Source of the DNA: Pseudomonadota bacterium
Lineage (GTDB): Bacteria > Pseudomonadota > Alphaproteobacteria > Rhodobacterales > Rhodobacteraceae
Assembly: GCA_020161615.1 (NCBI GenBank)
Contig: JAIUPD010000012.1
Span: 1-64,000, forward strand
Reading direction: 5' to 3'
Length of the DNA: 64,000 nt
Shown piece by piece: positions 1-64,000 of this stretch. The notes below the pieces were generated by a model. That model saw nothing but the letters and a program-made list of their open reading frames with translations. It was not told the DNA's origin and did no database searches. Position 1 is the stretch's first letter, and the number at the start of each line of letters is the position of its first letter. The translations under genes and the position numbers were made by a program.

Positions 1-99
1 AACCACCACCGCCCGCATTCGAGCCTCGACGGCCTCACCCCGCGGGAGTATCACCAACGGTCACAAGAGGACCAAACTCTGAACAGAGCTAACCTATAA
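1..99 (+). CDS. IS3-family transposase OrfB, C-terminal end (cut by window edge)
   Basis: The frame starting at base 1 encodes 32 residues and then TAA. It reads NHHRPHSSLDGLTPREY and continues briefly. The HRPHSSLDG-TP block is the hallmark C-terminus of the IS3/IS150-type integrase-core (rve, DDE) transposase, just after the last catalytic glutamate. Only the tail is visible; the start and catalytic residues are upstream of the window. The frame is intact to its stop, and a terminal repeat follows two bases later, so this end of the element looks undamaged. It is too short to tell the IS subgroup. Confidence 0.72.
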   Translation, partial: NHHRPHSSLDGLTPREYHQRSQEDQTLNRANL

Positions 100-125
100 A
101 CGCGGACTCCGAGGGGAGCAGGTCA
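1..125 (+). mobile_element. Right end of an IS3-family insertion sequence (partial)
   Basis: The window opens inside an insertion sequence. A reading frame from base 1 gives the last residues of an IS3-type OrfB and stops with TAA at 97-99. It is followed by a GC-rich 25-base tail at 101-125 ending in GAGCAGGTCA, which fits the right terminal inverted repeat of an IS3 element (these end in CA). The left end lies outside the window, so completeness and target duplication cannot be judged. Confidence 0.7.
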
Positions 126-323
126 GAGCCCACCCCGCCTGCGGCCCGCTGCCTCATTTCGATGTATGGCGCTTGCGATGGGGCAGGGAGGAAAAGGGCG
201 TATTTTCGGCAGAGTGATGGGCAGGCGCCCGCTCGGGTGATGCGGGAGAGGACATGCCGCGGGCGTCTCGCGCCACCTGGCGACGCGACGAAGAGCGCTC
301 CCTTCCAGGCGCGCTCATCTTTG
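126..323. other. Short gap between two insertion sequences; no supported gene
   Basis: About 200 bases separate the IS3-type right end from the family A repeat that carries the second IS. A minus-strand frame of 53 codons (154-316) starts at an ATG supplied by the repeat, but its arginine- and serine-rich product resembles no family I know. I see no domain, promoter or RNA here. It may be the remains of a gene broken by the IS3-type insertion. Confidence 0.4.
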
Positions 324-331
324 TTCTCCAA
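324..331. repeat. Left copy of 8-bp target-site duplication
   Basis: TTCTCCAA abuts the left terminal repeat and is repeated exactly at 1091-1098 beyond the right terminal repeat. Deleting the IS plus one copy restores a continuous family A repeat arm (CATCTTTG-TTCTCCAA-ATATCC), identical to the arms at 12301 and 60643. Confidence 0.92.
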
Positions 332-1090
332 GGGTCTATTCCAGCTGAGCTTGCCTGAGAGTATGCTAAGGATCTCTCATGTCTCAGCAAAACCGCTATC
401 TGTTTCGGGGGAGAATTTCCGAGCGCAAGTTTCGCGATCTGCTGCGGCTGTTTGCGCTCGACATCACCGCTGATCGCGCCGCGCTGCTGGTCGGTCTGAA
501 CCACAAGACGGCGGCGTCTCTGTACACCCTCCTGCGCCTGCGAATGGCCGAGCTCGCTCGCGCCGAATGCCCCTTCCAGGGCGTCGTCGAGGTCGACGAA
601 AGCTACGTCGGCCCGACCCGGACGCGCGGCCAGCCGGGGCGAGGCGCGAGCCGCAAGACCCCGGTCTTCGGCATCCTCGAGCGCGGCGGACGGGTGCATT
701 GCCAGATCGTCCGCAATTGTTCCAAACCGACGCTTCAGGCCATCATGCAAGGCCGCGTCGCGGCTTCGGCAACCGTCACTTCCGACGGCTGGCGCGGCTA
801 TGACGGCCTGGTCGAGGCCGGCTTCGCCCGCCACCATCGCATCACCAAATATCCCGACCGCGGCAAGCCGGTCTTCTCGCAGGGCGGCGTCCACATCAAC
901 GGCATCGAAAGCTTCTGGTCCTACACCAAGCGCCGGCTTCAGAAGTTCAACGGATTGCGCAAGACCGCCTTCCCGACTTTCCTCAAGGAGACCGAATTCC
1001 GCTTCAACTCGCGAGATCAGGACCTCTACAAGATCCTCCTCGCCTCCTGTAGAAAACAACCCCTCAGGCAAACTCAGCTGGAATAGACCC
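332..1090 (+). mobile_element. Complete IS1595-family insertion sequence
   Basis: The element is 759 bp. The left terminal inverted repeat (332-361) and the reverse complement of the right one (1061-1090) both begin GGGTCTATTCCAGCTGAG and match at 28 of 30 positions. One transposase gene fills the interior, and its stop codon lies inside the right repeat. The 8 bases just outside each end are identical (TTCTCCAA at 324-331 and 1091-1098). An 8-bp target duplication is what IS1595 elements make. Perfect repeats, an intact gene and a perfect duplication point to a recent, probably functional insertion. It landed in the conserved arm of a family A intergenic repeat. Confidence 0.92.
379..1086 (+). 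CDS. IS1595-family transposase (ISXO2-like DDE domain)
   Basis: 235-residue transposase that cuts and rejoins the ends of its element. The N-terminus (about 1-60) is a compact DNA-binding region. An ISXO2-like RNase-H-fold domain follows. VEVDESYVG (about residue 70) holds the first catalytic aspartate, and TSDGWRGYDG (about 135) holds the second. HINGIESFWSYTKRRL (about 175) has the Asn/Glu region that defines the family. Length is usual for the small IS1595 members that lack the N-terminal zinc domain. The stop codon TAG (1084-1086) lies inside the right terminal repeat. The frame is intact, with no frameshift or internal stop. Confidence 0.92.
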   Translation: MSQQNRYLFRGRISERKFRDLLRLFALDITADRAALLVGLNHKTAASLYTLLRLRMAELARAECPFQGVVEVDESYVGPTRTRGQPGRGASRKTPVFGILERGGRVHCQIVRNCSKPTLQAIMQGRVAASATVTSDGWRGYDGLVEAGFARHHRITKYPDRGKPVFSQGGVHINGIESFWSYTKRRLQKFNGLRKTAFPTFLKETEFRFNSRDQDLYKILLASCRKQPLRQTQLE

Positions 1091-1098
1091 TTCTCCAA
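1091..1098. repeat. Right copy of 8-bp target-site duplication
   Basis: Exact copy of TTCTCCAA at 324-331, directly after the right inverted repeat. It runs on into ATATCCTCGGGGG of the interrupted family A repeat. Confidence 0.92.
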
Positions 1099-1157
1099 AT
1101 ATCCTCGGGGGTTTCCAAAAAGGGTGGAAACCTCCTTTGGCGGGGGGGGGGCGGGGG
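1099..1157. repeat. Family A intergenic repeat, right part (interrupted by the IS)
   Basis: Continues the arm begun at 313-323: ATATCCTCGGGGG, then a hairpin region (TTTCCAAAAAGGGTGG and CCTCCTTTGG) and a long G run. It matches the order of elements in the intact copies at 12300-12386 and 37421-37516. Its upstream half lies left of the IS. Confidence 0.75.
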
Positions 1158-1272
1158 TGAGCGGCGTCTCGGAAACGCGCCAGTGGCGCGCCTCTCGCCG
1201 CGAACGCCGCGCCCGTGGCGCGGCCGGACCTGGCCCCCCGCCTTGGTCGCCAGAGGCACGAGGGCGAAACTC

Positions 1273-2013
1273 TCAGCGCAGCGTCGGGATCGGGCCCTCG
1301 GTGCGGCCTTCGGTGAATTGGCGCAGCACCGGGTCGTGGCTGCCGAAGGCCTCGGCGGCGGGGCCCTGCCAGTGGAAGACCCCCTCATGCAGCATCGCCA
1401 CCCGGTCGGCCACATCGCGTACCGTGCGCATGTCATGGGTGATGGTCAGCGCGGTCGCCCCCAATTCGGTGACGATGCCCCGGATCAGCGCGTTGATCAC
1501 CGCCGACATGATCGGGTCCAGCCCGGCGGTCGGCTCGTCGAAGAACAGGATCGGCGGGTCGCCGGCGATGGCCCGGGCCAGTCCCACCCGTTTCTGCATC
1601 CCGCCCGAAAGCTCGGCCGGGAAAAGCTCCGCGACTTCGGGCCCCAGCCCCACGCGGGCCAGTTTCTCGACCGCCAGGGCCTTCGCCTCGACCCGGCCCA
1701 TGCGGCCGGTGCCGCGCATCAGGCGGAAGGCGACGTTCTGCCAGACAGGCAGCGAATCGAAGAGCGCGGCGCCCTGGAACAGCATCCCGACATGGGGCGC
1801 GACGGCATGCGGCGTGGGATTGGTCAGCCCGGCCAGGTCGACGGTCCCGCGATCGGCGCGTTCCAGCCCCAAGAGGCATTTCAAGAGCACCGATTTGCCG
1901 GTGCCCGATCCCCCGATCACCACCAGGCTCTGGCCCTTCGGCACCTCGAACGAGACCCCGCGCAGCACCTGTTTCGGCCCGAAGGCTTTATGCAATCCCT
2001 CGGCCCGGATCAT
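1273..2013 (-). CDS. mlaF: MlaF-type ABC transporter ATP-binding protein
   Basis: 246-residue cytoplasmic ATPase of the MCE/Mla phospholipid transport system, which moves lipids between the inner and outer membrane. Walker A is GGSGTGKS (about residue 35) and the signature is LSGGMQKRVGLARA (about 140). Walker B (ILFFDEPTAGLDP) and the switch histidine (TITHDM) follow. The first codons overlap the last four bases of mlaE (2010-2013), so the two are translationally coupled. MlaD/MCE, MlaC and MlaB genes are not in the window; they may be elsewhere. Downstream is the IS-interrupted repeat. Confidence 0.93.
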   Translation of the reverse strand: MIRAEGLHKAFGPKQVLRGVSFEVPKGQSLVVIGGSGTGKSVLLKCLLGLERADRGTVDLAGLTNPTPHAVAPHVGMLFQGAALFDSLPVWQNVAFRLMRGTGRMGRVEAKALAVEKLARVGLGPEVAELFPAELSGGMQKRVGLARAIAGDPPILFFDEPTAGLDPIMSAVINALIRGIVTELGATALTITHDMRTVRDVADRVAMLHEGVFHWQGPAAEAFGSHDPVLRQFTEGRTEGPIPTLR

Positions 2014-2792
2014 GCGGAGAAGAACGCCTCGGTCAGCAGGTAATTGGCCGCCAGGATCAGGACCGAGGCCAGCACCACCGCCGATTTGGTGGCCTCGCCC
2101 ACGCCCTGCGCCCCGCGGCCCGAGTGCATGCCGAAATAGCAGCCCGACAGCGCCACCAGGAAGCCGAAGACCGCGCCTTTGACCAGGCCCGAGGCGATGT
2201 CCCAGAATTCAAGGAAATCCAGCGTGTTGCGCAGATAGGTCGGGCCGTCGAAGCCCAGACGCGTGACGCCCACCGCATAGCCGCCGAGGATGCCGATGGA
2301 ATCGCCCACCGCCACCAGCACCGGCATGGCCAGCGTCGCCGCCACCAGCCGGGGCACGGTCAGGAACTGCATCGGCTCCACCGCCAGCGTCTTCAGCGCG
2401 TCGAGCTGTTCGGAGACCTTCATCGTGCCGATCTCGGCCGCGATGGAGGAGGCGACGCGCGCCGCCACCATCAACCCGCCCAGCACCGGCCCCAGTTCCC
2501 GCACCATGCCGATGGCGGTGATCGAGGGCACGGCGAATTCGGCGCCGTAGCGGGCGGAGCCCGCGAAGATCTGCAGCGCCAGCGCCGCGCCGGTGAAAAG
2601 CGCGGTCATGCCGACCACCGGCAGCGACAGCCAGCCGATCTGCACCAGCTGTGCCGCCACCTCGCGCAGGTGGAAGGGCGGGCGCAGCATCCAGCCCAGC
2701 GCCTGCCCGGTGAAGCCCACGAAACGGCCCAGCGCCCCCAGCGCCCCGGCCATACCGCGGCCGGTCGCGCCCAGCGTTGCGACCGGGTTCAC
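2010..2792 (-). CDS. mlaE: MlaE-family lipid ABC transporter permease
   Basis: 260-residue integral membrane subunit of the MlaFE lipid transporter. Several hydrophobic helices are visible (for example [32 protein letters not shown] and [16 protein letters not shown]). The conserved block [24 protein letters not shown] is the MlaE signature region that touches the ATPase. It overlaps alr upstream (2789-2792) and mlaF downstream (2010-2013) by four bases each, forming an alr-mlaE-mlaF operon. Length is normal for the family. Confidence 0.93.
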
Positions 2793-3832
2793 GAGGGCGC
2801 CCCGACATAGCGCCGGCGATAACGGTTGCCGAGCGAGGTCAGGATCTCGTAGCCGATGGTCCCGGCCAGTTCGGCCAGATCGTCCACATCCTGCCGCGGC
2901 CCAAGGATGTCGAGCGCCACCGGGTCGCTGTCCAGCTCGGTCACATCGACGGTGATCAGGTCCATCGACACGCGGCCGACCACGGGGCAGGGGATCTCGC
3001 CCGCCCAGAGGATCGCCGTGCCCGAGAGCGAGCGCAGCAGCCCGTCGGCATAGCCCGCGGCGACGGTGGCGATGCGCGAGGGGCGGGGCGCGACCCAGGC
3101 ACAGGCATAGCCTACCGCTTCATGCGGCTCGACATCGCGGACCTGCACCACCGGCAGCGACAGCGTGGCGACCGGCTGCGCCTGCTCGAAAGGGGCGCCG
3201 CCATAAAGGCCGATCCCGGGGCGGCAGAGGTCGAAATGGTAATCCGGCCCCAGCAGCATCCCGCCGGTCGCGGCCAGCGAACGGGGCACCGACAGCCCCT
3301 CGGTCATCTCGTGGAAGACGCCAAGTTGCCCCGGGTTCATCAGATGCTGCGGTTCGTCGGCGCAGGCGAGGTGCGACATCACCAGCTGCGGCGTTCCGGG
3401 CAGGCCGACGGCGCGGACCGCGGCCCATTCGGCGGGCTCCATCCCCAGCCGGTTCATCCCGGTGTCGAGCTGGATGCCGAAAGGACGGCCGGGCAGCGAT
3501 TCCGCATGCCGGGCCAGCTGATCGGCGGAATTCAGCAGCGGGATCAGATCGAGGTTGCGCAGGCTCGGCGCATCCCCGGCCATATGGCCTGAAAAGACGA
3601 AGATCCGCGGCCCCGCGCCCAAAGCCTGGCGGATCGCCGCGCCTTCTTCGGCCAGCGCCACGAAGAAGGTTCGGGCGCCCGCGGCGGCCAGTTTCTTCAC
3701 CACGGGCCCCGCGCCCAGCCCATAGGCATCGGCCTTGACCGTGGCGCCGGTCTCGGCATGCGACAGGCGGGAAAGCCGCTGCCAATTGGCGGCGAGGGCG
3801 TCGAGATCGATGGTCAGGCGCGCGGAAGTCAT
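2789..3832 (-). CDS. alr: Alanine racemase
   Basis: 347-residue PLP enzyme that interconverts L- and D-alanine for peptidoglycan. The PLP lysine lies in the motif [10 protein letters not shown] near residue 35, and the barrel contains [12 protein letters not shown]. The C-terminal beta domain carries EAVGYACAW with the second catalytic tyrosine. The ATG at 3832 is chosen because [17 protein letters not shown] is the normal family N-terminus; an open frame continues 82 codons further upstream but has no family similarity. It is first in an operon with mlaE and mlaF, joined by four-base overlaps. Confidence 0.94.
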
Positions 3833-4090
3833 GGCGCAGGTTTGGGGGGCAGGACCCTGCCAAGTCAAGGGCGAAAAGGCGCCGCGCGGGGTTCCGCTCA
3901 GGCTGTGGATAAGTTGCCTCAAATTGGACACGTTTCTGTTTGAACCTCTTGCGGAGGCTCTGCGACAGAGTGATGTAACGGACGCGATTCGAAACGGATC
4001 GTGCAGACACAAAGGCAAGGACAATGTCGACCCAAACGCGCAAGAGCAGCCAGAAACCGGCCCCCCGGAAGCCGGCACCGACCCACCGTT
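3833..4090. other. Intergenic region upstream of alr
   Basis: 258 bases between alr and the diheme cytochrome, probably holding the alr promoter. It includes one exact DnaA-box 9-mer (TTATCCACA, minus strand, 3904-3912). There is no cluster of boxes, so an origin is not supported. No small gene is evident. Confidence 0.35.
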
Positions 4091-5005
4091 TCACGGATTG
4101 GGCGATGCTCTGAGCGCCACGAGATAGGCCGCGATGGCCGCCCTGTCCGGGGCGGCTATCCGGCTGATGTTGGCGACGACATCGGCCATCTCGCCGCCTG
4201 CCGTATCGAATTCCGGCGTGAAGCCCGTTTCCAGATAGGCGGCGATATCGAAGGCGGTCCACCCCTGCGGCGGCAGGGAAGGGATCCGCCCCTCGCCCAC
4301 CGGATTGGGCGCCCCCGCCAGCCATTGAGACCGATCCAGCCCGCCCAACCCGTCGCGCGGCGTGTGGCATTCGGCGCAATGGCCCAGCGCCTCGACCAGA
4401 TAGTGACCGCGTGCGGCCTCGGGATCCTCGGGCACGGGCGTGGCGAAAGCCGGGTCGAAATTCAGCAGTTTCCACAGGCCCAGCCCGCGCCGCATCGAGA
4501 AGGGGAAGCCCACCTCATGCGCCTCGGACGGTGTGGGGTCGGCCGGCAGCATTTGCCAATAGGCCCAGAGGTCGGCGATATCCCCGGGCGTGGCATGGGT
4601 ATAGGTCGTGTAGGGGAAGGCAGGGTAGTAATGCGCCCCCTCGGGCGAGACGCCCAGCATCACGGCGGTCGCGAATTGCTCCAGCGTCCAGCCACCGATC
4701 CCGGCTTCGGCGTCGGACGAGATGTTGGGCGCGCGGAAGGTGCCGAAGGGCGTGGCAAAGGCCCGCCCCCCGGCCAGGACCATCCGCTCTTCGGTCGAGG
4801 CCGTGGCATCGACCGATGGCGCGGTGTGGCACGAGGCGCAGCCGGCGGTCCAGAAGACCTGTTCGCCGTTCTGCGGGTCGGCGCTGTGCGCCTGCAGCGC
4901 CGCCAGCGTGTCGGCCGACAGACGGGCGGGCCGGGTCAGCACCCAGAAGGCGCCCCCGCCGACAGCGGCGAGGACCAGTGCGAGTGTACCCAGGCGCGCC
5001 AGCAT
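4091..5005 (-). CDS. Diheme c-type cytochrome
   Basis: 304-residue exported electron carrier. An N-terminal hydrophobic segment (TLALVLAAVGGGAFWVL) acts as signal or anchor. Two haem-binding motifs are visible, CASCH (about residue 56) and CAECH (about 215), each in a class I cytochrome c-like domain. Blocks such as NISSDAEAGIGGWT and LWAYWQMLP resemble the cytochrome subunits of membrane alcohol and aldehyde dehydrogenases, but no such dehydrogenase is adjacent. It follows the cytochrome c'-like gene by 6 bases on the same strand, so they are probably co-transcribed. The redox partner is unknown. Confidence 0.88.
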   Translation of the reverse strand: MLARLGTLALVLAAVGGGAFWVLTRPARLSADTLAALQAHSADPQNGEQVFWTAGCASCHTAPSVDATASTEERMVLAGGRAFATPFGTFRAPNISSDAEAGIGGWTLEQFATAVMLGVSPEGAHYYPAFPYTTYTHATPGDIADLWAYWQMLPADPTPSEAHEVGFPFSMRRGLGLWKLLNFDPAFATPVPEDPEAARGHYLVEALGHCAECHTPRDGLGGLDRSQWLAGAPNPVGEGRIPSLPPQGWTAFDIAAYLETGFTPEFDTAGGEMADVVANISRIAAPDRAAIAAYLVALRASPNP

Positions 5006-5011
5006 GCGGGG

Positions 5012-5470
5012 TTACTGCGGCTGGCGATAGGTCTGGTGGCAGGCGCCGCAAGCGCCGCCAAGTCCGCCCATCGCACCCTGCAGCGAGGCGAGGTCGGTTC
5101 CGGCGGCGTCCTTCATCGCCTCGGCCGCGGTCTGCAGCGCGGCCCAGCGGGCGTTGAACCCGTCCATGTCGGTCCAGATCGCCGGCAGCGCGCGCGAGCC
5201 CTGGGCCGAGGCATTGTCGGTGCCCTCGGCGAACATCGGCGCGATGTCCAGCATCGACAGGTGATAGATATTGTTGGCAGCCGCCGAGGCGACGGCCGCG
5301 TCATAGGGCATGCGGCCCTGAGCCATGCCGCCGATCTGCCCCAGGTTATAGGCCAGAACGTCCATCACCGCATGGCGGGCAGCGACGTTCGGGTTCATGT
5401 CCTGGGCGGTGGCGAGCGTCGGCAGCGCGAGGGCTGCGGCGGTGGCGAGCGCAGTCAGAAGGCGAGGCAT
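5012..5470 (-). CDS. Cytochrome c'-type (c-556-like) monohaem protein
   Basis: 152-residue periplasmic protein with a cleavable signal peptide (MPRLLTALATAAALALPTLATAQ). The rest is a four-helix-bundle-like sequence with the single haem motif CGACH near the C-terminus (GGLGGACGACHQTYR). The C-terminal position of the haem site is typical of cytochrome c'/c-556. The ATG at 5470 starts directly at the signal peptide; longer in-frame extensions lack similarity. It lies 6 bases ahead of the diheme cytochrome. In this family the role is electron transfer or binding of NO/CO; the specific role here is not shown. Confidence 0.88.
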   Translation of the reverse strand: MPRLLTALATAAALALPTLATAQDMNPNVAARHAVMDVLAYNLGQIGGMAQGRMPYDAAVASAAANNIYHLSMLDIAPMFAEGTDNASAQGSRALPAIWTDMDGFNARWAALQTAAEAMKDAAGTDLASLQGAMGGLGGACGACHQTYRQPQ

Positions 5471-5628
5471 CGAGGTCTCCCTGTTGTCGATCCAGAGACA
5501 GGATAGGCACGCATTGTCCGGCGCCCATGTCGCGAATGCGTGATCGGCCCGCTTCAATCGCACATATTCTGTGAATGATCGCACAGAGGGCGCGCGAAGG
5601 CCGCCAAATCGGCCGCGGTGCACATTGG

Positions 5629-6408
5629 TTACCGGGTCAAGCTGCCGGGATAGGCGGTATCGTATCCCCATGCCTCGAAATCCTTGGCATAAAGGCGCGC
5701 GATCCGGTCCGCGAGATCTCTGGTATAATAGCTGTCCATGCGGTCAGAAGCGCCGGTCCGCTTGCCCTCGTCCGAGGGATAGGCCGCCCTGAGCCGGGCG
5801 GCATCAAACGGCACACCGCTTGCCAGAAGCGCGGCCTCGAGATCGGCGCCCAGCGCTTCGAAGCGGATCACCGCGTCGAAGCTCTGCGGCGGGCCGACAA
5901 TCAGCTTGCTTTGCAGGTCCCAATGACCGTCCCGCGACAGGCCGCCCTGTTCCAGCCAGCCGACGAAATCGGCGAAACCCTCGGGCGTCACCGGGAACTT
6001 CCCGTGGCTGCGCTGATATTTTTCCTCGCGGAACTTGTCGAGGAAGGCCGACAGCACCCGGGAATAGGGGTTGCGTACCACGACGATCCAGCGAAGGGCC
6101 GAGAGCCTGCTCAACTGCGACAGCGGCAGATCAAGCGGCGTCGCCGCTTCCCATTTTGCGATGTCGCGATGCACCGCCTCGCCACCGGCCAGTTCGCGCA
6201 ACAGGATGGTCAAGGTCGTGTTGGCATTCTTCTTCACGCGATTATAGGCCAGCCCCAGCTCGGGGTAGAGGGCGACGCGATGGATCGCCGCCACCGTCAG
6301 CCCCTCGCCGAAGCGGGGTCTCAGCGCCCGAATGACGAAGGGAAGATGCAGCAGGTACATCCCATAGCGGCCGATCCGTCGATGAACGGGGATACGTTCC
6401 TTGCTCAT
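5629..6408 (-). CDS. Sulfotransferase family 2 protein (copy 2)
   Basis: 259 residues, similar to carbohydrate sulfotransferases of the Sulfotransfer_2 type, which use PAPS to sulfate glycans. The 5'-phosphosulfate loop is YNRVKKNANTTL (about residue 55). The 3'-phosphate site is VVVRNPYSRVLSAFLDKF (about 108), with the conserved Arg and Ser. It overlaps the upstream paralogue by four bases (6405-6408), so the pair is translationally coupled and arose by tandem duplication. The acceptor is unknown; the FkbM methyltransferase and waaA nearby suggest a surface glycan. Confidence 0.82.
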   Translation of the reverse strand: MSKERIPVHRRIGRYGMYLLHLPFVIRALRPRFGEGLTVAAIHRVALYPELGLAYNRVKKNANTTLTILLRELAGGEAVHRDIAKWEAATPLDLPLSQLSRLSALRWIVVVRNPYSRVLSAFLDKFREEKYQRSHGKFPVTPEGFADFVGWLEQGGLSRDGHWDLQSKLIVGPPQSFDAVIRFEALGADLEAALLASGVPFDAARLRAAYPSDEGKRTGASDRMDSYYTRDLADRIARLYAKDFEAWGYDTAYPGSLTR

Positions 6409-7193
6409 GGCCGGTCCCCGGGGGCCTGCGCCGGATCGTAGCCCAGCGCGCCGAAATCTTCGGCATAGAGCCGCGCCACCAGCGCCGCGCGCCCGGCTGT
6501 GTAATAGGCGGCAAGCTGCCGGTCGGCGCCCGTCTCCTTGCCGCTGTCGCCGCGATGCTCCGATCCCAGCGCGCCGTCGGGCAGGGCGAGGCCACGGCTG
6601 GCGAAGAAGGTTCGCGCGTCCGATTGCAGGGTTTCGAACCGCAGCACCCCGTCGTAGCTGTCAAGCGGCAGCGCCATCAGCTTGACCTGCCGGTCCCAAT
6701 GCGCATCGCGCGCCAGGCCGCCCTGCTCGAGCCAGTCCAGAAACACGCCGAAACCCTCGGGCGTCAGGGGGAAATCGCCATACTGGCGCCGGTATTCCGC
6801 GAAGCGGAACTTGTCGAGGAAGGCGGACAACACCCGCGAATAGGGATTTCGCACGCTGACGAAAACCGCATAATCGTTCAGCCGTGCGATTTCGGCGGCG
6901 GGCAGGTCGAACAGGTTCGGTGCCGCATCCTTGATGCGCGCCGCCTGACCGCTCTCGCCGGTTTCAAGTTCGTGCAAGACCAGCACCAGGGCCGAATTCG
7001 CGTTCTTCTTCACGCGGTTGAAGGCCAGCCCCAGGCGCGGATAGAAGGCCAGTCGCCGCAGCGCCGCCTTGCGCGCCACGCCATGGCCATAGCGCGCCCT
7101 GACCGCCGTCAGCGCCCGCGGTGCCCGCGCCAGCCCGGCAAGGTTCCGGCCCAGAAGCGCCAGCCCAGTCTGTTCCTTTTCAGCGCCCGCCAT
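6405..7193 (-). CDS. Sulfotransferase family 2 protein (copy 1)
   Basis: About 262 residues and clearly paralogous to the next gene. It shares the FNRVKKNANSAL loop, the SVRNPYSRVLSAFLDKF 3'-phosphate site, and a block around LTPEGFGVFLDWLEQGGLARDAHWD. The start at 7193 (MAGAEKEQ) gives the same N-terminal length as the paralogue. An in-frame ATG 14 codons upstream at 7235 is possible, and no ribosome site decides clearly between them. The gene is divergent from the FkbM methyltransferase. The sulfation substrate is unknown. Confidence 0.8.
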   Translation of the reverse strand: MAGAEKEQTGLALLGRNLAGLARAPRALTAVRARYGHGVARKAALRRLAFYPRLGLAFNRVKKNANSALVLVLHELETGESGQAARIKDAAPNLFDLPAAEIARLNDYAVFVSVRNPYSRVLSAFLDKFRFAEYRRQYGDFPLTPEGFGVFLDWLEQGGLARDAHWDRQVKLMALPLDSYDGVLRFETLQSDARTFFASRGLALPDGALGSEHRGDSGKETGADRQLAAYYTAGRAALVARLYAEDFGALGYDPAQAPGDRP

Positions 7194-7270
7194 GTCCTGT
7201 ATCCCATGGAATCGCCGCACCTTAATAACTTGCATCTATACCGGCAAGGGCGCCGGGCTCAGGGGGATCT

Positions 7271-7972
7271 ATGAAGAAAGTGGGTGAATACTGGGTGCCC
7301 GACATCGACATGCGTCCGTTCCGCAATCGCCGGAAGACACTCAGGAATTACGGCGAGGGACGTCATGGCAGCCAGATCCACCACCTCGATGCGGCGCTTG
7401 CCCATCTGCGCGCGTATCTGCCCGAGGGGACGCTCGAACAATCCTCGGCCATCGACGGCGGCGCCAATATCGGCGCCTTCGCCCGCCGGATGGCGGCGAG
7501 CTTCCGCGAGGTACATGCCTTCGAACCCGCGCCCGATACCGCCGCCTGTCTGGCGCGGAACGTGGCCGATTGGGGGCTCGGCGGCCGCCTCATTCCCCAT
7601 GCCGAAGCGATCTCGGACAGCGAGGGCCTGGTCGGCATGGGCGGCGGTGGCTGGTTCCGCCGCTCGATCTCGCGCGAGGTGAAGGGTGAGGGCAGCATCC
7701 GCGCGGTGGCGCTCGACAGCCTGGGGCTGACGGACCTGCTGTTTCTCAAGCTCGACGTCGAGGGGCACGAGCTTAGGGCCCTGCAGGGCGCGGAGCAGAG
7801 CCTCGCCCGTGGACGGGCCTATGTCATGATGGAGATGAAGGACCGTCACCTCGCCGAAGGAGGCCCGCGAACCGCCGCGCATGACTGGCTGCTCGCCCGT
7901 GGCTACCGCATCGTGGCCGATCTGGGCGACCCGGTGCTCGACCGGCTTTACGCCCCGCCCGGACGGGACTGA
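7271..7972 (+). CDS. FkbM-family SAM-dependent methyltransferase
   Basis: 233-residue class I methyltransferase. AIDGGANIGAFARRM (about residue 60) is the SAM-binding motif I, EVHAFEPAP is motif II, and FLKLDVEGHELRALQGA (about 160) is the FkbM signature. FkbM enzymes methylate sugar or polyketide hydroxyls and are common in polysaccharide loci, which fits the two sulfotransferases upstream and waaA downstream. Its last 25 bases overlap the end of waaA on the opposite strand, an unusual convergent overlap. Substrate unknown. Confidence 0.85.
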   Translation: MKKVGEYWVPDIDMRPFRNRRKTLRNYGEGRHGSQIHHLDAALAHLRAYLPEGTLEQSSAIDGGANIGAFARRMAASFREVHAFEPAPDTAACLARNVADWGLGGRLIPHAEAISDSEGLVGMGGGGWFRRSISREVKGEGSIRAVALDSLGLTDLLFLKLDVEGHELRALQGAEQSLARGRAYVMMEMKDRHLAEGGPRTAAHDWLLARGYRIVADLGDPVLDRLYAPPGRD

Positions 7973-9258
7973 GAAAGCAGCGCCTCCATCGCCTTGAGCG
8001 ATACCTCCAGCGGGTGCTGGTTCTCGGCCTGGACCCGGGCGGCGCCGGCCAGATAGGGGGCGCGGAAGGCGGGGTCCTGGGCCGCGACGACGGCACGGGC
8101 CATCTCTGCCGCATTCGCCACCTCCAGCGCCCCGCCCGCCGCCTTGAGCCGGGCATAGGCATCGGCGAAATTGCCGGTATCGGGGCCGTGCAGGACCATT
8201 GCGCCCAGGGCCACGGCCTCGAACGGGTTCTTGCCCGTGAGGGTCGCGCCCGGCACGCGCAGCGAATTGCCGGTATAGGCGACGGGCGCCAGGCGATACC
8301 ACAGGCCCATCTCGCCGATCGTGTCGGCGATATAGACTTGGGTTCGCGCGGTGATCCCCTCGCCGCGCGAGCGTCGGGCGATGGCATCGGCGGGAAAATG
8401 CGCGCGCGCCGCCGCCTCGGTGCTGTCGGCCTCGCCGGGCTTGCGCGGCGCGATGAGCAGAAGGAGTCCGGGCAGGCTGTCCAAGGCCAGCGCCTGCGCC
8501 TCCATCAACTGCGGCTCCTCCGCGGCCTTGGTCGAGGCCGCGAGCCAGACGGGCCGCCCGGCGATCTGCGCCTCCAGCGCGGCGCGGGCCTCGGGGCGGT
8601 CGGGCAGGGGATCCGCGGCGGCCTTCAGCACCCCCATCACCGCCATTTTCTCGGCGGGGGCCCCCAGATCGCGGTAGCGCGCCATCGAATCCGCATCCTG
8701 TACCAGGATGCGGTCGAACATCCGCATCAGCGCGCCATTCGTCGCCACCATCTTGCGGCGGCGGCGATAGCGGCGCTCGGTGACATGGGTGTTGATCAGC
8801 ACCATCGGCAACCCCGCGCGATGGGCCCGGTGCAGCATCAGCGGCCAGAGATCGGCCTCGGCGACGATCAGGGCATCGGGGCGCCAATGGGCCATGAAGC
8901 GGTCGAGCGCGCCGGGGTAATCGGCGGGGGCGAATTGGTGGCGCACCCGCGGCGGCAGACCGCGCCGGCCGAGCGCCTCGGCCGAGGCAAGGGTATGGGT
9001 GGTCAGCAGGATCTGCAGGTCGGCATGCGCGGCGGTCAGCCGGTCGAGGAGGGTGACCAGCGCCTGCGCCTCGCCCACCGAGACGGCGTGGAACCACAGA
9101 AGCGGCCCGGGCGGGCGGGGGGCGGACGGATAGCCCAGCTTCTCGCGCCCCCGGACCGGATCCTCACGCCCCTGGCGCTGCCGGATCCACAGCACCAGAC
9201 GCCAGAACGGCGCCGAGACCGCGGCGAGGGCGAGATAGAAGCGCAGGAGGAGCGGCAT
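7948..9258 (-). CDS. waaA: 3-deoxy-D-manno-octulosonic acid (KDO) transferase
   Basis: 436-residue GT-B glycosyltransferase that adds KDO from CMP-KDO to lipid A at the inner membrane. The N-terminus has a hydrophobic anchor (LLLRFYLALAAVSAPFWRLVLW). The acceptor-binding motif region LWFHAVSVGEAQA is at about 50, ADLWPLM contains the catalytic-region acid, and the C-terminal nucleotide site is TLTGKNPFEAVALGAMVLHGP. The ATG at 9258 has an AAAGGA ribosome site and matches family N-termini. The only other lipopolysaccharide transport genes in the window are lptD/F/G, some 45 kb away. It overlaps the FkbM gene at its 3' end. Confidence 0.93.
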   Translation of the reverse strand: MPLLLRFYLALAAVSAPFWRLVLWIRQRQGREDPVRGREKLGYPSAPRPPGPLLWFHAVSVGEAQALVTLLDRLTAAHADLQILLTTHTLASAEALGRRGLPPRVRHQFAPADYPGALDRFMAHWRPDALIVAEADLWPLMLHRAHRAGLPMVLINTHVTERRYRRRRKMVATNGALMRMFDRILVQDADSMARYRDLGAPAEKMAVMGVLKAAADPLPDRPEARAALEAQIAGRPVWLAASTKAAEEPQLMEAQALALDSLPGLLLLIAPRKPGEADSTEAAARAHFPADAIARRSRGEGITARTQVYIADTIGEMGLWYRLAPVAYTGNSLRVPGATLTGKNPFEAVALGAMVLHGPDTGNFADAYARLKAAGGALEVANAAEMARAVVAAQDPAFRAPYLAGAARVQAENQHPLEVSLKAMEALLSQSRPGGA

Positions 9259-9362
9259 GGGGGATCCTTTCCCGGCGGGGATAGCCGCGGGCAGGGTCTG
9301 GCGCAAGGGCGAGGGGTTTCGCCCTCGTCCCCCGTGCTGGCGCACGGGCGGCTCGGGCGACC

Positions 9363-9414
9363 AGCCGGGGGGCGCTGCCCCCCGGACCCCCCGGGATATT
9401 TGGGGCGCAAAGAA
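9363..9414. repeat. Family A intergenic repeat
   Basis: Lies between caiD and waaA. It has a hairpin GGGGGGC-GCT-GCCCCCC, then CCCGGGATATTTGGGGCGCAAAG as the conserved arm. This copy ends in AAGAAG rather than AAGATG, so it offers no start codon. Confidence 0.78.
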
Positions 9415-9492
9415 GGGGCGGTCCTGACAGGGGCCGCAGTCAGGCGCCTGGTCCCGCAGGATGGCGCCGGACGGCCCCGGGGTGGGACAGGC

Positions 9493-10287
9493 TTAGCGGC
9501 CCTTCCATACCGGATCGCGTTTCTCGGCAAAGGCGCGCTGGCCCTCATGCAGGTCTTCCGAGCCGTAGAGCCGGTCGACGGTGGCGAACTGGCGCTTCGT
9601 GATCCGGTTCAGCGCGTCCTGAAAGCGCATCGCCTCGGCCTCGCGCACCACCTCCTTGATGGCGGCGAAAACCAGCGGCGGCCCGGATTCGAGGAGCCGG
9701 GCGAGGTCCCAGGCGCGGGGGCGGAGTTCGTCCGGCGCGCAGATCTCCTTGATCAGGCCCCAGTGCTTCGCCTCCTCCACGTCGAACCAGCGGCCGGTCA
9801 GCAGCAGGTCCATGGCGACGTGATAGGGGATGCGCTTGGGCAGCTTGATCGAGGCCGCATCGGCCACCGTGCCCGAGCGGATCTCGGGCAGGGCGAAGCT
9901 GGCGGTTTCCGAGGCGAGGATCAGGTCGCAGCTCAGGGCCAGTTCCAGCCCGCCGCCGCAGCAGATGCCGTTGACGGCGGCGATCACCGGCTTGTTGAGG
10001 TTCGGCAGTTCCTGCAAGCCCCCGAAGCCGCCAACCCCGTAATCCCCGTCGACCGCATCGCCCCCGGCGGCGGCTTTCAGATCCCAGCCGGGGCAGAAGA
10101 ATTTCTCGCCCTCGGCGCGCAGGATCGCCACCCTCAGCCCGTCGTCGTCCCGGAAGGCCTTGAAGACGTCGCCCATGATCCGGCTGGTGGCGAGGTCGAT
10201 GGCATTGGCCCTGGGCCGGTCCAGCGTCACCTCCAGGATACCGCCCTCGCGGCGGGTCTTGATCGGGCCCTCGGTCAGGTTGTTCAT
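9493..10287 (-). CDS. caiD: Carnitinyl-CoA dehydratase (CaiD-type enoyl-CoA hydratase)
   Basis: 264-residue crotonase-fold enzyme, predicted to hydrate crotonobetainyl-CoA to L-carnitinyl-CoA. It matches CaiD along its length: LEVTLDRPRANAID near the start, GWDLKAAAGGD, the oxyanion region NLNKPVIAAVNG, SFALPEIRSG, and the diagnostic C-terminus AFAEKRDPVWKGR. The start overlaps the end of the acyl-CoA synthetase gene by four bases (10284-10287). It is last in the carnitine operon. In E. coli CaiD acts in anaerobic carnitine reduction; the neighbours here suggest an oxidative role. Confidence 0.92.
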   Translation of the reverse strand: MNNLTEGPIKTRREGGILEVTLDRPRANAIDLATSRIMGDVFKAFRDDDGLRVAILRAEGEKFFCPGWDLKAAAGGDAVDGDYGVGGFGGLQELPNLNKPVIAAVNGICCGGGLELALSCDLILASETASFALPEIRSGTVADAASIKLPKRIPYHVAMDLLLTGRWFDVEEAKHWGLIKEICAPDELRPRAWDLARLLESGPPLVFAAIKEVVREAEAMRFQDALNRITKRQFATVDRLYGSEDLHEGQRAFAEKRDPVWKGR

Positions 10288-12302
10288 GTCTGCCTCCAGA
10301 GTATTGCATCCACCGCCACCGCGCCGTTCTCGCGCAGGATCAGCGGGTTGATCTCGATCTCGACGAGCGCGGGATCGCCCGCCATCATCGCCTGCAGGGT
10401 CAGTGCGGCCTCGACCGCGGCGCCGGTGTCGGCCCGGGGGCGGCCCCGCCAGCCGTCGAGCAGCGGCCAGAGCCTGAGGCGGCGCAGCGCCGCCGCGATC
10501 TCGGGCCCCGTCACCGGCGCGACCAGGGTGACCGTATCGGCCAGAAGCTCGGCCGTCACCCCGCCCAGACCGAGGGTCAGCGTCGCGCCATAGACCGGAT
10601 CGCGGCGGAGGCCGATGAGGATTTCGGCCACCCCGTCCCTGACCATCTCTTCGCAGAGATAGCCCTGCGCGCCCGGCATCTCGGCTTCGGCGGCGGGATC
10701 GGTGACGCCCAGACGCACGGCGCGGGCCTCGGTCTTATGGGCGAAGCCCAGGCCCTTCAGCGCGAAGGGCGCGGTCAGGCCGCGCGCATCCAGCGCGGAC
10801 AGGCTTTCGGCCGTCACGCCCCGGGGCACGGCGATTCCCGCTTGGGCCAAGGTTGCCTTCGCCTGTGCCTCGTCGATCAGCGCCGCCGCGCCCGTGGCGC
10901 TCACCGCCCAGGGCCGCCAGCCCTGCCGCCCGGGGGGCCGCTGCGCCGCGACCAGCGCCTCCAGCGCCGTCTCCAGCCCCATCAGCGGCACCACGCCGCG
11001 GGCAATCATGGCGATGGCGCGGGCTTCGTCGAAATTCTCGGGCAGCGAGGCGACCGGGAAAGCGGGCTTGCCGGTCGCCGCCTGCGCCGCCTCGATGGCG
11101 GCGATGGCGGGTTCGAAACTGGCCGGATCGCAGCGGTCGGGACGCGGCGGGTCGATGATGTAGATCCCGGCGTCATAGCCTTCGAGCATGGCGGTGAAGA
11201 CCGCTTCGGTCCTGGGCCCGTCTCCCCAGATGAAAGTGTGGTAATCCAGGGGGTTGGCCAAGGCCACCAGCGGTCCCAGTACGGCGCCAAGTCGCTCTTT
11301 CTGCCTGGCGGTCGGCGGCTCGAAGACCACGCCCGCCCTGGCGCCCAGATCCGCCACCAGCCCCGCTTCGCCGCCCGAACAGGACAGCGAGCAGAGCCGC
11401 GCGCCGATCCCCGGCCCGTGGACATGGAGGATCTTCAGCGTCTCGATCAGCGCACCCAGCGTATCGACCTCGGCCACGCCCGCCTGCCGCAGGAAGGCGC
11501 TCGATGCGGCCCCGCCGCCGGCCAGGGCGGCAGTATGCGAGGCCGCAGCGGCGCGGGAGGCCTCGGTCTTGCCCGATTTCACCACGGCGATGCCCTTGCC
11601 CGCGGCGCGCGCGGCTTCCGCCAGCGCGGCGAAGGCGGGGGCATCGTCGATCCCCTCGATATATAGGCCCAGCGCCGTGACCCGTTCGTCGGCCAGCACG
11701 GCAGAGGCCAGGTCGGCCAGCCCCACCTGCGCCGCATTGCCCAGACAGGCGACATAGGCGACCGGCAGGCCGCGCGCCTGCATGGTCAGATTGATCACGA
11801 TGTTCGAGGATTGGCTGATCAGCGCCACCCCCCGCTCGACCCGCCGCCCGCCGTGCTGATCGGGCCAAAGGAGCGCGCCGTCGAGGTAGTTGATCACCCC
11901 GTAGCAGTTGGGTCCGAGGATGGGCATGGTCCCGGCCGCGGCGACCAGCTCGGCCTGCAGCCCGGCCTCTCCCGCCTCCTCCCAGCCCGAGGCGAAGCAG
12001 ATCGCCCCGCCCGCGCCCATGGCTGCGAGTTCGCGCACCACCTCGACGGTCGCGAAGCGGTTCACGCCGATGAAGACGGCATCCGGCGCATCCGGCAGGT
12101 CGGCCAGGGACCGCCGGCAGGGCACCCCGGCGATTTCGTCGCGGGTCGGATGGACCGGCCAGACCGGCCCGTCAAAGCCCATCTTGCGGCATTGCTCGAT
12201 CACATTCTGCGCCCAACCGGCGCCCAGCACCGCGATGGACCGGGGGCGGAGCAGGCGCGACAGGCGCGAGTCGGGCGAGAGGGTCGCGGGCGCGCTGCCC
12301 AT
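10284..12302 (-). CDS. ADP-forming acyl-CoA synthetase (fused alpha/beta), likely betainyl substrate
   Basis: 672 residues of the acetate:CoA ligase (ADP-forming) / NDP-forming acyl-CoA synthetase family. A CoA-binding Rossmann domain (SIAVLGAGWAQNVIEQCRKMGFDGPVWPVHP, about 20-130) comes first. A succinyl-CoA-ligase-like flavodoxin region follows, with SHTAALAGGG holding the likely phosphohistidine. The C-terminal ATP-grasp domain (about 490-670) contains FALKGLGFAHKTEA and EIEINPLIL. From context it activates gamma-butyrobetaine or carnitine to the CoA ester. Its ATG (12302) and Shine-Dalgarno GGAG are supplied by the family A repeat just upstream, which fills the gap after the acyl-CoA dehydrogenase gene. 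Confidence 0.86.
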   Translation of the reverse strand: MGSAPATLSPDSRLSRLLRPRSIAVLGAGWAQNVIEQCRKMGFDGPVWPVHPTRDEIAGVPCRRSLADLPDAPDAVFIGVNRFATVEVVRELAAMGAGGAICFASGWEEAGEAGLQAELVAAAGTMPILGPNCYGVINYLDGALLWPDQHGGRRVERGVALISQSSNIVINLTMQARGLPVAYVACLGNAAQVGLADLASAVLADERVTALGLYIEGIDDAPAFAALAEAARAAGKGIAVVKSGKTEASRAAAASHTAALAGGGAASSAFLRQAGVAEVDTLGALIETLKILHVHGPGIGARLCSLSCSGGEAGLVADLGARAGVVFEPPTARQKERLGAVLGPLVALANPLDYHTFIWGDGPRTEAVFTAMLEGYDAGIYIIDPPRPDRCDPASFEPAIAAIEAAQAATGKPAFPVASLPENFDEARAIAMIARGVVPLMGLETALEALVAAQRPPGRQGWRPWAVSATGAAALIDEAQAKATLAQAGIAVPRGVTAESLSALDARGLTAPFALKGLGFAHKTEARAVRLGVTDPAAEAEMPGAQGYLCEEMVRDGVAEILIGLRRDPVYGATLTLGLGGVTAELLADTVTLVAPVTGPEIAAALRRLRLWPLLDGWRGRPRADTGAAVEAALTLQAMMAGDPALVEIEINPLILRENGAVAVDAILWRQT

Positions 12303-12386
12303 CTTTGTTCTCCAAATATCCACGGGTTTCCAAAGGGGGCGTGCCCCCTTTGGCGAGGGGGTGCGGGGGGCGAGAAGCCCCCCGGC
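12300..12386 (-). repeat. Family A repeat filling an operon gap and carrying the next start codon
   Basis: Read on the minus strand, it begins 5 bases after the stop of the acyl-CoA dehydrogenase gene with G/C-rich hairpins (GGGGGGCTTC..., then CCAAAGGGGG paired with CCCCCTTTGG). It ends with GGATATTTGGAGAACAAAGATG. The final ATG is the start codon of the acyl-CoA synthetase, and GGAG lies 7 bases before it. Confidence 0.85.
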
Positions 12387-12391
12387 TTGCG

Positions 12392-13555
12392 TCATCCGCC
12401 GACCGAGCGCAGCAATTCCCGGCTGATGATATGTCGCTGGATTTCCGAGGTCCCCTCCCAGATCCGTTCGACCCGCGCGTCGCGCCAGATGCGTTCCAGC
12501 GGCAGCTCGTCCATCAGCCCCATGCCGCCATGGATCTGGATCGCCTCGTCGGCGATCATCGCCAGCGCCTCGGTCGCCTTCAGCTTGGCCATGGCCATGT
12601 CGGCGTCGGTGACCGTGCCTTCGTCGAATTTCCACGCGGCCTCGAAGGTCAGAAGCTCCGCCGCCTTCAGCTCCAGCGCCATATCGGCCAGTTTGAAGGA
12701 CACGCCCTGGAACTTGCCGATCTGCTGGCCGAATTGCTTGCGCTCAGCGGCATAGGCCAGCGCGTGCTCCAGCGCGCGATGGGCCCGGCCGATCGAGGTC
12801 GCGGCCACCTGCAGCCGCGTCGCGCCCAGCCAGTCGTTCGCCACCTCGAAGCCCCGATGCACCTCGCCCAGGATATTCTCGGCCGGCACCCGGCAATCGT
12901 CGAATTCCAGCACCGAATTGGTGTAGCCCCGGTGCGAGACATTGCGATAGCCGTCGCGCACGGTGAAACCCTTGGTGCCCTTGTCGACGAAGAAGGCGGT
13001 GATCCGCTTCTTTCGGCCGCGCGGCGTTTCTTCCTCGCCCGTCGCCATGAACGCGATGGTGAAGCCCGCGACATCGGCATGGCTGATGAAATGCTTGGTG
13101 CCGTTCAGGATCCAGTCGCCGCCCTCCGGCCGGGCCGAGGCACTCATCCCGCGCAGGTCCGACCCCGCGCCGGGCTCGGTCATGGCGAGGCAATCCCAGG
13201 TCTCGCCCCGGATGCAGGGCATGAGATATTTCTCGCGCTGCGCAGGCGTCCCGGCCAGCAGGATGTTCGAGGGCCGCGCCACGCAGGTCCAGTGCAGCGC
13301 GTAATTGGCCCGGCCGAGTTCGCGCTCATAGAGCAGCCAGGACAGGGTATCGAGGCCCGCGCCGCCCAGCTCCTCGGGCATGTTCGCCGCGTAAAGCCCT
13401 GCGTCCATGGCCTTTTTCTGCAACTCTCGGATCAGCTCCATCGGCAGATGGCCGGTGCGTTCGACCAGGGCTTCATGCGGGTAAAGCTCGGCCTCGACAA
13501 AGGCGCGGGTGGTCTCGACGATCATCCGCTGTTCGTCTGACAATCCGAAATGCAT
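12392..13555 (-). CDS. Acyl-CoA dehydrogenase, likely gamma-butyrobetainyl-CoA dehydrogenase
   Basis: 387-residue FAD flavoprotein. The FAD/substrate motif CLAMTEPGAGSDLRGM is at about residue 125, FISHADVAGFTIAF follows, and the C-terminal block is QIHGGMGLMDELPLERIWRDARVERIWEGTSE. A glutamate in the WEGTSEIQR region and upstream acidic residues fit the ACAD family. In this operon it probably oxidises gamma-butyrobetainyl-CoA to crotonobetainyl-CoA, passing electrons to ETF. The start codon overlaps the stop of the carnitine dehydrogenase gene by one base (TGATG). Start MHFGLSDEQ is typical for the family. Confidence 0.88.
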   Translation of the reverse strand: MHFGLSDEQRMIVETTRAFVEAELYPHEALVERTGHLPMELIRELQKKAMDAGLYAANMPEELGGAGLDTLSWLLYERELGRANYALHWTCVARPSNILLAGTPAQREKYLMPCIRGETWDCLAMTEPGAGSDLRGMSASARPEGGDWILNGTKHFISHADVAGFTIAFMATGEEETPRGRKKRITAFFVDKGTKGFTVRDGYRNVSHRGYTNSVLEFDDCRVPAENILGEVHRGFEVANDWLGATRLQVAATSIGRAHRALEHALAYAAERKQFGQQIGKFQGVSFKLADMALELKAAELLTFEAAWKFDEGTVTDADMAMAKLKATEALAMIADEAIQIHGGMGLMDELPLERIWRDARVERIWEGTSEIQRHIISRELLRSVGG

Positions 13556-15021
13556 CAGGATTTCCTCTGTCCGACGTGGCGACCGGCGGTATCGGGGCGC
13601 GGCAGCGACTTGTGCGCCTCGGCGATGGGGCGCAGACGCTCCAGAATCTCGGGCGCGGCGGGGCAGGACTTGCCGGCCTTCATGTCGACATGCAGCAGCA
13701 TTTGCTCGACCGAGGCGACCAGTGTCTCGTCGCGTTCGATGCGGATGAAGAGATGCAGCCGTTTCTCGTCGGCGCCCAGCACCTGCACCGAGCCGGTCAG
13801 CCTTTCGCCGAGCTTGGCCTCGCCCGCGTGCATGATGTGGCTCTCGGCCGTGTAATAGCTGTGACCGCCCGCCACATAGTCCATCCCGGCCCCGATGTGG
13901 CGCAGGAATGCGTCGCAAGTCTCTGACGAGGCAAAGAGATAGCGGCTTTCGGTCATGTGGCCGTTGTAGTCGATCCACCCCGGCAGGACCTGCAGATGCG
14001 ACAGCACCAGCGGCGCGTCGGAGCTGGCAGGATGGGCAATATTGCCCATCCTGCGCCGCGCGTCGTGATCCAGAAGTACCTTGCCCGCGCCCCAATTGCG
14101 CTCCTTCAGGACGCGCAGAAAGCCGATCAGGTTGCGATCGCGGATTCGTTCCAACTCGCGGATCGAATAGGCCCCGGATTGCGCGTCGGACTGACCGGCG
14201 ATCAGGTCCACAAGCTCGTCATTGAACTCAGGCACGTCCATCAGTTTGGTCCAGGGCCAGGCCAGGCAGGGGCCGAATTGCGCCATGAAATGCTTCATGC
14301 CTGCTTCGCCCCCGGCGATGCGGTAGGTCTCGAACAGCCCCATCTGTCCCCAGCGCAGGCCGAAGCCCATGCGGATCGCCTCGTCGATCTCTTCGGTCGT
14401 GGCGATGCCGTCCTTGACCAGCCAGAGGGCCTCGCGCCAGACCGCTTCCAGGAACCGGTCGGCAATATGGGCGTCGATCTCCTTTCTCACATGCAGCGGG
14501 AACATCCCGATCTCACGCAAGATTTCCTTTGCTTTTTCAATCGCCTCAGGGTCGTTCTTCGGCGACGGTACGACCTCGGCCAGGGGCAGCAGATAGACCG
14601 GGTTGAACGGATGCGCCACGAAGATCGCCGCTGGATTCGCCGCATTCTGCTGCAATTCCGAGGGTTTGAAGCCCGAGGTGGAGGACCCGAGCAGCGTGTC
14701 CGGCGCCGATTGCTGGATCTGGGCATAGACCCGGTGCTTCAGATCTAGCCGTTCGGACACGGATTCCTGAATATACTCAACGCCTTCCACGGCATCATGC
14801 ACGCTGTCGGCAAAGGTCAGACGTCCCTCGGCCGGCATCGGCACATCGGCCAGCGCGGGCAGTGCGGCGCGGGCATTGGCCAGCACCTCGCCGACTTTGC
14901 GGGGGGCCTCGGGGTCGGGGTCATAGACCGCCACATCCCAGCCCGAGAGCAGGAAGCGCGCGGCCCAGCCGCCGCCGATGACACCCCCGCCGATGATGGC
15001 GGCCTTGCGATTCGTGGTCAT
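13555..15021 (-). CDS. lcdH: L-carnitine dehydrogenase / thioesterase bifunctional fusion
   Basis: 488 residues with two domains. Residues 1-320 are a 3-hydroxyacyl-CoA-dehydrogenase-like carnitine 3-dehydrogenase: NAD motif IIGGGVIGGGWAARFL, and HPFNPVYLLPLAEVVP with the catalytic histidine. It oxidises L-carnitine to 3-dehydrocarnitine. Residues about 340-488 form a hotdog thioesterase (WIDYNGHMTESRY), known in this fusion to hydrolyse betainyl-CoA to glycine betaine. The linker residues 323-332 are encoded by a perfect 28-bp palindrome. The gene lies 15 bases after the lipoprotein gene and overlaps the acyl-CoA dehydrogenase by one base. Confidence 0.92.
   Translation of the reverse strand: MTTNRKAAIIGGGVIGGGWAARFLLSGWDVAVYDPDPEAPRKVGEVLANARAALPALADVPMPAEGRLTFADSVHDAVEGVEYIQESVSERLDLKHRVYAQIQQSAPDTLLGSSTSGFKPSELQQNAANPAAIFVAHPFNPVYLLPLAEVVPSPKNDPEAIEKAKEILREIGMFPLHVRKEIDAHIADRFLEAVWREALWLVKDGIATTEEIDEAIRMGFGLRWGQMGLFETYRIAGGEAGMKHFMAQFGPCLAWPWTKLMDVPEFNDELVDLIAGQSDAQSGAYSIRELERIRDRNLIGFLRVLKERNWGAGKVLLDHDARRRMGNIAHPASSDAPLVLSHLQVLPGWIDYNGHMTESRYLFASSETCDAFLRHIGAGMDYVAGGHSYYTAESHIMHAGEAKLGERLTGSVQVLGADEKRLHLFIRIERDETLVASVEQMLLHVDMKAGKSCPAAPEILERLRPIAEAHKSLPRPDTAGRHVGQRKS
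14027..14054. repeat. 28-bp perfect palindrome inside lcdH (REP-like)
   Basis: The arms are GCAGGATGGGCAAT and its exact reverse complement with no spacer. It lies in frame between the dehydrogenase and thioesterase domains and is read as Arg-Met-Gly-Asn-Ile-Ala-His-Pro-Ala. The look of the arm (GGTGGG/GGATGGG-type) resembles the intergenic family B palindromes, but the centre is AATATT. Confidence 0.9.
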
Positions 15022-15036
15022 GGATCAACTCCCGGC

Positions 15037-15357
15037 TCAGTCGACGCAGATGTCGACCCGTTCGCCGTCTTGGTTAAGGAAGGAATGGCAGCCAAAGGCG
15101 CTGTTGTAGGTCTCGCAGGTGCGTGTATCGGCGTTGCATCGTGACGAACAATCCGAGGCCCGTTCGCAGCGTTGACCGGCTTGCGGCGAGCGTGTGGCGC
15201 AGAATTCGGCGCCCGAGAGCCCGGCGATCATCACCATGCCACCGGCCGCCTCGCATTGGCTTCGGGCCGCCGCGTCCAGCCTCTCGGGACTGGGCGAGGC
15301 ATCGTCCGAGGGCGTGCAGGCCGCCAGCAACAGCACCAGGGCGAGGGCGCGTTTCAC
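15037..15357 (-). CDS. Cysteine-rich lipoprotein in the carnitine operon
   Basis: 106 residues, GTG start, overlapping the stop of the BKACE gene by four bases (15354-15357). A lipoprotein signal peptide is clear (ALALVLLLAAC, lipobox LAAC at about 11-14). The mature part has about eight further cysteines in spaced pairs (CEAAGG, CATRSP, CERASDC, CNADTRTC, CHSF, CVD), suggesting disulfides in the periplasm. I recognise no named family. Its place between two pathway enzymes suggests a link to carnitine use, but no function is shown. Confidence 0.75.
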   Translation of the reverse strand: MKRALALVLLLAACTPSDDASPSPERLDAAARSQCEAAGGMVMIAGLSGAEFCATRSPQAGQRCERASDCSSRCNADTRTCETYNSAFGCHSFLNQDGERVDICVD

Positions 15358-16262
15358 AGGGGCGCCCGCTTTTCCAGCTTCAGCCGGGTGCGGACCTCGG
15401 CCGGGGTGATGACCCGCGCGCCCAGCCCCTCGATGATTCCGACGGCTTTTTCAACCAGTTGCGCATTGGTGGCCAGCACGCCCTTGTCCAGCCAGAGATT
15501 GTCCTCCAGTCCGACGCGGACATTGCCGCCCGCCAGGACCGAGGCCGCGACATAGGGCATCTGGTGCCGCCCCAGCGCGAAGGCCGACCAATGCCAATCG
15601 GCGGGAACGTTGTTCACCATGGCGAGGAAGGTGTTGAGGTCGTCCGGCGCGCCCCAGGGCACGCCCATGCAAAGCTGCACCAGCACCGGGTCCTTGATGA
15701 TCCCCTCGGCTACCAGCTGTTTGGCGAACCACAGATGGCCGGTGTCGAAAGCCTCGATCTCGATCTGGACGCCGCTTTCGGTCATGCGCTGCGCCATGTC
15801 GCGCAGCATGCCGGGCGTGTTGACCATGACGTAATCGGCCTCGGCGAAGTTCATCGTGCCGCAATCGAGGGTGCAGATCTCGGGCCGGCACTCGACGACA
15901 TGCGCGACGCGTTCGGCCGCGCCCGCCATGTCGGATTTCTGCGACATGCGGTTCATCGCCTCGGTCCCGTCGAACAGGAGGTCGCCCCCCATCCCGGCCG
16001 TCAGGTTCAGCACCACATCGGTCCCCGAATCGCGAATGCGTTCCGTGACTTCGCGGTAAAGCGCCGGGTCGCGGGCGGGGGCGCCGGTTTCGGGGTCGCG
16101 GACGTGACAATGCACCACGGCGGCGCCGGCCTTGGCGGCGTCGATGGCGCTGGCGGCGATCTGCGCGGGGCTGCGCGGCACATGCGGGCTGCGGTCCTGG
16201 GTCCCGCCCGAGCCGGTTACGGCGCAGGTGATGAAGACCTCACGATTCATGGTCAAAGGCAT
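15354..16262 (-). CDS. BKACE-family beta-keto acid cleavage enzyme (dehydrocarnitine cleavage)
   Basis: 302-residue TIM-barrel zinc enzyme of the BKACE (DUF849) family. The N-terminus EVFITCAVTGSGGT, the metal motif VVHCHVRDPETG (two histidines) and the block LNLTAGMGGD are typical. With carnitine dehydrogenase next to it, the expected reaction is 3-dehydrocarnitine plus acetyl-CoA to betainyl-CoA plus acetoacetate. The ATG at 16262 follows GGGAGA. It is first in the carnitine operon and divergent from the GlxA-type regulator, 69 bases away. The substrate is inferred from context. Confidence 0.9.
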   Translation of the reverse strand: MPLTMNREVFITCAVTGSGGTQDRSPHVPRSPAQIAASAIDAAKAGAAVVHCHVRDPETGAPARDPALYREVTERIRDSGTDVVLNLTAGMGGDLLFDGTEAMNRMSQKSDMAGAAERVAHVVECRPEICTLDCGTMNFAEADYVMVNTPGMLRDMAQRMTESGVQIEIEAFDTGHLWFAKQLVAEGIIKDPVLVQLCMGVPWGAPDDLNTFLAMVNNVPADWHWSAFALGRHQMPYVAASVLAGGNVRVGLEDNLWLDKGVLATNAQLVEKAVGIIEGLGARVITPAEVRTRLKLEKRAPL

Positions 16263-16331
16263 TGTTCTCTCCCGTTCTGGGTCCAGCCTAGCAGGCTTGT
16301 GGCGCCAAAGTTGGCGGATTACGAAAGAAAC
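16263..16331. promoter_or_regulatory. Divergent control region of the carnitine operon and its regulator
   Basis: 69 bases between the BKACE start (minus) and the regulator start (plus). It contains the 8-bp palindrome TGGCGCCA followed closely by TTGGCGG, giving two similar half-sites on one side. This would suit an AraC-type activator. The site assignment is inference only. Confidence 0.4.
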
Positions 16332-17312
16332 ATGACCGTATCCGAAAGCATCTTTGCTCCCTCGTCGCAGCCCCTCGACATCGCCGTGCTGGTGCTGCCC
16401 CGCGCCTCGATCCTGGAGGTCGCCTCGGTGCTCGATCCCTTGCGCGCGGCAAACCGGCATCTGGGGCGCAGCGGCTTTCGCTGGAGGATCGTCTCGCCCG
16501 AGGGCGGGCCGGTGCCGCTGACCTGCGGGATCGAGCTGCCGTCCTCGGGCGGGCTGGCTGCGGCCGAGGGGGCAGAGGTGCTGATCACGGTCGCGGGCTA
16601 TTCGCAGGCGGAGGTGGCGACGCGGTCGCTGCTGGCCGGTCTGCGCCGCATGGCGGGGCGGTTCCGCGCCATCGGCGGCGTCGATGCCGGGCCCTGGGTG
16701 CTGGCCCGCGCCGGGCTGCTGGACGGGCACCGGGCGACGGTGCATTGGGAGGATCTGGAGGATTTCGCCGCCGCTTTCCCGGCCATCGACGTGGTGCCCG
16801 ACCGCTTCGTCCTGTCGCGCAACCGCTTCACCGCCGGGGGGGCGGTGCCGGCGGCGGATCTGATGCTGCATCTGATCGGGGCTCGCTGCGGGGCGGGCGT
16901 GGCAGGGCGGGTGGCCGATTCCTTCCTCTATGAGACGCGGACCGATGGCGCGCGACCGCAGCGTCCGGGACTTCTGCCCGGCGCCCGCGATCCCCGGCTC
17001 TCGGCGGCGCTGACGCTGATGAGCCAGAACCTCGACGATCCGCTGGATCTGGCGCGCGTGGCGGGGGCGCAGGGCATCGGGCTCCGGCGCCTGGAACAGC
17101 TGTTCCGCGAAGGGCTCGGGCAGGGGCCGGGGGCGGCCTATCTGGAGCTGAGATTGCAGGCGGCGCGGCGGATGATGGCCGATACCGCCCATCCGATCCA
17201 GGAGATCGCGCTCCGCTGCGGCTTTGCCGACCGGTCGAGCTTCTCGCGTGCCTTCCGCCGCCGGTTCGGGCAGGCACCGAGGGTCCTGCGGGGTGGGAAG
17301 ATGGCGGGGTGA
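16332..17312 (+). CDS. GlxA-type AraC-family regulator (CdhR-like)
   Basis: 326 residues. An N-terminal DJ-1/PfpI-like (GATase1-like) sensing domain (about 12-195: LDIAVLVLPRASILEVASVLDPLRAANR) is followed by a C-terminal AraC DNA-binding domain with two helix-turn-helix motifs (about 215-320: DLARVAGAQGIGLRRLEQLFRE and IQEIALRCGFADRSSFSRAFRRRFGQAP). This architecture is shared by the CdhR/GbdR activators of carnitine and betaine catabolism. Divergent placement beside the BKACE gene supports that role. The ligand is not shown by sequence. Confidence 0.88.
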   Translation: MTVSESIFAPSSQPLDIAVLVLPRASILEVASVLDPLRAANRHLGRSGFRWRIVSPEGGPVPLTCGIELPSSGGLAAAEGAEVLITVAGYSQAEVATRSLLAGLRRMAGRFRAIGGVDAGPWVLARAGLLDGHRATVHWEDLEDFAAAFPAIDVVPDRFVLSRNRFTAGGAVPAADLMLHLIGARCGAGVAGRVADSFLYETRTDGARPQRPGLLPGARDPRLSAALTLMSQNLDDPLDLARVAGAQGIGLRRLEQLFREGLGQGPGAAYLELRLQAARRMMADTAHPIQEIALRCGFADRSSFSRAFRRRFGQAPRVLRGGKMAG

Positions 17313-17414
17313 ATGTCAGTTCAATGGCTGCGGCGCGGTCCGCGCGGCTTGCGCTGCGGTGCGGCGTCAACGGCGCCCCTCGCGCGCTTTCAGATCAGGG
17401 GTCTGAGGATAAGT

Positions 17415-17445
17415 AGGCCGGTCCGCGGACGGATCGGCCTTTAGT
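17415..17445. terminator. Hairpin between convergent glxA-type gene and tyrS
   Basis: Stem AGGCCGGTCCG pairs with CGGATCGGCCT (one mismatch) around a four-base loop, followed by TTTAGTC. It lies between two converging genes and may serve both. Confidence 0.6.
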
Positions 17446-17504
17446 CAAGAAACATCATCAGTTTGCGAGTGGCTCATATAGTCAGACGTTAAAATGCCTG
17501 ACAT

Positions 17505-18755
17505 TCAATCCAGCGCCACCAGGGCATGGCGCTTGCGCCCGGCGGTCAGTTTCAGCGGCGAGGACAGGTCCGCGGCCGTGATCACCATCCCGGAATCGCT
17601 GAGCGCCTCGTCGTTCAGCCGCGCGCCGCCTTCGGCGATCAGCCGCTTGGCATCCTTGCCCGATTTCGCCAGCCCCGCCCGGACGAACAGCTGCACGATG
17701 GAGACACCCTCGGCGGCCTCGGCCGCGTCAAGCACCAGGCGCGGCAGATCCTCGCCCAGACCGCCCTGCTCGAAGACCGCGCGCGCCGTCGCCTCGGCCG
17801 CAGCTGCCGCTTCCGCGCCATGGCAGAGCGTCGTCACCTCATTGGCGAGGATCACCTTGGCCGCATTGATCTCGGACCCTTCCAGCGCGCCCAGCCGGTT
17901 GCATTCCTCGACCGGCAGTTCGGTATAGAGCTTCAGGAAGCGGCCGACATCGGCGTCGGTGGTGTTGCGCCAGAACTGCCAGAATTCGTAGGGGCTGAGC
18001 ATGTCGCCGTTCAGCCAGACCGCGCCGCCCTGGCTCTTGCCCATCTTGCGGCCGTCCGAGGTGGTCAGCAGCGGCGTGGTCAGGCCGAAGATCTGCTCGT
18101 CGATTACCCGGCGTGTCAGGTCGATGCCGTTGACGATGTTGCCCCATTGATCCGAGCCGCCCATCTGCAACAGACAGCCATAGCGGCGCCGAAGCTCAAG
18201 GAAGTCATAGGCCTGCAGGATCATGTAGTTGAATTCGAGGAAGCTCAGCGATTGCTCGCGGTCGATGCGCGACTTGACGCTCTCGAACGACAGCATGCGG
18301 TTGACGCTGAAATGCCGCCCGATGTCGCGCAGGAATTCCAGGTAGTTCAGACTGTCCAGCCATTCGGCATTGTTGCGCATGATCGCATCGCCCGCGCCCT
18401 CGCCATAGGTGAGGTATTTGGCGAAGACCTGCTTCATGCTCTCGATATTGCCGTCGATGGCCTCGGGCGTCAGCAGCGGGCGCTCTTCCGAGCGGAACGA
18501 GGGATCGCCCACCTTGGTCGTGCCGCCGCCCATCAGGGTGATCGGCTTGTGCCCGGTCTTCTGGAACCAGCGCAGCAGCATGATGTTCAAGAGATGCCCG
18601 ACATGCAGCGATTTCGCCGTCGCGTCATAGCCGATATAGGCCGGAACCACGCCCTTCAGCAGCGCCTCGTCCAGCCCTTGCAGGTCGGTGCAATCGGCGA
18701 GGAAGCCGCGCTCGATGATGATGCGCAGGAAGTCGGATTTCGGTTGGAACGTCAT
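17505..18755 (-). CDS. tyrS: Tyrosyl-tRNA synthetase
   Basis: 416-residue class I aminoacyl-tRNA synthetase. The HIGH-type motif is HVGHLLN (about residue 50), the tyrosine pocket includes [12 protein letters not shown], and the KMSKS-type loop is KMGKSQGG (about 235). The C-terminal S4-like RNA-binding domain (about 345-416) contains [22 protein letters not shown] at 18755 gives the standard family N-terminus MTFQPKSDF. It is divergent from anmK with 61 bases between the starts. Confidence 0.96.
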
Positions 18756-18816
18756 TTCGCTTGTCCTTTGGACGGTCGGGCTGTCTATAGACCGAAGGCC
18801 GGGCAAAGGGAAAGCC

Positions 18817-19896
18817 ATGTTGAAGGGCGGCGTGATGCGGGTCTTGGGCACGATGTCGGGAACCTCGCTGGATGGGGTCGATGCGGCCGTCCTGGTAACC
18901 GACGGGCATCAGATCCTGGGCTTTGGCGACAGCGCCTATCGGCCCTACAGTCCCGAGGAACGCGCCGTGCTCAGGGCGGCGCTGGGGGCCTGGCCGGGCG
19001 AGCCGCGGGCCGAGGCCGCCGCCGAGGTGGTCGATCTCGCCCACGCCGAATTGCTGGCTGGTTTCGATGCCGTGGATCTGGTGGGCTACCACGGGCAGAC
19101 CCTGGCGCATGAGCCGGGCGGTCGGGGCACGCATCAGGCGGGATCGGGGCAGATCCTGGCCGAGGCGCTGGGTTGGCCGGTGGTCTGGGATTTCCGTTCG
19201 ACCGATGTGCGGCTGGGCGGGCAGGGCGCGCCGCTTGCACCCTTCTACCACCACGCGCTGGCCCGCTATCTGGGCCTCACGGCGCCGGTGGTGTTCCTCA
19301 ACATCGGCGGCGTGGCCAATGTGACCTGGTGCGATCCGCGCATCCCGGCGCCGGAACATGCCTGCCTGGCCTTCGATTGCGGGCCTGGCAACGCGCCGAT
19401 GGACGATTTCTGCGCGGCTCGGCTGGGAGTATCCCGGGACGAGAACGGCGAGAAGGCCGGGCGGGGCGTCGCCGACGAAGCCCGGCTCGAGGCCTTCGTC
19501 GCCCATCCCTTCTTCCGCCGCATCCCGCCCAAGTCGCTGGACCGCGCGGCGCCGGTGCCCGATGTCGCGGGGCTGTCGCCCGAAGATGCGCTGGCGACGC
19601 TGGCGGCGGGGGTCGCCGCGGGCGTGGCGCTCGCTTTCGAGCATTTCCCTGAGGCCCCCGCGCGCGTCCTGGTCTGCGGCGGCGGGCGGCACAATGCGAC
19701 GCTGATGGCGATGGTGGCCGCGGGCTGCGACTGCCCGGTCGAGCCGGTCGAGGCCGCGGGCCTCGATGGCGACATGATCGAAGCACAGGCCTTCGCCTAT
19801 CTCGCCGCGCGGGTGGCGAGGGGCCTGCCGACCTCGGCCCCGGGCACGACCGGGGTGGCGGCACCCGTGGGGGGCGGCACGCTCAGCCAGCCCTGA
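18817..19896 (+). CDS. anmK: Anhydro-N-acetylmuramic acid kinase
   Basis: 359-residue sugar kinase that phosphorylates anhydroMurNAc during cell-wall recycling, giving MurNAc-6-phosphate. The family blocks [14 protein letters not shown] (N-terminal phosphate loop), [31 protein letters not shown] and VCGGGRHN are all present. The start at 18817 has GGGAAAG just before it. An in-frame ATG six codons later (18835) would give a shorter form. Followed by a double family A repeat. Confidence 0.94.
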
Positions 19897-19983
19897 GGGG
19901 GGAGGGGTTTCGCCCTCGTTGCCCGCGCCTTCGGCACGAGCGCCTCGGGCGACCAGCGGCGCGGCATTGCCGCGCCGAAGAAA

Positions 19984-20053
19984 GGGGGGCCGTCTGCCCC
20001 CCTCTTGGCCCAAGGGCCAATTCACCCCCCGAGGATATTTGAAGCGCAAAGAT
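19984..20053 (+). repeat. Family A repeat, plus-oriented copy of a head-to-head pair
   Basis: Holds CCCCCCTCTTGGCCCAAG, a gap, then CCCCCCGAGGATATTTGAAGCGCAAAGATG. The ATG opens a 79-codon plus-strand frame that reads backwards through the regulator gene and has no similarity to anything. The partner copy begins 30 bases later in opposite orientation. Confidence 0.8.
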
Positions 20054-20082
20054 GAAGGTTAAGAGGGCGTTACCCCGCCTTA

Positions 20083-20165
20083 TTTGCGCTTCAAATATCC
20101 TCGAGGGTTTCTCAAGGGGGTGGAAAACCCCCTTGAGCGGGGGGTGCGGGGGGCTGGCCCCCCGC
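20083..20165 (-). repeat. Family A repeat, minus-oriented copy of a head-to-head pair
   Basis: TTTGCGCTTCAAATATCCTCGAGGG, then the hairpin TCAAGGGGGT with its complement ACCCCCTTGA, then GGGGGGCTGGCCCCCC. It sits 18 bases after the stop of the RutR-like gene and could form terminator-like stems, though no U-tract follows. Confidence 0.8.
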
Positions 20166-20182
20166 TTTCACCCGTTCCGCCC

Positions 20183-20776
20183 TCAGGGTTTCAGTAGCCG
20201 CTCGAACAGCATTTCCAGAAAGGCATCCGCCCCCTCCAGCGGGTCGGCGCCGTCGCGGATCATGCGGATCTGGGCGTCGAAATCGGCGTAATGCTGGGTC
20301 AGGGCCCAGATCGAGAAGATCAGATGATAGGGATCGACCGGCGCCAATTGCCCGGCGGCGATCCAGCGCCGGATCAGGGCCGCGCTTTCGTCGACGAGTT
20401 TCTTCAGATCGCCGCCGATCTCGTCGGCGAGGCGGGGCGCGCCTTGCAGCACCTCATTGGCGAAGAGCCGGCTTTCACGGGGAAATTCGCGCGACATCTG
20501 CAGTTTGCGGCGCATATAGGCCAGGATTTCTGCCTTGCCGTTGCCCTCGGGGTTCATCGCCCGGAGCGGTTCCAGCCAGACATCGAGCAGATCGTCCAGG
20601 AGCGCGCGGTGCATCGCCTCCTTGCTGTCGAAATAATAGAGCAGGTTCGGTTTCGAGAGGCCGGCCACCGCGGCGATCTGGTCGAGGGTCGCCCCCCGGA
20701 AGCCCTGGGCCGAAAACACATCGAGCGCCGCGTCGAGGATCTTGCGGCGGTTGCGTCGCTGGATGCGCGTGGTCAT
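20183..20776 (-). CDS. RutR-like TetR-family regulator (copy 2)
   Basis: 197-residue repressor. The N-terminal TetR helix-turn-helix (about 5-55) reads ILDAALDVFSAQGFRGATLDQIAAVAGLSKPNLLYYFDSKEA in order. The C-terminal domain (about 85-195) contains LFANEVLQGAP and LIFSIWALTQHYADF, which match RutR/YcdC-type ligand domains. In E. coli RutR senses uracil. The gene overlaps its paralogue by four bases (20773-20776), so the two are translated together. Beside pyrimidine catabolic genes, pyrimidine sensing is the likely role. Confidence 0.85.
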   Translation of the reverse strand: MTTRIQRRNRRKILDAALDVFSAQGFRGATLDQIAAVAGLSKPNLLYYFDSKEAMHRALLDDLLDVWLEPLRAMNPEGNGKAEILAYMRRKLQMSREFPRESRLFANEVLQGAPRLADEIGGDLKKLVDESAALIRRWIAAGQLAPVDPYHLIFSIWALTQHYADFDAQIRMIRDGADPLEGADAFLEMLFERLLKP

Positions 20777-21426
20777 CGCGGCGTGCCCGGGTCGAGGCCG
20801 ATGCCGCGCAACACGATGCCGCAGACCGTCTCGGTGGCGTCCTGCCATTGCGCGTCGGACAGGGGGCCGTGGTTCAGCGTTTCGACCTGATGGGCGAAAT
20901 CGGCGTAATGCTGGGTCGTGGCCCAGATCATGTAGAGCAGCCACTTCGGCTCGATGGCGGCGATCCGCCCCTCGGCGATCCAGCGGCGGATCACCGCGAC
21001 CCTGGTCTCGGTCCAGGTCTGCAGCGTGGTTTCCAGGTAATCCTGGATGATCGGCGCCCCGTGCATCACCTCGTTGGCCCAAACCTTCGAGCCCGAACGG
21101 TAGTCGCGCGAGAGCAGCATCTTGCGGGCGATGTAGCGGCGCAGCGCGATCTCGGGTTCCGCCTCGGTGTCGAAACTGTCGGCCGCTTCCAGCCAGATCA
21201 TGAAGATCCGCTCGACCACCCGGCGATAGAGTTTCTCCTTCGAGGCGAAGTAGTAATGCAGGTTGGCCTTGGGCAGGCCGCAGGCATCGGCGATGGCCTG
21301 CATCGTCGCGCCGCCGAAGCCCGCTTCGGCGAAGACCACTTCGGCCGCGTCGAGGATCGCGCGTTCGGTCTCCTCGCGCATTTCGGCGCGAGTGCCCGAT
21401 TTTTCAGCGCTCTCGGTCTGGGCCAT
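20773..21426 (-). CDS. RutR-like TetR-family regulator (copy 1)
   Basis: 217-residue paralogue of the next gene. Helix-turn-helix: ILDAAEVVFAEAGFGGATMQAIADACGLPKANLHYYFASKEKLY in order (about 30-75). The C-terminal region has VWANEVMHGAPIIQDYL and LYMIWATTQHYADFAHQ, the RutR-type ligand domain. ATG at 21426 is preferred because the frame upstream runs through the divergent promoter and operator. The two tandem copies differ clearly in sequence, so they may respond to different ligands or form mixed dimers (inference). Confidence 0.86.
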   Translation of the reverse strand: MAQTESAEKSGTRAEMREETERAILDAAEVVFAEAGFGGATMQAIADACGLPKANLHYYFASKEKLYRRVVERIFMIWLEAADSFDTEAEPEIALRRYIARKMLLSRDYRSGSKVWANEVMHGAPIIQDYLETTLQTWTETRVAVIRRWIAEGRIAAIEPKWLLYMIWATTQHYADFAHQVETLNHGPLSDAQWQDATETVCGIVLRGIGLDPGTPR

Positions 21427-21467
21427 GCGCGCCCCGTCCCCCGTCCTGAACCCGCCCCCAAGAGACC

Positions 21468-21483
21468 TTGACTGGTTGGTCAG
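21468..21483. promoter_or_regulatory. RutR-like operator
   Basis: TTGACTGGTTGGTCAG closely fits the known E. coli RutR site TTGACCA-NN-TGGTCAA: TTGAC and TGGTCA are kept with the same spacing. It lies 41 bases upstream of the regulator start and 107 bases upstream of the aminotransferase start, in their divergent promoter region. Confidence 0.7.
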
Positions 21484-21590
21484 GTCTGCTAGCGTCGTTT
21501 CTGACCCCCGCCTTTCGTGGCCGGGTTCCAGCGAGAATAGGCCCGCGCCAGCGCCGTGACAACCCGGCCCGCCCGCCATCGGAGAGACAG

Positions 21591-22919
21591 ATGAGCCTCG
21601 ATCATCCCAAGACCCCCAACGACCTCAGCGCCTTCTGGATGCCGTTCACGGCGAACCGCCAGTTCAAGCAGGCGCCGCGCATGCTGGTGGCCTCGCAGGA
21701 CATGCATTACACCAGCCACGACGGTCGCCAGATCCTGGACGGGACGGCGGGTCTGTGGTGCTGCAACGCCGGTCATTGCCGGCCGAAGATCGTCGAGGCG
21801 ATCCAGAAATCCGCGGCCGAGCTGGATTATGCACCGGCCTTCCAGATGGGCCATCCGATGGCCTTCGAACTGGCCAGCCGCCTCGTGGATATGGCGCCCG
21901 CGGGCTTCGATCATGTCTTCTTCACCAACTCGGGGTCCGAATCCGTCGATACCGCGTTGAAAATCGCGCTGGCCTATCACCGGGCGCGGGGCGAAGGGTC
22001 GCGGACCCGGCTGATCGGGCGTGAGAAGGGCTATCACGGCGTCGGTTTCGGCGGGATCTCGGTCGGCGGCCTGGTGAACAACCGCCGGGTCTTCGGCACG
22101 CTGCTGAACGGCACGGATCATCTGAGCCACACCTATCTGCCCGACCAGAACCGCTGGGCCAAGGGTCAGCCGGAACATGGCGCGAACCTGGCCGACGAGC
22201 TGGAGCGCATGGTCGCGCTGCATGGCGCCGACACCATCGCGGCGGTGATCGTCGAGCCGGTGGCGGGCTCGGCCGGCGTGATCCTGCCGCCCAAGGGCTA
22301 TCTGGAAAAGCTACGGGCCATCACCAAGAAACACGGCATCCTGCTGATCTTCGATGAGGTCATCACCGGCTTCGGGCGCCTCGGCGCGCCCTTCGCCGCC
22401 GATTATTTCGGCGTGATGCCGGACATGATGACCACTGCCAAGGGCCTGACCTCGGGCACCGTGCCGATGGGCGCAGTCTTCGTGACGGGCGCAGTGCATG
22501 ACACGTTCATGACCGGGCCCGAGCATATGATCGAACTCTTCCACGGCTATACCTATTCCGGGTCGCCCATCGCCTGCGCCGCCGGGATCGCCACGCAGGA
22601 GCTCTACCGCGAAGAGGGCCTCTTCCAGCGCTGCGCCGATATCGCGCCCTATTGGGAAGAGGCGCTGCATTCGCTGAAGGGCACGCGGCATGTCATCGAC
22701 ATCCGCAACCTCGGCCTCATTGGCGCCATCGAGCTGGAACCGATCGCGGGCGAGCCGACCAAACGGGCCTTCACCGCCTTCCTCAAGGCCTATGAGAAGG
22801 GGATCCTGATCCGCACGACCGGCGACATCATCGCCATGTCGCCGCCCCTGATCATCGAGAAAGAGCATATCGACCAGCTGATCGGCACCATCAAGGACGT
22901 GCTGGACACGCTGGACTGA
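21591..22919 (+). CDS. Omega-amino acid:pyruvate aminotransferase (beta-alanine type)
   Basis: 442-residue class III PLP aminotransferase. FFTNSGSESVDTALKIA (about 110), the cofactor aspartate motif LLIFDEVITGFGR (about 255) and the PLP lysine in TTAKGLTSGTVPMGAV (about 285) are visible. N-terminal AFWMPFTANRQFK is typical of beta-alanine/omega-amino acid:pyruvate transaminases. Here it should convert beta-alanine (from uracil) or beta-aminoisobutyrate (from thymine) to the semialdehyde. ATG at 21591 follows GGAGAGAC. It is the first gene to the right of the RutR-like operator. Confidence 0.9.
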   Translation: MSLDHPKTPNDLSAFWMPFTANRQFKQAPRMLVASQDMHYTSHDGRQILDGTAGLWCCNAGHCRPKIVEAIQKSAAELDYAPAFQMGHPMAFELASRLVDMAPAGFDHVFFTNSGSESVDTALKIALAYHRARGEGSRTRLIGREKGYHGVGFGGISVGGLVNNRRVFGTLLNGTDHLSHTYLPDQNRWAKGQPEHGANLADELERMVALHGADTIAAVIVEPVAGSAGVILPPKGYLEKLRAITKKHGILLIFDEVITGFGRLGAPFAADYFGVMPDMMTTAKGLTSGTVPMGAVFVTGAVHDTFMTGPEHMIELFHGYTYSGSPIACAAGIATQELYREEGLFQRCADIAPYWEEALHSLKGTRHVIDIRNLGLIGAIELEPIAGEPTKRAFTAFLKAYEKGILIRTTGDIIAMSPPLIIEKEHIDQLIGTIKDVLDTLD

Positions 22920-23128
22920 ACCGGGGACGCGGGGCAAAGGTGGCGGCGGCGGCGATCATAGGCGAGCTGATCTTGGGCGACCTGGCCCCTGCGGGGCGCC
23001 GCCCCCGAAGCCCTGCCACTCCCTGGCCATTCCTTAACCATGACCCCGCGACCGGCCCCAAGGACCGGGCCCCTGCCGCACGTGCCGGGCAGACGGCGCC
23101 AGCGGCGGAGCGTTAGAAGGACCAGATA

Positions 23129-24379
23129 ATGAGCGCACCCGGCGAAAACCTCCGCATCAACCCGGACCGGCTGTGGGACAGCCTGATGGAGATGGCGCAG
23201 ATCGGCCCCGGTGTGGCGGGCGGCAACAACCGCCAGACCCTGACCGACGAGGATGGCGAGGGCCGCCATCTGTTCAAGCGCTGGTGCGAGGCGGCGGGGA
23301 TGACCATGGGTGTCGATCAGATCGGCAACATGTTCGCGACCCGCCCGGGGACTGACCCGGAGGCTGCGCCGGTCTACATGGGCTCGCATCTGGATACCCA
23401 GCCGACGGGGGGCAAATACGACGGGGTGCTGGGGGTTCTGGGCGCGCTGGAGGCCGTGCGCACGATGAACGACCTCGGCATCAAGACCAGGCATCCCATC
23501 GTCGTGGTCAACTGGACCAACGAGGAGGGCACGCGCTTTGCCCCGGCCATGCTGGCCTCGGGCGTCTTCGCCGGGCGGCATACCCTCGATTGGGCGCTGG
23601 ACCGGGTGGATGCCAAGGGCAAGCGCTTTGGCGACGAGCTGGAGCGGATCGGCTGGAAGGGCGATGAGGAGGTCGGCGCGCGCAAGATCCATGCGCTTTT
23701 CGAGCTGCATATCGAGCAGGGTCCGATCCTGGAGGCCGAGGGCAAGGATATCGGCGTCGTGACCCATGGGCAGGGGCTCAGGTGGATCGAATGCACCGTG
23801 ACCGGCAAGGACAGCCACACCGGCTCGACCCCCATGCCGATGCGGAAGAACGCGGGCCGCGGCCTCGCGCTGCTGACCGAGCTGGTGCACGAGATCGCCA
23901 TGAAGCACCAGCCGGGCGCGGTGGGGGCAATCGGGCATATCGACGTCTATCCCAATTCGCGCAACGTCATTCCCGGCAAGGTTGTTTTCACCGTCGATTT
24001 CCGCTCGCATCTGCCGGAGGTGCTGCACGGGATGGTGGACGAGTTCAACGCCCGCGCGCCCGGGATCTGCGAGGGGATCGGTGTCGGTTTCGAGTCGCAG
24101 ATCGTCGGCCAGTTCGAGCCCCCGGCCTTCGATGTGGAGTGTGTGGGCCGGGTGCGGGCCGCGGCCGAGCGGCTGGGGTACAGTCACAGGGACATCATCT
24201 CGGGCGCCGGGCATGACGCCTGCTGGATCAACGATCTGGCGCCGACGGCGATGATCATGTGCCCCTGCGTGGACGGGCTCAGCCATAACGAGGCCGAGGA
24301 GATTTCGAAGGACTGGGCCGCGGCCGGGACCGATGTGCTGCTGCACGCGGTCTTGGAGACGGCCGAGGTCGTGAGCTAG
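23129..24379 (+). CDS. N-carbamoyl-beta-alanine amidohydrolase-type enzyme (HyuC/M20 family)
   Basis: 416-residue zinc amidase of the hydantoinase/carbamoylase family. Metal-site blocks are MGSHLDTQPTGGKYDGVLGV, NWTNEEGTRFAPAM and LHIEQGPILE. The C-terminus has GAGHDACW and CVDGLSHNE, which supply further ligands. In the reductive pyrimidine pathway it would hydrolyse N-carbamoyl-beta-alanine to beta-alanine, CO2 and ammonia. Related enzymes act on allantoate or N-carbamoyl-L-amino acids; the neighbours (dihydropyrimidinase and beta-alanine aminotransferase) favour the first. The start follows AGAAGGA. Confidence 0.9.
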   Translation: MSAPGENLRINPDRLWDSLMEMAQIGPGVAGGNNRQTLTDEDGEGRHLFKRWCEAAGMTMGVDQIGNMFATRPGTDPEAAPVYMGSHLDTQPTGGKYDGVLGVLGALEAVRTMNDLGIKTRHPIVVVNWTNEEGTRFAPAMLASGVFAGRHTLDWALDRVDAKGKRFGDELERIGWKGDEEVGARKIHALFELHIEQGPILEAEGKDIGVVTHGQGLRWIECTVTGKDSHTGSTPMPMRKNAGRGLALLTELVHEIAMKHQPGAVGAIGHIDVYPNSRNVIPGKVVFTVDFRSHLPEVLHGMVDEFNARAPGICEGIGVGFESQIVGQFEPPAFDVECVGRVRAAAERLGYSHRDIISGAGHDACWINDLAPTAMIMCPCVDGLSHNEAEEISKDWAAAGTDVLLHAVLETAEVVS

Positions 24380-24410
24380 CGGGGGCCAGCCCCCAGAGAA
24401 CGCAAAGGGG

Positions 24411-24496
24411 CGGGGGGCCAGCCCCCCGCACCCCCCGCTCAAGGGGGTTTTCCACCCCCTTGAGAAACCCCCGAGGATATTTCTGGAACAAAGATG
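24411..24496 (+). repeat. Family A repeat carrying a start codon
   Basis: After the amidohydrolase stop, CCCCCCGC and AAGGGGGTTTTCC pair with GGAAAACCCCCTT-like partners in inverted repeats. The arm then reads CCCCCGAGGATATTTC and TGGAACAAAGATG. The ATG at 24494 opens the next reading frame, with GGA 6 bases before it. Same layout as at 12300-12386, on the opposite strand. Confidence 0.82.
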
Positions 24497-24817
24497 GGGC
24501 AAAGGGACGAGGATATGGCGGCGCGGATCGGGGCGCTGGTCGAGGCCGAAATCGCGGGCTTCGATGCCTCCTCGCGCGCGGGGGCGATGACCTTGCAGGA
24601 TTTCCAGGCGCGGCGGGTCAGGCGGCATCGGGCGGTGACGGTGAATTTCTCGGGCGGGATCACCCAGACCTGCTGGACCGTCTGCCGGTCGGACGGGTGT
24701 TATTCGGTCCTCTATGTCCCCCGCGCGGAATGCTTCGCGCTGTGTGTGGACAGCGATTTCGGGCCCTTGGATATCGGCGTGCACGGGCGGGCGCTCGATT
24801 GCTTCGCGTCGGTTTGA
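24494..24817 (+). CDS. Hypothetical 107-residue protein
   Basis: A small soluble-looking protein starting at the ATG supplied by the upstream repeat. An alternative ATG at 24515 has its own GGACGAGGA ribosome site and would give 100 residues. N-terminal part is helical and acidic (MAARIGALVEAEIAGFDASSRAGAMTL in order). The C-terminal part has repeated cysteines (CWTVCRSDGCYSVLYVPRAECFALCVD in order). I recognise no family. Base composition is like the operon, unlike the following gene. It may be a real accessory gene of the pyrimidine locus. Confidence 0.5.
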   Translation: MGQRDEDMAARIGALVEAEIAGFDASSRAGAMTLQDFQARRVRRHRAVTVNFSGGITQTCWTVCRSDGCYSVLYVPRAECFALCVDSDFGPLDIGVHGRALDCFASV

Positions 24818-24825
24818 AATTTGTG

Positions 24826-25470
24826 ATGGGGAGCAGGCCTTGCATCAATGCGACAAACAATGCTGTCCTGGGTGGCATACTATTTCTGGCGGGAACGAGT
24901 AGATTGTCAGACCAATCAATCGAGATAGATCTCGGCGACGTAACGCGAACAATGCACCCGCTGCCTTCGGTCGGCAGGATCCCCATCTTTCCAGCGTTTG
25001 AAGATTACTTGTTCATGGTCTCGGATATCTGTTCCGCTGTCGGTATTGATTGCGACTTCATCGCTATGAACGGTGAAATACACAACGCCATCGCTTATCG
25101 TGGGGAATTTGGCGAGCGGATCATCGTATACGAGCGGCGGTTCAGCCCAACCATTGGATACGATGGTGCTCAGGTCGTAATTGCGCACGAAATGGGGCAT
25201 CATCATTGCGGCCATCTTTCAACCAGAAGCGGGATCGGGTCTCATCAAGCCGAACTCGAGGCCGATGCGTTTATGGGCTTCGCGATGAAAATGATGAGCA
25301 TTCCCTTCGAAAGCATCCAGCGAACTTACGAGCTTTTGGGTATGGGGCCGGAATCAGAAAGTCATCCGTCACTTACAAGAAGACTCGCTGCATCTAGATT
25401 CGGCTATCAAGCTGGTTCCTTGGAAGATGCGTGCAATATTTCAATCAACGAGGGGTCAAAAATAGCATGA
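24826..25470 (+). CDS. Putative zinc metallopeptidase (HExxH...ExxAD), lower G+C
   Basis: 214 residues. HEMGH at 121-125 is a gluzincin zinc site, and ELEAD at 143-147 gives the third ligand glutamate, as in M48-like peptidases. A short hydrophobic stretch (AVLGGILFLAG, 13-23) may be a signal or anchor. Three 60-base lines counted by hand give 48, 50 and 58% G+C, against 68% for a line of the next gene, so transfer is likely. It begins 8 bases after the hypothetical gene and its TGA overlaps the dihydropyrimidinase ATG (ATGA). I know no role for a protease in pyrimidine breakdown. Confidence 0.72.
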   Translation: MGSRPCINATNNAVLGGILFLAGTSRLSDQSIEIDLGDVTRTMHPLPSVGRIPIFPAFEDYLFMVSDICSAVGIDCDFIAMNGEIHNAIAYRGEFGERIIVYERRFSPTIGYDGAQVVIAHEMGHHHCGHLSTRSGIGSHQAELEADAFMGFAMKMMSIPFESIQRTYELLGMGPESESHPSLTRRLAASRFGYQAGSLEDACNISINEGSKIA

Positions 25471-26921
25471 GCACCGTCATCAAGAACGGCACCATCGTCA
25501 CCGCGGATCTGACCTACAAGGCCGATGTGCTGGTGGAGGGCGGGGTGATCACCGCCATCGGGACGGGGCTGAAGGGCGACAGGGAGCTGGACGCGACCGG
25601 CTGCTACGTCATGCCGGGCGGGATCGACCCGCATACCCATCTGGAGATGCCCTTCATGGGCACCTATTCCAGCGATGATTTCGAGAGCGGGACACGGGCG
25701 GCGCTGGCGGGCGGCACCACGATGGTCGTCGATTTCGCGCTGCCGAGCCCGGGGCAGGGGCTGCTCGACGCGCTGCAGATGTGGGACAACAAATCGACCC
25801 GGGCCAATTGCGACTACAGCTTCCACATGGCGGTGACCTGGTGGGGCGAGCAGGTTTTCAACGAGATGAAGACCGTGATCGAGGAACGCGGCATCAACAC
25901 CTTCAAGCATTTCATGGCCTACAAGGGCGCCTTGATGGTGAACGATGACGAGATGTATGCCTCGTTCCAGCGGCTGGCGGAACTCGGCGGGATCGCCATG
26001 GTCCATGCCGAGAACGGCGATATCGTCGCCGAGATGACGGCCAAGCTGCTGGCCGCGGGCAACACCGGGCCCGAGGCGCATGCCTATTCGCGGCCCAGCC
26101 AGGTCGAAGGCGAGGCGACCAACCGCGCCATCATGATCGCCGACATGGCGGGTGTGCCGCTCTATGTGGTGCATACCTCCTGCGAGGAGGCGCATGAGGC
26201 GATCCGGCGGGCCAAGCAGAACGGCAAAAGGGTCTGGGGCGAGCCCTTGATCCAGCATCTGACGCTGGATGAGAGCGAGTATTTCAACCCCGATTGGGAC
26301 CATGCGGCGCGGCGGGTCATGTCGCCGCCTTTCCGCAACAAGAAGCATCAGGACAGCCTCTGGGCCGGGTTGCAGGCCGGCACGCTGTCGGTGGTGGCCA
26401 CCGACCATTGTGCCTTCACCACCGAGCAGAAACGCTATGGCCTGGGCGATTTCTCGAAGATCCCGAACGGGACCGGGGGGCTTGAGGACCGGATGCCGAT
26501 GCTCTGGACCCATGGCGTCGGGACCGGGCGGCTGACGATGAACGAATTCGTGGCCGTGACATCGACCAATATCGCCAAGATCATGAACATGTATCCGAAG
26601 AAGGGCGCGGTTCTGGTCGGCGCGGATGCGGATCTGGTGGTCTGGGATCCGGCCAAGGAGAAGACGATCAGCGCGGGGACGCAGCAATCGGCCATTGATT
26701 ACAATGTCTTCGAGGGCCAGAGGGTGAAGGGCCTGCCGCGTTTCACCCTGACCCGGGGCAAGGTCGCCGTGCATGACGGCGAGATCCGCACCGAGGAGGG
26801 GCATGGCAAATTCGTGAAGCGCGAGGCCAATGGCGCGGTCAACCGCGCGCTGTCGAGCTGGAAGGACCTGACCGCGCCCCGGCCGGTGGCGCGGTCGGGC
26901 ATCCCGGCGACGGGGGTGTGA
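25467..26921 (+). CDS. hydA: Dihydropyrimidinase (D-hydantoinase)
   Basis: 484-residue cyclic amidohydrolase that opens dihydrouracil or dihydrothymine to the N-carbamoyl acid. Metal ligands: DPHTHLEMPF (HxH, about 60), the carbamylated lysine region KHFMAYKGALM (about 150), VVHTSCEEAHE (about 235) and the aspartate in VVATDHCAFT (about 315). The start MSTVIKNGTIVTAD is standard; its ATG overlaps the stop of the metallopeptidase gene. It is followed by a TGATG overlap with the VOC gene. Dihydropyrimidine dehydrogenase (PreTA/PydA) genes, needed for the first step, are not in the window. Confidence 0.94.
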   Translation: MSTVIKNGTIVTADLTYKADVLVEGGVITAIGTGLKGDRELDATGCYVMPGGIDPHTHLEMPFMGTYSSDDFESGTRAALAGGTTMVVDFALPSPGQGLLDALQMWDNKSTRANCDYSFHMAVTWWGEQVFNEMKTVIEERGINTFKHFMAYKGALMVNDDEMYASFQRLAELGGIAMVHAENGDIVAEMTAKLLAAGNTGPEAHAYSRPSQVEGEATNRAIMIADMAGVPLYVVHTSCEEAHEAIRRAKQNGKRVWGEPLIQHLTLDESEYFNPDWDHAARRVMSPPFRNKKHQDSLWAGLQAGTLSVVATDHCAFTTEQKRYGLGDFSKIPNGTGGLEDRMPMLWTHGVGTGRLTMNEFVAVTSTNIAKIMNMYPKKGAVLVGADADLVVWDPAKEKTISAGTQQSAIDYNVFEGQRVKGLPRFTLTRGKVAVHDGEIRTEEGHGKFVKREANGAVNRALSSWKDLTAPRPVARSGIPATGV

Positions 26922-27361
26922 TGGCGGCGACCCAGGCGGCGCCGTCGCTGGACGGCGTTCTCGAGGCAGCGATCTATGTCGATGATCTCGACGCGGCCGA
27001 GGCCTTTTACGGCGGGCTGCTCGGGTTGCCGGTGGTGCTGCGCCAAGCGGGACGGCATGTCTTTTTCCGCGCCGGTTCGACCATCGTCCTCGCCTTCCGG
27101 GCCGAGGCAACGCGCGAGGCGCCGGCCGCGGACAATGCCCTGCCGGTGCCGCCGCATGGGGCGGAGGGGCCGGGGCATCTGTGCTTCGCCGCCTCGGGGC
27201 CGGATCTGGACCGCTGGGCCGAGGTTCTGGCCGTGGCGGGCGTCGCCATCGAGGCCGATTTCCGCTGGCCCAACGGCGCGCGCTCGGTCTATGTGCGCGA
27301 TCCTGCGGGAAATTCGGTCGAGTTCGCCGAGCCCAAACTCTGGGCGACGGAGGGGGCGTGA
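26921..27361 (+). CDS. VOC-superfamily (glyoxalase-like) protein
   Basis: 146-residue single-chain vicinal-oxygen-chelate protein. The beta-alpha-beta-beta-beta repeats are visible: LEAAIYVDDLDAAEAFYGGLLGLPVV at the start (split after 10-15) and a second half ending SVYVRDPAGNSVEFAEP, where the final glutamate is the usual metal ligand. Its ATG overlaps the dihydropyrimidinase stop (TGATG), so it is translated with that enzyme. VOC proteins include lyases, dioxygenases and binding proteins; the reaction here is unknown. Confidence 0.85.
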   Translation: MAATQAAPSLDGVLEAAIYVDDLDAAEAFYGGLLGLPVVLRQAGRHVFFRAGSTIVLAFRAEATREAPAADNALPVPPHGAEGPGHLCFAASGPDLDRWAEVLAVAGVAIEADFRWPNGARSVYVRDPAGNSVEFAEPKLWATEGA

Positions 27362-27666
27362 TGGCGCGCCGCAAGCCCTTTGCCGAGCGTATGGTTGCGG
27401 CCGTCGGGCAGGGTGACAAGCGCTACCGGACGGAACTACGCTCATGGTGCGCGGCGCTGGGCGGCGGAATCGGGCTGGCGCTGGGGTATCTCTGGGGCGG
27501 GGTCTGGGCGGCCGTGGCGGGTGGCGTGGCGCTGGGAATCGCCAGTGCCTTCGCGCTGCCCGTTTTGCTGCAACTGGGGCTTTTCGCGCTCGGTTGGGGG
27601 GCAATCCTGGGCGCGGTGGCGCTGGTGGCGGCGCTGGTCTGGTGGGCCTGGCGGGCCTGGATGTAG
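27361..27666 (+). CDS. Small inner-membrane protein of unknown function
   Basis: 101 residues. A basic cytoplasmic N-terminus (MARRKPFAERMVAAVGQGDKRYR) is followed by about two to three hydrophobic helices (AALGGGIGLALGYLWGGVWAAVAGG, ALPVLLQLGLFALGWG, ILGAVALVAALVWWAW). The ATG overlaps the VOC stop (TGATG). No family recognised. Lying between the catabolic enzymes and the ABC transporter, it could assist membrane association or uptake, but nothing in the sequence shows this. Confidence 0.72.
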   Translation: MARRKPFAERMVAAVGQGDKRYRTELRSWCAALGGGIGLALGYLWGGVWAAVAGGVALGIASAFALPVLLQLGLFALGWGAILGAVALVAALVWWAWRAWM

Positions 27667-27697
27667 GAAGGGACGGCATGCGAGGGCAGGAGAGCGA

Positions 27698-28492
27698 ATG
27701 CTGGACGTAACGGCAGAGGCGGCGGTGATCGAGGCGCGGGGCCTCAACCTGACGTTCCACACGAACGACGGGCCGGTGCATGCGCTGAAGGATGTCGACC
27801 TGACGATCCGCAAGGGCGAATTTGTCAGCTTCATCGGCCCCTCCGGCTGCGGCAAGACCACGCTGCTCAGGGCGATTGCGGATCTGGAGCATCCCACGGG
27901 GGGCAGTCTGACCGTCAACGGCATGAGCCCCGAGGCGGCGCGCAAGGCCCGTGCCTATGGCTATGTGTTCCAGGCGGCGGGGCTTTACCCTTGGCGCACC
28001 ATCGAGGGCAACGTCCGGCTACCCCTGCAGATCATGGGGTACAGCCGCGCCGAACAGGCCGAACGCGCCCGCAAGGTGCTGGAATTGGTTGAGCTGAGCG
28101 GGTTCGAGCGGAAATTCCCCTGGCAGTTGTCGGGCGGCATGCAGCAGCGGGCCTCGATCGCCCGGGCGCTGGCCTTCGACGCCGATATCCTGCTGATGGA
28201 CGAGCCCTTTGGCGCGCTGGACGAGATCGTGCGCGACCGGCTGAACGAGGAATTGCTGAAGCTCTGGGCGCGGACCGGCAAGACCATCGGTTTCGTGACC
28301 CATTCGATCCCCGAGGCGGTGTATCTCTCGACCAAGATCGTCGTCATGTCGCCCCGGCCGGGGCGGATCACCGATGTGATCGACTCGACCCTGCCGGCCG
28401 GGCGCCCGCTGGAGATCCGCGACAGTCCCGAGTTCATCGCCATCGCGCATCGGGTGCGCGAGGGGCTCAGGGCGGGATACGACGACAACTGA
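27698..28492 (+). CDS. ABC transporter ATP-binding protein (ThiZ/SsuB-like), predicted pyrimidine uptake
   Basis: 264-residue ATPase. Walker A GPSGCGKTT (about 50), Q-loop YVFQAAGLYPWRT, signature LSGGMQQRASIARALA (about 145), Walker B ILLMDEPFGALDE and switch FVTHSIPEA are present. It belongs to the nitrate/sulfonate/taurine/thiamine-precursor ATPase group that pairs with NMT1/THI5-like binding proteins. With two permeases and such a binding protein downstream it forms one importer. Its position after dihydropyrimidinase suggests a pyrimidine or dihydropyrimidine substrate (inference). ATG follows GCAGGAGAGCG. Confidence 0.9.
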   Translation: MLDVTAEAAVIEARGLNLTFHTNDGPVHALKDVDLTIRKGEFVSFIGPSGCGKTTLLRAIADLEHPTGGSLTVNGMSPEAARKARAYGYVFQAAGLYPWRTIEGNVRLPLQIMGYSRAEQAERARKVLELVELSGFERKFPWQLSGGMQQRASIARALAFDADILLMDEPFGALDEIVRDRLNEELLKLWARTGKTIGFVTHSIPEAVYLSTKIVVMSPRPGRITDVIDSTLPAGRPLEIRDSPEFIAIAHRVREGLRAGYDDN

Positions 28493-28552
28493 CCGGCATC
28501 GGAAAACGACCGGCATAAAAGACTGACAATAAAGAAAAGCGAGGGACCTATC

Positions 28553-29074
28553 ATGAAGACTGTTACGCAAGCCCTTGTTCTGTCAGGAGCCATGGCTCTG
28601 ACCGCGGCAGGGGCCGGGGCCCTGGTCCCGCCCGGGGCGACGCAGGGCGGGCGCTCGGGCGAGCTGATCGCCATGGCGACGCTCTTGCCGATGACCGAGG
28701 ATGAATTCACCGAAGCCCAGGCCGCCGGCGGCGCCCGGATCGCGCCGCTCGACGGCACGGCCCCGGGCGAGACGCTGTTCTTCGGCCTTTTCGCGGCGGG
28801 GTTCTCGCTCAGGGACGGGGCGGTCGACATGCATTGCCGGGTGACGCTGGCCACGCCGGACGGCTGGCGCCAGCAGGTCTCGGACGCGCCCTGCGCGAGC
28901 GGCGCCTTCGAGGCCTCGCCGCGCGATGCGTATCTGCTGCTGGGGTTCGATTTCGCCGTGCCGGGCGCGCTGGCGGGGCGGCAGCTGATCGTCACCGCCG
29001 AGGTGGTGGACGAGGTAACGGGCGCCAGCGTGCCCCTGGCCGTGGCCACGACAATCGACCGGGGGGCCGAGTGA
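28553..29074 (+). CDS. Secreted protein of unknown function within the ABC operon
   Basis: 173 residues with a signal peptide (MKTVTQALVLSGAMALTAAGAGA). The mature part is beta-rich and contains two cysteines (MHCRVTL and DAPCASG) that could pair. No domain recognised. It lies between the ATPase and the first permease of the importer, 60 bases after the former with its own AGGGA ribosome site. A periplasmic accessory to uptake is plausible but not shown. Confidence 0.72.
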   Translation: MKTVTQALVLSGAMALTAAGAGALVPPGATQGGRSGELIAMATLLPMTEDEFTEAQAAGGARIAPLDGTAPGETLFFGLFAAGFSLRDGAVDMHCRVTLATPDGWRQQVSDAPCASGAFEASPRDAYLLLGFDFAVPGALAGRQLIVTAEVVDEVTGASVPLAVATTIDRGAE

Positions 29075-29120
29075 CACGAGGCCGACCCCAACCGAAGGCC
29101 GGGTCGGGGAGGGCGCGCGC

Positions 29121-30056
29121 ATGAGTCGCTCGCTTCCCGTCCTGACCGTCACCGCCGTCCTGATCGCGCTGTGGTATCTGGCGGTCATCCCGATGAACGC
29201 GACCTGGGAATACGATCAGGCGCGGCGGGCGGGGTCCGAACTGCCCTTCGCCGAGATGGTCGCGCGCACCATGGCGCAGGAGCGCCCGGTGCTGCCCGCC
29301 CCGCATCAGGTGGTGATCGGCCTTTATGAGCAGACGGTGGGCTGCGATGCGGTGGGACGGCGGATGTGCCGCGAGACGACGCCCCTGACGGTGCAGGGCT
29401 TCGGGCAGCGGGTCGCGGCGGCCTTCACCTCGAACCGCAGCCTTATCTATCACGCCGGGGTCACGCTCAGCGCGACGATGCTGGGCTTCCTGATCGGCAC
29501 CGGGGGCGGGATCCTGCTGGCGATCGGCATCGTCTACAACCGGGCGATGGATGCCTCGGTCATGCCCTGGGCCATCGCCAGCCAGACGATCCCGATCATC
29601 GCGCTGGCGCCGATGATCATCGTCGTCTTGAACTCGGTGGGGATCTCGGGGCTGGTGCCCAAGGCGATCATTGCCGCCTATCTGAGCTTTTTTCCGGTGG
29701 TCGTGGGCATGGTGAAAGGGCTCAGGTCCCCCGATGCGATGCAGATGGACCAGATGAAGACCTGGTCGGCGACTGGCGGGCAGGTCTTTGCGCGGCTCAG
29801 GCTGCCGATGTCGATGCCCTATCTCTTCGCCTCGTTGAAGATCGGCATCGCGGCGGCGCTGGTCGGCACCATCGTCGGTGAATTGCCGATCCAGCAGGGT
29901 GGGCTGGGCGTGAGGCTGCTGTCGGGCAGCTATTACGGGCAGACCATCCAGATCTGGGCCGCGCTCTTTGCCGCGGCCATCCTGGCGGCGGCGCTGGTCG
30001 GCATCGTCGGGCTGATCGAGCGGCGGGTTCTGGCGCGGATGGGGATGAAGCGATGA
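29121..30056 (+). CDS. ABC transporter permease 1 (BPD-type), predicted pyrimidine uptake
   Basis: 311-residue inner-membrane subunit. TM1 is near the N-terminus (LTVTAVLIALWYLAVI). A periplasmic stretch of about 90 residues with two cysteines (VGCDAVGRRMCRE) follows, then the usual permease core. The cytoplasmic EAA-like loop (SATGGQVFARLRLPMSMPYLFASLKI in order, about 215) contacts the ATPase. It overlaps the second permease by four bases (30053-30056). The long loop after TM1 is unusual for ThiX/SsuC permeases. Confidence 0.88.
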   Translation: MSRSLPVLTVTAVLIALWYLAVIPMNATWEYDQARRAGSELPFAEMVARTMAQERPVLPAPHQVVIGLYEQTVGCDAVGRRMCRETTPLTVQGFGQRVAAAFTSNRSLIYHAGVTLSATMLGFLIGTGGGILLAIGIVYNRAMDASVMPWAIASQTIPIIALAPMIIVVLNSVGISGLVPKAIIAAYLSFFPVVVGMVKGLRSPDAMQMDQMKTWSATGGQVFARLRLPMSMPYLFASLKIGIAAALVGTIVGELPIQQGGLGVRLLSGSYYGQTIQIWAALFAAAILAAALVGIVGLIERRVLARMGMKR

Positions 30057-31159
30057 GCGGGCTGATGCAGGGCCGGGGTGCCTGGATCCGTCTGGGTCTT
30101 GCCGTCGCGGTGCTGGCCGCCTGCTGGTGGCCCCGCGCCGCCGGGGCCCAGCCCGGGGACCTTACGCTGGTCGCGCTGACCGCGGCGCTGGCGCTCTCGA
30201 TTCTCGCGCCGGGCTTGGGGCAGGCGGGCAGGGCCGTGGCGCTGCTGGCGATGGGCCTGGCCCTGTCGCTCGCCGGGGGGCCGCTGGCCTTCCAGCAAGG
30301 CGGGGCCGAGGCCGGGGGGTTCTGGGCGGCGGCGATTGCCGTCTGGCTGGGGGCCTGGCTGCTGGTCGCGTTGGTGGCAGAGTTGCCCTGGCGACGCGGC
30401 CCCTGGGGGCTGATCGCGCCCCTGATCTTCGGTGCCACGATCCTCTGGGCCTGGGAAAGCGTCGTGCGGGCGCTGGACGTGCCAAGGGTGATCCTGCCCG
30501 CGCCCTCGGAAATCGCCGCCCGGCTTGCCAGTTCCACCGATACGCTCTGGATCGACCTGGTGCAGACCTTTGGCAGAGGGGCGCTGGCGGGCTTCGCCAT
30601 CGGCTGCGGCTCGGCCTTCCTGTTCGCGCTGGTGGTGGATCGCTATCCCTTCCTCAAGCGCGGCCTCCTGCCCGTGGGCAATTTCCTGGCCGCGCTGCCG
30701 ATCATCGGCACGGCGCCAATCTTCGTCATGTGGTTCGGCTTCGACTGGCCGTCGAAGGCGGCGGTGGTGGTGGCCATGGTCTTTTTCCCGATGCTGGTGA
30801 ACACCGTGCAGGGGCTGGCCGCGACCGAGGCGATGCAACGCGACCTCATGCGCACCTATTCGGCAAGCTGGGGACAGACGCTGCTGCGCCTGCGCCTGCC
30901 CGCGGCCATGCCCTTCATCTTCAACGGGCTGAAAATCTGTGCAACGCTGGCGCTGATCGGGGCCATCGTGGCCGAGTTCTTCGGTTCGCCCACCTATGGC
31001 ATGGGCTTTCGCATTTCGACCGAGGTCGGGCGCTTGTCGCTGGACATGGTCTGGGCAGAAATCGCCGTGGCTGCGGCCCTGGGGTCGGCATTCTACGGCG
31101 TCTGGGCTCTGCTCGAACGGCAGGTGACCTTCTGGCACCCGTCGCAGCGCGGCAGATAA
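30053..31159 (+). CDS. ABC transporter permease 2 (BPD-type), predicted pyrimidine uptake
   Basis: 368 residues. The first 130 or so form four extra hydrophobic helices (for example LALSILAPGLGQAG, VALLAMGLALSLAGG, AAAIAVWLGAWLLVALVA) ahead of the normal permease core. The core EAA-like loop is SASWGQTLLRLRLPAAMPFIFNGLKI in order (about 285). The first permease has no such extension, so the two differ in topology. Four-base overlap with permease 1. Followed by the binding-protein gene after 42 bases. Confidence 0.88.
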   Translation: MSGLMQGRGAWIRLGLAVAVLAACWWPRAAGAQPGDLTLVALTAALALSILAPGLGQAGRAVALLAMGLALSLAGGPLAFQQGGAEAGGFWAAAIAVWLGAWLLVALVAELPWRRGPWGLIAPLIFGATILWAWESVVRALDVPRVILPAPSEIAARLASSTDTLWIDLVQTFGRGALAGFAIGCGSAFLFALVVDRYPFLKRGLLPVGNFLAALPIIGTAPIFVMWFGFDWPSKAAVVVAMVFFPMLVNTVQGLAATEAMQRDLMRTYSASWGQTLLRLRLPAAMPFIFNGLKICATLALIGAIVAEFFGSPTYGMGFRISTEVGRLSLDMVWAEIAVAAALGSAFYGVWALLERQVTFWHPSQRGR

Positions 31160-31201
31160 ATCCGGCCCCGGGAAGGGCCGGCCAACAAGGAGGTTGAACG
31201 A

Positions 31202-32194
31202 ATGACGAAATTTGCATGGGCCGGGATGGCCGCGGCGCTGGGCATGACGGCCGGCATGGCCTCGGCCCAGGATGCGGTGACGCTGCAGCTGAAATGGGTC
31301 ACCCAGGGCCAGTTCGCGGGCTATTACGTTGCCCTCGACAACGGCTATTACGAAGAGGAAGGCCTCGATGTAACGATCCGCCCCGGCGGGCCGGACATCG
31401 CGCCCGTCCAGGTGCTGATGGGCGGCGGCGCCGATGTGATGGTCGACTGGATGCCCTCGGCCCTCGCCGCGCGCGAGCAGGGGGCGCCGGTGGTCAACAT
31501 CGCCCAGCCCGTCGTTCGCTCGGGCCTGATGCTGGTCTGCTGGGCCGATGCGGGCATCACCACGCCCGAGGATTTCCGCGGCCACAAGATCGGTACCTGG
31601 TTCTTCGGCAACGAGATCCCGCTGCTGAACTGGCTGTCGCAGCTGGGCATTCCCACCACCGGCGGCGAGGACGGGGCCGAGATCCTGCGTATCGGCTTCA
31701 ACGTCGACCCGCTGCTGCAGCGCCAGGCCGATTGCGTTACCGCGATGACCTACAACGAATATTGGCAGGTCATCGACGCGGGCGTCACGCCCGAGCAGAT
31801 CGTCGTCTTCCGCTATGAAGATTATGGCGTCGCCACGCTGGAGGACGGGCTCTGGGTGAACGAGGAGAATCTCTCGGATCCGGCCTTCGTCGACCGGATG
31901 GCCCGATTCGTCCGCGCCTCGATGCGCGGCTGGGAATGGGCGCTGGCCAACCCCGAGGCCGCGGCCGAGATTGTGCTCGACAATGACGAGACCGGCGCGC
32001 AGACGCTGGAGCATCAGGTCCGCATGGTGCGCGAGATGGCGGCGCTGACCGAGGGGTCTACCGGCGTTCTGGACGAGGCGGCCTATCAGCGCACGGTCGA
32101 CACGCTCCTGGGCGGCGGCTCGGACCCGGTTATCACCCGGGCACCGGAAGGGGCCTTCACCCATGTGGTGACCGAAGCCGCGTCGATGGAATAA
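31202..32194 (+). CDS. ABC transporter substrate-binding protein (NMT1/THI5-like, ThiY-type)
   Basis: 330-residue periplasmic binding protein with a signal peptide (WAGMAAALGMTAGMASAQ). The NMT1/THI5-like fold is marked by LQLKWVTQGQFAGYYVALDNGYYEEEGLDV in order (about 25-60) and a GGADVMVDWMPSALAAREQG-like pocket region. ThiY proteins bind formyl-aminopyrimidines; in Rhodobacteraceae such proteins beside dihydropyrimidinase are annotated as pyrimidine binders. The substrate here is inferred. A strong hairpin terminator follows 39 bases later, ending the operon. Confidence 0.9.
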   Translation: MTKFAWAGMAAALGMTAGMASAQDAVTLQLKWVTQGQFAGYYVALDNGYYEEEGLDVTIRPGGPDIAPVQVLMGGGADVMVDWMPSALAAREQGAPVVNIAQPVVRSGLMLVCWADAGITTPEDFRGHKIGTWFFGNEIPLLNWLSQLGIPTTGGEDGAEILRIGFNVDPLLQRQADCVTAMTYNEYWQVIDAGVTPEQIVVFRYEDYGVATLEDGLWVNEENLSDPAFVDRMARFVRASMRGWEWALANPEAAAEIVLDNDETGAQTLEHQVRMVREMAALTEGSTGVLDEAAYQRTVDTLLGGGSDPVITRAPEGAFTHVVTEAASME

Positions 32195-32233
32195 GCGGCG
32201 GCGAACCGCCTGCTGTCACCTTACGGACACACT

Positions 32234-32263
32234 GGCCGGGCCCCCCTCAGGGCCCGGTCTTTT
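32234..32263 (+). terminator. Rho-independent terminator of the pyrimidine importer operon
   Basis: Stem CCGGGCCC (32236-32243) pairs exactly with GGGCCCGG (32250-32257) around a six-base loop. Two more pairs including a G-U extend it, and TCTTTT follows. Confidence 0.85.
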
Positions 32264-32368
32264 CATCTGACATCTCAACAGCCTCGGCCAAGTGGGCCGG
32301 ATTCCTGACATTCCCTGAGCATCGGTGAATGAGTCGGTGCATCCCTGGTAGGCACCCGCAGGGTCAAG

Positions 32369-32382
32369 CACAAAATCCTGTG
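32369..32382. promoter_or_regulatory. Candidate NrdR box 1 upstream of nrdJ
   Basis: CACAAAATCCTGTG matches the NrdR box core CACWATATNTWGTG at about 11 of 14 positions, with perfect CACA/TGTG ends. It lies upstream of a candidate promoter. Confidence 0.4.
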
Positions 32383-32401
32383 GAAGCCGTGAAGATTGCC
32401 A

Positions 32402-32430
32402 TTGACCAGACCCCGCGAAATACGTCAGAT
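32402..32430 (+). promoter_or_regulatory. Candidate sigma-70-type promoter of nrdJ
   Basis: TTGACC (32402-32407), a 17-base spacer, then TCAGAT (32425-32430). It falls between the two candidate NrdR boxes, the second lying just past the predicted start of transcription. Confidence 0.4.
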
Positions 32431-32451
32431 TGTGTGGGCCGACAACAGGGC

Positions 32452-32465
32452 CACTAGATATAGTA
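32452..32465. promoter_or_regulatory. Candidate NrdR box 2 upstream of nrdJ
   Basis: CACTAGATATAGTA matches CACWATATNTWGTG at about 12 of 14 positions. The two candidate boxes start 83 bases apart, more than the usual close tandem spacing, which lowers confidence. Confidence 0.45.
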
Positions 32466-32643
32466 AGGCTCGACGAGGCAGGGACAGACGAGCAGAATCA
32501 CAGGCACCCCCCACGACACAGGGGTGACGGACGCGCGGCAGGCGCGTCGCGACAGACTCTGCGGGAGTTCCGGCCAAGCGACCGCGTGATGTAATGCACG
32601 CCCTCGTTGTCTTTGACGCATACAGGACAAAGGGGACAGGTCC

Positions 32644-35600
32644 ATGAAGATCGAGCGGAAATTCACCACCGACGGGCAGGACGCCTATGCGGCGCTTTCG
32701 TTCACCACCACGGTGTCCGAGATTCGCAATCCCGACGGCAAGATCGTCTTCCGCAACGATCAGGTGGAGGTCCCCGAGGGCTGGTCGCAGGTCGCCTCGG
32801 ACGTGATCGCCCAGAAGTATTTCCGCAAGGCCGGTGTCCCCGCCCGCCTGAAGAAAGTCGCCGAGAAGGGCATGCCGGAATTCCTGTGGCGCTCGGTTCC
32901 CGACGAAAAGGCGCTGGCCGATCTGCCGGAATCCGAGCGTTTCAGCGGCGAGACCTCGGCCAAGCAGGTCTTCGACCGTCTGGCCGGTGCCTGGGCCTAT
33001 TGGGGCTGGAAGGGCGGCTATTTCACCGACGCCACGGATGCCCGCGCCTATTACGACGAAATGCGCGTGATGCTGGCCCGCCAAATGGCCGCGCCCAACT
33101 CACCGCAATGGTTCAACACCGGCCTGCATTGGGCCTATGGCATCGACGGCCCGTCGCAGGGGCATTTCTACGTCGACCCCTTCACCCACAAGCTGGTGAA
33201 GTCGAAATCCTCCTACGAGCATCCGCAGCCCCACGCCTGCTTCATCCAGTCGGTCAGCGATGATCTGGTGAACGAGGGCGGGATCATGGACCTCTGGGTC
33301 CGCGAGGCGCGGCTCTTCAAATACGGCTCGGGCACCGGCACCAACTTCTCCAGCTTGCGCGCGGAAGGCGAGAAGCTCTCGGGCGGCGGCAAATCCTCGG
33401 GTCTGATGGGCTTCCTGAAGATCGGCGACCGCGCGGCCGGCGCGATCAAGTCGGGCGGCACCACGCGCCGCGCGGCGAAGATGGTGATCATCGACATGGA
33501 TCACCCCGATATCGAGGATTTCATCAACTGGAAGGTCATCGAGGAGCAGAAAGTCGCCTCGCTGGTCGCCGGCTCCAAGGCGCATGAAGCCCGCCTGAAC
33601 GAGATCTTCGACGCCATCCGCCAATGGGACGGCTCGTCGGAAGATGCGGTTGACCCGTCGAAGAACCCCGCGCTGAAGGCCGCGATCCGCTCGGCCAAGA
33701 AGGCGATGATCCCGGACACCTACACCAACCGCGTGCTGCAATACGCCAAGCAGGGCTATACCTCGATCGAATTCCCGACCTATGACACCGATTGGGATTC
33801 GGAAGCCTATGTCTCGGTCTCGGGCCAGAATTCGAACAACTCGGTCCGCGTAACCGACGCCTTCCTCAAGGCCGTCAAGGAAGACGCGCCGTGGGAGCTG
33901 GTGCGGCGCACCGATGGCAAGGTCGCCAAGACCGTTTCGGCCCGCGAGCTCTGGGATCAGGTCGGCCACGCCGCCTGGGCCTGCGCCGACCCGGGGATCC
34001 AGTTCCACGACACCGTCAACGCCTGGCACACCTGCCCGGCGGACGGCCCGATCCGTGGCTCGAACCCGTGCTCGGAATACATGTTCCTCGATGACACGGC
34101 CTGCAACCTGGCCTCGATGAACCTGCTGAAATTCTTCGAGAACGGCAAATTCGACGCCGAGGGCTATATCCACGCCACGCGGCTGTGGACCCTGACGCTG
34201 GAAATCAGCGTGATGATGGCGCAGTTCCCGTCCAAGGAAATCGCGCAGCGCAGCTACGATTACCGCACGCTGGGCCTCGGCTATGCCAACATCGGCGGCC
34301 TGCTGATGAACATGGGCCTGGGCTATGACAGCGACCAGGGCCGTGCCATGGCGGGCGCCCTGACCGCGCTGATGACCGGCATCTCCTATGCCACCTCGGC
34401 CGAGATGGCCGCCGAACTCGGCGCCTTCCCGGGCTATGCCCGCAACCGCGAGCACATGCTGCGCGTGATCCGCAACCACCGCCGCGCCGCGCAGGGCCTG
34501 ACCGATTTCGAGGGCGTGAACGTCAACCCGGTGCTGCTGGACGCCGCCAATTGCCCCGACGCGACGCTGGTCGCGCTGGCCCGCAACGCCTGGGACGAGG
34601 CGCTGGCGCTGGGCGAGGCGCATGGCTACCGCAACGCGCAGGCCACCGTCATCGCGCCGACCGGCACCATCGGTCTGGTCATGGATTGCGACACGACCGG
34701 CATCGAGCCCGATTTCGCGCTGGTGAAGTTCAAGAAACTGGCCGGTGGCGGCTATTTCAAGATCATCAACCAATCGGTCCCCGCCGCGCTGGCGAAACTG
34801 GGCTACAAGCCCAGCCAGATCGAGGAAATCGTGGCCTATGCCGTGGGCCATGGCACCATCGGCCAGGCGCCCGGCATCAACCACACCGCGCTGATCGGCC
34901 ACGGTTTCGGCCCGGCCGAGATCAAGAAGGTCGAGGCCGCGCTCGCCACCGCCTTCGACATCCGCTTCGTCTTCAACCAGTGGACGCTGGGCGAAGAATT
35001 CTGCCGCGAGACCCTGGGCATTCCCCAGGCCAAGCTCAATGATCCGTCCTTCGACCTGCTGAAGCACCTCGGCTTCACCAAGCAGCAGGTCGAGGCCGCC
35101 AACGATCACGTGCTGGGCACGATGACGCTGGAAGGCGCACCGCATCTGAAGCCCGAGCATTACGCGGTCTTCGACTGCGCCAATGCCTGCGGCAAGAAGG
35201 GCACGCGCTATCTGTCGGTCGACAGCCACATCCGCATGATGGCCGCCGCGCAGAGCTTCATCTCGGGCGCGATTTCCAAGACGATCAACATGCCGAACAC
35301 GGCGACGATCGAGGAAACGCTGGCGGCCTATGAACTCAGCTGGTCGCTGGGCATCAAGGCCAACGCGCTTTACCGCGACGGCTCGAAACTGTCGCAGCCG
35401 CTGGCCTCGGCGCTGATCGAGGACGACGAGGAGGCCGAGGAAATCCTCGCCACCGGCTCGAACCAAGAGAAAGCCGCGGTGATCGCCGAGAAGATCGTCG
35501 AGAAGATCATCGTCAAGGAAATCGCCCGCGGCCGCGAGAAGCTGCCCGAGCGTCGCAAGGGCTATACCCAGAAGGCGATCGTCGGTGGTCACAAGGTCTA

Positions 35601-36318
35601 TCTCAGGACCGGCGAATACGGCGACGGGCGCCTGGGCGAGATCTTCATCGACATGCACAAGGAAGGCGCGGGCTTCCGGGCGATGATGAACAATTTCGCC
35701 ATCGCCGTGTCCGTGGGCCTGCAATACGGCGTGCCGCTGGAGGAATTCGTCGACGCCTTCACCTTCACCCGGTTTGAGCCCGCGGGCATGGTGCAGGGCA
35801 ACGAGGCGATCAAGAACGCGACCTCGATCTTGGACTATATCTTCCGGGAACTGGCGATCTCGTATCTCGACCGCACCGATCTGGCGCATGTGAAGCCGAC
35901 CGGCGCCTCGTTCGACGATCTGGGCGGCGGCGAGCGCGAGGGGCAGAAGAACGTGAGCCCGGTGTCGGACGACGCCGCCTCGCGCGGGCTGGAAGTGCTG
36001 CGGCAGATCTCCTCGACCGGGTATCTGCGCAAGCGCCTGCCGCAGGAACTGGTGGTGCTGCAAGGCGGCTCGGCCCATGTGGCGCGGACGGCGGACGGCA
36101 CCGTGCCGATGGCGATCCCGCCGCTGGGCGGCGTCGCCGTGGCAGCGCGGGTCGAGACCTCGGTCGAGGCCGTGGCCTTGGGCATGGACGCCCGCACCAA
36201 GGCCAAGATGCAGGGCTACGAGGGCGATCCCTGCGGCGAATGCGGCAATTACACGCTGGTCCGCAACGGCACCTGCATGAAGTGCAACACCTGCGGATCG
36301 ACCAGCGGTTGTAGCTGA
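32644..36318 (+). CDS. nrdJ: Adenosylcobalamin-dependent (class II) ribonucleotide reductase
   Basis: 1224 residues, the usual length of alphaproteobacterial NrdJ. It reduces ribonucleotides to deoxyribonucleotides with a B12-generated radical, so it works with or without oxygen. The catalytic core has SGTGTNFSS-like [36 protein letters not shown] with the active-site cysteine (about 475) and [17 protein letters not shown] (about 670). The C-terminal zinc-ribbon tail carries [25 protein letters not shown] in order, with the redox cysteines. It is single, with a good terminator just after it. Confidence 0.97.
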
Positions 36319-36339
36319 GCCACGGGCACCAGGAATGCG

Positions 36340-36367
36340 AAAGGGCCGGGGGAAACCCCGGCCCTTT
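36340..36367 (+). terminator. Rho-independent terminator of nrdJ
   Basis: A perfect 12-bp stem, AAAGGGCCGGGG with CCCCGGCCCTTT, around the tetraloop GAAA, followed by GGTTTG. It begins 21 bases after the nrdJ stop. Confidence 0.85.
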
Positions 36368-36452
36368 GGTTTGGGCAAAGCGGCGGGAGGCGCGCTCCCG
36401 CCCGCCCACCCCGCGCGCCTCCCGCCGCGGAGAGGGCAGCGCTCGTGGTGAG

Positions 36453-36506
36453 CCCGGGGGTTTCACACCCCCGGACCCCCGTGGGATATTTGAGGCGCAA
36501 AGAAGG
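36453..36506. repeat. Family A intergenic repeat
   Basis: CCCGGGGGTTT-CAC-ACCCCCGG hairpin followed by CCCGTGGGATATTTGAGGCGC and AAAGAAG. Lies between nrdJ and the convergent GST gene; no start codon in the arm. Confidence 0.8.
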
Positions 36507-36516
36507 GCAGGGCGCC

Positions 36517-37356
36517 TCAGTCGAGGTCGGCGGCCGAATGGCGGTTCTTCACCGCGTCGGGCGCGTCGCCCGGCTTGTTGACGCGCTTGCCCCGGATCAC
36601 CGCCGGGCGCGCCGCGATTTCCTTGGCCCAGCGGATGACGTTTTCGTATTCGTGCACCGCCAGGAACTCGCCCGCGTTATAGGCCCCGCCTTCGACCAGG
36701 CGCCCGTACCAAGGGTAGATGGCGATATCGGCGATGGAATAGGCCTCGCCGGCGATGAAGGGCCGGGCGGCAAGCGCCTTGTCCAGCACGTCGAGCTGGC
36801 GCTTCACCTCCATGGCGAAGCGGTTGATCGGATATTCCCATTTCTCAGGCGCATAGGCGTAGAAATGGCCGAAACCGCCGCCCAGATAGGGCGCGGCCCC
36901 CATCTGCCAGAAGACCCAGTTCATCACCTCGGTCCGGGCGGGGCCCGAGGCGGGCAGGAACTCGCCGAATTTCTCGGCCAGATGGAAGAGGATCGAGGCG
37001 CTTTCGAAGACCCGCACGGGCTCAGCGCCCGAGCGGTCGACCATGGCCGGGATCTTGGAATTGGGGTTCACCGCGACGAAGCCCGAGCCGAACTGGTCGC
37101 CCTCGCCGATGTCGATCAGCCAGGCGTCGTATTCGGCGCCCCGGTGGCCCTTGGCCAGCAGTTCCTCCAGCATGATCGTCACCTTGACGCCATTGGGGGT
37201 GCCCAGGGAATAGAGCTGGAAGGGATGCGCGCCGACCGGCAGGTCCTTGTCATGGGTGGCGCCAGACACGGGACGGTTGATCGAGGCGAAACGCCCGCCG
37301 CTCTCCTTGTCCCAGGTCCAGACTTTCGGGGGAATATAGGGCGCACTGGTCATCAT
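36517..37356 (-). CDS. yghU: Glutathione-dependent disulfide-bond oxidoreductase (YghU-like GST)
   Basis: 279-residue glutathione S-transferase of the nu class. The extended N-terminus (YIPPKVWTWDKESGGRFASINRP in order) and the thioredoxin-fold domain with LYSLGTPNGVKVTIMLEELL (TPNG replaces the usual catalytic residue motif) are diagnostic of YghU/YfcG. The helical C-terminal domain holds FIAGEAYSIADIAIYPW. These enzymes have high disulfide reductase activity with glutathione. It stands alone, flanked by family A repeats on both sides. Confidence 0.9.
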   Translation of the reverse strand: MMTSAPYIPPKVWTWDKESGGRFASINRPVSGATHDKDLPVGAHPFQLYSLGTPNGVKVTIMLEELLAKGHRGAEYDAWLIDIGEGDQFGSGFVAVNPNSKIPAMVDRSGAEPVRVFESASILFHLAEKFGEFLPASGPARTEVMNWVFWQMGAAPYLGGGFGHFYAYAPEKWEYPINRFAMEVKRQLDVLDKALAARPFIAGEAYSIADIAIYPWYGRLVEGGAYNAGEFLAVHEYENVIRWAKEIAARPAVIRGKRVNKPGDAPDAVKNRHSAADLD

Positions 37357-37420
37357 GGATCCTCTTGCTGTCGGTCAGTCGAACCTGAACCCATGAAGCA
37401 AAAGGTCAACCCCGGGGCGG

Positions 37421-37516
37421 GCATCTTTGCGCCGGAAATATCCTCGGGGGTTTCCAAAGGGGGCCCGAGGGTCCCCTTTGGCGAGGGGGCGCGGGGGGCG
37501 AGCAGCCCCCCGCTTC
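37421..37516. repeat. Family A intergenic repeat
   Basis: CATCTTTGCGCCGGAAATATCC and TCGGGGG, then the hairpin CCAAAGGGGG...CCCCTTTGG, then GGGGGGCG-AGCA-GCCCCCC. On the minus strand its ATG leads only to a 14-codon frame, so no gene uses it. Confidence 0.82.
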
Positions 37517-37549
37517 CGGTCGCCCGCAGGCGACAGCCGAGGGCGAAAC

Positions 37550-38572
37550 TTACGGGAAGCCCACGCGGTCGAAGATGTCCGTGGCCTCGGCAGCGTTGAG
37601 GCCATAGACCGAGACGTTCACGCCCGAGTTGCGGAACTCGGTGAAGGGCGCGACGGGGCCGTGGATCTCGACACCCGGGACGATCGGGAATTCATTGTTC
37701 GAATCGGCGAAGATGGCCTGCGCCTCGTCCGACACCAGGTATTCCAGGAAGCGGATCGCATTCTCGCGGTTGGGCGCACCGGCGACGACACCGGCGCCCG
37801 AAATGTTGACATGCGCGCCACGGCCCGGCTCGGCCTCGGTGCCCTGGTTGGGATAGAAGAATTCCACCGCTTCGGCCACCGCGCGGTCGTCGGGATTGTC
37901 GGAGGCGGCCAGCGCCCCCCAGTAATAGGTGTTCGACACCGCCACCGAGCATTCGCCCGCCGCCAGGGCGCGCAGCTGGTCGCGGTCGCCGCCCTGCGGG
38001 GCGCGGGCGAGGTTGGCGTTGACGCCGGCCGCCCATTCCTCGGCCGCCTCGGCGCCCAGAACCTCGATCAGCTCGGCCATGAGCGACACGTTGTAGACAT
38101 TGCTGGAGGAGCGGATGCAGATCTCGCCCGCCAGGCGCGGATCGGCCAGATCCTCGTAATCGTCCAGCCAGTCGGGGCGCTCACCCGTGCGGGTAAAGAT
38201 CACCCGGGCGCGGGAGGACAGGCCGAACCAGAGGTTGTCGGGGTGCTGGAAATTGGCCGGCACGCGCTCTTCCAGCACGGCGCTCTCGATCGGCTGGAAG
38301 ATCCCGGCCTCGACCGCGCGGTGCAGGCGCCCGCCGTCGACGGTGACGAAGATATCGGCCGGGGAGTTCTCGCCCTCGGTGCGGATGCGCTCCATCAGCT
38401 GCTCGCCCTCACCCTCGATGAGGTTGATGCGGATCCCCGTCGCGGCGGTGAAATTCTCATAGAGCCTGAGGTCGGTGTCATAGTGACGGGACGAATACAG
38501 GTTGATTTCCTGGGCCAGCGCCGGGCTGGCGAGCACGGCGATCAGGCCGAGCGCGGTGAAGGATCGGAACAT
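37550..38572 (-). CDS. Iron(III) ABC transporter substrate-binding protein (FbpA/FutA type)
   Basis: 340-residue periplasmic binding protein with a signal peptide (LGLIAVLASPALAQ). The transferrin-like class of bacterial Fe3+ binders is marked by INLYSSRHYDTDLRLYENFTAATGI (in order), an early tyrosine ligand region, and the paired tyrosines in VAVSNTYYWGAL (about 205) that bind ferric iron. GGAGG lies 6 bases before the ATG at 38572. It is divergent from the permease gene. No ATPase gene is adjacent. Confidence 0.92.
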   Translation of the reverse strand: MFRSFTALGLIAVLASPALAQEINLYSSRHYDTDLRLYENFTAATGIRINLIEGEGEQLMERIRTEGENSPADIFVTVDGGRLHRAVEAGIFQPIESAVLEERVPANFQHPDNLWFGLSSRARVIFTRTGERPDWLDDYEDLADPRLAGEICIRSSSNVYNVSLMAELIEVLGAEAAEEWAAGVNANLARAPQGGDRDQLRALAAGECSVAVSNTYYWGALAASDNPDDRAVAEAVEFFYPNQGTEAEPGRGAHVNISGAGVVAGAPNRENAIRFLEYLVSDEAQAIFADSNNEFPIVPGVEIHGPVAPFTEFRNSGVNVSVYGLNAAEATDIFDRVGFP

Positions 38573-38738
38573 GGTAACCTCCGTTGGATAGTGGCCTGCC
38601 TGGGCCACGCAAGCGCGGCGGGGGTTGGCATTGACGGCGCATCTCTACCGGAACGGGGCTTTTCTGACAATAAGAATCGGGAAACTGGACAGCCTGCCCG
38701 GGATGGGCTAGGGCAGGGCAAGACTTCAAGGAACGCCG
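38573..38738. promoter_or_regulatory. Divergent promoter region of the iron transporter genes
   Basis: 166 bases between the binding protein and permease starts. An A+T-rich stretch holds the 15-base inverted repeat TTCT-GACAATA-AGAA (38662-38676), a possible site for an iron-responsive regulator. It does not clearly match the Irr, RirA or Fur consensus, so the assignment is open. Confidence 0.35.
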
Positions 38739-40412
38739 ATGGCCAGCATCGCCTCCAGCCCCGACCTGCGCCGCCGTCGCCGCCGGATCAGCGCCTGGAG
38801 TCTGGGCGCGCTGGCCGTCGCGGCGCTGATCGCCCTGCCCATCGTGGCCGTGGTCGCGCAGGTCCTCCGCCCGACCGAGGGTGCCTGGGCGCATCTGGCC
38901 GCGACCGTGCTTCCCCTCTATCTGGGCAATTCGCTGATGCTGGTCTTGCTGAGCGTCACCATGGCCTCGCTGGTGGGGGTGGGCGCGGGCTGGCTGATCG
39001 CGGGGTTCGAGTTCCGGGGCCGGGGCGTGCTGCAATGGGCGCTGATGCTGCCGATGACCATGCCGGGCTATGTCATCGCCTATGTCTATTACGAACAGCT
39101 CGCCTATGCCGGGCCGGTGCAAAGCACGCTGCGCGCCGTCTTCGGCTGGGGACGGCACGATTACTGGTTCCCGCAGATCGCCTCGCTGCCCGGCGCGGCG
39201 CTGATGCTGTCGGCAGTCCTCTATCCCTACATCTATCTGCTGGCGCGCGCCGCCTTCGCCACCCAATCCCTGCATCTGATGGAGGCCGCGCGGGCGCTGG
39301 GCCAATCGCCGCGCGGCGCCTTCTTCCGCGTGGCGCTGCCGATGGCGCGGCCCGCCATCGTCGCGGGCGCGGCCTTCGTCGCGATGGAGACGCTGGCCGA
39401 TTTCGGCACCGTTTCGCATCTGGGCGTGCAGACCCTGACCACCGGGATTTTCCGCACCTGGTTCGGGCGGGGACAGCCGGTGGCGGCGGCGCAGCTGGCA
39501 GCCTTGCTCATCGGCTTCGTGGCGCTGGCGCTGGTGCTGGAGCGGATCCTGCGCGGCACCCGGCGCTATGTCGGCGACCCGGGCGGGCGCGGCGCCAGCG
39601 CCGCGGCGCGGCACCGGCTGGGCGGCTGGCGGCAGGCCGTCGTGATGGCGCTCTGCGCGATCCCGATCCTGGTGGGGTTCGTGATCCCGGTGGCCGATCT
39701 TGTCCGCCGGGCGATTCTGGTGGGCGACCCGATGTGGGGCGCGCGGTTCTATGCCTTTGCCGGCAATTCGCTGATGCTGGCGGGGCTGGCCGCGCTGGTG
39801 CTGCTGAGCCTGGGCCTGTTCCTGGGCTACGCCAGGCGGATGGACGGCGGCCCGCTGGTCAAGGCGGCGCTGGGCGTCGCCGGGATCGGCTATGCCATGC
39901 CGGGCGCGGTCATCGCCGTGGGGGTGCTTCTGCCGCTCAGCTGGGCCGACCAGACGCTCGACGCCTGGATGCGGGCCAGTTTCGGCATCTCGACCGGGCT
40001 TCTGCTGACCGGCAGCTACATCGGCCTCATCTTCGCCTATGCCGTGCGTTTTCTGTCGATCAGCCTCAACACCATCGAGGCCTCGCTCCAGCGTATCCCG
40101 CCGTCGCTGGACGATGCGGCGCGGGGGCTGGGATCGGGCCCGGCGCGGACGCTGCTCAGCGTGCATTTCCCGCTGCTCCGCGGCGGGCTGCTGAGCGCGG
40201 CGATCTTCATCTTCGCCGATGTCATGAAGGAACTGCCCGCCACGTTGATCGTACGGCCCTTCAACCTGGATACGCTGGCGATTCGCACCTATCGGCTGGC
40301 GTCGGACGGGCGGCTGGACGAGGCGTCGACCTCTGCGCTGGTCATCGTGGCGCTGGGAATCATCCCGGTCATCCTGCTCAGCCGCGCCATGGACCGCCCC
40401 TCGGCGCATTGA
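38739..40412 (+). CDS. Iron(III) ABC transporter permease (FbpB type)
   Basis: 557 residues with two fused permease halves of about six helices each. Each half has an EAA-like loop: ARALGQSPRGAFFRVALPMARP (in order, about 185) and ARGLGSGPARTLLSVHFPLLRG (in order, about 465). This duplicated layout is typical of FbpB/SfuB/AfuB iron permeases. The partner binding protein is divergent, 166 bases away. The ATPase usually following the permease is missing here: an L,D-transpeptidase gene comes next. Confidence 0.92.
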   Translation: MASIASSPDLRRRRRRISAWSLGALAVAALIALPIVAVVAQVLRPTEGAWAHLAATVLPLYLGNSLMLVLLSVTMASLVGVGAGWLIAGFEFRGRGVLQWALMLPMTMPGYVIAYVYYEQLAYAGPVQSTLRAVFGWGRHDYWFPQIASLPGAALMLSAVLYPYIYLLARAAFATQSLHLMEAARALGQSPRGAFFRVALPMARPAIVAGAAFVAMETLADFGTVSHLGVQTLTTGIFRTWFGRGQPVAAAQLAALLIGFVALALVLERILRGTRRYVGDPGGRGASAAARHRLGGWRQAVVMALCAIPILVGFVIPVADLVRRAILVGDPMWGARFYAFAGNSLMLAGLAALVLLSLGLFLGYARRMDGGPLVKAALGVAGIGYAMPGAVIAVGVLLPLSWADQTLDAWMRASFGISTGLLLTGSYIGLIFAYAVRFLSISLNTIEASLQRIPPSLDDAARGLGSGPARTLLSVHFPLLRGGLLSAAIFIFADVMKELPATLIVRPFNLDTLAIRTYRLASDGRLDEASTSALVIVALGIIPVILLSRAMDRPSAH

Positions 40413-40560
40413 CGGCGGCGGGGAAGGGGGTAGCGACCGTGCCAGGCGGGGCGTTTGACGCTGACGTGAGCGCGATTCTGCAATCGCGGCGTTGCCGCAG
40501 TTGCCGCAGGGCCCATAATCACAGTATGTGAACGCCGCCGTAGCCGAAGGAATCCGACTC

Positions 40561-41223
40561 GTGACCTCTAGACGCCACTTCCTCGCCACCAGCGCCGCTG
40601 CCATCGCCGCGCTGTCCGCGCCGTCCATCCTGCCCCGTCGCGCCCAGGCGCAGATGGAGAACTGGGAGGCCTGGGACCGGCAGGTTACGCCGGTGCCCTA
40701 TATTCCCGAAACCTCGAACCCGTGGAACCTGCATCCGCGCTTCCTGCCGCATCGCGTGCAGGCGAACCCCGATCTGCGCCCGGGCGACATCCATGTCGAT
40801 GCCGTGGCCCGCTACCTCTATCACATCGAGGAAGGCGGCACGGCGATGCGCTACGGCGTCGCCATCGGCCGCGACGACCTTTACCAGCCCGGCGTGTTCA
40901 CCGTGGGCCGCAAGGCACAATGGCCGCAATGGACCCCCACCGCCTCGATGATCGAGCGCGACCCTCACTACGCCGAATGGGCGGGCGGCATGCCGGGCGG
41001 ACCCGAGAATCCGCTGGGCGCGCGCGCGCTCTACCTCTACGCCGGAAACCGCGACACCTATCTGCGCATCCACGGCACCCCGCAGCCCTGGTCGGTGGGC
41101 TATCGCGCGTCGTCGGGCTGTGTGCGGATGGTGATGCGGCACATCATGGACCTTTACGAGAATGTGCAGGTCGGCGCGACCGTGCATCTCTATCCGGCCG
41201 AACAGCGGCAATACACCGGCTGA
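40561..41223 (+). CDS. Tat-exported L,D-transpeptidase (YkuD domain)
   Basis: 220 residues from the GTG at 40561, which has GAAGGAA 8 bases before it. A Tat signal is clear (TSRRHFLATSAAAIAAL). The YkuD catalytic block lies near the C-terminus: IHGTPQPWSVGYRASSGCVRM in order, with the catalytic histidine and cysteine. It forms 3-3 cross-links in peptidoglycan or links proteins to it. GTG at 40528 would add 11 residues but lacks a ribosome site. Export by Tat rather than Sec is common for this family in Rhodobacteraceae. Confidence 0.9.
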   Translation: MTSRRHFLATSAAAIAALSAPSILPRRAQAQMENWEAWDRQVTPVPYIPETSNPWNLHPRFLPHRVQANPDLRPGDIHVDAVARYLYHIEEGGTAMRYGVAIGRDDLYQPGVFTVGRKAQWPQWTPTASMIERDPHYAEWAGGMPGGPENPLGARALYLYAGNRDTYLRIHGTPQPWSVGYRASSGCVRMVMRHIMDLYENVQVGATVHLYPAEQRQYTG

Positions 41224-41263
41224 GGGCCGCCGGCGGCCCGGTGCGTGGATCCGGCAGACAAAC

Positions 41264-41295
41264 GGGGCGCCCAAGGGGCGCCCCATCTCGTTTTC
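41264..41295 (+). terminator. Hairpin terminator after the L,D-transpeptidase gene
   Basis: GGGGCGCC (41264-41271) pairs exactly with GGCGCCCC (41277-41284) around a five-base loop, followed by ATCTCGTTTT. Confidence 0.65.
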
Positions 41296-41320
41296 GGGAT
41301 CTCGTTTTCGCGCGTCGGAC

Positions 41321-41587
41321 TCAGCCGCGCGGCTGCGAACAGATCGGCCGCCCGTCCCGGGTCAGGAGCGGCAGATAAGTCTGCTCGACGGCGTTTTCAT
41401 GTTGATACCAATAGCAATTATCCTCGGGCAGGATCAGCACCTCGCTGAGGTTCTGGCTGGGATCGGCGGCCTCGGCCAGGCCTTCGGGCAATTCCTCGAG
41501 GAAGGGTGAGGCATTCTCGGGCGGGGTGTTGGACACACAGGCCGAGAGCAGGAGCGCGGCGCCAAAAGCGAGGCTGCGGTGGAACAT
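41321..41587 (-). CDS. Small lipoprotein of unknown function
   Basis: 88 residues with a lipoprotein signal (SLAFGAALLLSAC, lipobox LSAC at about 14-17). The mature part is acidic (SPFLEELPEGLAEAADPSQNL in order), then ILPEDNCYWYQHENAVEQTYLPLL (in order) and a final cysteine (RPICSQP), so one disulfide is possible. No family recognised. It converges on the L,D-transpeptidase gene. Confidence 0.7.
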   Translation of the reverse strand: MFHRSLAFGAALLLSACVSNTPPENASPFLEELPEGLAEAADPSQNLSEVLILPEDNCYWYQHENAVEQTYLPLLTRDGRPICSQPRG

Positions 41588-41985
41588 GGGCTTGGGCCTT
41601 CCGGATAAGCGTTTGCGCTAGACCAAAACGCGCCCGGGCCCCCGGCGTCAAGGCCCTGCGACCGCTTGCGCCCAACCGAGGGGGCGAGTGTGGCTTGCGG
41701 GAGATGACACCGCCGGGAGTGTCCCCGCGCTCCGGGCTGGCCCTTGTGGCGGTCGATTCCGGGCAATTGCAGGCTCTGCCCGCGTGCGAGCTTGGGCAAG
41801 CATCCGACTGACGCCCCGCAGTCCGCGCCGGCGCCAAAGCGCGGCCCCGTCAGGGCGGCCCCTGCTGGTCACCACGGCGCGAAGGACCGCGTGTCGATGT
41901 CAGGGGCTGTGATCGGAAGGGAATGCAGGCGCGATGATCGGAGGGCGTGCTGTGCCCTCAGAAAATCAAGTGCTTGCGGAGGAAG
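41588..41985. other. Intergenic stretch between small lipoprotein gene and tRNA-Glu
   Basis: 398 bases. Several short frames exist on both strands but none shows a domain, signal peptide or ribosome site. A small hairpin GAGGGC/GCCCTC lies at about 41941-41959, just beyond the tRNA 3' end on the minus strand; it lacks a U-tract. I see nothing else. Confidence 0.5.
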
Positions 41986-42060
41986 TGGCAGCCCGTAGGG
42001 GAGTCGAACCCCTCTTTTCAGGTTGAAAACCTGACGTCCTAACCGATAGACGAACGGGCC
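41986..42060 (-). tRNA. tRNA-Glu (anticodon TTC)
   Basis: Read on the minus strand it folds as a 75-base cloverleaf. The acceptor is GGCCCGT/ACGGGCT with a G-U first pair, the anticodon stem CAGGT/ACCTG-type encloses TTTTCAA (anticodon TTC), and the T arm is GGGGTTCGACTCCCC. The CCA end is encoded. It decodes both glutamate codons. Confidence 0.95.
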
Positions 42061-42101
42061 ACTTTCAGCGTGCGGGGCGTTTCCCCGTCGGCGTGAGGCG
42101 G

Positions 42102-42130
42102 TGTTTAGGCCAGCGCCGCGGCGGGTGCAA
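42102..42130 (-). promoter_or_regulatory. Sigma-70-type promoter of tRNA-Glu
   Basis: On the minus strand, TTGCAC, a 17-base spacer and TAAACA lie about 41 bases upstream of the mature tRNA 5' end. Both boxes are close to consensus. Confidence 0.6.
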
Positions 42131-42172
42131 GGGGGATTTTTCGGCTTCGTGACAACTTTTTGCGGCGGGGTT

Positions 42173-43915
42173 TCAGGCCGGTGCTGCATCGTCCAGACGC
42201 AGCTGGACGCGGTTGCGGCCGCCCCAGGAATTGACCTCGATCTTGCCCGCGAAATGCCAGAGCCCGGGCGCACGGCGCTCCAGCGCCGGGCCCAGCGGGC
42301 CGTCAAAGGCGCCGAAGGCCACCGCCTCCAGCGCCGCGCCGCCGCGGTCGCCGAAGCGCAGCCGCAGGTGGTTGGTGCCGATCCGCCGCACATCGAGCAC
42401 GGCCTGCGAGGGGAAGGCGAATCGTGGGGCAGGGGCGGCCTGGCCGAAGGGCCCGGCCTGCTCCAGCGCGGTGACCAGTTCGACCGTCGCCGCCCCGGGC
42501 ATCAGCAACCCGTCGAGGCGCAGGTCGCCCGCGCCGCCGGTGCCCGCCCCCTGCCGGGCCAGCAGCTCGCCCAGCCGCGCCATCGCCGCCTCAAGACGGT
42601 CGCGCGCGACGGTCAGCCCCGCGGCCATCCGGTGCCCGCCGCCCTTGAGCAACAGCCCCTCGGCCGCCAGCCGTTGCACCGAGGCGCCGAGATCCACACC
42701 GGCGACCGACCGGGCCGACCCCTTGCCCTCGGCCCCGTCCAGCGCGATGACCACGGCCGGGCGGTTGGTAGCCTCTTTGAGCCGGGCGGCGACGATGCCG
42801 ATGACGCCCGGGTGCCAGCCCTCGGCCGCGGCCCAGACCAGCGGGCCGTCGAGGCCCCGGCGTTCGGCCTGGGCCAGCGCCTCCTCGCGCACGGCGGCCT
42901 CGATGGCGCGGCGGTCGTCGTTCAGCTGGTCAAGGCGCTGCGCCAATTGCTGCGCCTCGTGCGGGTTGGAGGTGGCCAGCAGCCGCGCGCCCAGATCGGC
43001 CGCGCCGATCCGGCCACCGGCGTTGACGCGCGGGCCCAGCACGAAGCCCAGATGATAGGGCGTCGGCGCCGAATCGATGCGGCCCACATCGGACAGCGCC
43101 ACCAGACCGGGGCGCCCGCGCTGGGCCATGACCTTCAGCCCCTGGCGCACGAAGGCGCGGTTGATGCCGATCAGCGGCGCCACGTCGGCCACCGTGGCCA
43201 GCGCCACGAGGTCGAGAAAACCCATCAGGTCAGGGCCTTGCAGGCCGTTCTGGCGCAATTGGCGGTTGGCCTCGACCAGCAGAAGGAACACCACCCCCGC
43301 CGCGCAAAGATGGCCCAGATCGCCAGGCTCGTCCTGCCGGTTGGGATTTACCACGGCATAGGCGGGCGGCAGCGTCTCGGACGCCAGGTGGTGGTCAATG
43401 ACCAGCACATCGGCGCCCTGGGCCGCGGCGATCGGCCCGTGCGAGAGCGTGCCGCAATCGACGCAAAGGATCAGGCGATGGTCCTGCGCCAGCGCCGCCA
43501 TGGCCGGTTCGTTGGGGCCATAGCCCTCGTCGATGCGGTCGGGAATATAGAGCGTCGCGTCATGGCCCATCGCCCGCAGCCAGACCAGGAGCAGCGCCGC
43601 CGAGGCGCCGCCGTCCACGTCGTAATCGGCGAAGACGGCGATTTTTTCGCGCGATGTCAGCGCCGCCAGCAGCCGTTCGGCCGCGCGTTCCATGTCACGC
43701 AGGCGGCGGGGATCGGGCAGCAGCGCGCGCAGCGAGGGGGCGAGATAGGCCTCGACCCCCTCGGCCGGCACTTCGCGTGCGGCCAGCACGGCGCAGAGCG
43801 CGGCGGGCAGGCGGGTGGCCTGGGCCAGCGCCTCGGCCTGCCGCTCGCGCAGGGCGCCGGGTCCGACCCAGCGCCGTCCGGTCAGCGAGCTTTCGACGCC
43901 GAGATAGGCACTCAT
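42173..43915 (-). CDS. recJ: Single-stranded-DNA-specific exonuclease RecJ
   Basis: 580-residue 5'-3' exonuclease of the DHH phosphoesterase family, used in recombination and repair. Catalytic motifs: FADYDVDGGASAALLL (about 155), LCVDCGT, VIDHHLASE (the DHH, about 235) and the DHHA1 region with KGGGHRMAAGLTV (about 435). A C-terminal OB-like domain follows. Its start overlaps the end of glpX by four bases (43912-43915), so it is translated with it. Confidence 0.95.
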   Translation of the reverse strand: MSAYLGVESSLTGRRWVGPGALRERQAEALAQATRLPAALCAVLAAREVPAEGVEAYLAPSLRALLPDPRRLRDMERAAERLLAALTSREKIAVFADYDVDGGASAALLLVWLRAMGHDATLYIPDRIDEGYGPNEPAMAALAQDHRLILCVDCGTLSHGPIAAAQGADVLVIDHHLASETLPPAYAVVNPNRQDEPGDLGHLCAAGVVFLLLVEANRQLRQNGLQGPDLMGFLDLVALATVADVAPLIGINRAFVRQGLKVMAQRGRPGLVALSDVGRIDSAPTPYHLGFVLGPRVNAGGRIGAADLGARLLATSNPHEAQQLAQRLDQLNDDRRAIEAAVREEALAQAERRGLDGPLVWAAAEGWHPGVIGIVAARLKEATNRPAVVIALDGAEGKGSARSVAGVDLGASVQRLAAEGLLLKGGGHRMAAGLTVARDRLEAAMARLGELLARQGAGTGGAGDLRLDGLLMPGAATVELVTALEQAGPFGQAAPAPRFAFPSQAVLDVRRIGTNHLRLRFGDRGGAALEAVAFGAFDGPLGPALERRAPGLWHFAGKIEVNSWGGRNRVQLRLDDAAPA

Positions 43916-44877
43916 GCCACCGGCGTGCGATAGATCATCCGCCGCACCGAGCCGGTTTTCGAGCGCATCAGCAGGGTTTCGGTGGTGACCCAGCCCGGCT
44001 CGCGCTTGAGGCCCGAGACGATGGAGCCATTGGTCACCCCGGTGGCCGAGAAGATGACATCCGCTGTCACCAGCTCGTCACGGGTATAGATGCGGTTCAG
44101 GTCGGTGATCCCGGCCTTGGCCGCCCGGCCGCGTTCGTCATCGTTGCGGAACAGCAGCTTGCCATAGATCTGCCCGCCCATGCATTTCAGCGCGGCGGCG
44201 GCCAGCACGCCCTCGGGCGCGCCGCCCGAACCCATGTACATGTCGATGCCGGTCAGCTCCGGCTCGGCGCAATGGATCACGCCCGCCACGTCGCCATCGG
44301 TGATGAGGCGGATCGCGGCGCCGGTCGAGCGGACTTCGCGGATCAGATCCTCGTGCCGGGGGCGTTCGAGGATGCAGCAGGTGATGTCCGTCATCTCGCA
44401 GCCCTTGGCGGCGGCGAGCGCGCGGACCCGTTCGGCTGGCTCCATCTCCAGCGTCACGGTGCCGGGGGCATAGCCCGGGCCGATGGCGAGTTTTTCCATA
44501 TAGACATCGGGCGCGTGCAGCAGTGTGCCGCGCGGCGCCATGGCGATCACGGTCAGCGCGTTCGGCATGTCCTTGGCGGTCAGCGTCGTTCCCTCCAGCG
44601 GGTCGAGTGCGATATCCACCGCCGGGCCGTTGCCGGTGCCGACCTCTTCACCGATGTAGAGCATCGGCGCCTCGTCCCGCTCGCCCTCGCCGATGACCAC
44701 GACGCCCTCGATATCCAGCAGGTTGAGCTGGGTGCGCATCGCCTCGACGGCGGCATGGTCGGCGGCCTTCTCGTCGCCGCGCCCGATCCAGGCGGCGGAT
44801 TCCAGCGCCGCGGCCTCGGACACGCGGGCCAGGCCCAGCGACAGCATGCGGTCATGGAAAAGGGGGGATTCGGGCAT
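43912..44877 (-). CDS. glpX: Fructose-1,6-bisphosphatase class II
   Basis: 321-residue metal-dependent phosphatase acting in gluconeogenesis, and in the Calvin cycle where present. Family blocks: ARVSEAAALESAAWIGRGDEKAAD (in order, start), VVVIGEGERDEAPML with metal ligands (about 55), ALDPLEGTTLTAKDMPNA (about 85) and YMGSGGAPEGVLAAAAL (about 195). The ATG at 44877 is preferred over 44883 because AAGGA lies 6 bases before the former and directly abuts the latter. Overlaps recJ by four bases. Confidence 0.95.
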   Translation of the reverse strand: MPESPLFHDRMLSLGLARVSEAAALESAAWIGRGDEKAADHAAVEAMRTQLNLLDIEGVVVIGEGERDEAPMLYIGEEVGTGNGPAVDIALDPLEGTTLTAKDMPNALTVIAMAPRGTLLHAPDVYMEKLAIGPGYAPGTVTLEMEPAERVRALAAAKGCEMTDITCCILERPRHEDLIREVRSTGAAIRLITDGDVAGVIHCAEPELTGIDMYMGSGGAPEGVLAAAALKCMGGQIYGKLLFRNDDERGRAAKAGITDLNRIYTRDELVTADVIFSATGVTNGSIVSGLKREPGWVTTETLLMRSKTGSVRRMIYRTPVA

Positions 44878-45050
44878 GATCATTCCTTGGTTGAAATCGG
44901 GCTGCTCTGGGGACTGCATAGCGCGCGAGGGGGGCGGAAACAACGTTGGTGCCGCTAACGCCCTGGCCGGCGCATGCGCGGCCCCGCTTGGGGGGTATCC
45001 GGGCGTCGGGTGACATTGTTGCGACGTGATCGCGGGCAGAGGCCGGGGCA

Positions 45051-45074
45051 GGTGGGATGAAATCCCACCCTACG
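45051..45074. repeat. Family B palindromic repeat, copy 1
   Basis: GGTGGGATGAAATCCCACC with CCTACGG-type right flank. An 8-bp stem (GGTGGGAT/ATCCCACC) around a three-base loop. Orientation opposite to the next two copies. Confidence 0.88.
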
Positions 45075-45116
45075 GGGCGCGGTACGTGGGCTTGACGCTG
45101 GGCCGGGAGAGTCGGC

Positions 45117-45139
45117 GTAGGGTGGGATTTCATCCCACC
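45117..45139. repeat. Family B palindromic repeat, copy 2
   Basis: GTAG followed by GGTGGGATTTCATCCCACC. Same unit as copy 1 in the inverted orientation. Confidence 0.88.
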
Positions 45140-45152
45140 GTGTAGCGAGTGT

Positions 45153-45175
45153 GTAGGGTGGGATTTCATCCCACC
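45153..45175. repeat. Family B palindromic repeat, copy 3
   Basis: Identical to copy 2 over GTAG plus GGTGGGATTTCATCCCACC, 13 bases after it; it lies just past the hom stop codon. Confidence 0.88.
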
Positions 45176-45188
45176 CACGAAAGGCCGC

Positions 45189-46475
45189 TCAGACTTCCTC
45201 GATCCTTAGCGCCACCGGCTCGCCCACCAGCACCCCGGTATCGGCGAAGCGGGTCAGGGCGTGGGCGATGTCGTCGGACGAGGCCTTGTGGGTGACGATC
45301 AGCACCGGCGCATCGGTCCCCTCATGCGAATACTGGCGCATGCGGGCGATGGAGATACCGCTCTCGCCCAGAACGGTGGCGATCTTGGCCAGCGCGCCGG
45401 GCTTGTCCAGAAGCGTCATGCGCAGATACCAGGGCGCGCCCGCGCTGACCGCAGCAGGGGGGGCGGCGACCAGATCCGCGGCCGGCTGGCCGAAGACCGG
45501 CAGGCGGAAGCCGCGGGCGATGTCGATCACGTCGCCCATCACCGCGCTCGCCGTCGGGCCTTCGCCCGCACCCGCGCCGCGCAAGACGATCTGGCCGACC
45601 ATGTCGCCCTCGATCACCACCATGTTGGTGCCGCCCTGCAATTGCCCCAGCGGATGCGTTTCCGGGACCAGGCAGGGCGTCATGCGCTGTTCCAGCCCGC
45701 GGCCGGTCATCTGCGCCACGCCCAGCAGCTTGATGGCATAGCCCATGTCCCGCGCCAGCCGGATATCGGCGATCGAGACCGAGCCGATGCCCTGCAGAAC
45801 CACATTGTCGAAATCCACCTCGGTGCCGAAGGCGATGGCGGACAGAAGGCTCAGCTTGTGGCCCGCGTCGATGCCGCCGACGTCGAGATTGGGGTCGGCC
45901 TCCAGATAGCCCAGCTTGCGGGCTTCCTCGAACACCTCGTCATAGGGCAGGCCGGCCGATTCCATCCGCGTCAGGATGTAGTTGCAGGTGCCGTTCATCA
46001 CCCCCATGACGCGCTTGATCTGGTTGCCCGCCAGCCCCTCGGTCAGGGCCTTGATCACCGGGATCCCGCCCGCCACCGCGGCCTCGAACCGCAGCGAGCG
46101 GCCCTTGTCCTCGGCTAGCCGGGCCAGGGCGGTGCCATGCTTGGCCAAGAGCGCCTTGTTGGCGGTCACCACGTCCTTGCCGTTCTTCAGCGCCGTCTCG
46201 ACCAGGGCCTTGGCCACACCATTCTCGCCGCCAATCAATTCGACCACGACATCGACATCCTCGCGTCGCGCCAGCTGGACGGGATCATCTTCCCAGCCAT
46301 AGGCCGAGATATCCGCGCCCCGGTTCTTCGACCGCGAGTTGGCGCTGACCGCCACGATCTCGACCGGGCGGCCAGAGCGGCGGGCAAGCAGCGCCCCATG
46401 GGTCTGGACAATCTTGACGACGCCAATGCCAACCGTGCCGAGACCGGCGATGCCAAGACGAAGAGGGGTGGACAT
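45189..46475 (-). CDS. hom: Homoserine dehydrogenase
   Basis: 428 residues. It reduces aspartate semialdehyde to homoserine for threonine and methionine. N-terminal NAD(P) motif GIAGLGTVGIGVV; catalytic domain with AAVAGGIPVIKALTEGL and MNGTCNYILTRM (about 165); GYLEADPNLDVGGIDAGHK with the catalytic lysine and aspartate. The C-terminal ACT domain (about 345-428: RMTLLDKPGALAKIATVLGESGISI in order) is the usual feedback site. ATG at 46475 has GGAG 7 bases before it. First gene of the hom-glpX-recJ run. Confidence 0.96.
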   Translation of the reverse strand: MSTPLRLGIAGLGTVGIGVVKIVQTHGALLARRSGRPVEIVAVSANSRSKNRGADISAYGWEDDPVQLARREDVDVVVELIGGENGVAKALVETALKNGKDVVTANKALLAKHGTALARLAEDKGRSLRFEAAVAGGIPVIKALTEGLAGNQIKRVMGVMNGTCNYILTRMESAGLPYDEVFEEARKLGYLEADPNLDVGGIDAGHKLSLLSAIAFGTEVDFDNVVLQGIGSVSIADIRLARDMGYAIKLLGVAQMTGRGLEQRMTPCLVPETHPLGQLQGGTNMVVIEGDMVGQIVLRGAGAGEGPTASAVMGDVIDIARGFRLPVFGQPAADLVAAPPAAVSAGAPWYLRMTLLDKPGALAKIATVLGESGISIARMRQYSHEGTDAPVLIVTHKASSDDIAHALTRFADTGVLVGEPVALRIEEV

Positions 46476-46497
46476 ACAGCGCTCCGACATGATCCTG

Positions 46498-46515
46498 CCG
46501 CCCGGCGCCGGGCGG
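46498..46515. promoter_or_regulatory. 18-bp palindrome in the hom leader
   Basis: CCGCCCGGC and its exact complement GCCGGGCGG form a strong potential hairpin 23 bases upstream of the hom start. It could affect translation or mark an operator. No leader peptide or riboswitch is visible. Confidence 0.35.
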
Positions 46516-46571
46516 TATCGCTGCTGAATTAGCCTGCCGGGGGGCCGGGCGCAATGCGCGGATGCGCGCGC

Positions 46572-46850
46572 TCAGCGCTCGTCGCGCTTGAGGTCTTCGG
46601 CGCGCCGCAGGAGTTCGGCGCGTTCGGCCCCGCCGACGCCACCCCGCCGCAGCGCCGCGGCCCGCGCCTGCAATGCCGAGGCTCGCCAGGCCAGCTCGCG
46701 CGAGGCGGCCTCGCCCCGGGTGGAATCGGCCGCGCCGTCGGTCCGGGCCGCGATCTCGTCCAGGGGCAGCAGCGCCGGCGCCTCGGGCGCGACGGTGCCG
46801 CAGCCCGAGAGCAGCAGCGCGGAAAGGGCAACGGGGGCGAAACGGAGCAT
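46572..46850 (-). CDS. Small lipoprotein of unknown function
   Basis: 92 residues. Lipoprotein signal VALSALLLSGC (lipobox LSGC at about 14-17). The mature part is alanine- and arginine-rich and helical (ASRELAWRASALQARAAALRR in order), suggesting a coiled coil in the periplasm. The start at 46850 has GAGG upstream. It lies 96 bases before hom on the same strand, so co-transcription is possible. No family recognised. Confidence 0.72.
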   Translation of the reverse strand: MLRFAPVALSALLLSGCGTVAPEAPALLPLDEIAARTDGAADSTRGEAASRELAWRASALQARAAALRRGGVGGAERAELLRRAEDLKRDER

Positions 46851-46945
46851 CGGGGCCTCGGCCTTGGGTCGGGCCAACCTAGCAAGCGGGCCGGTCGCTG
46901 TGAAGGCGCAATGCGGCCGCAAGGGGAGGGCGATCCGGGGTTGAA

Positions 46946-46961
46946 CTGAACGGGCGTTCAG
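46946..46961. promoter_or_regulatory. TetR-type operator upstream of the TetR gene
   Basis: CTGAACG-GG-CGTTCAG, two perfect 7-bp arms around two bases, 12 bases before the ATG of the TetR-family gene. TGAACG/CGTTCA dyads are typical sites for this regulator class, so autorepression is likely. Confidence 0.65.
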
Positions 46962-46973
46962 TGACAATGGCGC

Positions 46974-47576
46974 ATGGCCCGCAAACCCGGCTCCCGCTCA
47001 GAAATCACCGGTCCGCGCCTGCGCGAGGCGGCCTTGCGGCTTTTCGCCCGCGACGGCTATGCGGCGGTGTCGATGCGCCAGATCGCGGCCGAAGTGGGGG
47101 TGCAGGCGGGGGCGCTCTACCTCTATACCGCTGACAAGCAGAGCCTTCTGGCCGATCTGATGGCCGATCATCTGGAGGCGCTGCTGGCCGCCTGGGCGGC
47201 CGAGGCCCCGAGGGGCGACGCGCGCGCCCGCCTCGACCATTTCGCGCGCTTCCACATCCGGTTTCACGCGGCCCGCGCCGATGCGGTCTTCATTGCCTAT
47301 ATGGAGCTGCGCAACCTCACGCCCGAGAATTTCGCCCGTATCGAGGCGCTGAGGCGTCGCTACGAGACCGAGCTGGAGCAGATCCTGCGGGACGGGCAGG
47401 CCGAGGGATGTTTCGCGGTGCCCGATACCAAGCTGGCGGCCATGGCGCTGATCGCCATGCTGACGGGCGTGAACACCTGGTTCCGCGAAGGCGGCCGGCT
47501 GAGCCTGCCGCGGGTCGAGGATATCTACGTCGATATGGTGCTCAAGGCCGCGGGCGCAGGCGGCCTGCCCCGCTGA
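46974..47576 (+). CDS. TetR/AcrR-family transcriptional regulator
   Basis: 200 residues. The N-terminal helix-turn-helix (about 15-60) reads LREAALRLFARDGYAAVSMRQIAAEVGVQAGALYLYTADKQSLL in order. The C-terminal all-helical ligand domain (about 80-195) shows no diagnostic ligand. Proteins of this look often sit beside acyl-CoA dehydrogenases and control fatty-acid use, but no such gene is adjacent. A perfect dyad lies just upstream (46946-46961). It diverges from a small lipoprotein gene and converges on the Tad genes. Confidence 0.85.
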   Translation: MARKPGSRSEITGPRLREAALRLFARDGYAAVSMRQIAAEVGVQAGALYLYTADKQSLLADLMADHLEALLAAWAAEAPRGDARARLDHFARFHIRFHAARADAVFIAYMELRNLTPENFARIEALRRRYETELEQILRDGQAEGCFAVPDTKLAAMALIAMLTGVNTWFREGGRLSLPRVEDIYVDMVLKAAGAGGLPR

Positions 47577-47595
47577 GGGGACGGTCCGGGCGTCG

Positions 47596-49458
47596 TCAGC
47601 GGGTCCAGCGGTCGATGGTCAGGTTGGTGGTGCAGCTGCCCCGGTTGTAGGTGCCGATGAAGATCACGTATTGGCCGCTGGGCGGGTTGGTCATCCGCAC
47701 GCCCGCGTTCCAGCCGCTGTAATCGTCGTTGAAGAACCATTGCCCGTTCGGGTCGCGGATGATCAGCGTGGTATCGCAGGTATAGCCGTTGTTGCCGTCG
47801 TTCAGGCTGATCTGCAGGCCGTTGCGGGTCGAAGTGACGTTCTGGTTGTCGTAGTTCAGCACCAGCGAGGGCGAGGCATTGGCATAACCCCAGCCGCCCG
47901 TATTCGGGCAGCCCGATAGCGAGGTGCCGCCGCTGGCCTGGCGCTGCATGGTGATGCCCGTGGCCAGATCCGCGCGGGTCATCGTCAGCCAGGGGGCGGC
48001 GATGCGATATTCCGGGCAGCCTGAATAGCGGTTGAAACGATTGTGCGGATCGGCGCCGAGCAGGTTCGCGGCATTGGCGACAAAAGGCGCTGCCGTGCCC
48101 GTGCCGAGGTTCGAGGCGGTGATCGACAAATTGTCGATCCCCCAGCCCTCGTCGCTCGAGGGGCTGTCGATCCCGCCCGAAAGCCCCAGCGAGAAGGTCC
48201 GGGGGGCGTTGTCGATGGTCAAGGTGACGCGCCAAAGCTGGTCGTTCGAGCCGCCGCCGGCAAAGTTGCTGCCGGTACGGGTCTGCGCCATCGACAGCCG
48301 ATAGGTCGCATTGCCGAGATAGCCGGCGCTGACCCGGCTGTTGTCATAGGGGGCCTGCGACCAGTTGATGAAGGGATCGACCGACAGCGGCACCCCGTCC
48401 ATCAGGATGGTGAACGTGTCACCGCGCGGCAGGATATACTGGTTGGCATACCCGTCCCAGGTATCCAGGATCAGCAGGTCGAAGGCGATATTGGCCGTGG
48501 CGTGATCGGCTTGCAGGTCGACCGCGACGGTGACGGGCGTGGCCCAGGTCTCGTTCCCGAAGGGGCCGAGATACGAGCCCGAGGGACCGCCGCCGGTGAC
48601 AGTGGTCCGCGACAGGCCGGTGGTCACACCATCGTCGAAGGAATAGCTGCGGTTGGCCGAAGGGGGCTCGGTCGGGGTCGGCGGCGGATCGGTCGGGTCG
48701 GGCAGGCCCTCGTTGCCGCTGCCGGTCCAGGCGACCTCGTAATCGGCTTCGGGGTAGATGGGGTCGCGCCCCTCGAAATTGATCCAGGGCGCGAAGCGCG
48801 GCCGCACCACGACCACGGGGGTGAAGCGCAACTGCCCCAGGCCCACCTGCGCGAAGGGTTCCCACAGCGCGAAAGCCTCGACCAGCAGCAGCGCTTCGCC
48901 CGGCAGGACCGGCGGGATGCGATCGGACAGGTCCGAGACCGGCATCTGCGCGTTGGCCCCGGCGAAGGTGAAGCTGCCGTCTTCGCCAAACTCGGCCATC
49001 AGGGTTTCCAGATCGCCCGCCTGCAGCAGCTCGAACGTGTCCTCGGGCAGGGCAGAGAGGTCGCGCGTGGCATAGGACCATTGCAGCCGGTTGCGTTCGT
49101 TGGCGCTGTCCCAGATCACCGACGAGACACGCAGCCGGGTCGGGAAGCGCGAGTCGATCAGGAAATCGAAGACGTCGTTCAGCCCTTCGATGTAATTGGC
49201 GGTAAAGAGATCGGTCTCGCGCGACATGATGTCGGCGACCGTCTGCGCGGCCATCTGCGCGTGATAGCGCGTCTTGTAGCCGTCATAGAACACCACCGTC
49301 GCCGCCAGCGCCCAGAGGAGCAGCGGCAGGGTGATGATCAGCTCGACCGAGACAGAGCCCTGGGTCGCCCCGCCAAAGGCGCGGCCCCGGGCCGCCAGGT
49401 GCCGCGCCAGGGCGCGCGGCATCGCCAGGGCGCGAGAGAAGGCATCGAAGACGCTCAT
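47596..49458 (-). CDS. TadE-like pseudopilin with large C-terminal extracellular extension
   Basis: 620 residues, far longer than a normal TadE (150-250). Residues about 33-60 hold the TadE helix SVSVELIITLPLLLWALAA with the conserved glutamate. A mixed pilus-type region follows to about 245, then a proline/threonine linker (DPTDPPPTPTEPP). Residues about 265-475 look like a jelly-roll (lectin-like) domain ending DEGWGIDNLSIT. Residues about 510-620 resemble a PPC-type beta domain (CDTTLIIRDPNGQWFFNDD in order). Predicted minor pilin displaying an adhesive tip; function inferred. GAGG precedes ATG 49458. Confidence 0.78.
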   Translation of the reverse strand: MSVFDAFSRALAMPRALARHLAARGRAFGGATQGSVSVELIITLPLLLWALAATVVFYDGYKTRYHAQMAAQTVADIMSRETDLFTANYIEGLNDVFDFLIDSRFPTRLRVSSVIWDSANERNRLQWSYATRDLSALPEDTFELLQAGDLETLMAEFGEDGSFTFAGANAQMPVSDLSDRIPPVLPGEALLLVEAFALWEPFAQVGLGQLRFTPVVVVRPRFAPWINFEGRDPIYPEADYEVAWTGSGNEGLPDPTDPPPTPTEPPSANRSYSFDDGVTTGLSRTTVTGGGPSGSYLGPFGNETWATPVTVAVDLQADHATANIAFDLLILDTWDGYANQYILPRGDTFTILMDGVPLSVDPFINWSQAPYDNSRVSAGYLGNATYRLSMAQTRTGSNFAGGGSNDQLWRVTLTIDNAPRTFSLGLSGGIDSPSSDEGWGIDNLSITASNLGTGTAAPFVANAANLLGADPHNRFNRYSGCPEYRIAAPWLTMTRADLATGITMQRQASGGTSLSGCPNTGGWGYANASPSLVLNYDNQNVTSTRNGLQISLNDGNNGYTCDTTLIIRDPNGQWFFNDDYSGWNAGVRMTNPPSGQYVIFIGTYNRGSCTTNLTIDRWTR

Positions 49459-49465
49459 GGGGACC

Positions 49466-50002
49466 TCACGCGGGTTCATTGGCGAAAGCGGCGTGCGAGA
49501 CGAGATGGAAGCCGCCGGAACTGTCCTCGGGCATGCCCAGGATCAGGCCGGTGATGTCCAGGAACGGATCGACCACGGCGCAGACCCGGATCAGCATGAG
49601 CTGTTGCAGCCCGGCCGACGGCACGAAGCTGAGAACGGGCGAGAGTTCCAGCTCGCGGTTGACGCATTGCGCGGGGTTGTCGAGGCCGGACCAGTTCTGC
49701 GTGTCCACCGGGCGCAATTCGATGGCGATGGCGTTCCGGCAATCGCGGATCAGGAAGGAATTGTCGCAGATCATGTCCCGGAACCGGCTGAACTGCGCGC
49801 CGGTGATATTGCCCAGCCGGACCTGGCGCACGGCGATGTCGACCGAGCGGTCCAGGAAGACCTGGCGCAGCATGACCGCGCCGAAATCGATGGCCGAGAA
49901 CAGGAACATCAGCACCAGCGGCACGGCAATCACGAACTCGACCGAGGCGCTGCCGATCTGGCTGCGGGCAAAGCGCCGCAGGAGGGGGCGAAGCGGGTTC
50001 AC
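49466..50002 (-). CDS. TadE-family minor pilin
   Basis: 178 residues from the GTG at 50002, with GAGG 9 bases upstream. The N-terminal helix GSASVEFVIAVPLVLMFLFSAIDFG (in order) contains the TadE signature with the conserved glutamate. The periplasmic part has four or more cysteines (MICDNSFLIRDC, PAQCVN, IRVCAVV), likely in disulfides. It lies 7 bases before the long TadE-like gene and overlaps the end of the VWA-domain gene by four bases (49999-50002), so three genes form one unit. Confidence 0.85.
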   Translation of the reverse strand: MNPLRPLLRRFARSQIGSASVEFVIAVPLVLMFLFSAIDFGAVMLRQVFLDRSVDIAVRQVRLGNITGAQFSRFRDMICDNSFLIRDCRNAIAIELRPVDTQNWSGLDNPAQCVNRELELSPVLSFVPSAGLQQLMLIRVCAVVDPFLDITGLILGMPEDSSGGFHLVSHAAFANEPA

Positions 50003-51273
50003 AGCGTCAACCTCAGCGCCTGGGTCTGGATCGAGGAAGTGATGCCGCGGAACACATCGATGATGCCGTCGGCGGTGGTGTTGAAGTAATGGCTGGGCGA
50101 CGAGGCGCAATCTTGCATCAGCGCGGCACCGCTGGACGGCGCCTGGTAGGCGATGGCGTAGATCAGCACGCCCTGGTCCTTCAGCGAATCGCAGACGCTT
50201 TCGGCGTTCAGATCCTGCAGCAGTTCGGGATACCGCTCGCCACAGCAGTTCTGGCCGTCGGTCAGCAGGATCAGCGCGCGCACCACCCCGGGCTCGTCCC
50301 AGTCATAGGGGCGCCCTTCGAAGGCCGGGTCGATCTCGTTGTTGGCGATCAACTCGCTGATCGCGGGGCGGATCGTCGGGTCGAAGAACAGCGCGCCATA
50401 GCGGATTCCCAGGTCGATGGACGTGGTACCCGAGGCCCGCAGGTCGTTGATATAGGTCGTTGCCAGATCGGGGTCGCTGACATAGGGCCGGACCGTGCGC
50501 CAGCTTGCGGTGTTGCAATTGACGCGGTTGGTCAGCAGGTTCAGCGAGCCCACGATCTGTGACCACAACAGCCAGTCGTTGCAGGCGCCGCTTCCCGCCG
50601 CGTTCGAGAAATGGTTGAGGAAACCCGCAGGCGGCAGCACCCAGGTGTCATAGGGCACCAGCGTGATCCCCACATCGCCGACTTCCTCGGCATCGTTCAG
50701 CAGGCTGGTGGTCAGTTCGACCGCGGCATCGCGCATGGCGTCGATCTTGCCCTGGCCGTTCATCGAGCCCGAGACGTCCAGCACCATGACCAGTTCCACA
50801 TCCGGCCCGCCCTGGAAGGCTTCGGCGGCGCGGGCCGGGGTGACCATGCCGATATTGTCGACACCCGTCAGGCGCATGAAGAGCGAGGGGACCGTCGCGG
50901 CGGGAAAGACGGTGACGACGCGGCCCTGCTCGGGATCGTCCTCGATGCGGAAATTGCTGCCCAGCTGATCCGACAGCCCTTCGGCCGCGAAATAGGCCTG
51001 CAGGATCTGCGTGGGCGTCGCGCCGGAGACGTTCTGGCGCAACATGGTCGCCGCCAGCACGGCACGGTCGGCGGTGCCCTGCATGCGGATCCGCTCATTC
51101 TCGTAGCGCATCATGTCGACGGCCAGCCCGCCCAGAAGGATCATGGCGACGAAAACAAAGAGGCTGAAAACCGCCATCGTGCCATCTTCGGCCCGGGCAA
51201 AACGCTGACACCCCCGCTGCAGAATCCGGCGCGGCGAGCGGGCTTGCGGCGCTTGCCGTTGCAGTCCCGTCAT
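49999..51273 (-). CDS. TadG-like pilus protein with VWA domain
   Basis: 424 residues. An N-terminal Tad-type helix (GTMAVFSLFVFVAMILLGGLAVDMM in order, about 30-55) is followed by a von Willebrand factor A domain with the metal-site motif MVLDVSGSMNGQG (about 170) and a LILLTDGQNCC strand (about 330). Such proteins belong to the Flp/Tad pilus system and may anchor the pilus or bind surfaces. ATG 51273 is preferred (GGAAGGA 8 bases upstream); ATG 51282 is the alternative. The rest of the tad cluster (ATPase, secretin) is not in the window. Confidence 0.86.
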   Translation of the reverse strand: MTGLQRQAPQARSPRRILQRGCQRFARAEDGTMAVFSLFVFVAMILLGGLAVDMMRYENERIRMQGTADRAVLAATMLRQNVSGATPTQILQAYFAAEGLSDQLGSNFRIEDDPEQGRVVTVFPAATVPSLFMRLTGVDNIGMVTPARAAEAFQGGPDVELVMVLDVSGSMNGQGKIDAMRDAAVELTTSLLNDAEEVGDVGITLVPYDTWVLPPAGFLNHFSNAAGSGACNDWLLWSQIVGSLNLLTNRVNCNTASWRTVRPYVSDPDLATTYINDLRASGTTSIDLGIRYGALFFDPTIRPAISELIANNEIDPAFEGRPYDWDEPGVVRALILLTDGQNCCGERYPELLQDLNAESVCDSLKDQGVLIYAIAYQAPSSGAALMQDCASSPSHYFNTTADGIIDVFRGITSSIQTQALRLTL

Positions 51274-51503
51274 GGCGTTCATCCTTCCACCCCTTAATCG
51301 CCGCGCTGACGCGGCTTCGATCACAGGTCGTGGTAGCGCGACGCGATGGCTGAAATGCGGCGCCCGGGGGGCCGAATGTGGCGCCGGGAGGGCAGATCTG
51401 CGGGCAATCTGCGCCAAATTGAAAACAAACCGTCTCCGATCCCCGGGGCAATAACGAGGGTCGTTCCGGTGACCGCCTGAATTTGCTTAAATTTTTAGGC
51501 TAT

Positions 51504-52340
51504 CTAGCCGAAATCCCGGGCCAGCGCGCAGAAGGCCGCGAGGTCGATCTCTTCGGCGCGGGCGGTCGGGGCGATTCCCAGCCGTTCGAGCCGCGCCTCG
51601 ATCTGCGGATCGAGCCCCTTGAGCGCCGCCCTGAGCATCTTGCGCCGCTGGTTGAAGGCGGCAGCCACGACCCTTTCCAGCGTCCGGGCCGGGGCGGGAT
51701 AGCGCGGCTCGGGCAGGGCTGTCAGATGCACCACCGCCGAGTCGATCTTGGGGGGCGGGGTGAAGGCGCTGGGCGGCAGGGTCAGGACGATCCGTGCCTC
51801 GGTCCGCCATTGCGCCAGCAGGGCGAGGCGGCCATAGGCCTTGCTGCCGGGCTTCGCCACGATGCGCTCGGCAACTTCCTTTTGGAACATCAGCGTGAGC
51901 GTCGACCAGACGGGCGGCCAGGCCGGCGGCGTCAGCCAGCGCACCAGCAATTCGGTGCCGACATTGTAGGGCAGGTTCGCCACCACCTTGATCGGCGGGG
52001 TCAGGTGCTGCAGCGGATCGACCTCCAGCGCGTCGCCGCCGATCACCTCCAGCCGGCCCGGATAGGCGGCGGCGATCTCGGCCAGCGCGGGCAGGCAGCG
52101 GGCGTCCTTTTCGATGGCGAGGACCCGGCGCGCGCCCTCGGCCAGCAGGCCGCGGGTCAGCCCCCCGGGGCCCGGCCCCACCTCCAGCACGTCCGAGCCG
52201 CTCAGATCGCCCGCCGCCCGGGCGATGCGCGAGGTCAGGTTCAGATCCAGCAGGAAGTTCTGCCCCAGCGCCTTGCGGGCGTCGAGGCCATGCGCCGCGA
52301 TCACCTCGCGCAGGGGGGGAAGACTGTCGATCTGGGCCAT
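51504..52340 (-). CDS. rsmA: 16S rRNA (adenine1518-N6/adenine1519-N6)-dimethyltransferase
   Basis: 278 residues, KsgA family; dimethylates two adenines near the 3' end of 16S rRNA during small-subunit assembly. SAM site [16 protein letters not shown] (about 50), AIEKDARCL, and the catalytic motif [14 protein letters not shown] (about 115). Start [14 protein letters not shown] with [10 protein letters not shown] is typical; a longer in-frame start 10 codons upstream is possible. In many Proteobacteria it follows pdxA directly; here an exonuclease gene on the other strand lies between. Confidence 0.95.
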
Positions 52341-52432
52341 GCCGTTTCCATCGGCGAAAACCCGCGCCAAGGCAAGGGTTCTGCTTGGTGGGCGCGGGCG
52401 CCCGGCCTAGGTTGGCCGCGAAAGGGAGCCCG

Positions 52433-53047
52433 ATGACCCATGTTCTGCTCTACGATTGCGAATTCCTGACCGCGCCCGGTGCGCCGATGCGCTTCTGGAA
52501 CGGTCCCCGCGATCCCGACCCGCTGATCGCCCAGATCGGCGCGGTGAAGCTGGGACTCGAGGGGGATTGCCCGATCCTCGACCAGGTGCGCCTGCATGTG
52601 CTGCCGCGCGGGCGGGACGGGGCGCGGGTGGCGCTCGACCCGCTGTTCATCCGGCTGACCGGCATCACCGAAGCGAGGCTCGATGCCGAAGGCCTGCCGC
52701 TGGCCGAGGCGCTGGCCAGGCTCGACGCCTTCAGCGAGGGATCGACGCTCTGGTCCTGGGGCAAGGATGAGCTGAACCTCGTGGGCGTCAGCTGCTGGAT
52801 CGAGGGGATCGCCCCACCGCTGCCGCCGTCGCGCTTCCGCAACGCCTGCGACCTGCTGCTGGCGGCGGGCGAGACGCTGGAGACGGTGCAAGGCCTGCGC
52901 AGCAACACGCTGCCCGCGCATTTCGGGATCGAGCATCCGCCGGTGCAGGCGCATGACGGGCTGGGGGATGCGCTGGCCGTGACCTATACGCTGCAACACC
53001 TGCTGCGAACGGGGCGGCTGTCGCCCGGGGATTTCGGCCAGACCTGA
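52433..53047 (+). CDS. DEDDh-type 3'-5' exonuclease (DnaQ-like)
   Basis: 204 residues. Exo I is LLYDCEFLT (Asp8 and Glu10), Exo II includes the aspartate in WSWGKDELN (about 110), and Exo III is HDGLGDALAV (about 175), giving the H-x4-D pattern of the DEDDh group. Members act on DNA or RNA 3' ends. The extra cysteine/histidine motifs of proofreading epsilon are absent, so this is a stand-alone nuclease. GGGAGCC precedes the ATG. Its stop is only 2 bases from the end of the convergent pdxA. Confidence 0.84.
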   Translation: MTHVLLYDCEFLTAPGAPMRFWNGPRDPDPLIAQIGAVKLGLEGDCPILDQVRLHVLPRGRDGARVALDPLFIRLTGITEARLDAEGLPLAEALARLDAFSEGSTLWSWGKDELNLVGVSCWIEGIAPPLPPSRFRNACDLLLAAGETLETVQGLRSNTLPAHFGIEHPPVQAHDGLGDALAVTYTLQHLLRTGRLSPGDFGQT

Positions 53048-53049
53048 CC

Positions 53050-54009
53050 TCAGCCGCGCGCCTCGGCCATCTCCCAGGCCATGACCATCGCTGCCCGCAT
53101 CGAGGCCGGATCGGCCAGCCCCTGGCCCGCGATGTCATAGGCCGTGCCGTGATCGGGCGAGGTGCGCACGAAGGGCAGGCCCAGCGTCACATTGACCCCA
53201 CCCGCGAAGTCGATGGTCTTTATCGGGATCAGCGCCTGATCGTGATACATGCAGAGCGCCGCGTCATAGCGCGCCCTGGCGGCCGGGTGAAACATCGTGT
53301 CGGCGGGCAGGGGGCCCACGATCTGCATACCGGCCTCGCGATAGCGCCGGATCAGCGGGGCGATGAAATCCAGCTCCTCGCGCCCCATGGCGCCGCCTTC
53401 ACCGGCATGGGGATTCAGGCCGGCAAGGGCGAGGCGCGGTTCAGACAGCCCGAAATCGCGCCTGAGCGCGGCATGGGTGATCTCGATGCTGCGCGACAGC
53501 AGCGCGGGTGTGAGGGCCTGGGGAACCTCGGCCAGCGGTATATGGATCGTGACCGGCACCACCCGCAGCGCGGGGCAGGCGAGCATCATCACCACCTCGG
53601 CCCCGCCCGCCAGATGGGCGAGGAACTCGGTATGGCCGGGGAAGGCGAAACCGGCCCCGTCCTTCAAGGCCTTCTTGTTGATGGGCGCGGTGACCACGGC
53701 CGAACATTCGCCCGCTTGCACCAGGGCCACCGCCCGCTCGATGGCCGCGATGGTGCCCGCGGCATTGGTGGGATCGGGGCGGCCGGGCAGGGCGGGGGCG
53801 GCGACGGGCAGGGGCAGAACCGCCAGAACGCCGGGCGGCACCGGCTCGGCCGGGGTCGCGACCGCTTGCCAGCGCGTGCCCTCAGGCAGGTGGCGCGGGT
53901 CGCCGATCCAGACCATCGGCGCGGGCGCCCCGTCCCGGGCGATGCGGGCCGCCAGTTCCGGTCCGATCCCCGAGGGATCGCCCGAGGTCACGGCGAGGGG
54001 CGCGGGCAT
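53050..54009 (-). CDS. pdxA: 4-hydroxythreonine-4-phosphate dehydrogenase
   Basis: 319 residues, pyridoxal phosphate synthesis (DXP-dependent route). TSGDPSGIGPELAAR at the N-terminus, APINKKALKDGAG (about 110) and the metal-binding histidines in FPGHTEFLAHL, MFHPAARARYDAALCMYHDQALIPIK and RTSPDHGTAYDIAG are all present. The ATG overlaps the surA stop (TGATG); GTG one codon upstream is possible. Last gene of the lptF-lptG-lptD-surA-pdxA run. Confidence 0.95.
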   Translation of the reverse strand: MPAPLAVTSGDPSGIGPELAARIARDGAPAPMVWIGDPRHLPEGTRWQAVATPAEPVPPGVLAVLPLPVAAPALPGRPDPTNAAGTIAAIERAVALVQAGECSAVVTAPINKKALKDGAGFAFPGHTEFLAHLAGGAEVVMMLACPALRVVPVTIHIPLAEVPQALTPALLSRSIEITHAALRRDFGLSEPRLALAGLNPHAGEGGAMGREELDFIAPLIRRYREAGMQIVGPLPADTMFHPAARARYDAALCMYHDQALIPIKTIDFAGGVNVTLGLPFVRTSPDHGTAYDIAGQGLADPASMRAAMVMAWEMAEARG

Positions 54010-55262
54010 CACGGATACCGGATATCGGCCTCGGCCCTGAGCCGCTGCAGATAGACCATCGCCTGCCCTTCGAGCGCCCGGTTGATCAGGCCCTCGCGCA
54101 CCTGCGCCCGGGGGGGGACGCCCTCGCCCGCGATGGTGCGGGCGCAGAGCATCAGCACCATCAGCGCGTTGTCCTGCACCAGATTGGCGCTGATCTGGCC
54201 GGGGTTCAGCCGCTCGAGCTCGGTGCGGATGGCACTGCTAAGGCTGGTCAGCGGCTGGGTCAGGTGCTGGACGGCATCGGTCGGCAGTTCGGGCGCCTCG
54301 CGCAGGACCCGGGCGTCGAAATCGACGCAGCTGTCGGTGCCCTCGCGGATGCGGGCGACGCGGGCGAGGTTCGTCTCGCTGCGGCCGCCCGGGAGCAGGG
54401 CCATGCGGTAATCGAGTTCGGTCGCTTCGGCCGAGACGGCGCGGGAATCACGGCGCGCGCGCAGCTGGAAAAAGGCATAGGCGCCGGGCATGTCCAGGGG
54501 ACCGATCACCGTGCCGGGCGCCGCATTGGCAAAGACATTGGCCAGTTCGGCCGGCAGCCCGCCAAGATCGATCCAGCGGTCGACCCGGCCGCCCGTGGTG
54601 GCCGAGGGCGCGGCCGAGACCTGGCGCGCGGCATTGGCGAATTCGGTCTCGGTGCGGATGCGCTGCACCTGAGGAATGATCCGCTGTACCTGTTCTGCGA
54701 ATTGCGGATCGGTGGGCAGGAAAATCTCGGAAATCAGCACCTCGGTCGAGGGCTGGACCCCTTCGACGGACAACGCCTGGTCGACCTGCGCGTCAGAGAT
54801 GGTGATCGTCTGGCCATAGACCGCGACCACAAGTTCGCGCCAGAGGACACCGGCGCGGATGAAGCTCTCGAAGGTCTCGCGGTCGATCCCGGCCTGGGCC
54901 ATCCGCTCGATCATCTCGTCGGCGGTGAGATTGGCGCGGGCGGCGAATTCGTTCATCCCGGCCGTCACCTGATCAGGCGTGAGGCGGCCCCCCAGCCGGG
55001 TTGCCTCCTGCAATTGCAGACGGTCCTCGATCAGCCGCTCGATGGCGCGCTCACGCGGGTTGTCGCCCGGCGCGCCGATGAACTCCAGAAAGCGCATCTT
55101 CTGGGTGATGTCGTAATTGGTGATCGGGTCGTCGTTGACATAGAGCGCCGCCGCGAAGGGCGATTGCGCCCGGGCCGGTGCCGCCGTCAGGGGCGCGATC
55201 AGGGCCGAGCCCAGCACCAGGGCCGCGGCAAGAAGGGCAGGGCGGAAAAGCGAAGCTCGCAT
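54009..55262 (-). CDS. surA: SurA-type periplasmic chaperone / peptidyl-prolyl isomerase
   Basis: 417 residues with a signal peptide (LLAAALVLGSALIAPLTAAPARAQ). The SurA N-terminal domain (VNDDPITNYDITQKMRFLEFIG in order) is followed by one parvulin-like domain (about 170-280: EVLISEIFLPTD and GDLGG-like GRVDRWIDLGGLPAEL). It escorts outer-membrane proteins such as LptD to the BAM complex. Its place right after lptD is the classic arrangement. Only one clear isomerase domain is visible, as is common in alphaproteobacteria. Confidence 0.9.
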   Translation of the reverse strand: MRASLFRPALLAAALVLGSALIAPLTAAPARAQSPFAAALYVNDDPITNYDITQKMRFLEFIGAPGDNPRERAIERLIEDRLQLQEATRLGGRLTPDQVTAGMNEFAARANLTADEMIERMAQAGIDRETFESFIRAGVLWRELVVAVYGQTITISDAQVDQALSVEGVQPSTEVLISEIFLPTDPQFAEQVQRIIPQVQRIRTETEFANAARQVSAAPSATTGGRVDRWIDLGGLPAELANVFANAAPGTVIGPLDMPGAYAFFQLRARRDSRAVSAEATELDYRMALLPGGRSETNLARVARIREGTDSCVDFDARVLREAPELPTDAVQHLTQPLTSLSSAIRTELERLNPGQISANLVQDNALMVLMLCARTIAGEGVPPRAQVREGLINRALEGQAMVYLQRLRAEADIRYP

Positions 55263-55334
55263 CGCAGAGGTCTTTCTGTTCGTCGTGCCGTGCCTCCGGC
55301 CTAGCGGGTCGGAAGGCGGATGAAAAGGGGCGGC

Positions 55335-57503
55335 TCAGGTCCGGCAGGTGCGGCCGCCCGTGCTGGGCGCGCGTCCGCCGATGCCCAGAAGCTCGATCCG
55401 AAGGTCGAAGCGGGTCGAGGCCGAGGGGTTCGTCGCGGTCACGAAATGCCGCGCGAGCGTCATGTCGAGGGACAGACATTCGTTGCTGAAGGTAAAGCCG
55501 GTGCGGGCGGCGGCAAAGATGTTCTGGCCGAAATCGTAGTCCCAGCCCAGGGTGGTGGCCCAGCCGCTCTCGAACTGGCGGGTCACGTCGACCGACCATT
55601 CGGCCAGATCGACGGCGCGGTCCTCGAAGGTGCTGGCGGGCAGGAACAGGTAGGTCGTCGACAGCCGCGTGCGATCCCAGTGCCAGGCGAGATTGGTCTC
55701 GGCCCGGCGCAGGGCGGTGTCCTCGGGATCGAGCAGCAGGCGCGCGGTCAGGCTGAGTCCGTCGCTGTTGCTCAGCCGTCCGGCCAGCAGCCAGTCCGAA
55801 CTGGAACCGCCGAGCGGCTGTTCATGCAGCGGATCGAATCCGCCGAGCGGGACGCGGCGCCAGATGCGCCCGACCAGTGTTTCCGAGGTCCAGCCGCTGG
55901 GATCGTGGCGGGCCCAGCGCAGCCCCGCGTTGACGCGGCTGCCGTCGTCGGGCGCGTCCTCGCCCACATAGCGGGTCAGCGCGAAGAGGTTTCCGGCATC
56001 GAGTTCCGGCATCGTATGGTCGTCGTTGGGCAGGGCGCCGCCCCGGCGTTGGGCGCCGATCACCTGCACGACGGGCTCGACCACATGCCTGACGCCGCCG
56101 TCCGAGACGCGGGCCAGCGGCCAGCGAAGCTCGACCATCCCTTGCAGCACGCGGCGGTTCACCGGGTCGGGATAGGTCGTATCGTCGGAAACGCGCACAT
56201 GGTCGATGCGGCCCTGAAGCGCACCGGTGGCGACGATGCCACCCGCCAGAATCGCGCTGCGCCGCCAGCCCAGCGCCAGATGCGCCCGCGCCACGTCGCG
56301 GCCGGCGATGCCGTCCAGCGAGGATTGCCGCCAGAAGGCCCGCGCTCCCAGATAGACCGTCAGATCCCCGCCGCCGATCCCGTGATGCTGTTCCAGCGAC
56401 GCCTCGGTCACTGCATTGGGCAGCCGGTCGTTCACGTCGGTGGGCCGCAGCGAGTAAAAGCCGAGCAGCCGCAGCCGCGCCGCCTGATCGCGGGTGATCC
56501 GCTCTAGCGTCGCATGGCCATGCAGCCGCGAATCGTCCGAGATGTTGTAGGTTTCCAGATAGGTGCGGTCGGAGGCGGCCAGCAGATCGGCGGTCAGCGT
56601 CCAGTGGTTGCCCAGCGCGAACAGCGCCCGGACATAGCCATACCCCCGCAGCTCGTCGGTCACGAGGTTATCGTGCGACAGCTGCCCGCCCAGCTCGATC
56701 CCGCCGTTCTGCCGCGCCATGCGCCAGCGGAAGCCCAGCGAGACCATGCCGTTGGTCGAGGCGCGGGGTGTCAGCGTCAGGTCCTGGCTTTCGCCCAGCG
56801 GGATGAAATAGGGCAGGCCGATGGACAGGCCGAGGTCGCTGTCGAGGCTGATCTCGGGCCGCAGCAGGCCGGGCGCCCGGGTCACGCCCGGCGCGGGCAG
56901 GTTGAGACGCGGCGCATAGAACACCGGCACCCCGGCGAAGCGGAATTGTGCGCGTTCGAATTCCAGCCGGCCGTTAGCCTCGTCATGGCGCACGCGCTGG
57001 GCGCGGATTTCCCACAAGGGCGTCGGGTTCGAGGCGCAAACCGGGCAGCTCGAGGCGATGACAGCATCCATCTGGCTGACGCCATTGGTGCCGCGCTCGA
57101 TCCGGGCGGCCGAGATTTGCATCTGCTGTTCCAGCACCACCCGGGCGCCGGTGATGATCCCGGCCCTGAGCGACGGCGCGAGTTCCGCGGCATCGGCCAG
57201 GATCACCTGGTCCGGCCCGTTGCTGAGGGTGATCGGCCCCGCGATTTCCAGCCAGTCCTGCCGCTGGTCGAACGAGACGCGCTGCGCGGTCAGGCGAATC
57301 GAGCCGTGCCAGATCTCGACCGCGCCCTGGGCCACCAGCCGCCCGGCGCTGTCGACGAAGACCTGATCGGCCATCAGCGTGGCGGGCTGCGTCTGCGCCA
57401 GCGCCGGCAGGGGGAGGGTAACGAGCAAGCCAAGGCCGGCCGCGGTCAGATGCGACCGGGTCGCCTCCGCGATCCTGCTCAGGGCTTGCCTGATCTGCGC
57501 CAT
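55335..57503 (-). CDS. lptD: LPS-assembly protein LptD
   Basis: 722-residue outer-membrane beta-barrel that inserts lipopolysaccharide into the outer leaflet. A signal peptide (LGLLVTLPLPALAQ) leads into an OstA-like jelly roll (about 45-150: LMADQVFVDSAGRLVAQGAVEI in order). The barrel fills the remainder, with alternating beta strands. The cysteines in SSCPVCASN (about 155) and near the C-terminus (ECLSLD, RTCRT) are candidates for the interdomain disulfides. ATG 57503 is chosen for the signal peptide. 8 bases after lptG. Confidence 0.93.
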   Translation of the reverse strand: MAQIRQALSRIAEATRSHLTAAGLGLLVTLPLPALAQTQPATLMADQVFVDSAGRLVAQGAVEIWHGSIRLTAQRVSFDQRQDWLEIAGPITLSNGPDQVILADAAELAPSLRAGIITGARVVLEQQMQISAARIERGTNGVSQMDAVIASSCPVCASNPTPLWEIRAQRVRHDEANGRLEFERAQFRFAGVPVFYAPRLNLPAPGVTRAPGLLRPEISLDSDLGLSIGLPYFIPLGESQDLTLTPRASTNGMVSLGFRWRMARQNGGIELGGQLSHDNLVTDELRGYGYVRALFALGNHWTLTADLLAASDRTYLETYNISDDSRLHGHATLERITRDQAARLRLLGFYSLRPTDVNDRLPNAVTEASLEQHHGIGGGDLTVYLGARAFWRQSSLDGIAGRDVARAHLALGWRRSAILAGGIVATGALQGRIDHVRVSDDTTYPDPVNRRVLQGMVELRWPLARVSDGGVRHVVEPVVQVIGAQRRGGALPNDDHTMPELDAGNLFALTRYVGEDAPDDGSRVNAGLRWARHDPSGWTSETLVGRIWRRVPLGGFDPLHEQPLGGSSSDWLLAGRLSNSDGLSLTARLLLDPEDTALRRAETNLAWHWDRTRLSTTYLFLPASTFEDRAVDLAEWSVDVTRQFESGWATTLGWDYDFGQNIFAAARTGFTFSNECLSLDMTLARHFVTATNPSASTRFDLRIELLGIGGRAPSTGGRTCRT

Positions 57504-57511
57504 GCCGGTCC

Positions 57512-58612
57512 CTATCCGTCCTCCAGATGAAGCAATACCCCAAGCGCAAGCAGCATGGAAGCTATCGGTGGTGTCCAAATGGCCAAGGACAACGGTATTT
57601 GGCCGTTCTCCCCCAGAACCTGCGCGAAATTCCGCAGAAAGAACAGGGCAAAACCGGCCAGAACGGTCAGCAGGATGCGCAAGCCCGCCCCGCCCGCGCG
57701 CGTGTGCCTGAAACACAGCACCGCCCCGACCATCAGCATCGCCGCCATCAGCATCGGCAGCGCGAGTTCCGCCTGGAATTGCGCCCGGTGCGGTCGCGAC
57801 GACAGCCCCGCGCGATCCAGCGCCCGGATGAAGCCCGGCAGGTCCCAGACGCTGAGCGTTCCGGCGCGCGAGAAACTCTCGCGGATCCGCTCGCCCGTCA
57901 GGTCGCTTTCCATCTCTAGCGAGAGATAGCTCTGCGCGTCGCGCTCGGGGTTCTCGGCCGAGAGATCCCAGCGCTTGGCATCCGTCAGCAGCCAGCGCCC
58001 CGGCACCAGCCGCGCGCTCTCGGCTTCGATGCGGATCAGGGGCACGCCGGTGTCGCGCTCGAACAGCAGGAACGAGACATCGCGAAAGCCCAGCCCGTCA
58101 GGCTCGACCGATTGCGCGCGGATCACGGTCTGGCCGCGCTCATCGCCCTGCCGCATCCAGAGCGCCGAACCCTCGAGGCTGATCTGCGCCTGCTGGTCAG
58201 GGCTTTGCAGGGCGGCAAGCCGCGCCTGATAGGCCCGCGTCGCCGCCGCCGCCAGCGGGTTCAGCGCCGCCACCGTCAGCGCCCCGAAAAGAAGCGTCGC
58301 CAGAAAGGGCTCGCGCAGCATCCGCATGGCGCTGCGCCCGGCCGAACGGATCACCACCAGTTCCGAGGACCGGGCGAGGCCCAGGAAAAGGGCCATCGAG
58401 GACAGGATCACCAGCAGCGGCAAGATCTGGTAGAAGGTGGCGGGCACGCGCAGCACCGACAGCCAGACGATCTCGCGCATCGGCGTCTCGCTGCCGCCGA
58501 AGCGCCGCATCATCTCCACCACTTCGAAAAGCAGGAGCATGCCGAAGAAGACCGCGCCGATCAGGGCGAAACTCAGCGCGAGGCGGCGGACGAGGTAAAG
58601 GCCCAGCGTCAC
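57512..58612 (-). CDS. lptG: LPS export ABC transporter permease LptG
   Basis: 366 residues. Six membrane helices in two sets of three (for example LALSFALIGAVFFGMLLLFEVV and LILLTVLAGFALFFL-like near the C-terminus) flank a periplasmic beta-jelly-roll (about 120-265). With LptF and the ATPase LptB (not in the window) it drives LPS from the inner membrane. GTG start overlapping the lptF stop (GTGA, 58609-58612). The assignment as LptG rests on order and on the motif SLRVPATFYQILPLLVIL-like coupling helix. Confidence 0.9.
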   Translation of the reverse strand: MTLGLYLVRRLALSFALIGAVFFGMLLLFEVVEMMRRFGGSETPMREIVWLSVLRVPATFYQILPLLVILSSMALFLGLARSSELVVIRSAGRSAMRMLREPFLATLLFGALTVAALNPLAAAATRAYQARLAALQSPDQQAQISLEGSALWMRQGDERGQTVIRAQSVEPDGLGFRDVSFLLFERDTGVPLIRIEAESARLVPGRWLLTDAKRWDLSAENPERDAQSYLSLEMESDLTGERIRESFSRAGTLSVWDLPGFIRALDRAGLSSRPHRAQFQAELALPMLMAAMLMVGAVLCFRHTRAGGAGLRILLTVLAGFALFFLRNFAQVLGENGQIPLSLAIWTPPIASMLLALGVLLHLEDG

Positions 58613-59712
58613 GGCTTCACCCGTCGCCGCCGCGTCGCCCAGCCGATCAGGCCCATGGCCGCCGCCACGGCCAGGGCCAGCGGGATCGCCCCCAGCCAGG
58701 CCAGGCTCACCTGCCGCATCGCCGGACCGGCCAGCGCATTGGTCAAGGATTGCACAAGGGCCATCAGCACCACCGCCAGCACGATCTCCTTCCAGAAGCC
58801 GAGCCGGCTGAACCCGCCCGCGACCAGCGCCGAATAGCCGATCAGCGCCGCCGCCACCGCCGCGAATCCATCGACGAAGCGCGAGACCAGCTCGAAGCGG
58901 AACTGCGCCGGGCTGGCCCGTGTCTCGGCCAGCAGGGCCGGGGTGGGCGTCATGAGTTCCGAGGAGGTCAGCTCCTGCACCGAGCGGCCGCGCCCGGCGG
59001 GTCCGGTCATCGAGCTGAGATCATAGGTGAAATCGCCAAAACCCGTCACCGATAGGCGCCCGCTGCGCTGGTCATGGACCTGGGCCTGGCCGTCGATCAT
59101 CACCAGCTTCGGCCCCGTCGCCTCGGGGACGATAAGCGCCGTGCGCGCGGTGTAATCGATGCGCTGCAGGGTGCTGCGGGCGTCGGACAGATAGATGCCG
59201 CGCATCGTGCCGTCCTCGGTGATCTCGTTGATGAAGAAGGTGATTCCCTCGGCCGGATGCTGGAACACGCCGTCCTGCAACAGGCTCGCGGTCAGGTTCT
59301 GCGCCACCTCGACCTGGCGGCGGGCGAGTTCCGCCCGCGCCTCGGGGATCAGGAAATGCATGAGCAGGGTGAGGAAGGCGGTGACGATCAGCCCGAAGAC
59401 CACCACCGGCCGGGCGATGCGGAAGGGCGAGATCCCGGCCGCCTGCAGCACCGACATCTCGCTGTTGCGGAGCAGGCCCAGCGTCACATAGGTCGCGGCG
59501 ACGAAGGCCGAGATCGGCAGGACGGTGCGGATCAGCATGGGCAGGCTGAGGGCGGTGAATTCCAGGAACACCGACATCGGCTGGCCGTCCGAGATCAGCT
59601 GATCGAACAGCCGCACGGCCCGGTTGACCCAGTAGACCGAGACCAGCACCAGCGAGAAAAAGCCGAACACCCACAGGAGTTGCGCCAGAATATAGCGATC
59701 CAGCCGCGTCAC
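58609..59712 (-). CDS. lptF: LPS export ABC transporter permease LptF
   Basis: 367 residues from the GTG at 59712, preceded by GGAAGGGG. Helices at both ends surround a periplasmic domain (about 135-265). The cytoplasmic coupling region NSEMSVLQAAGISPFRIARP (in order, about 80) is the LptF signature. An open frame continues far upstream of this start but only through repeat DNA. First gene of the run to pdxA, divergent from pepA over a gap of about 1.06 kb. Confidence 0.91.
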   Translation of the reverse strand: MTRLDRYILAQLLWVFGFFSLVLVSVYWVNRAVRLFDQLISDGQPMSVFLEFTALSLPMLIRTVLPISAFVAATYVTLGLLRNSEMSVLQAAGISPFRIARPVVVFGLIVTAFLTLLMHFLIPEARAELARRQVEVAQNLTASLLQDGVFQHPAEGITFFINEITEDGTMRGIYLSDARSTLQRIDYTARTALIVPEATGPKLVMIDGQAQVHDQRSGRLSVTGFGDFTYDLSSMTGPAGRGRSVQELTSSELMTPTPALLAETRASPAQFRFELVSRFVDGFAAVAAALIGYSALVAGGFSRLGFWKEIVLAVVLMALVQSLTNALAGPAMRQVSLAWLGAIPLALAVAAAMGLIGWATRRRRVKP

Positions 59713-59830
59713 GCGCGCCCCTTCCAAAGCTCCAAGTCGCGGCAATCTAGACGCTTTCCCGTGCCGGGGGAACCGCGATTTCCGGGGGGCGGCGGGATGG
59801 GGGCGTCGCGCGGGCAGCGGCGAAGGAACG

Positions 59831-59880
59831 GGGGGGGGCCAGCCCCCCGGACCCCCCGGGATATTTGAGGCGCAAAGAAG
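59831..59880. repeat. Family A intergenic repeat
   Basis: GGGGGG-CCAG-CCCCCC hairpin, then ACCCCCCGGGATATTTGAGG and CGCAAAGAAG. About 120 bases upstream of lptF. Confidence 0.8.
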
Positions 59881-60642
59881 GGGCTGGGGGCGGCGGGGAC
59901 TGGTCTTCATGGGGCGCCGGGAGGGTCCTGCGGCCCAGGGGACGGACAATCCTCGGAGCCGGGCGCGCTTGAAGAGGTCGCTCCAGGAGGGTGCGGCGCT
60001 GGGTGGCTTTGGGTTCCGGCCTCTTCGCGGGGAGGCATCGAACAGTGCCGAGTTGTTGGGTGGGGCGAGCAGAGGTCTCGCGGCGCGCGGAGCGGACGCC
60101 CGGCGGGGCGGCCTCGGCAACGTTCAGATGCGGTCAAGGGGAGGGCGCTGGCGCGACCGTTCGGCACGCGGTGGGATGCCATGCCGTTTGGGGACGGCCA
60201 AGGCAAGACCCCATGCCCTGACGAGCGCGAAGATCCAGATCTCTCGGCTGTCTTCTTCGGCGCAACCGCCATCCGGCGCGTCGCAACCGGACTGCGCCAG
60301 CTGCGAAAGCGGCACCACGAGGCGCGACAGGCGGCAGCGCCGGACGGATCGGACGCCCTCAGAGGGGCGGCGGTTATGCCTCCGTGGACCGGAACCTTGA
60401 TCGGTTCCACCACGACGACGCGATCCAACCACCCGCACAGGAAGGATAAACCTTGCAACAAAAGCAAGCCACCTGCAGGGCGCTGCCGCCCGCCAGTTTG
60501 CAAGGCATTAGGGTTAGTGCAGGCCGCTCTGCCCCTGACCCAGGACCAGAGCGGTCGTCATGATCACAATCCAACATCGCCCCTGAAGCGGCAAGGACCG
60601 CCGGCGCCGAGCGCTCATCCCATCATGCGCTTTCGACCCTTC

Positions 60643-60690
60643 CATCTTTGTTCTCCAAATATCCCGGGGGTCCGGGGGCTGGCCCCCGGT
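60643..60690. repeat. Family A intergenic repeat
   Basis: CATCTTTGTTCTCCAAATAT and CCCGGGGG, then CCGGGGG-CTGG-CCCCCGG hairpin. Its arm is identical to the IS1595 target at window start. The minus-strand ATG opens a 43-codon frame with no similarity. Confidence 0.8.
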
Positions 60691-60774
60691 TCCCCCTCTC
60701 GCCCCGGGCGCCGCCCCCTTGGCTTCCCCGGCCCGCGCGCCTAGGGTTCCCCGACCGAGCCCGAGGAGAGACCC

Positions 60775-62226
60775 ATGGCCCCGCCCGCGATCCGCTTTTC
60801 CGCCGCCGATCCTGCCGCCCTTGCCGCGCATGAAGGGCTGATCGTCGCCTTCGCCGATCTCGCCCTCGACGCCGAAGCGCGGCGGCTCGACCGGCTCATG
60901 CGGGGGGCGCTCGCGCGGGCGGTCGCGGCCGAGGGCTGGGAAAGCCTGACACCGGGCCAGGGGCTGTCCTTGGCCTTTCCCGCCGGGCTCAAGGCTGCCT
61001 CGGTCCTGCTGGTCAAGCTGCCGAAAAAGCCCGCTGCCGCCGTCCTGCGCAAGGCGGGTGCCACGATCGGCAAGGCATTGAAACCGGCGGGCGCGCTTGT
61101 GCTGGCGCGCGCGCAGCGCAGCCTCGCGCCGCTGGTCGAGGGGGCGGCGCTCAGGGCCTATGCCTATGCCCGCCGGGCGGAAGCGCCGAAATCCCCCGGG
61201 CCGCTCGAATTTCAGGTCGCGGACCCCGAGGCGGCCGAAGCCTCCTGCGCCAGCGCGCTGAGCCTTGCCGAAGCCGTGCATTTCACCCGCGATCTGGTCA
61301 ATGATCCGGCCAATATCCTGACCACCAGCGAATTCGCCGCCCGGCTCGAGGCGATGCGCGACTTCGGCCTCAAGGTCGAGGTTCTGGACGAGCCGCAGCT
61401 CGAGGAACTCGGCATGCGGGCGCTGCTGGGCGTGGGGCAGGGGTCCGAGAGCCCGTCCAAGGTGGTGGTGATGGAATGGCGGGGCGCCGAGGGGGCGCCG
61501 CTGGCCCTGATCGGCAAGGGCGTGGTCTTCGACACCGGCGGCATTTCGATCAAGCCCGCGGGCGGCATGGAGGAGATGATCGCCGATATGGGCGGCGCGG
61601 CGGTCGTCGCGGGGACCATGCGGGCGCTGGCCGCGAGGAAGGCCCGCGCGCATGTCGTGGGTCTGGTGGGCCTCGTCGAGAACATGCCCGATGGCAAGGC
61701 GCAACGGCCGGGCGATGTGGTTACCTCGATGAAGGGCGACACGATCGAGATCATCAACACCGATGCCGAGGGGCGCCTGGTGCTGGCCGATGTGCTCTGG
61801 TACGCGCAGGAGCGTTTCCAGCCCGCGGCGCTGATCGACCTCGCCACCCTGACCGGCGCCTGCGTCGTGGCCCTGGGGGCCGAGAATGCCGGAGTCTTCT
61901 CGAACGACGACGCGCTCTGCGAGGCGCTTCTGAAAGCGGGCGCCGATCAGGGCGAGGGCGCCTGGCGGCTGCCGCTGGGGCCGGGCTACGACAAGCTGAT
62001 CAAGAGCAGCATGGCCGACATGAAGAACACCGGCGGACGCTATGGCGGGGCGATCACCGCGGCGCAATTCCTGCAGCGCTTCGTGAAGAAAGGCCAGCCC
62101 TGGGTGCATCTCGACATCGCGGGCGTGGCCTATACCTCGGGCGAGACGGATTTTGCGCCGAAAGGGGCTTCGGGCTGGGGCGTCAGGACCCTCGACGCGC
62201 TGGTCCGGGCAAAGTTCGAGGGCTGA
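60775..62226 (+). CDS. pepA: Leucyl aminopeptidase (M17)
   Basis: 483-residue cytosolic aminopeptidase with two metal ions. The catalytic C-terminal domain (about 160-480) has [17 protein letters not shown] (lysine and aspartate ligands), [36 protein letters not shown] (the family signature) and [10 protein letters not shown]. The N-terminal macro-like domain is present. GAGGAGAGACC precedes the ATG. Followed by holC after two bases, the usual pepA-holC pair next to lptF. Confidence 0.95.
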
Positions 62227-62228
62227 GG

Positions 62229-62699
62229 ATGGCGGTCGCCCGCTTCTATCACCTGACGCGCGACCCGGTGGAGGCGCTGTTGCCGATGCTGATCGGCAAG
62301 GCGCAGGAGATCGGGCTCAAGGTGGCGCTGCGGGGCACCGACCGCGGGCGGATGGAGGCGCTGGACCGGCTGTTGTGGCTGGGCGAGGGGTTCCTGCCGC
62401 ACGGGCTGGCGGGGGGGCCGCATGACGCGGATCAGCCCTGCCTGCTGGTCTGGACACCGGACGCGGCCGAGGCCCTGCCGAACCGGCCGGGCTGCCTGGT
62501 CACGCTCGACGGGGCCGAGGTCGCGCCGGGCGAGGCGCAGGCGGTCGACCGGCTCTGCATCGTTTTCGACGGGATGGATGAGGCGGCGGTGGCCCGGGCG
62601 CGGGATCAATGGCGGGCGCTGACCGGGGCGGGGGTTGCGGCGGAATATTGGAGCCGGGACTCGGGCCGATGGGAGTGCAAGGCGAAGCACCCGAAGTAG
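62229..62699 (+). CDS. holC: DNA polymerase III subunit chi
   Basis: 156 residues. The N-terminus ARFYHLTRDPVEALLPMLIGKA (in order) and the central LDRLLWLGEGFLPHGLAG are typical of HolC. DAVDRLCIVFDG-like EAQAVDRLCIVFDGM is the strand before the last helices. Chi links the clamp loader to SSB. Only 2 bases separate it from pepA, so co-transcription is near certain. A family B inverted pair follows. Confidence 0.92.
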   Translation: MAVARFYHLTRDPVEALLPMLIGKAQEIGLKVALRGTDRGRMEALDRLLWLGEGFLPHGLAGGPHDADQPCLLVWTPDAAEALPNRPGCLVTLDGAEVAPGEAQAVDRLCIVFDGMDEAAVARARDQWRALTGAGVAAEYWSRDSGRWECKAKHPK

Positions 62700-62847
62700 G
62701 GCGTGGGAAGGGTGCGTGCGAGCATGCACCGGTGCCGGAACAGATCGCGGCGCTGCCGAACCACAGGACCCGCCGACACCGGCTCGATAGAGGCCGAGAG
62801 TCGCGGCGGGGGACAGGATGAAAAACACCAGGAATGAGGGTGCGCGC

Positions 62848-62901
62848 GGTGGGATGAAATCCCACCCTACGGGCGGGTGTAGGGTGGGATTTCATCCCAC
62901 C
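62848..62901. repeat. Inverted pair of family B palindromes
   Basis: Two units (62848-62870 and 62879-62901) in opposite orientation with 8 bases between. Each is itself palindromic, and the two together form a 23-bp inverted repeat. It lies between the converging holC and FadB/J-like genes and might end transcription from both sides. Confidence 0.88.
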
Positions 62902-62916
62902 TAGCGACGGCCCCCC

Positions 62917-64000
62917 TCACCCCGCTGACGTCTCGTTCAGATCCGCGAAACGCCAGCCGCGGCGGATCATCTCGTCGAGGATCGGCTCGGGCGTCCAGAG
63001 ATCGGGGTCCAGCGCCGCGGCCGCGCGCAATTCGTGGCGCAGCACCATCGGCCCCAGCGCATCCGCCTCGGCCATCGGGCCGCCGCGCCAATGCGGCCAG
63101 CCCGCGCCCATCACCAGCGCCAGGTCCAGATCCGAGGGCCCGAGTGCCCGACCCGCCGCCAAGAGCCGCATCCCCTCGTTGACCACGGCCAGCAAGATCA
63201 GCCGGTCGAGGGACAGTGGCAGCGGCGTGCCGGTCCCGGCCGCCTGACCCTCGGCCAGACCCTGCGGCAGGATCTCGACCGCGGCCAGCGAGGCCGGGCT
63301 GGCGCCCAGGGCCCGCAGGCGAGCGGCGGCGCGGGCCGCGGCGCGGATCAGGGGCGTCAGCACCGGCCCTTCCTGCACCCTGAGCGCGGTCATCCGCATT
63401 TGCAGGGCCAGCGCGGTTAGGGGCGCGCGCGCTAGGGCCGTCGCCGCCCCCCGCTCGACCAGTTCGCACAGCCGCACCGGCCGGGTCGGCGCGGGCAGGA
63501 GCGCGAGCGCCCGCCCGGGATGGGCGAGCGCCTCCAGCCACCCGGCCGGCGGCTCCCAGGCGGCGAGCGGCACTTCGGCGGGCAGCGCGGCTTCCAGCCA
63601 GGCCAGATGCGCCCCGTCGGCCAGTGCCACGCCCGGCGGCTGGTCGGGATCGAGCCGCAGGCGCCCGGCGACACGGGTCCAATCCTCTTCGGCCTCGGCC
63701 TGGGTCAGGCGCCCGGCGCGGACCTGCGCGAATTGCGCCTCGGCCACCCGTTCCAGCGTCGCGGCCAGCGTCTCGCGGTTTCGCCCCATGACCAGCACCG
63801 TTGCCCCCTCGCGCAGGAGGATCGGCACCAGCCGCGCGGCGGTCGCCGCCTCCAGCGCCAGGCAGACCGGTCCGTCGAGCGAAGGCGGCCCCGGCTCCTG
63901 CGCGCGGCGGGCGGCAAGGGCGACATGCGCCAGCATCCGCGCCTCGGGCCGCAGCGCCGCATCCTCGGCCCGGGCCCGGTCGAAGGCCAGCGCCTGCTCG
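62917..64000 (-). CDS. FadB/FadJ-like multifunctional protein, degenerate (partial, cut by window edge)
   Basis: 361 codons are visible; the frame is open to the window edge, where an enoyl-CoA-hydratase-type end (ALAFDRARAEDAALRPEARM in order) is read. The region that should be the NAD-binding domain reads VCLALEAATAARLVPILLREG, without a GxGxxG loop. The stretch aligned with the catalytic HFF-P motif reads ALALLPAPTRPVRLCELV, without the histidine. A C-terminal 3HCDH domain remains (LLAVVNEGMRLLAAGRALGPSDLD in order). It may keep a hydratase or structural role only. Confidence 0.75.
   Translation of the reverse strand, partial: EQALAFDRARAEDAALRPEARMLAHVALAARRAQEPGPPSLDGPVCLALEAATAARLVPILLREGATVLVMGRNRETLAATLERVAEAQFAQVRAGRLTQAEAEEDWTRVAGRLRLDPDQPPGVALADGAHLAWLEAALPAEVPLAAWEPPAGWLEALAHPGRALALLPAPTRPVRLCELVERGAATALARAPLTALALQMRMTALRVQEGPVLTPLIRAAARAAARLRALGASPASLAAVEILPQGLAEGQAAGTGTPLPLSLDRLILLAVVNEGMRLLAAGRALGPSDLDLALVMGAGWPHWRGGPMAEADALGPMVLRHELRAAAALDPDLWTPEPILDEMIRRGWRFADLNETSAG

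Follow-up and report, generated by a model that had tools for sequence, protein, structure and literature searches.

A REP-like repeat arm from gene 3′ ends as the predicted start site of an acyl-CoA synthetase gene in Pararhodobacter-like bacteria

Introduction

REP and BIME elements of enterobacteria and pseudomonads are short extragenic palindromic units that occur in hundreds of copies, mostly at gene 3′ ends and often as opposed pairs, and a RAYT gene is a usual companion. The repeat family described here, from a member of the Rhodobacteraceae, resembles them in several respects. It too consists of short palindromic extragenic units in many copies (231 sites; 98 of 99 outside genes), which lie at 3′ ends, are rare between divergent genes and form facing pairs of opposite orientation, and one copy carries an insertion sequence (IS). 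It differs from REP/BIME in its core, in a built-in GGAG, seven-nucleotide spacer and ATG (GGAG-7-ATG), in two upstream GC hairpins, and in a host genome that lacks a RAYT gene (PF01797). The accessible text of PMC1525189 treats REP elements as targets of IS.

The nearest published parallel that we found is Br-REP1 of Bradyrhizobium, an alphaproteobacterial repeat of 3′-UTRs that lies between convergent genes in about 200 copies; for Br-REP1 and Br-REP2 there are also larger forms with flanking palindromes, and it is these larger forms whose numbers vary strongly between species (PMC5082802, accessible text). The Br-REP1 sequence is nevertheless unrelated to the present arm. Its consensus CCGGAATCTCGAGATTCCGG has no match at up to three mismatches in the window, the 64,000-nucleotide stretch of DNA analysed here (GCA_020161615.1, contig JAIUPD010000012.1), and identity with Br-REP1 was rejected on that ground. 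Enterobacterial RU/ERIC repeats and bacterial MITEs offer a further likeness, as the accessible part of PMC2229807 mentions gene loci that arose when MITE reading frames were fused, whereas the present repeat would supply the initiation signals of a conserved enzyme.

The term 'start codon' is absent from the accessible main text of the Br-REP paper (PMC5082802), and 'start codon', 'ribosome binding' and 'Shine-Dalgarno' are absent from the accessible parts of PMC2229807, PMC2759123 and PMC10969869. The accessible part of a survey of spaced motifs (PMC5217627) mentions neither Rhodobacter nor Paracoccus. The literature searched, in which subscription papers were mostly outside reach, contained neither a match to the arm motif strings nor an account of a start codon provided by a REP-type repeat. 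Discussion of REP-type repeats normally concerns their roles at 3′ ends; here, one appears to have become the ribosome site and start of conserved enzymes. We consider it very probable that the gap between an acyl-CoA dehydrogenase gene (acd) and an acyl-CoA synthetase gene (acs) holds an arm with GC hairpins of a REP-like 3′-end family, that the GGAG-7-ATG of this arm was taken over for acs, and that the arm is the end piece of a larger two-armed element.

The Repeat Family and Its Genomic Niche

The arm, GGATATTTN6CAAAGA, has 231 sites in the 4.87-Mb genome at up to one mismatch, against none for the reversed control. Nine matches at up to two mismatches lie in the window, where 0.03 are expected (Table 1). 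Arms of this family typically follow closely behind stop codons, and between convergent genes they often form facing pairs. Across 1.66 Mb of the genome, using our own gene calls and arms with up to two mismatches, 99 arm sites were found, one inside a gene and 98 intergenic. The latter comprise 53 with gene 3′ ends on both sides, 25 in which the hairpin side borders a 3′ end while a gene start lies ahead, 15 in the reverse arrangement (start on the hairpin side, 3′ end ahead) and five with starts on both sides, so that the hairpin side is turned toward a gene 3′ end in 78 of 98.

Among gaps of at least 100 nt in the same 1.66 Mb, 36 of the 89 convergent ones have an arm, as do 30 of the 287 codirectional and 4 of the 200 divergent ones. 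In 0.4 Mb of a second species, with genes called by joint training, all 31 sites are intergenic, and the corresponding figures are 10/22, 9/68 and 0/48. Facing pairs account for 42 of the 98 intergenic arms (21 pairs, 17 of them at a spacing of 48), and 56 arms are single; within 300 nt, neighbouring arms showed no orientation other than facing. The stretches between stop codon and arm fold better than shuffled sequences, with a median z of −3.2 versus −0.8 for control 3′ flanks (72 each). The arm's own mini-hairpin is weak (−1 kcal/mol), too weak to serve as the basis of a reading, and was rejected as such.

Table 1. Features of the acd–acs junction and other repeat arms in the window
Feature	Position	Strand	Remarks
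acs, NDP-forming acyl-CoA synthetase	10284..12302	−	672 aa; predicted to start at arm ATG
Repeat arm GGATATTTGGAGAACAAAGATG before acs	12300..12321	−	GGAG 12313-12310, 7-nt spacer, ATG 12302-12300
Hairpin 2, CCAAAGGGGG-loop-CCCCCTTTGG	12330..12353	−	adjoins arm
Hairpin 1, 7 pairs, 5-base loop	12365..12383	−	3′ of acd stop codon
acd, acyl-CoA dehydrogenase	12392..13525	−	start as called; longer frame exists
Arm	9394..9413	+	AAG in place of ATG
Two facing arms, 48 nt apart	20033..20052 and 20081..20100	+ and −	between convergent genes
Arm whose ATG opens a 107-aa frame	24475..24496	+	doubtful gene; no Pfam match
Arm	36484..36503	+	AAG in place of ATG
Arm with ATG 68 nt ahead of codirectional gene	37422..37443	−	not that gene's start
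Arm	59859..59878	+	AAG in place of ATG
Arm with same core as acs arm	60643..60664	−	no credible gene start

Arm abundance is uneven within the genus: arms are abundant in some genomes and rare or absent in others, and two genomes (G007 and G011) carry a variant arm core in numbers. Named relatives that bear the arm include Pararhodobacter aggregans and P. marinus. Plasmid records yielded no useful copy (six records, none covering more than 51% of the query).

The repeat had initially been described as mobile or spreading, a view that the comparison of two species (G000 and G010) does not bear out. At 10 of 11 syntenic sites the arm is present in both (up to three mismatches), with nine of the 20 second-species sites having no syntenic partner in the sequence compared; at this scale, therefore, the repeats are not recent. 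Moreover, PF01797 was not found in the window's genome at E 0.001, in a search that was positive in 5 of 14 control genomes, and RAYT-driven mobility was rejected because of this absence.

The acd–acs Junction

The gap between acd and acs (12303-12391, minus strand) follows the acd stop codon TGA at 12394-12392 and consists of the two GC hairpins and the arm, GGATATTTGGAGAACAAAG-ATG, whose ATG is the predicted acs start. A domain search confirmed both flanking enzymes as first named, acs being of the NDP-forming type. The acs gene overlaps the next gene by 4 nt, and the minus-strand neighbours scanned encode an enoyl-CoA hydratase, a 3-hydroxyacyl-CoA dehydrogenase-thioesterase fusion and a BKACE enzyme, a neighbourhood that we take to resemble catabolism of the gamma-butyrobetaine/carnitine type.

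The hairpins invite another explanation, in which the element serves for intrinsic termination or RNA processing and the expression of acs originates at some other place. Such a function would suit the stability of the hairpins and their position behind stop codons, mostly where two genes converge, and also the AU-rich ATATTT that comes after the hairpins in a genome of 68% GC. However, the minus strand at the locus has no GC stem directly followed by a T run, on which ground an intrinsic terminator here was rejected. A consensus scan of 12200-12500 found no sigma-70-like promoter, and the 4-nt overlap of acs with the next gene is operon-like. RNA processing, for its part, would be compatible with a start role and not opposed to it. 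Overall, we give this explanation a small but real chance of being correct.

Under the preferred reading, in which acs is started by its arm, the hairpins probably uncouple acs translation from acd and probably also protect the 3′ end of the acd mRNA. Since they separate the two genes, acs would be initiated from its own arm site and not by coupling. The hairpin stretch of this locus itself folds only mildly better than shuffled sequences (z −1.84).

Where acs Starts

That the GGAG-7-ATG of the arm supplies the acs start was the central claim of the preliminary description, and at the level of sequence it has held up: sequence and ORF caller agree, the caller placing the start at the arm ATG although it has no ribosome-site term. 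The next in-frame start codon in the window is a GTG at codon 24 (counted from 0), which falls within the CoA-binding domain that begins at residue 21.

Searching at E 1e-100, we found acs in 18 of 40 genomes and compared the gaps before it by manual reading of the sequences. In five Pararhodobacter-like genomes (G000, G010, G016, G006 and G009) a single arm lies directly before acs, and its ATG is in frame in all five. The codon homologous to the relatives' apparent start (MRDLSRLLRP) is GAC or AAT in each of these five. From the arm ATG to the common LSRL stretch there are 39 nt in four of them and 54 in one; by sequence comparison, acs begun at the arm ATG is longer by about 10 residues, or by 15 in one species, than from the apparent start in relatives within the genus. 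We propose that the GGAG-7-ATG of the arm was taken over as ribosome site and start codon of acs; the start that the relatives appear to use is gone.

The other genomes fall into several patterns. A full two-armed element occupies the acd–acs gap, with acs starting behind it, in six (G017, G014, G013, G012, G002 and G004), and one (G001) shows the right half only, at a contig end. In another genus (G020) the element is in the gap in opposite orientation. There is almost no gap between acd and acs in G008 and in two other genera (G018 and G022); G015 and G021 showed neither an acd next to acs nor an element. As a separate observation, two of the arm-start genomes (G009 and G016) have in-frame TTG codons near the acs start, so another start is possible there.

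Start Arms and Free Arms

All 50 genome copies of the ATG-bearing pattern GATATTTGNNGNNCAAAGATG were inspected with their surroundings in one genome. By our own gene calls and homology, six are gene starts and 44 are not; 35 of the 50 point at the 3′ end of a convergent gene. These counts do not support the earlier expectation that the repeat is enriched at operon starts, and a role as a general operon-start cassette was rejected because of them. The six genes are acs and FAH-, PrpF-, threonine dehydratase-, QueG- and MttB-like genes; a RibD-like gene, outside the GATATTTGNNGNNCAAAGATG pattern, also starts at an arm. The labels other than acs are presumptive, coming from recognition of the sequences. 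The PrpF-like start was set by homologs, the ORF caller having placed it 39 nt further in, and starts beyond those of acs and the FAH-, PrpF- and RibD-like genes come from our own ORF caller.

Among 16 ATG arms with a codirectional upstream gene and a next gene of more than 100 aa, six coincide with the start, against 0.12 expected by position; the null places arms anywhere in their gaps and is generous because the gene caller prefers ATG, and the six include the doubtful arm at window 24475 and the PrpF-like gene, entered at the start of its homologs. This supports the conversion of arms into starts as something that has happened repeatedly.

Start arms mostly retain GGAG. It is present in five of six, compared with 7 of the 44 other GATATTTGNNGNNCAAAGATG copies (p = 0.002); among the 35 copies turned toward a convergent gene it occurs in 5 (p = 0.0018). 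The test requires a gene of more than 100 aa and the stricter 50-site pattern, and it omits window 24475 (CTGG) and the RibD-like arm (AGAG), both without GGAG. An earlier, looser version gave 6/8 versus 10/57 (p = 0.002) and included window 60645, with a 'gene' of 17 codons, window 24475 and one second-species site. A Shine-Dalgarno match alone is unremarkable, since 725 of 1483 called genes have GGAG, GAGG or AGGA 4-16 nt upstream.

Start arms of some of these genes recur in other genomes. The FAH-like gene has a start arm in 4 of 10 matched genomes, all four with GGAG, and the PrpF-like gene in 4 of 9 (three GGAG, one GAGG). For the RibD-like gene the figure is 2 of 18, with AGAG and GAAG, neither of them GGAG. 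In the remaining matched genomes for these three genes the arm is absent or away from the start. Between G000 and G010, with pairs counted by hand in these two species, the arm bases N1-3, in the place of GGA, are identical in 3 of 4 start arms versus 1 of 11 free arms (p = 0.033). The free copies serve as a built-in control, the Shine-Dalgarno bases varying freely in them and being largely held in start copies. Selection would seem to act on the ribosome site in start arms, and the GGAG counts together with N1-3 are the best evidence for it.

These results bear on two further explanations. According to the first, the true start of acs is inside the gene, and the caller has extended the frame to the ATG of an ordinary 3′-end repeat that is upstream and in frame by coincidence. 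The 44 of 50 ATG copies that are not starts are in keeping with such a coincidence, as are the caller's preference for ATG and the reasoning that chance alone would put about one in three upstream ATGs in frame. Nevertheless, the window offers no other start codon before codon 24, the relatives' start codon is absent in all five arm-start genomes, the fusion of arm and start recurs at two other genes in four species each, and GGAG is far more retained in start arms than in free arms. We consider this explanation highly improbable.

According to the second, the start arms are a shared control site and form a regulon: several ribosome sites would be bound at once, either by a protein or by an RNA that carries the reverse arm. 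The arm is near-identical at the starts of unlike genes, its cores differ between lineages within the genus, and transcripts of facing pairs or long forms would be expected to carry its complement. Yet no regulator was identified, the start genes have no evident common pathway, and the conservation observed requires no more than selection on GGAG and ATG. Shared control of this kind is in our view unlikely. At the level of sequence, the comparisons establish the arm as the predicted acs start, GGAG as mostly kept in start arms, and gene 3′ ends as the main niche of the family. The 3′-end placement together with the few start copies therefore indicates a REP-like 3′-end repeat that was occasionally exapted as a start site.

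A Larger Two-Armed Element

The arm would be the end piece of the larger two-armed element found in the same gap in related species and genera, whose left arm is most likely all that survives in the clade of the window; an origin of the half element from the long form by deletion is suggested by its position. The full form, of about 160 nt, begins with GGATATTT, three free bases, the arm and a central hairpin CGGTACAGGCnGGGAnGCCGATGACCG. An internal near-copy of the arm follows, then a GC hairpin, and the element closes with the complementary arm, three free bases and AAATATCC.

Over 34 copies, the outer arms are paired in 99.2% of cells, and 9 of their 11 base pairs show double changes. A second possible helix, formed by the 3′ arm with the internal copy, does almost equally well (98.9% of cells, double changes at 9 of 11), compared with 39-56% pairing for control structures slid by 1-3 columns. 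Across 28 loci, two of 30 having been dropped by the pattern (L237 and L243) and one (L239) being out of register, the 3′ arm shares 8.6 of 9 positions with the 5′ arm of the same locus and 7.8 of 9 with the internal copy there, versus 5.8 and 5.6 with their counterparts at other loci. Both helices share one strand and are mutually exclusive, which amounts to a bistable design if the element acts as RNA; as the arms are inverted and direct repeats, copying at the DNA level could also keep them alike. The central hairpin covaries independently, one inner pair occurring in three Watson-Crick forms.

A model of the element (R1) matches 114 of 149 sampled genomes of the family; reverse-strand matches on true copies score 30-45 bits, so weak matches in this survey may be plain palindromes. 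The element lies between acd and acs at 15 of 30 fetched loci, the best of 30 genomes, and at 14 of 28 without two training loci; because R1 was trained on 10 copies, seven of them from acd–acs, the best-scoring loci are biased to that gap. At the 13 scanned of the other 15 loci, gene neighbours varied. Most sampled genera of the family have a match to this covarying two-armed element, and connecting the repeats to it offers an origin for such repeats that can be tested.

The two-armed element points to a putative structured RNA for which the Rfam searches gave no matching family: above the gathering cut-off, Rfam gave only a tRNA in the window and nothing at 13 loci with long forms. A sub-threshold match to the plant microRNA family MIR1507 (36.4 bits, cut-off 73) overlaps the element at one locus (L226) and is taken as a chance match to a long palindrome.

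We tentatively suggest, as a possibility and not as our expectation, that a bistable RNA present across the family originally resided in the acd–acs gap, where it acts in cis as a switch on the gene that follows. The three segments of this RNA would change together across some 30 genera, the 3′ arm pairing either with the 5′ arm or with the internal near-copy. In Pararhodobacter the ends of this element might have multiplied into 3′-end repeats, with the acs switch reduced to one starting arm.

A conserved small peptide in the centre of the long form was also considered and was rejected because the two free bases of the inner stem change together. By hand count, these bases pair in all 40 listed copies, 39 of them as Watson-Crick pairs and one as G-U.

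The two-armed element

The arm that supplies the start codon of acs, the NDP-forming acyl-CoA synthetase gene, looks like the end piece of a longer two-armed element. That element can form either of two helices, both showing covariation but unable to coexist, and also has a hairpin with a GGGA loop. A model of this element matched 114 of the 149 family genomes sampled, and no Rfam family fitted any of the 13 loci tested. In half of the fetched loci (15/30), it is flanked by orthologs of acs and of the acyl-CoA dehydrogenase gene acd, a placement that spans genera and occurs in both orientations. Within the window, another copy of the acs start arm's repeat has been interrupted by an insertion sequence with inverted ends, and the arm bases TTCTCCAA flank the insertion on either side.

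Locations of the elements and repeats described
Feature	Location	Remark
Two-armed element	L081, L084, L086, L087, L090, L091, L093, L196, L213-L243 (loci)	~160 nt
Two-armed element between acd/acs orthologs	L215, L217-L221, L225, L226, L228, L229, L232-L235, L237	
Insertion sequence	window 332-1090	interrupts arm
DDE_Tnp_IS1595 transposase	window 379-1086	domain inside insertion sequence
Flanking TTCTCCAA	window 324-331, 1091-1098	
Facing pairs with TTAA-N7-TTAA spacer	G000 (compared genome) C1:80920-80987, C3:332433-332500	
Repeat GTAGGGTGGGATTTCATCCCACC	window 45115-45186	tandem pair
Repeat GTAGGGTGGGATTTCATCCCACC	window 62877-62912	single copy
Similar stretches	window 5851-6086, 6627-6862	236 nt each

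Variation among arms

Copies of the arm differ at three bases (N1-3) lying between GGATATTT and its remainder. This variability recurs in the long form across genera, with nearly fixed bases on both sides. At a RibD-like gene in two compared genomes (G007 and G004; loci L176 and L177), lineage-variant arms end in ATGAAGGGG a few bases upstream of the ATG; the arm tail may therefore serve as ribosome site, a second way in which the arm may provide one.

Some facing pairs, in which two arms are opposed, share a TTAA-N7-TTAA spacer that is absent from others. In G000 this spacer lies between convergent genes, although it resembles a CtrA site.

Other repeats in the window

A separate repeat, GTAGGGTGGGATTTCATCCCACC, is also present. 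Two further stretches, 74% alike and 776 nt apart, fall in adjacent called genes and are probably paralogs.
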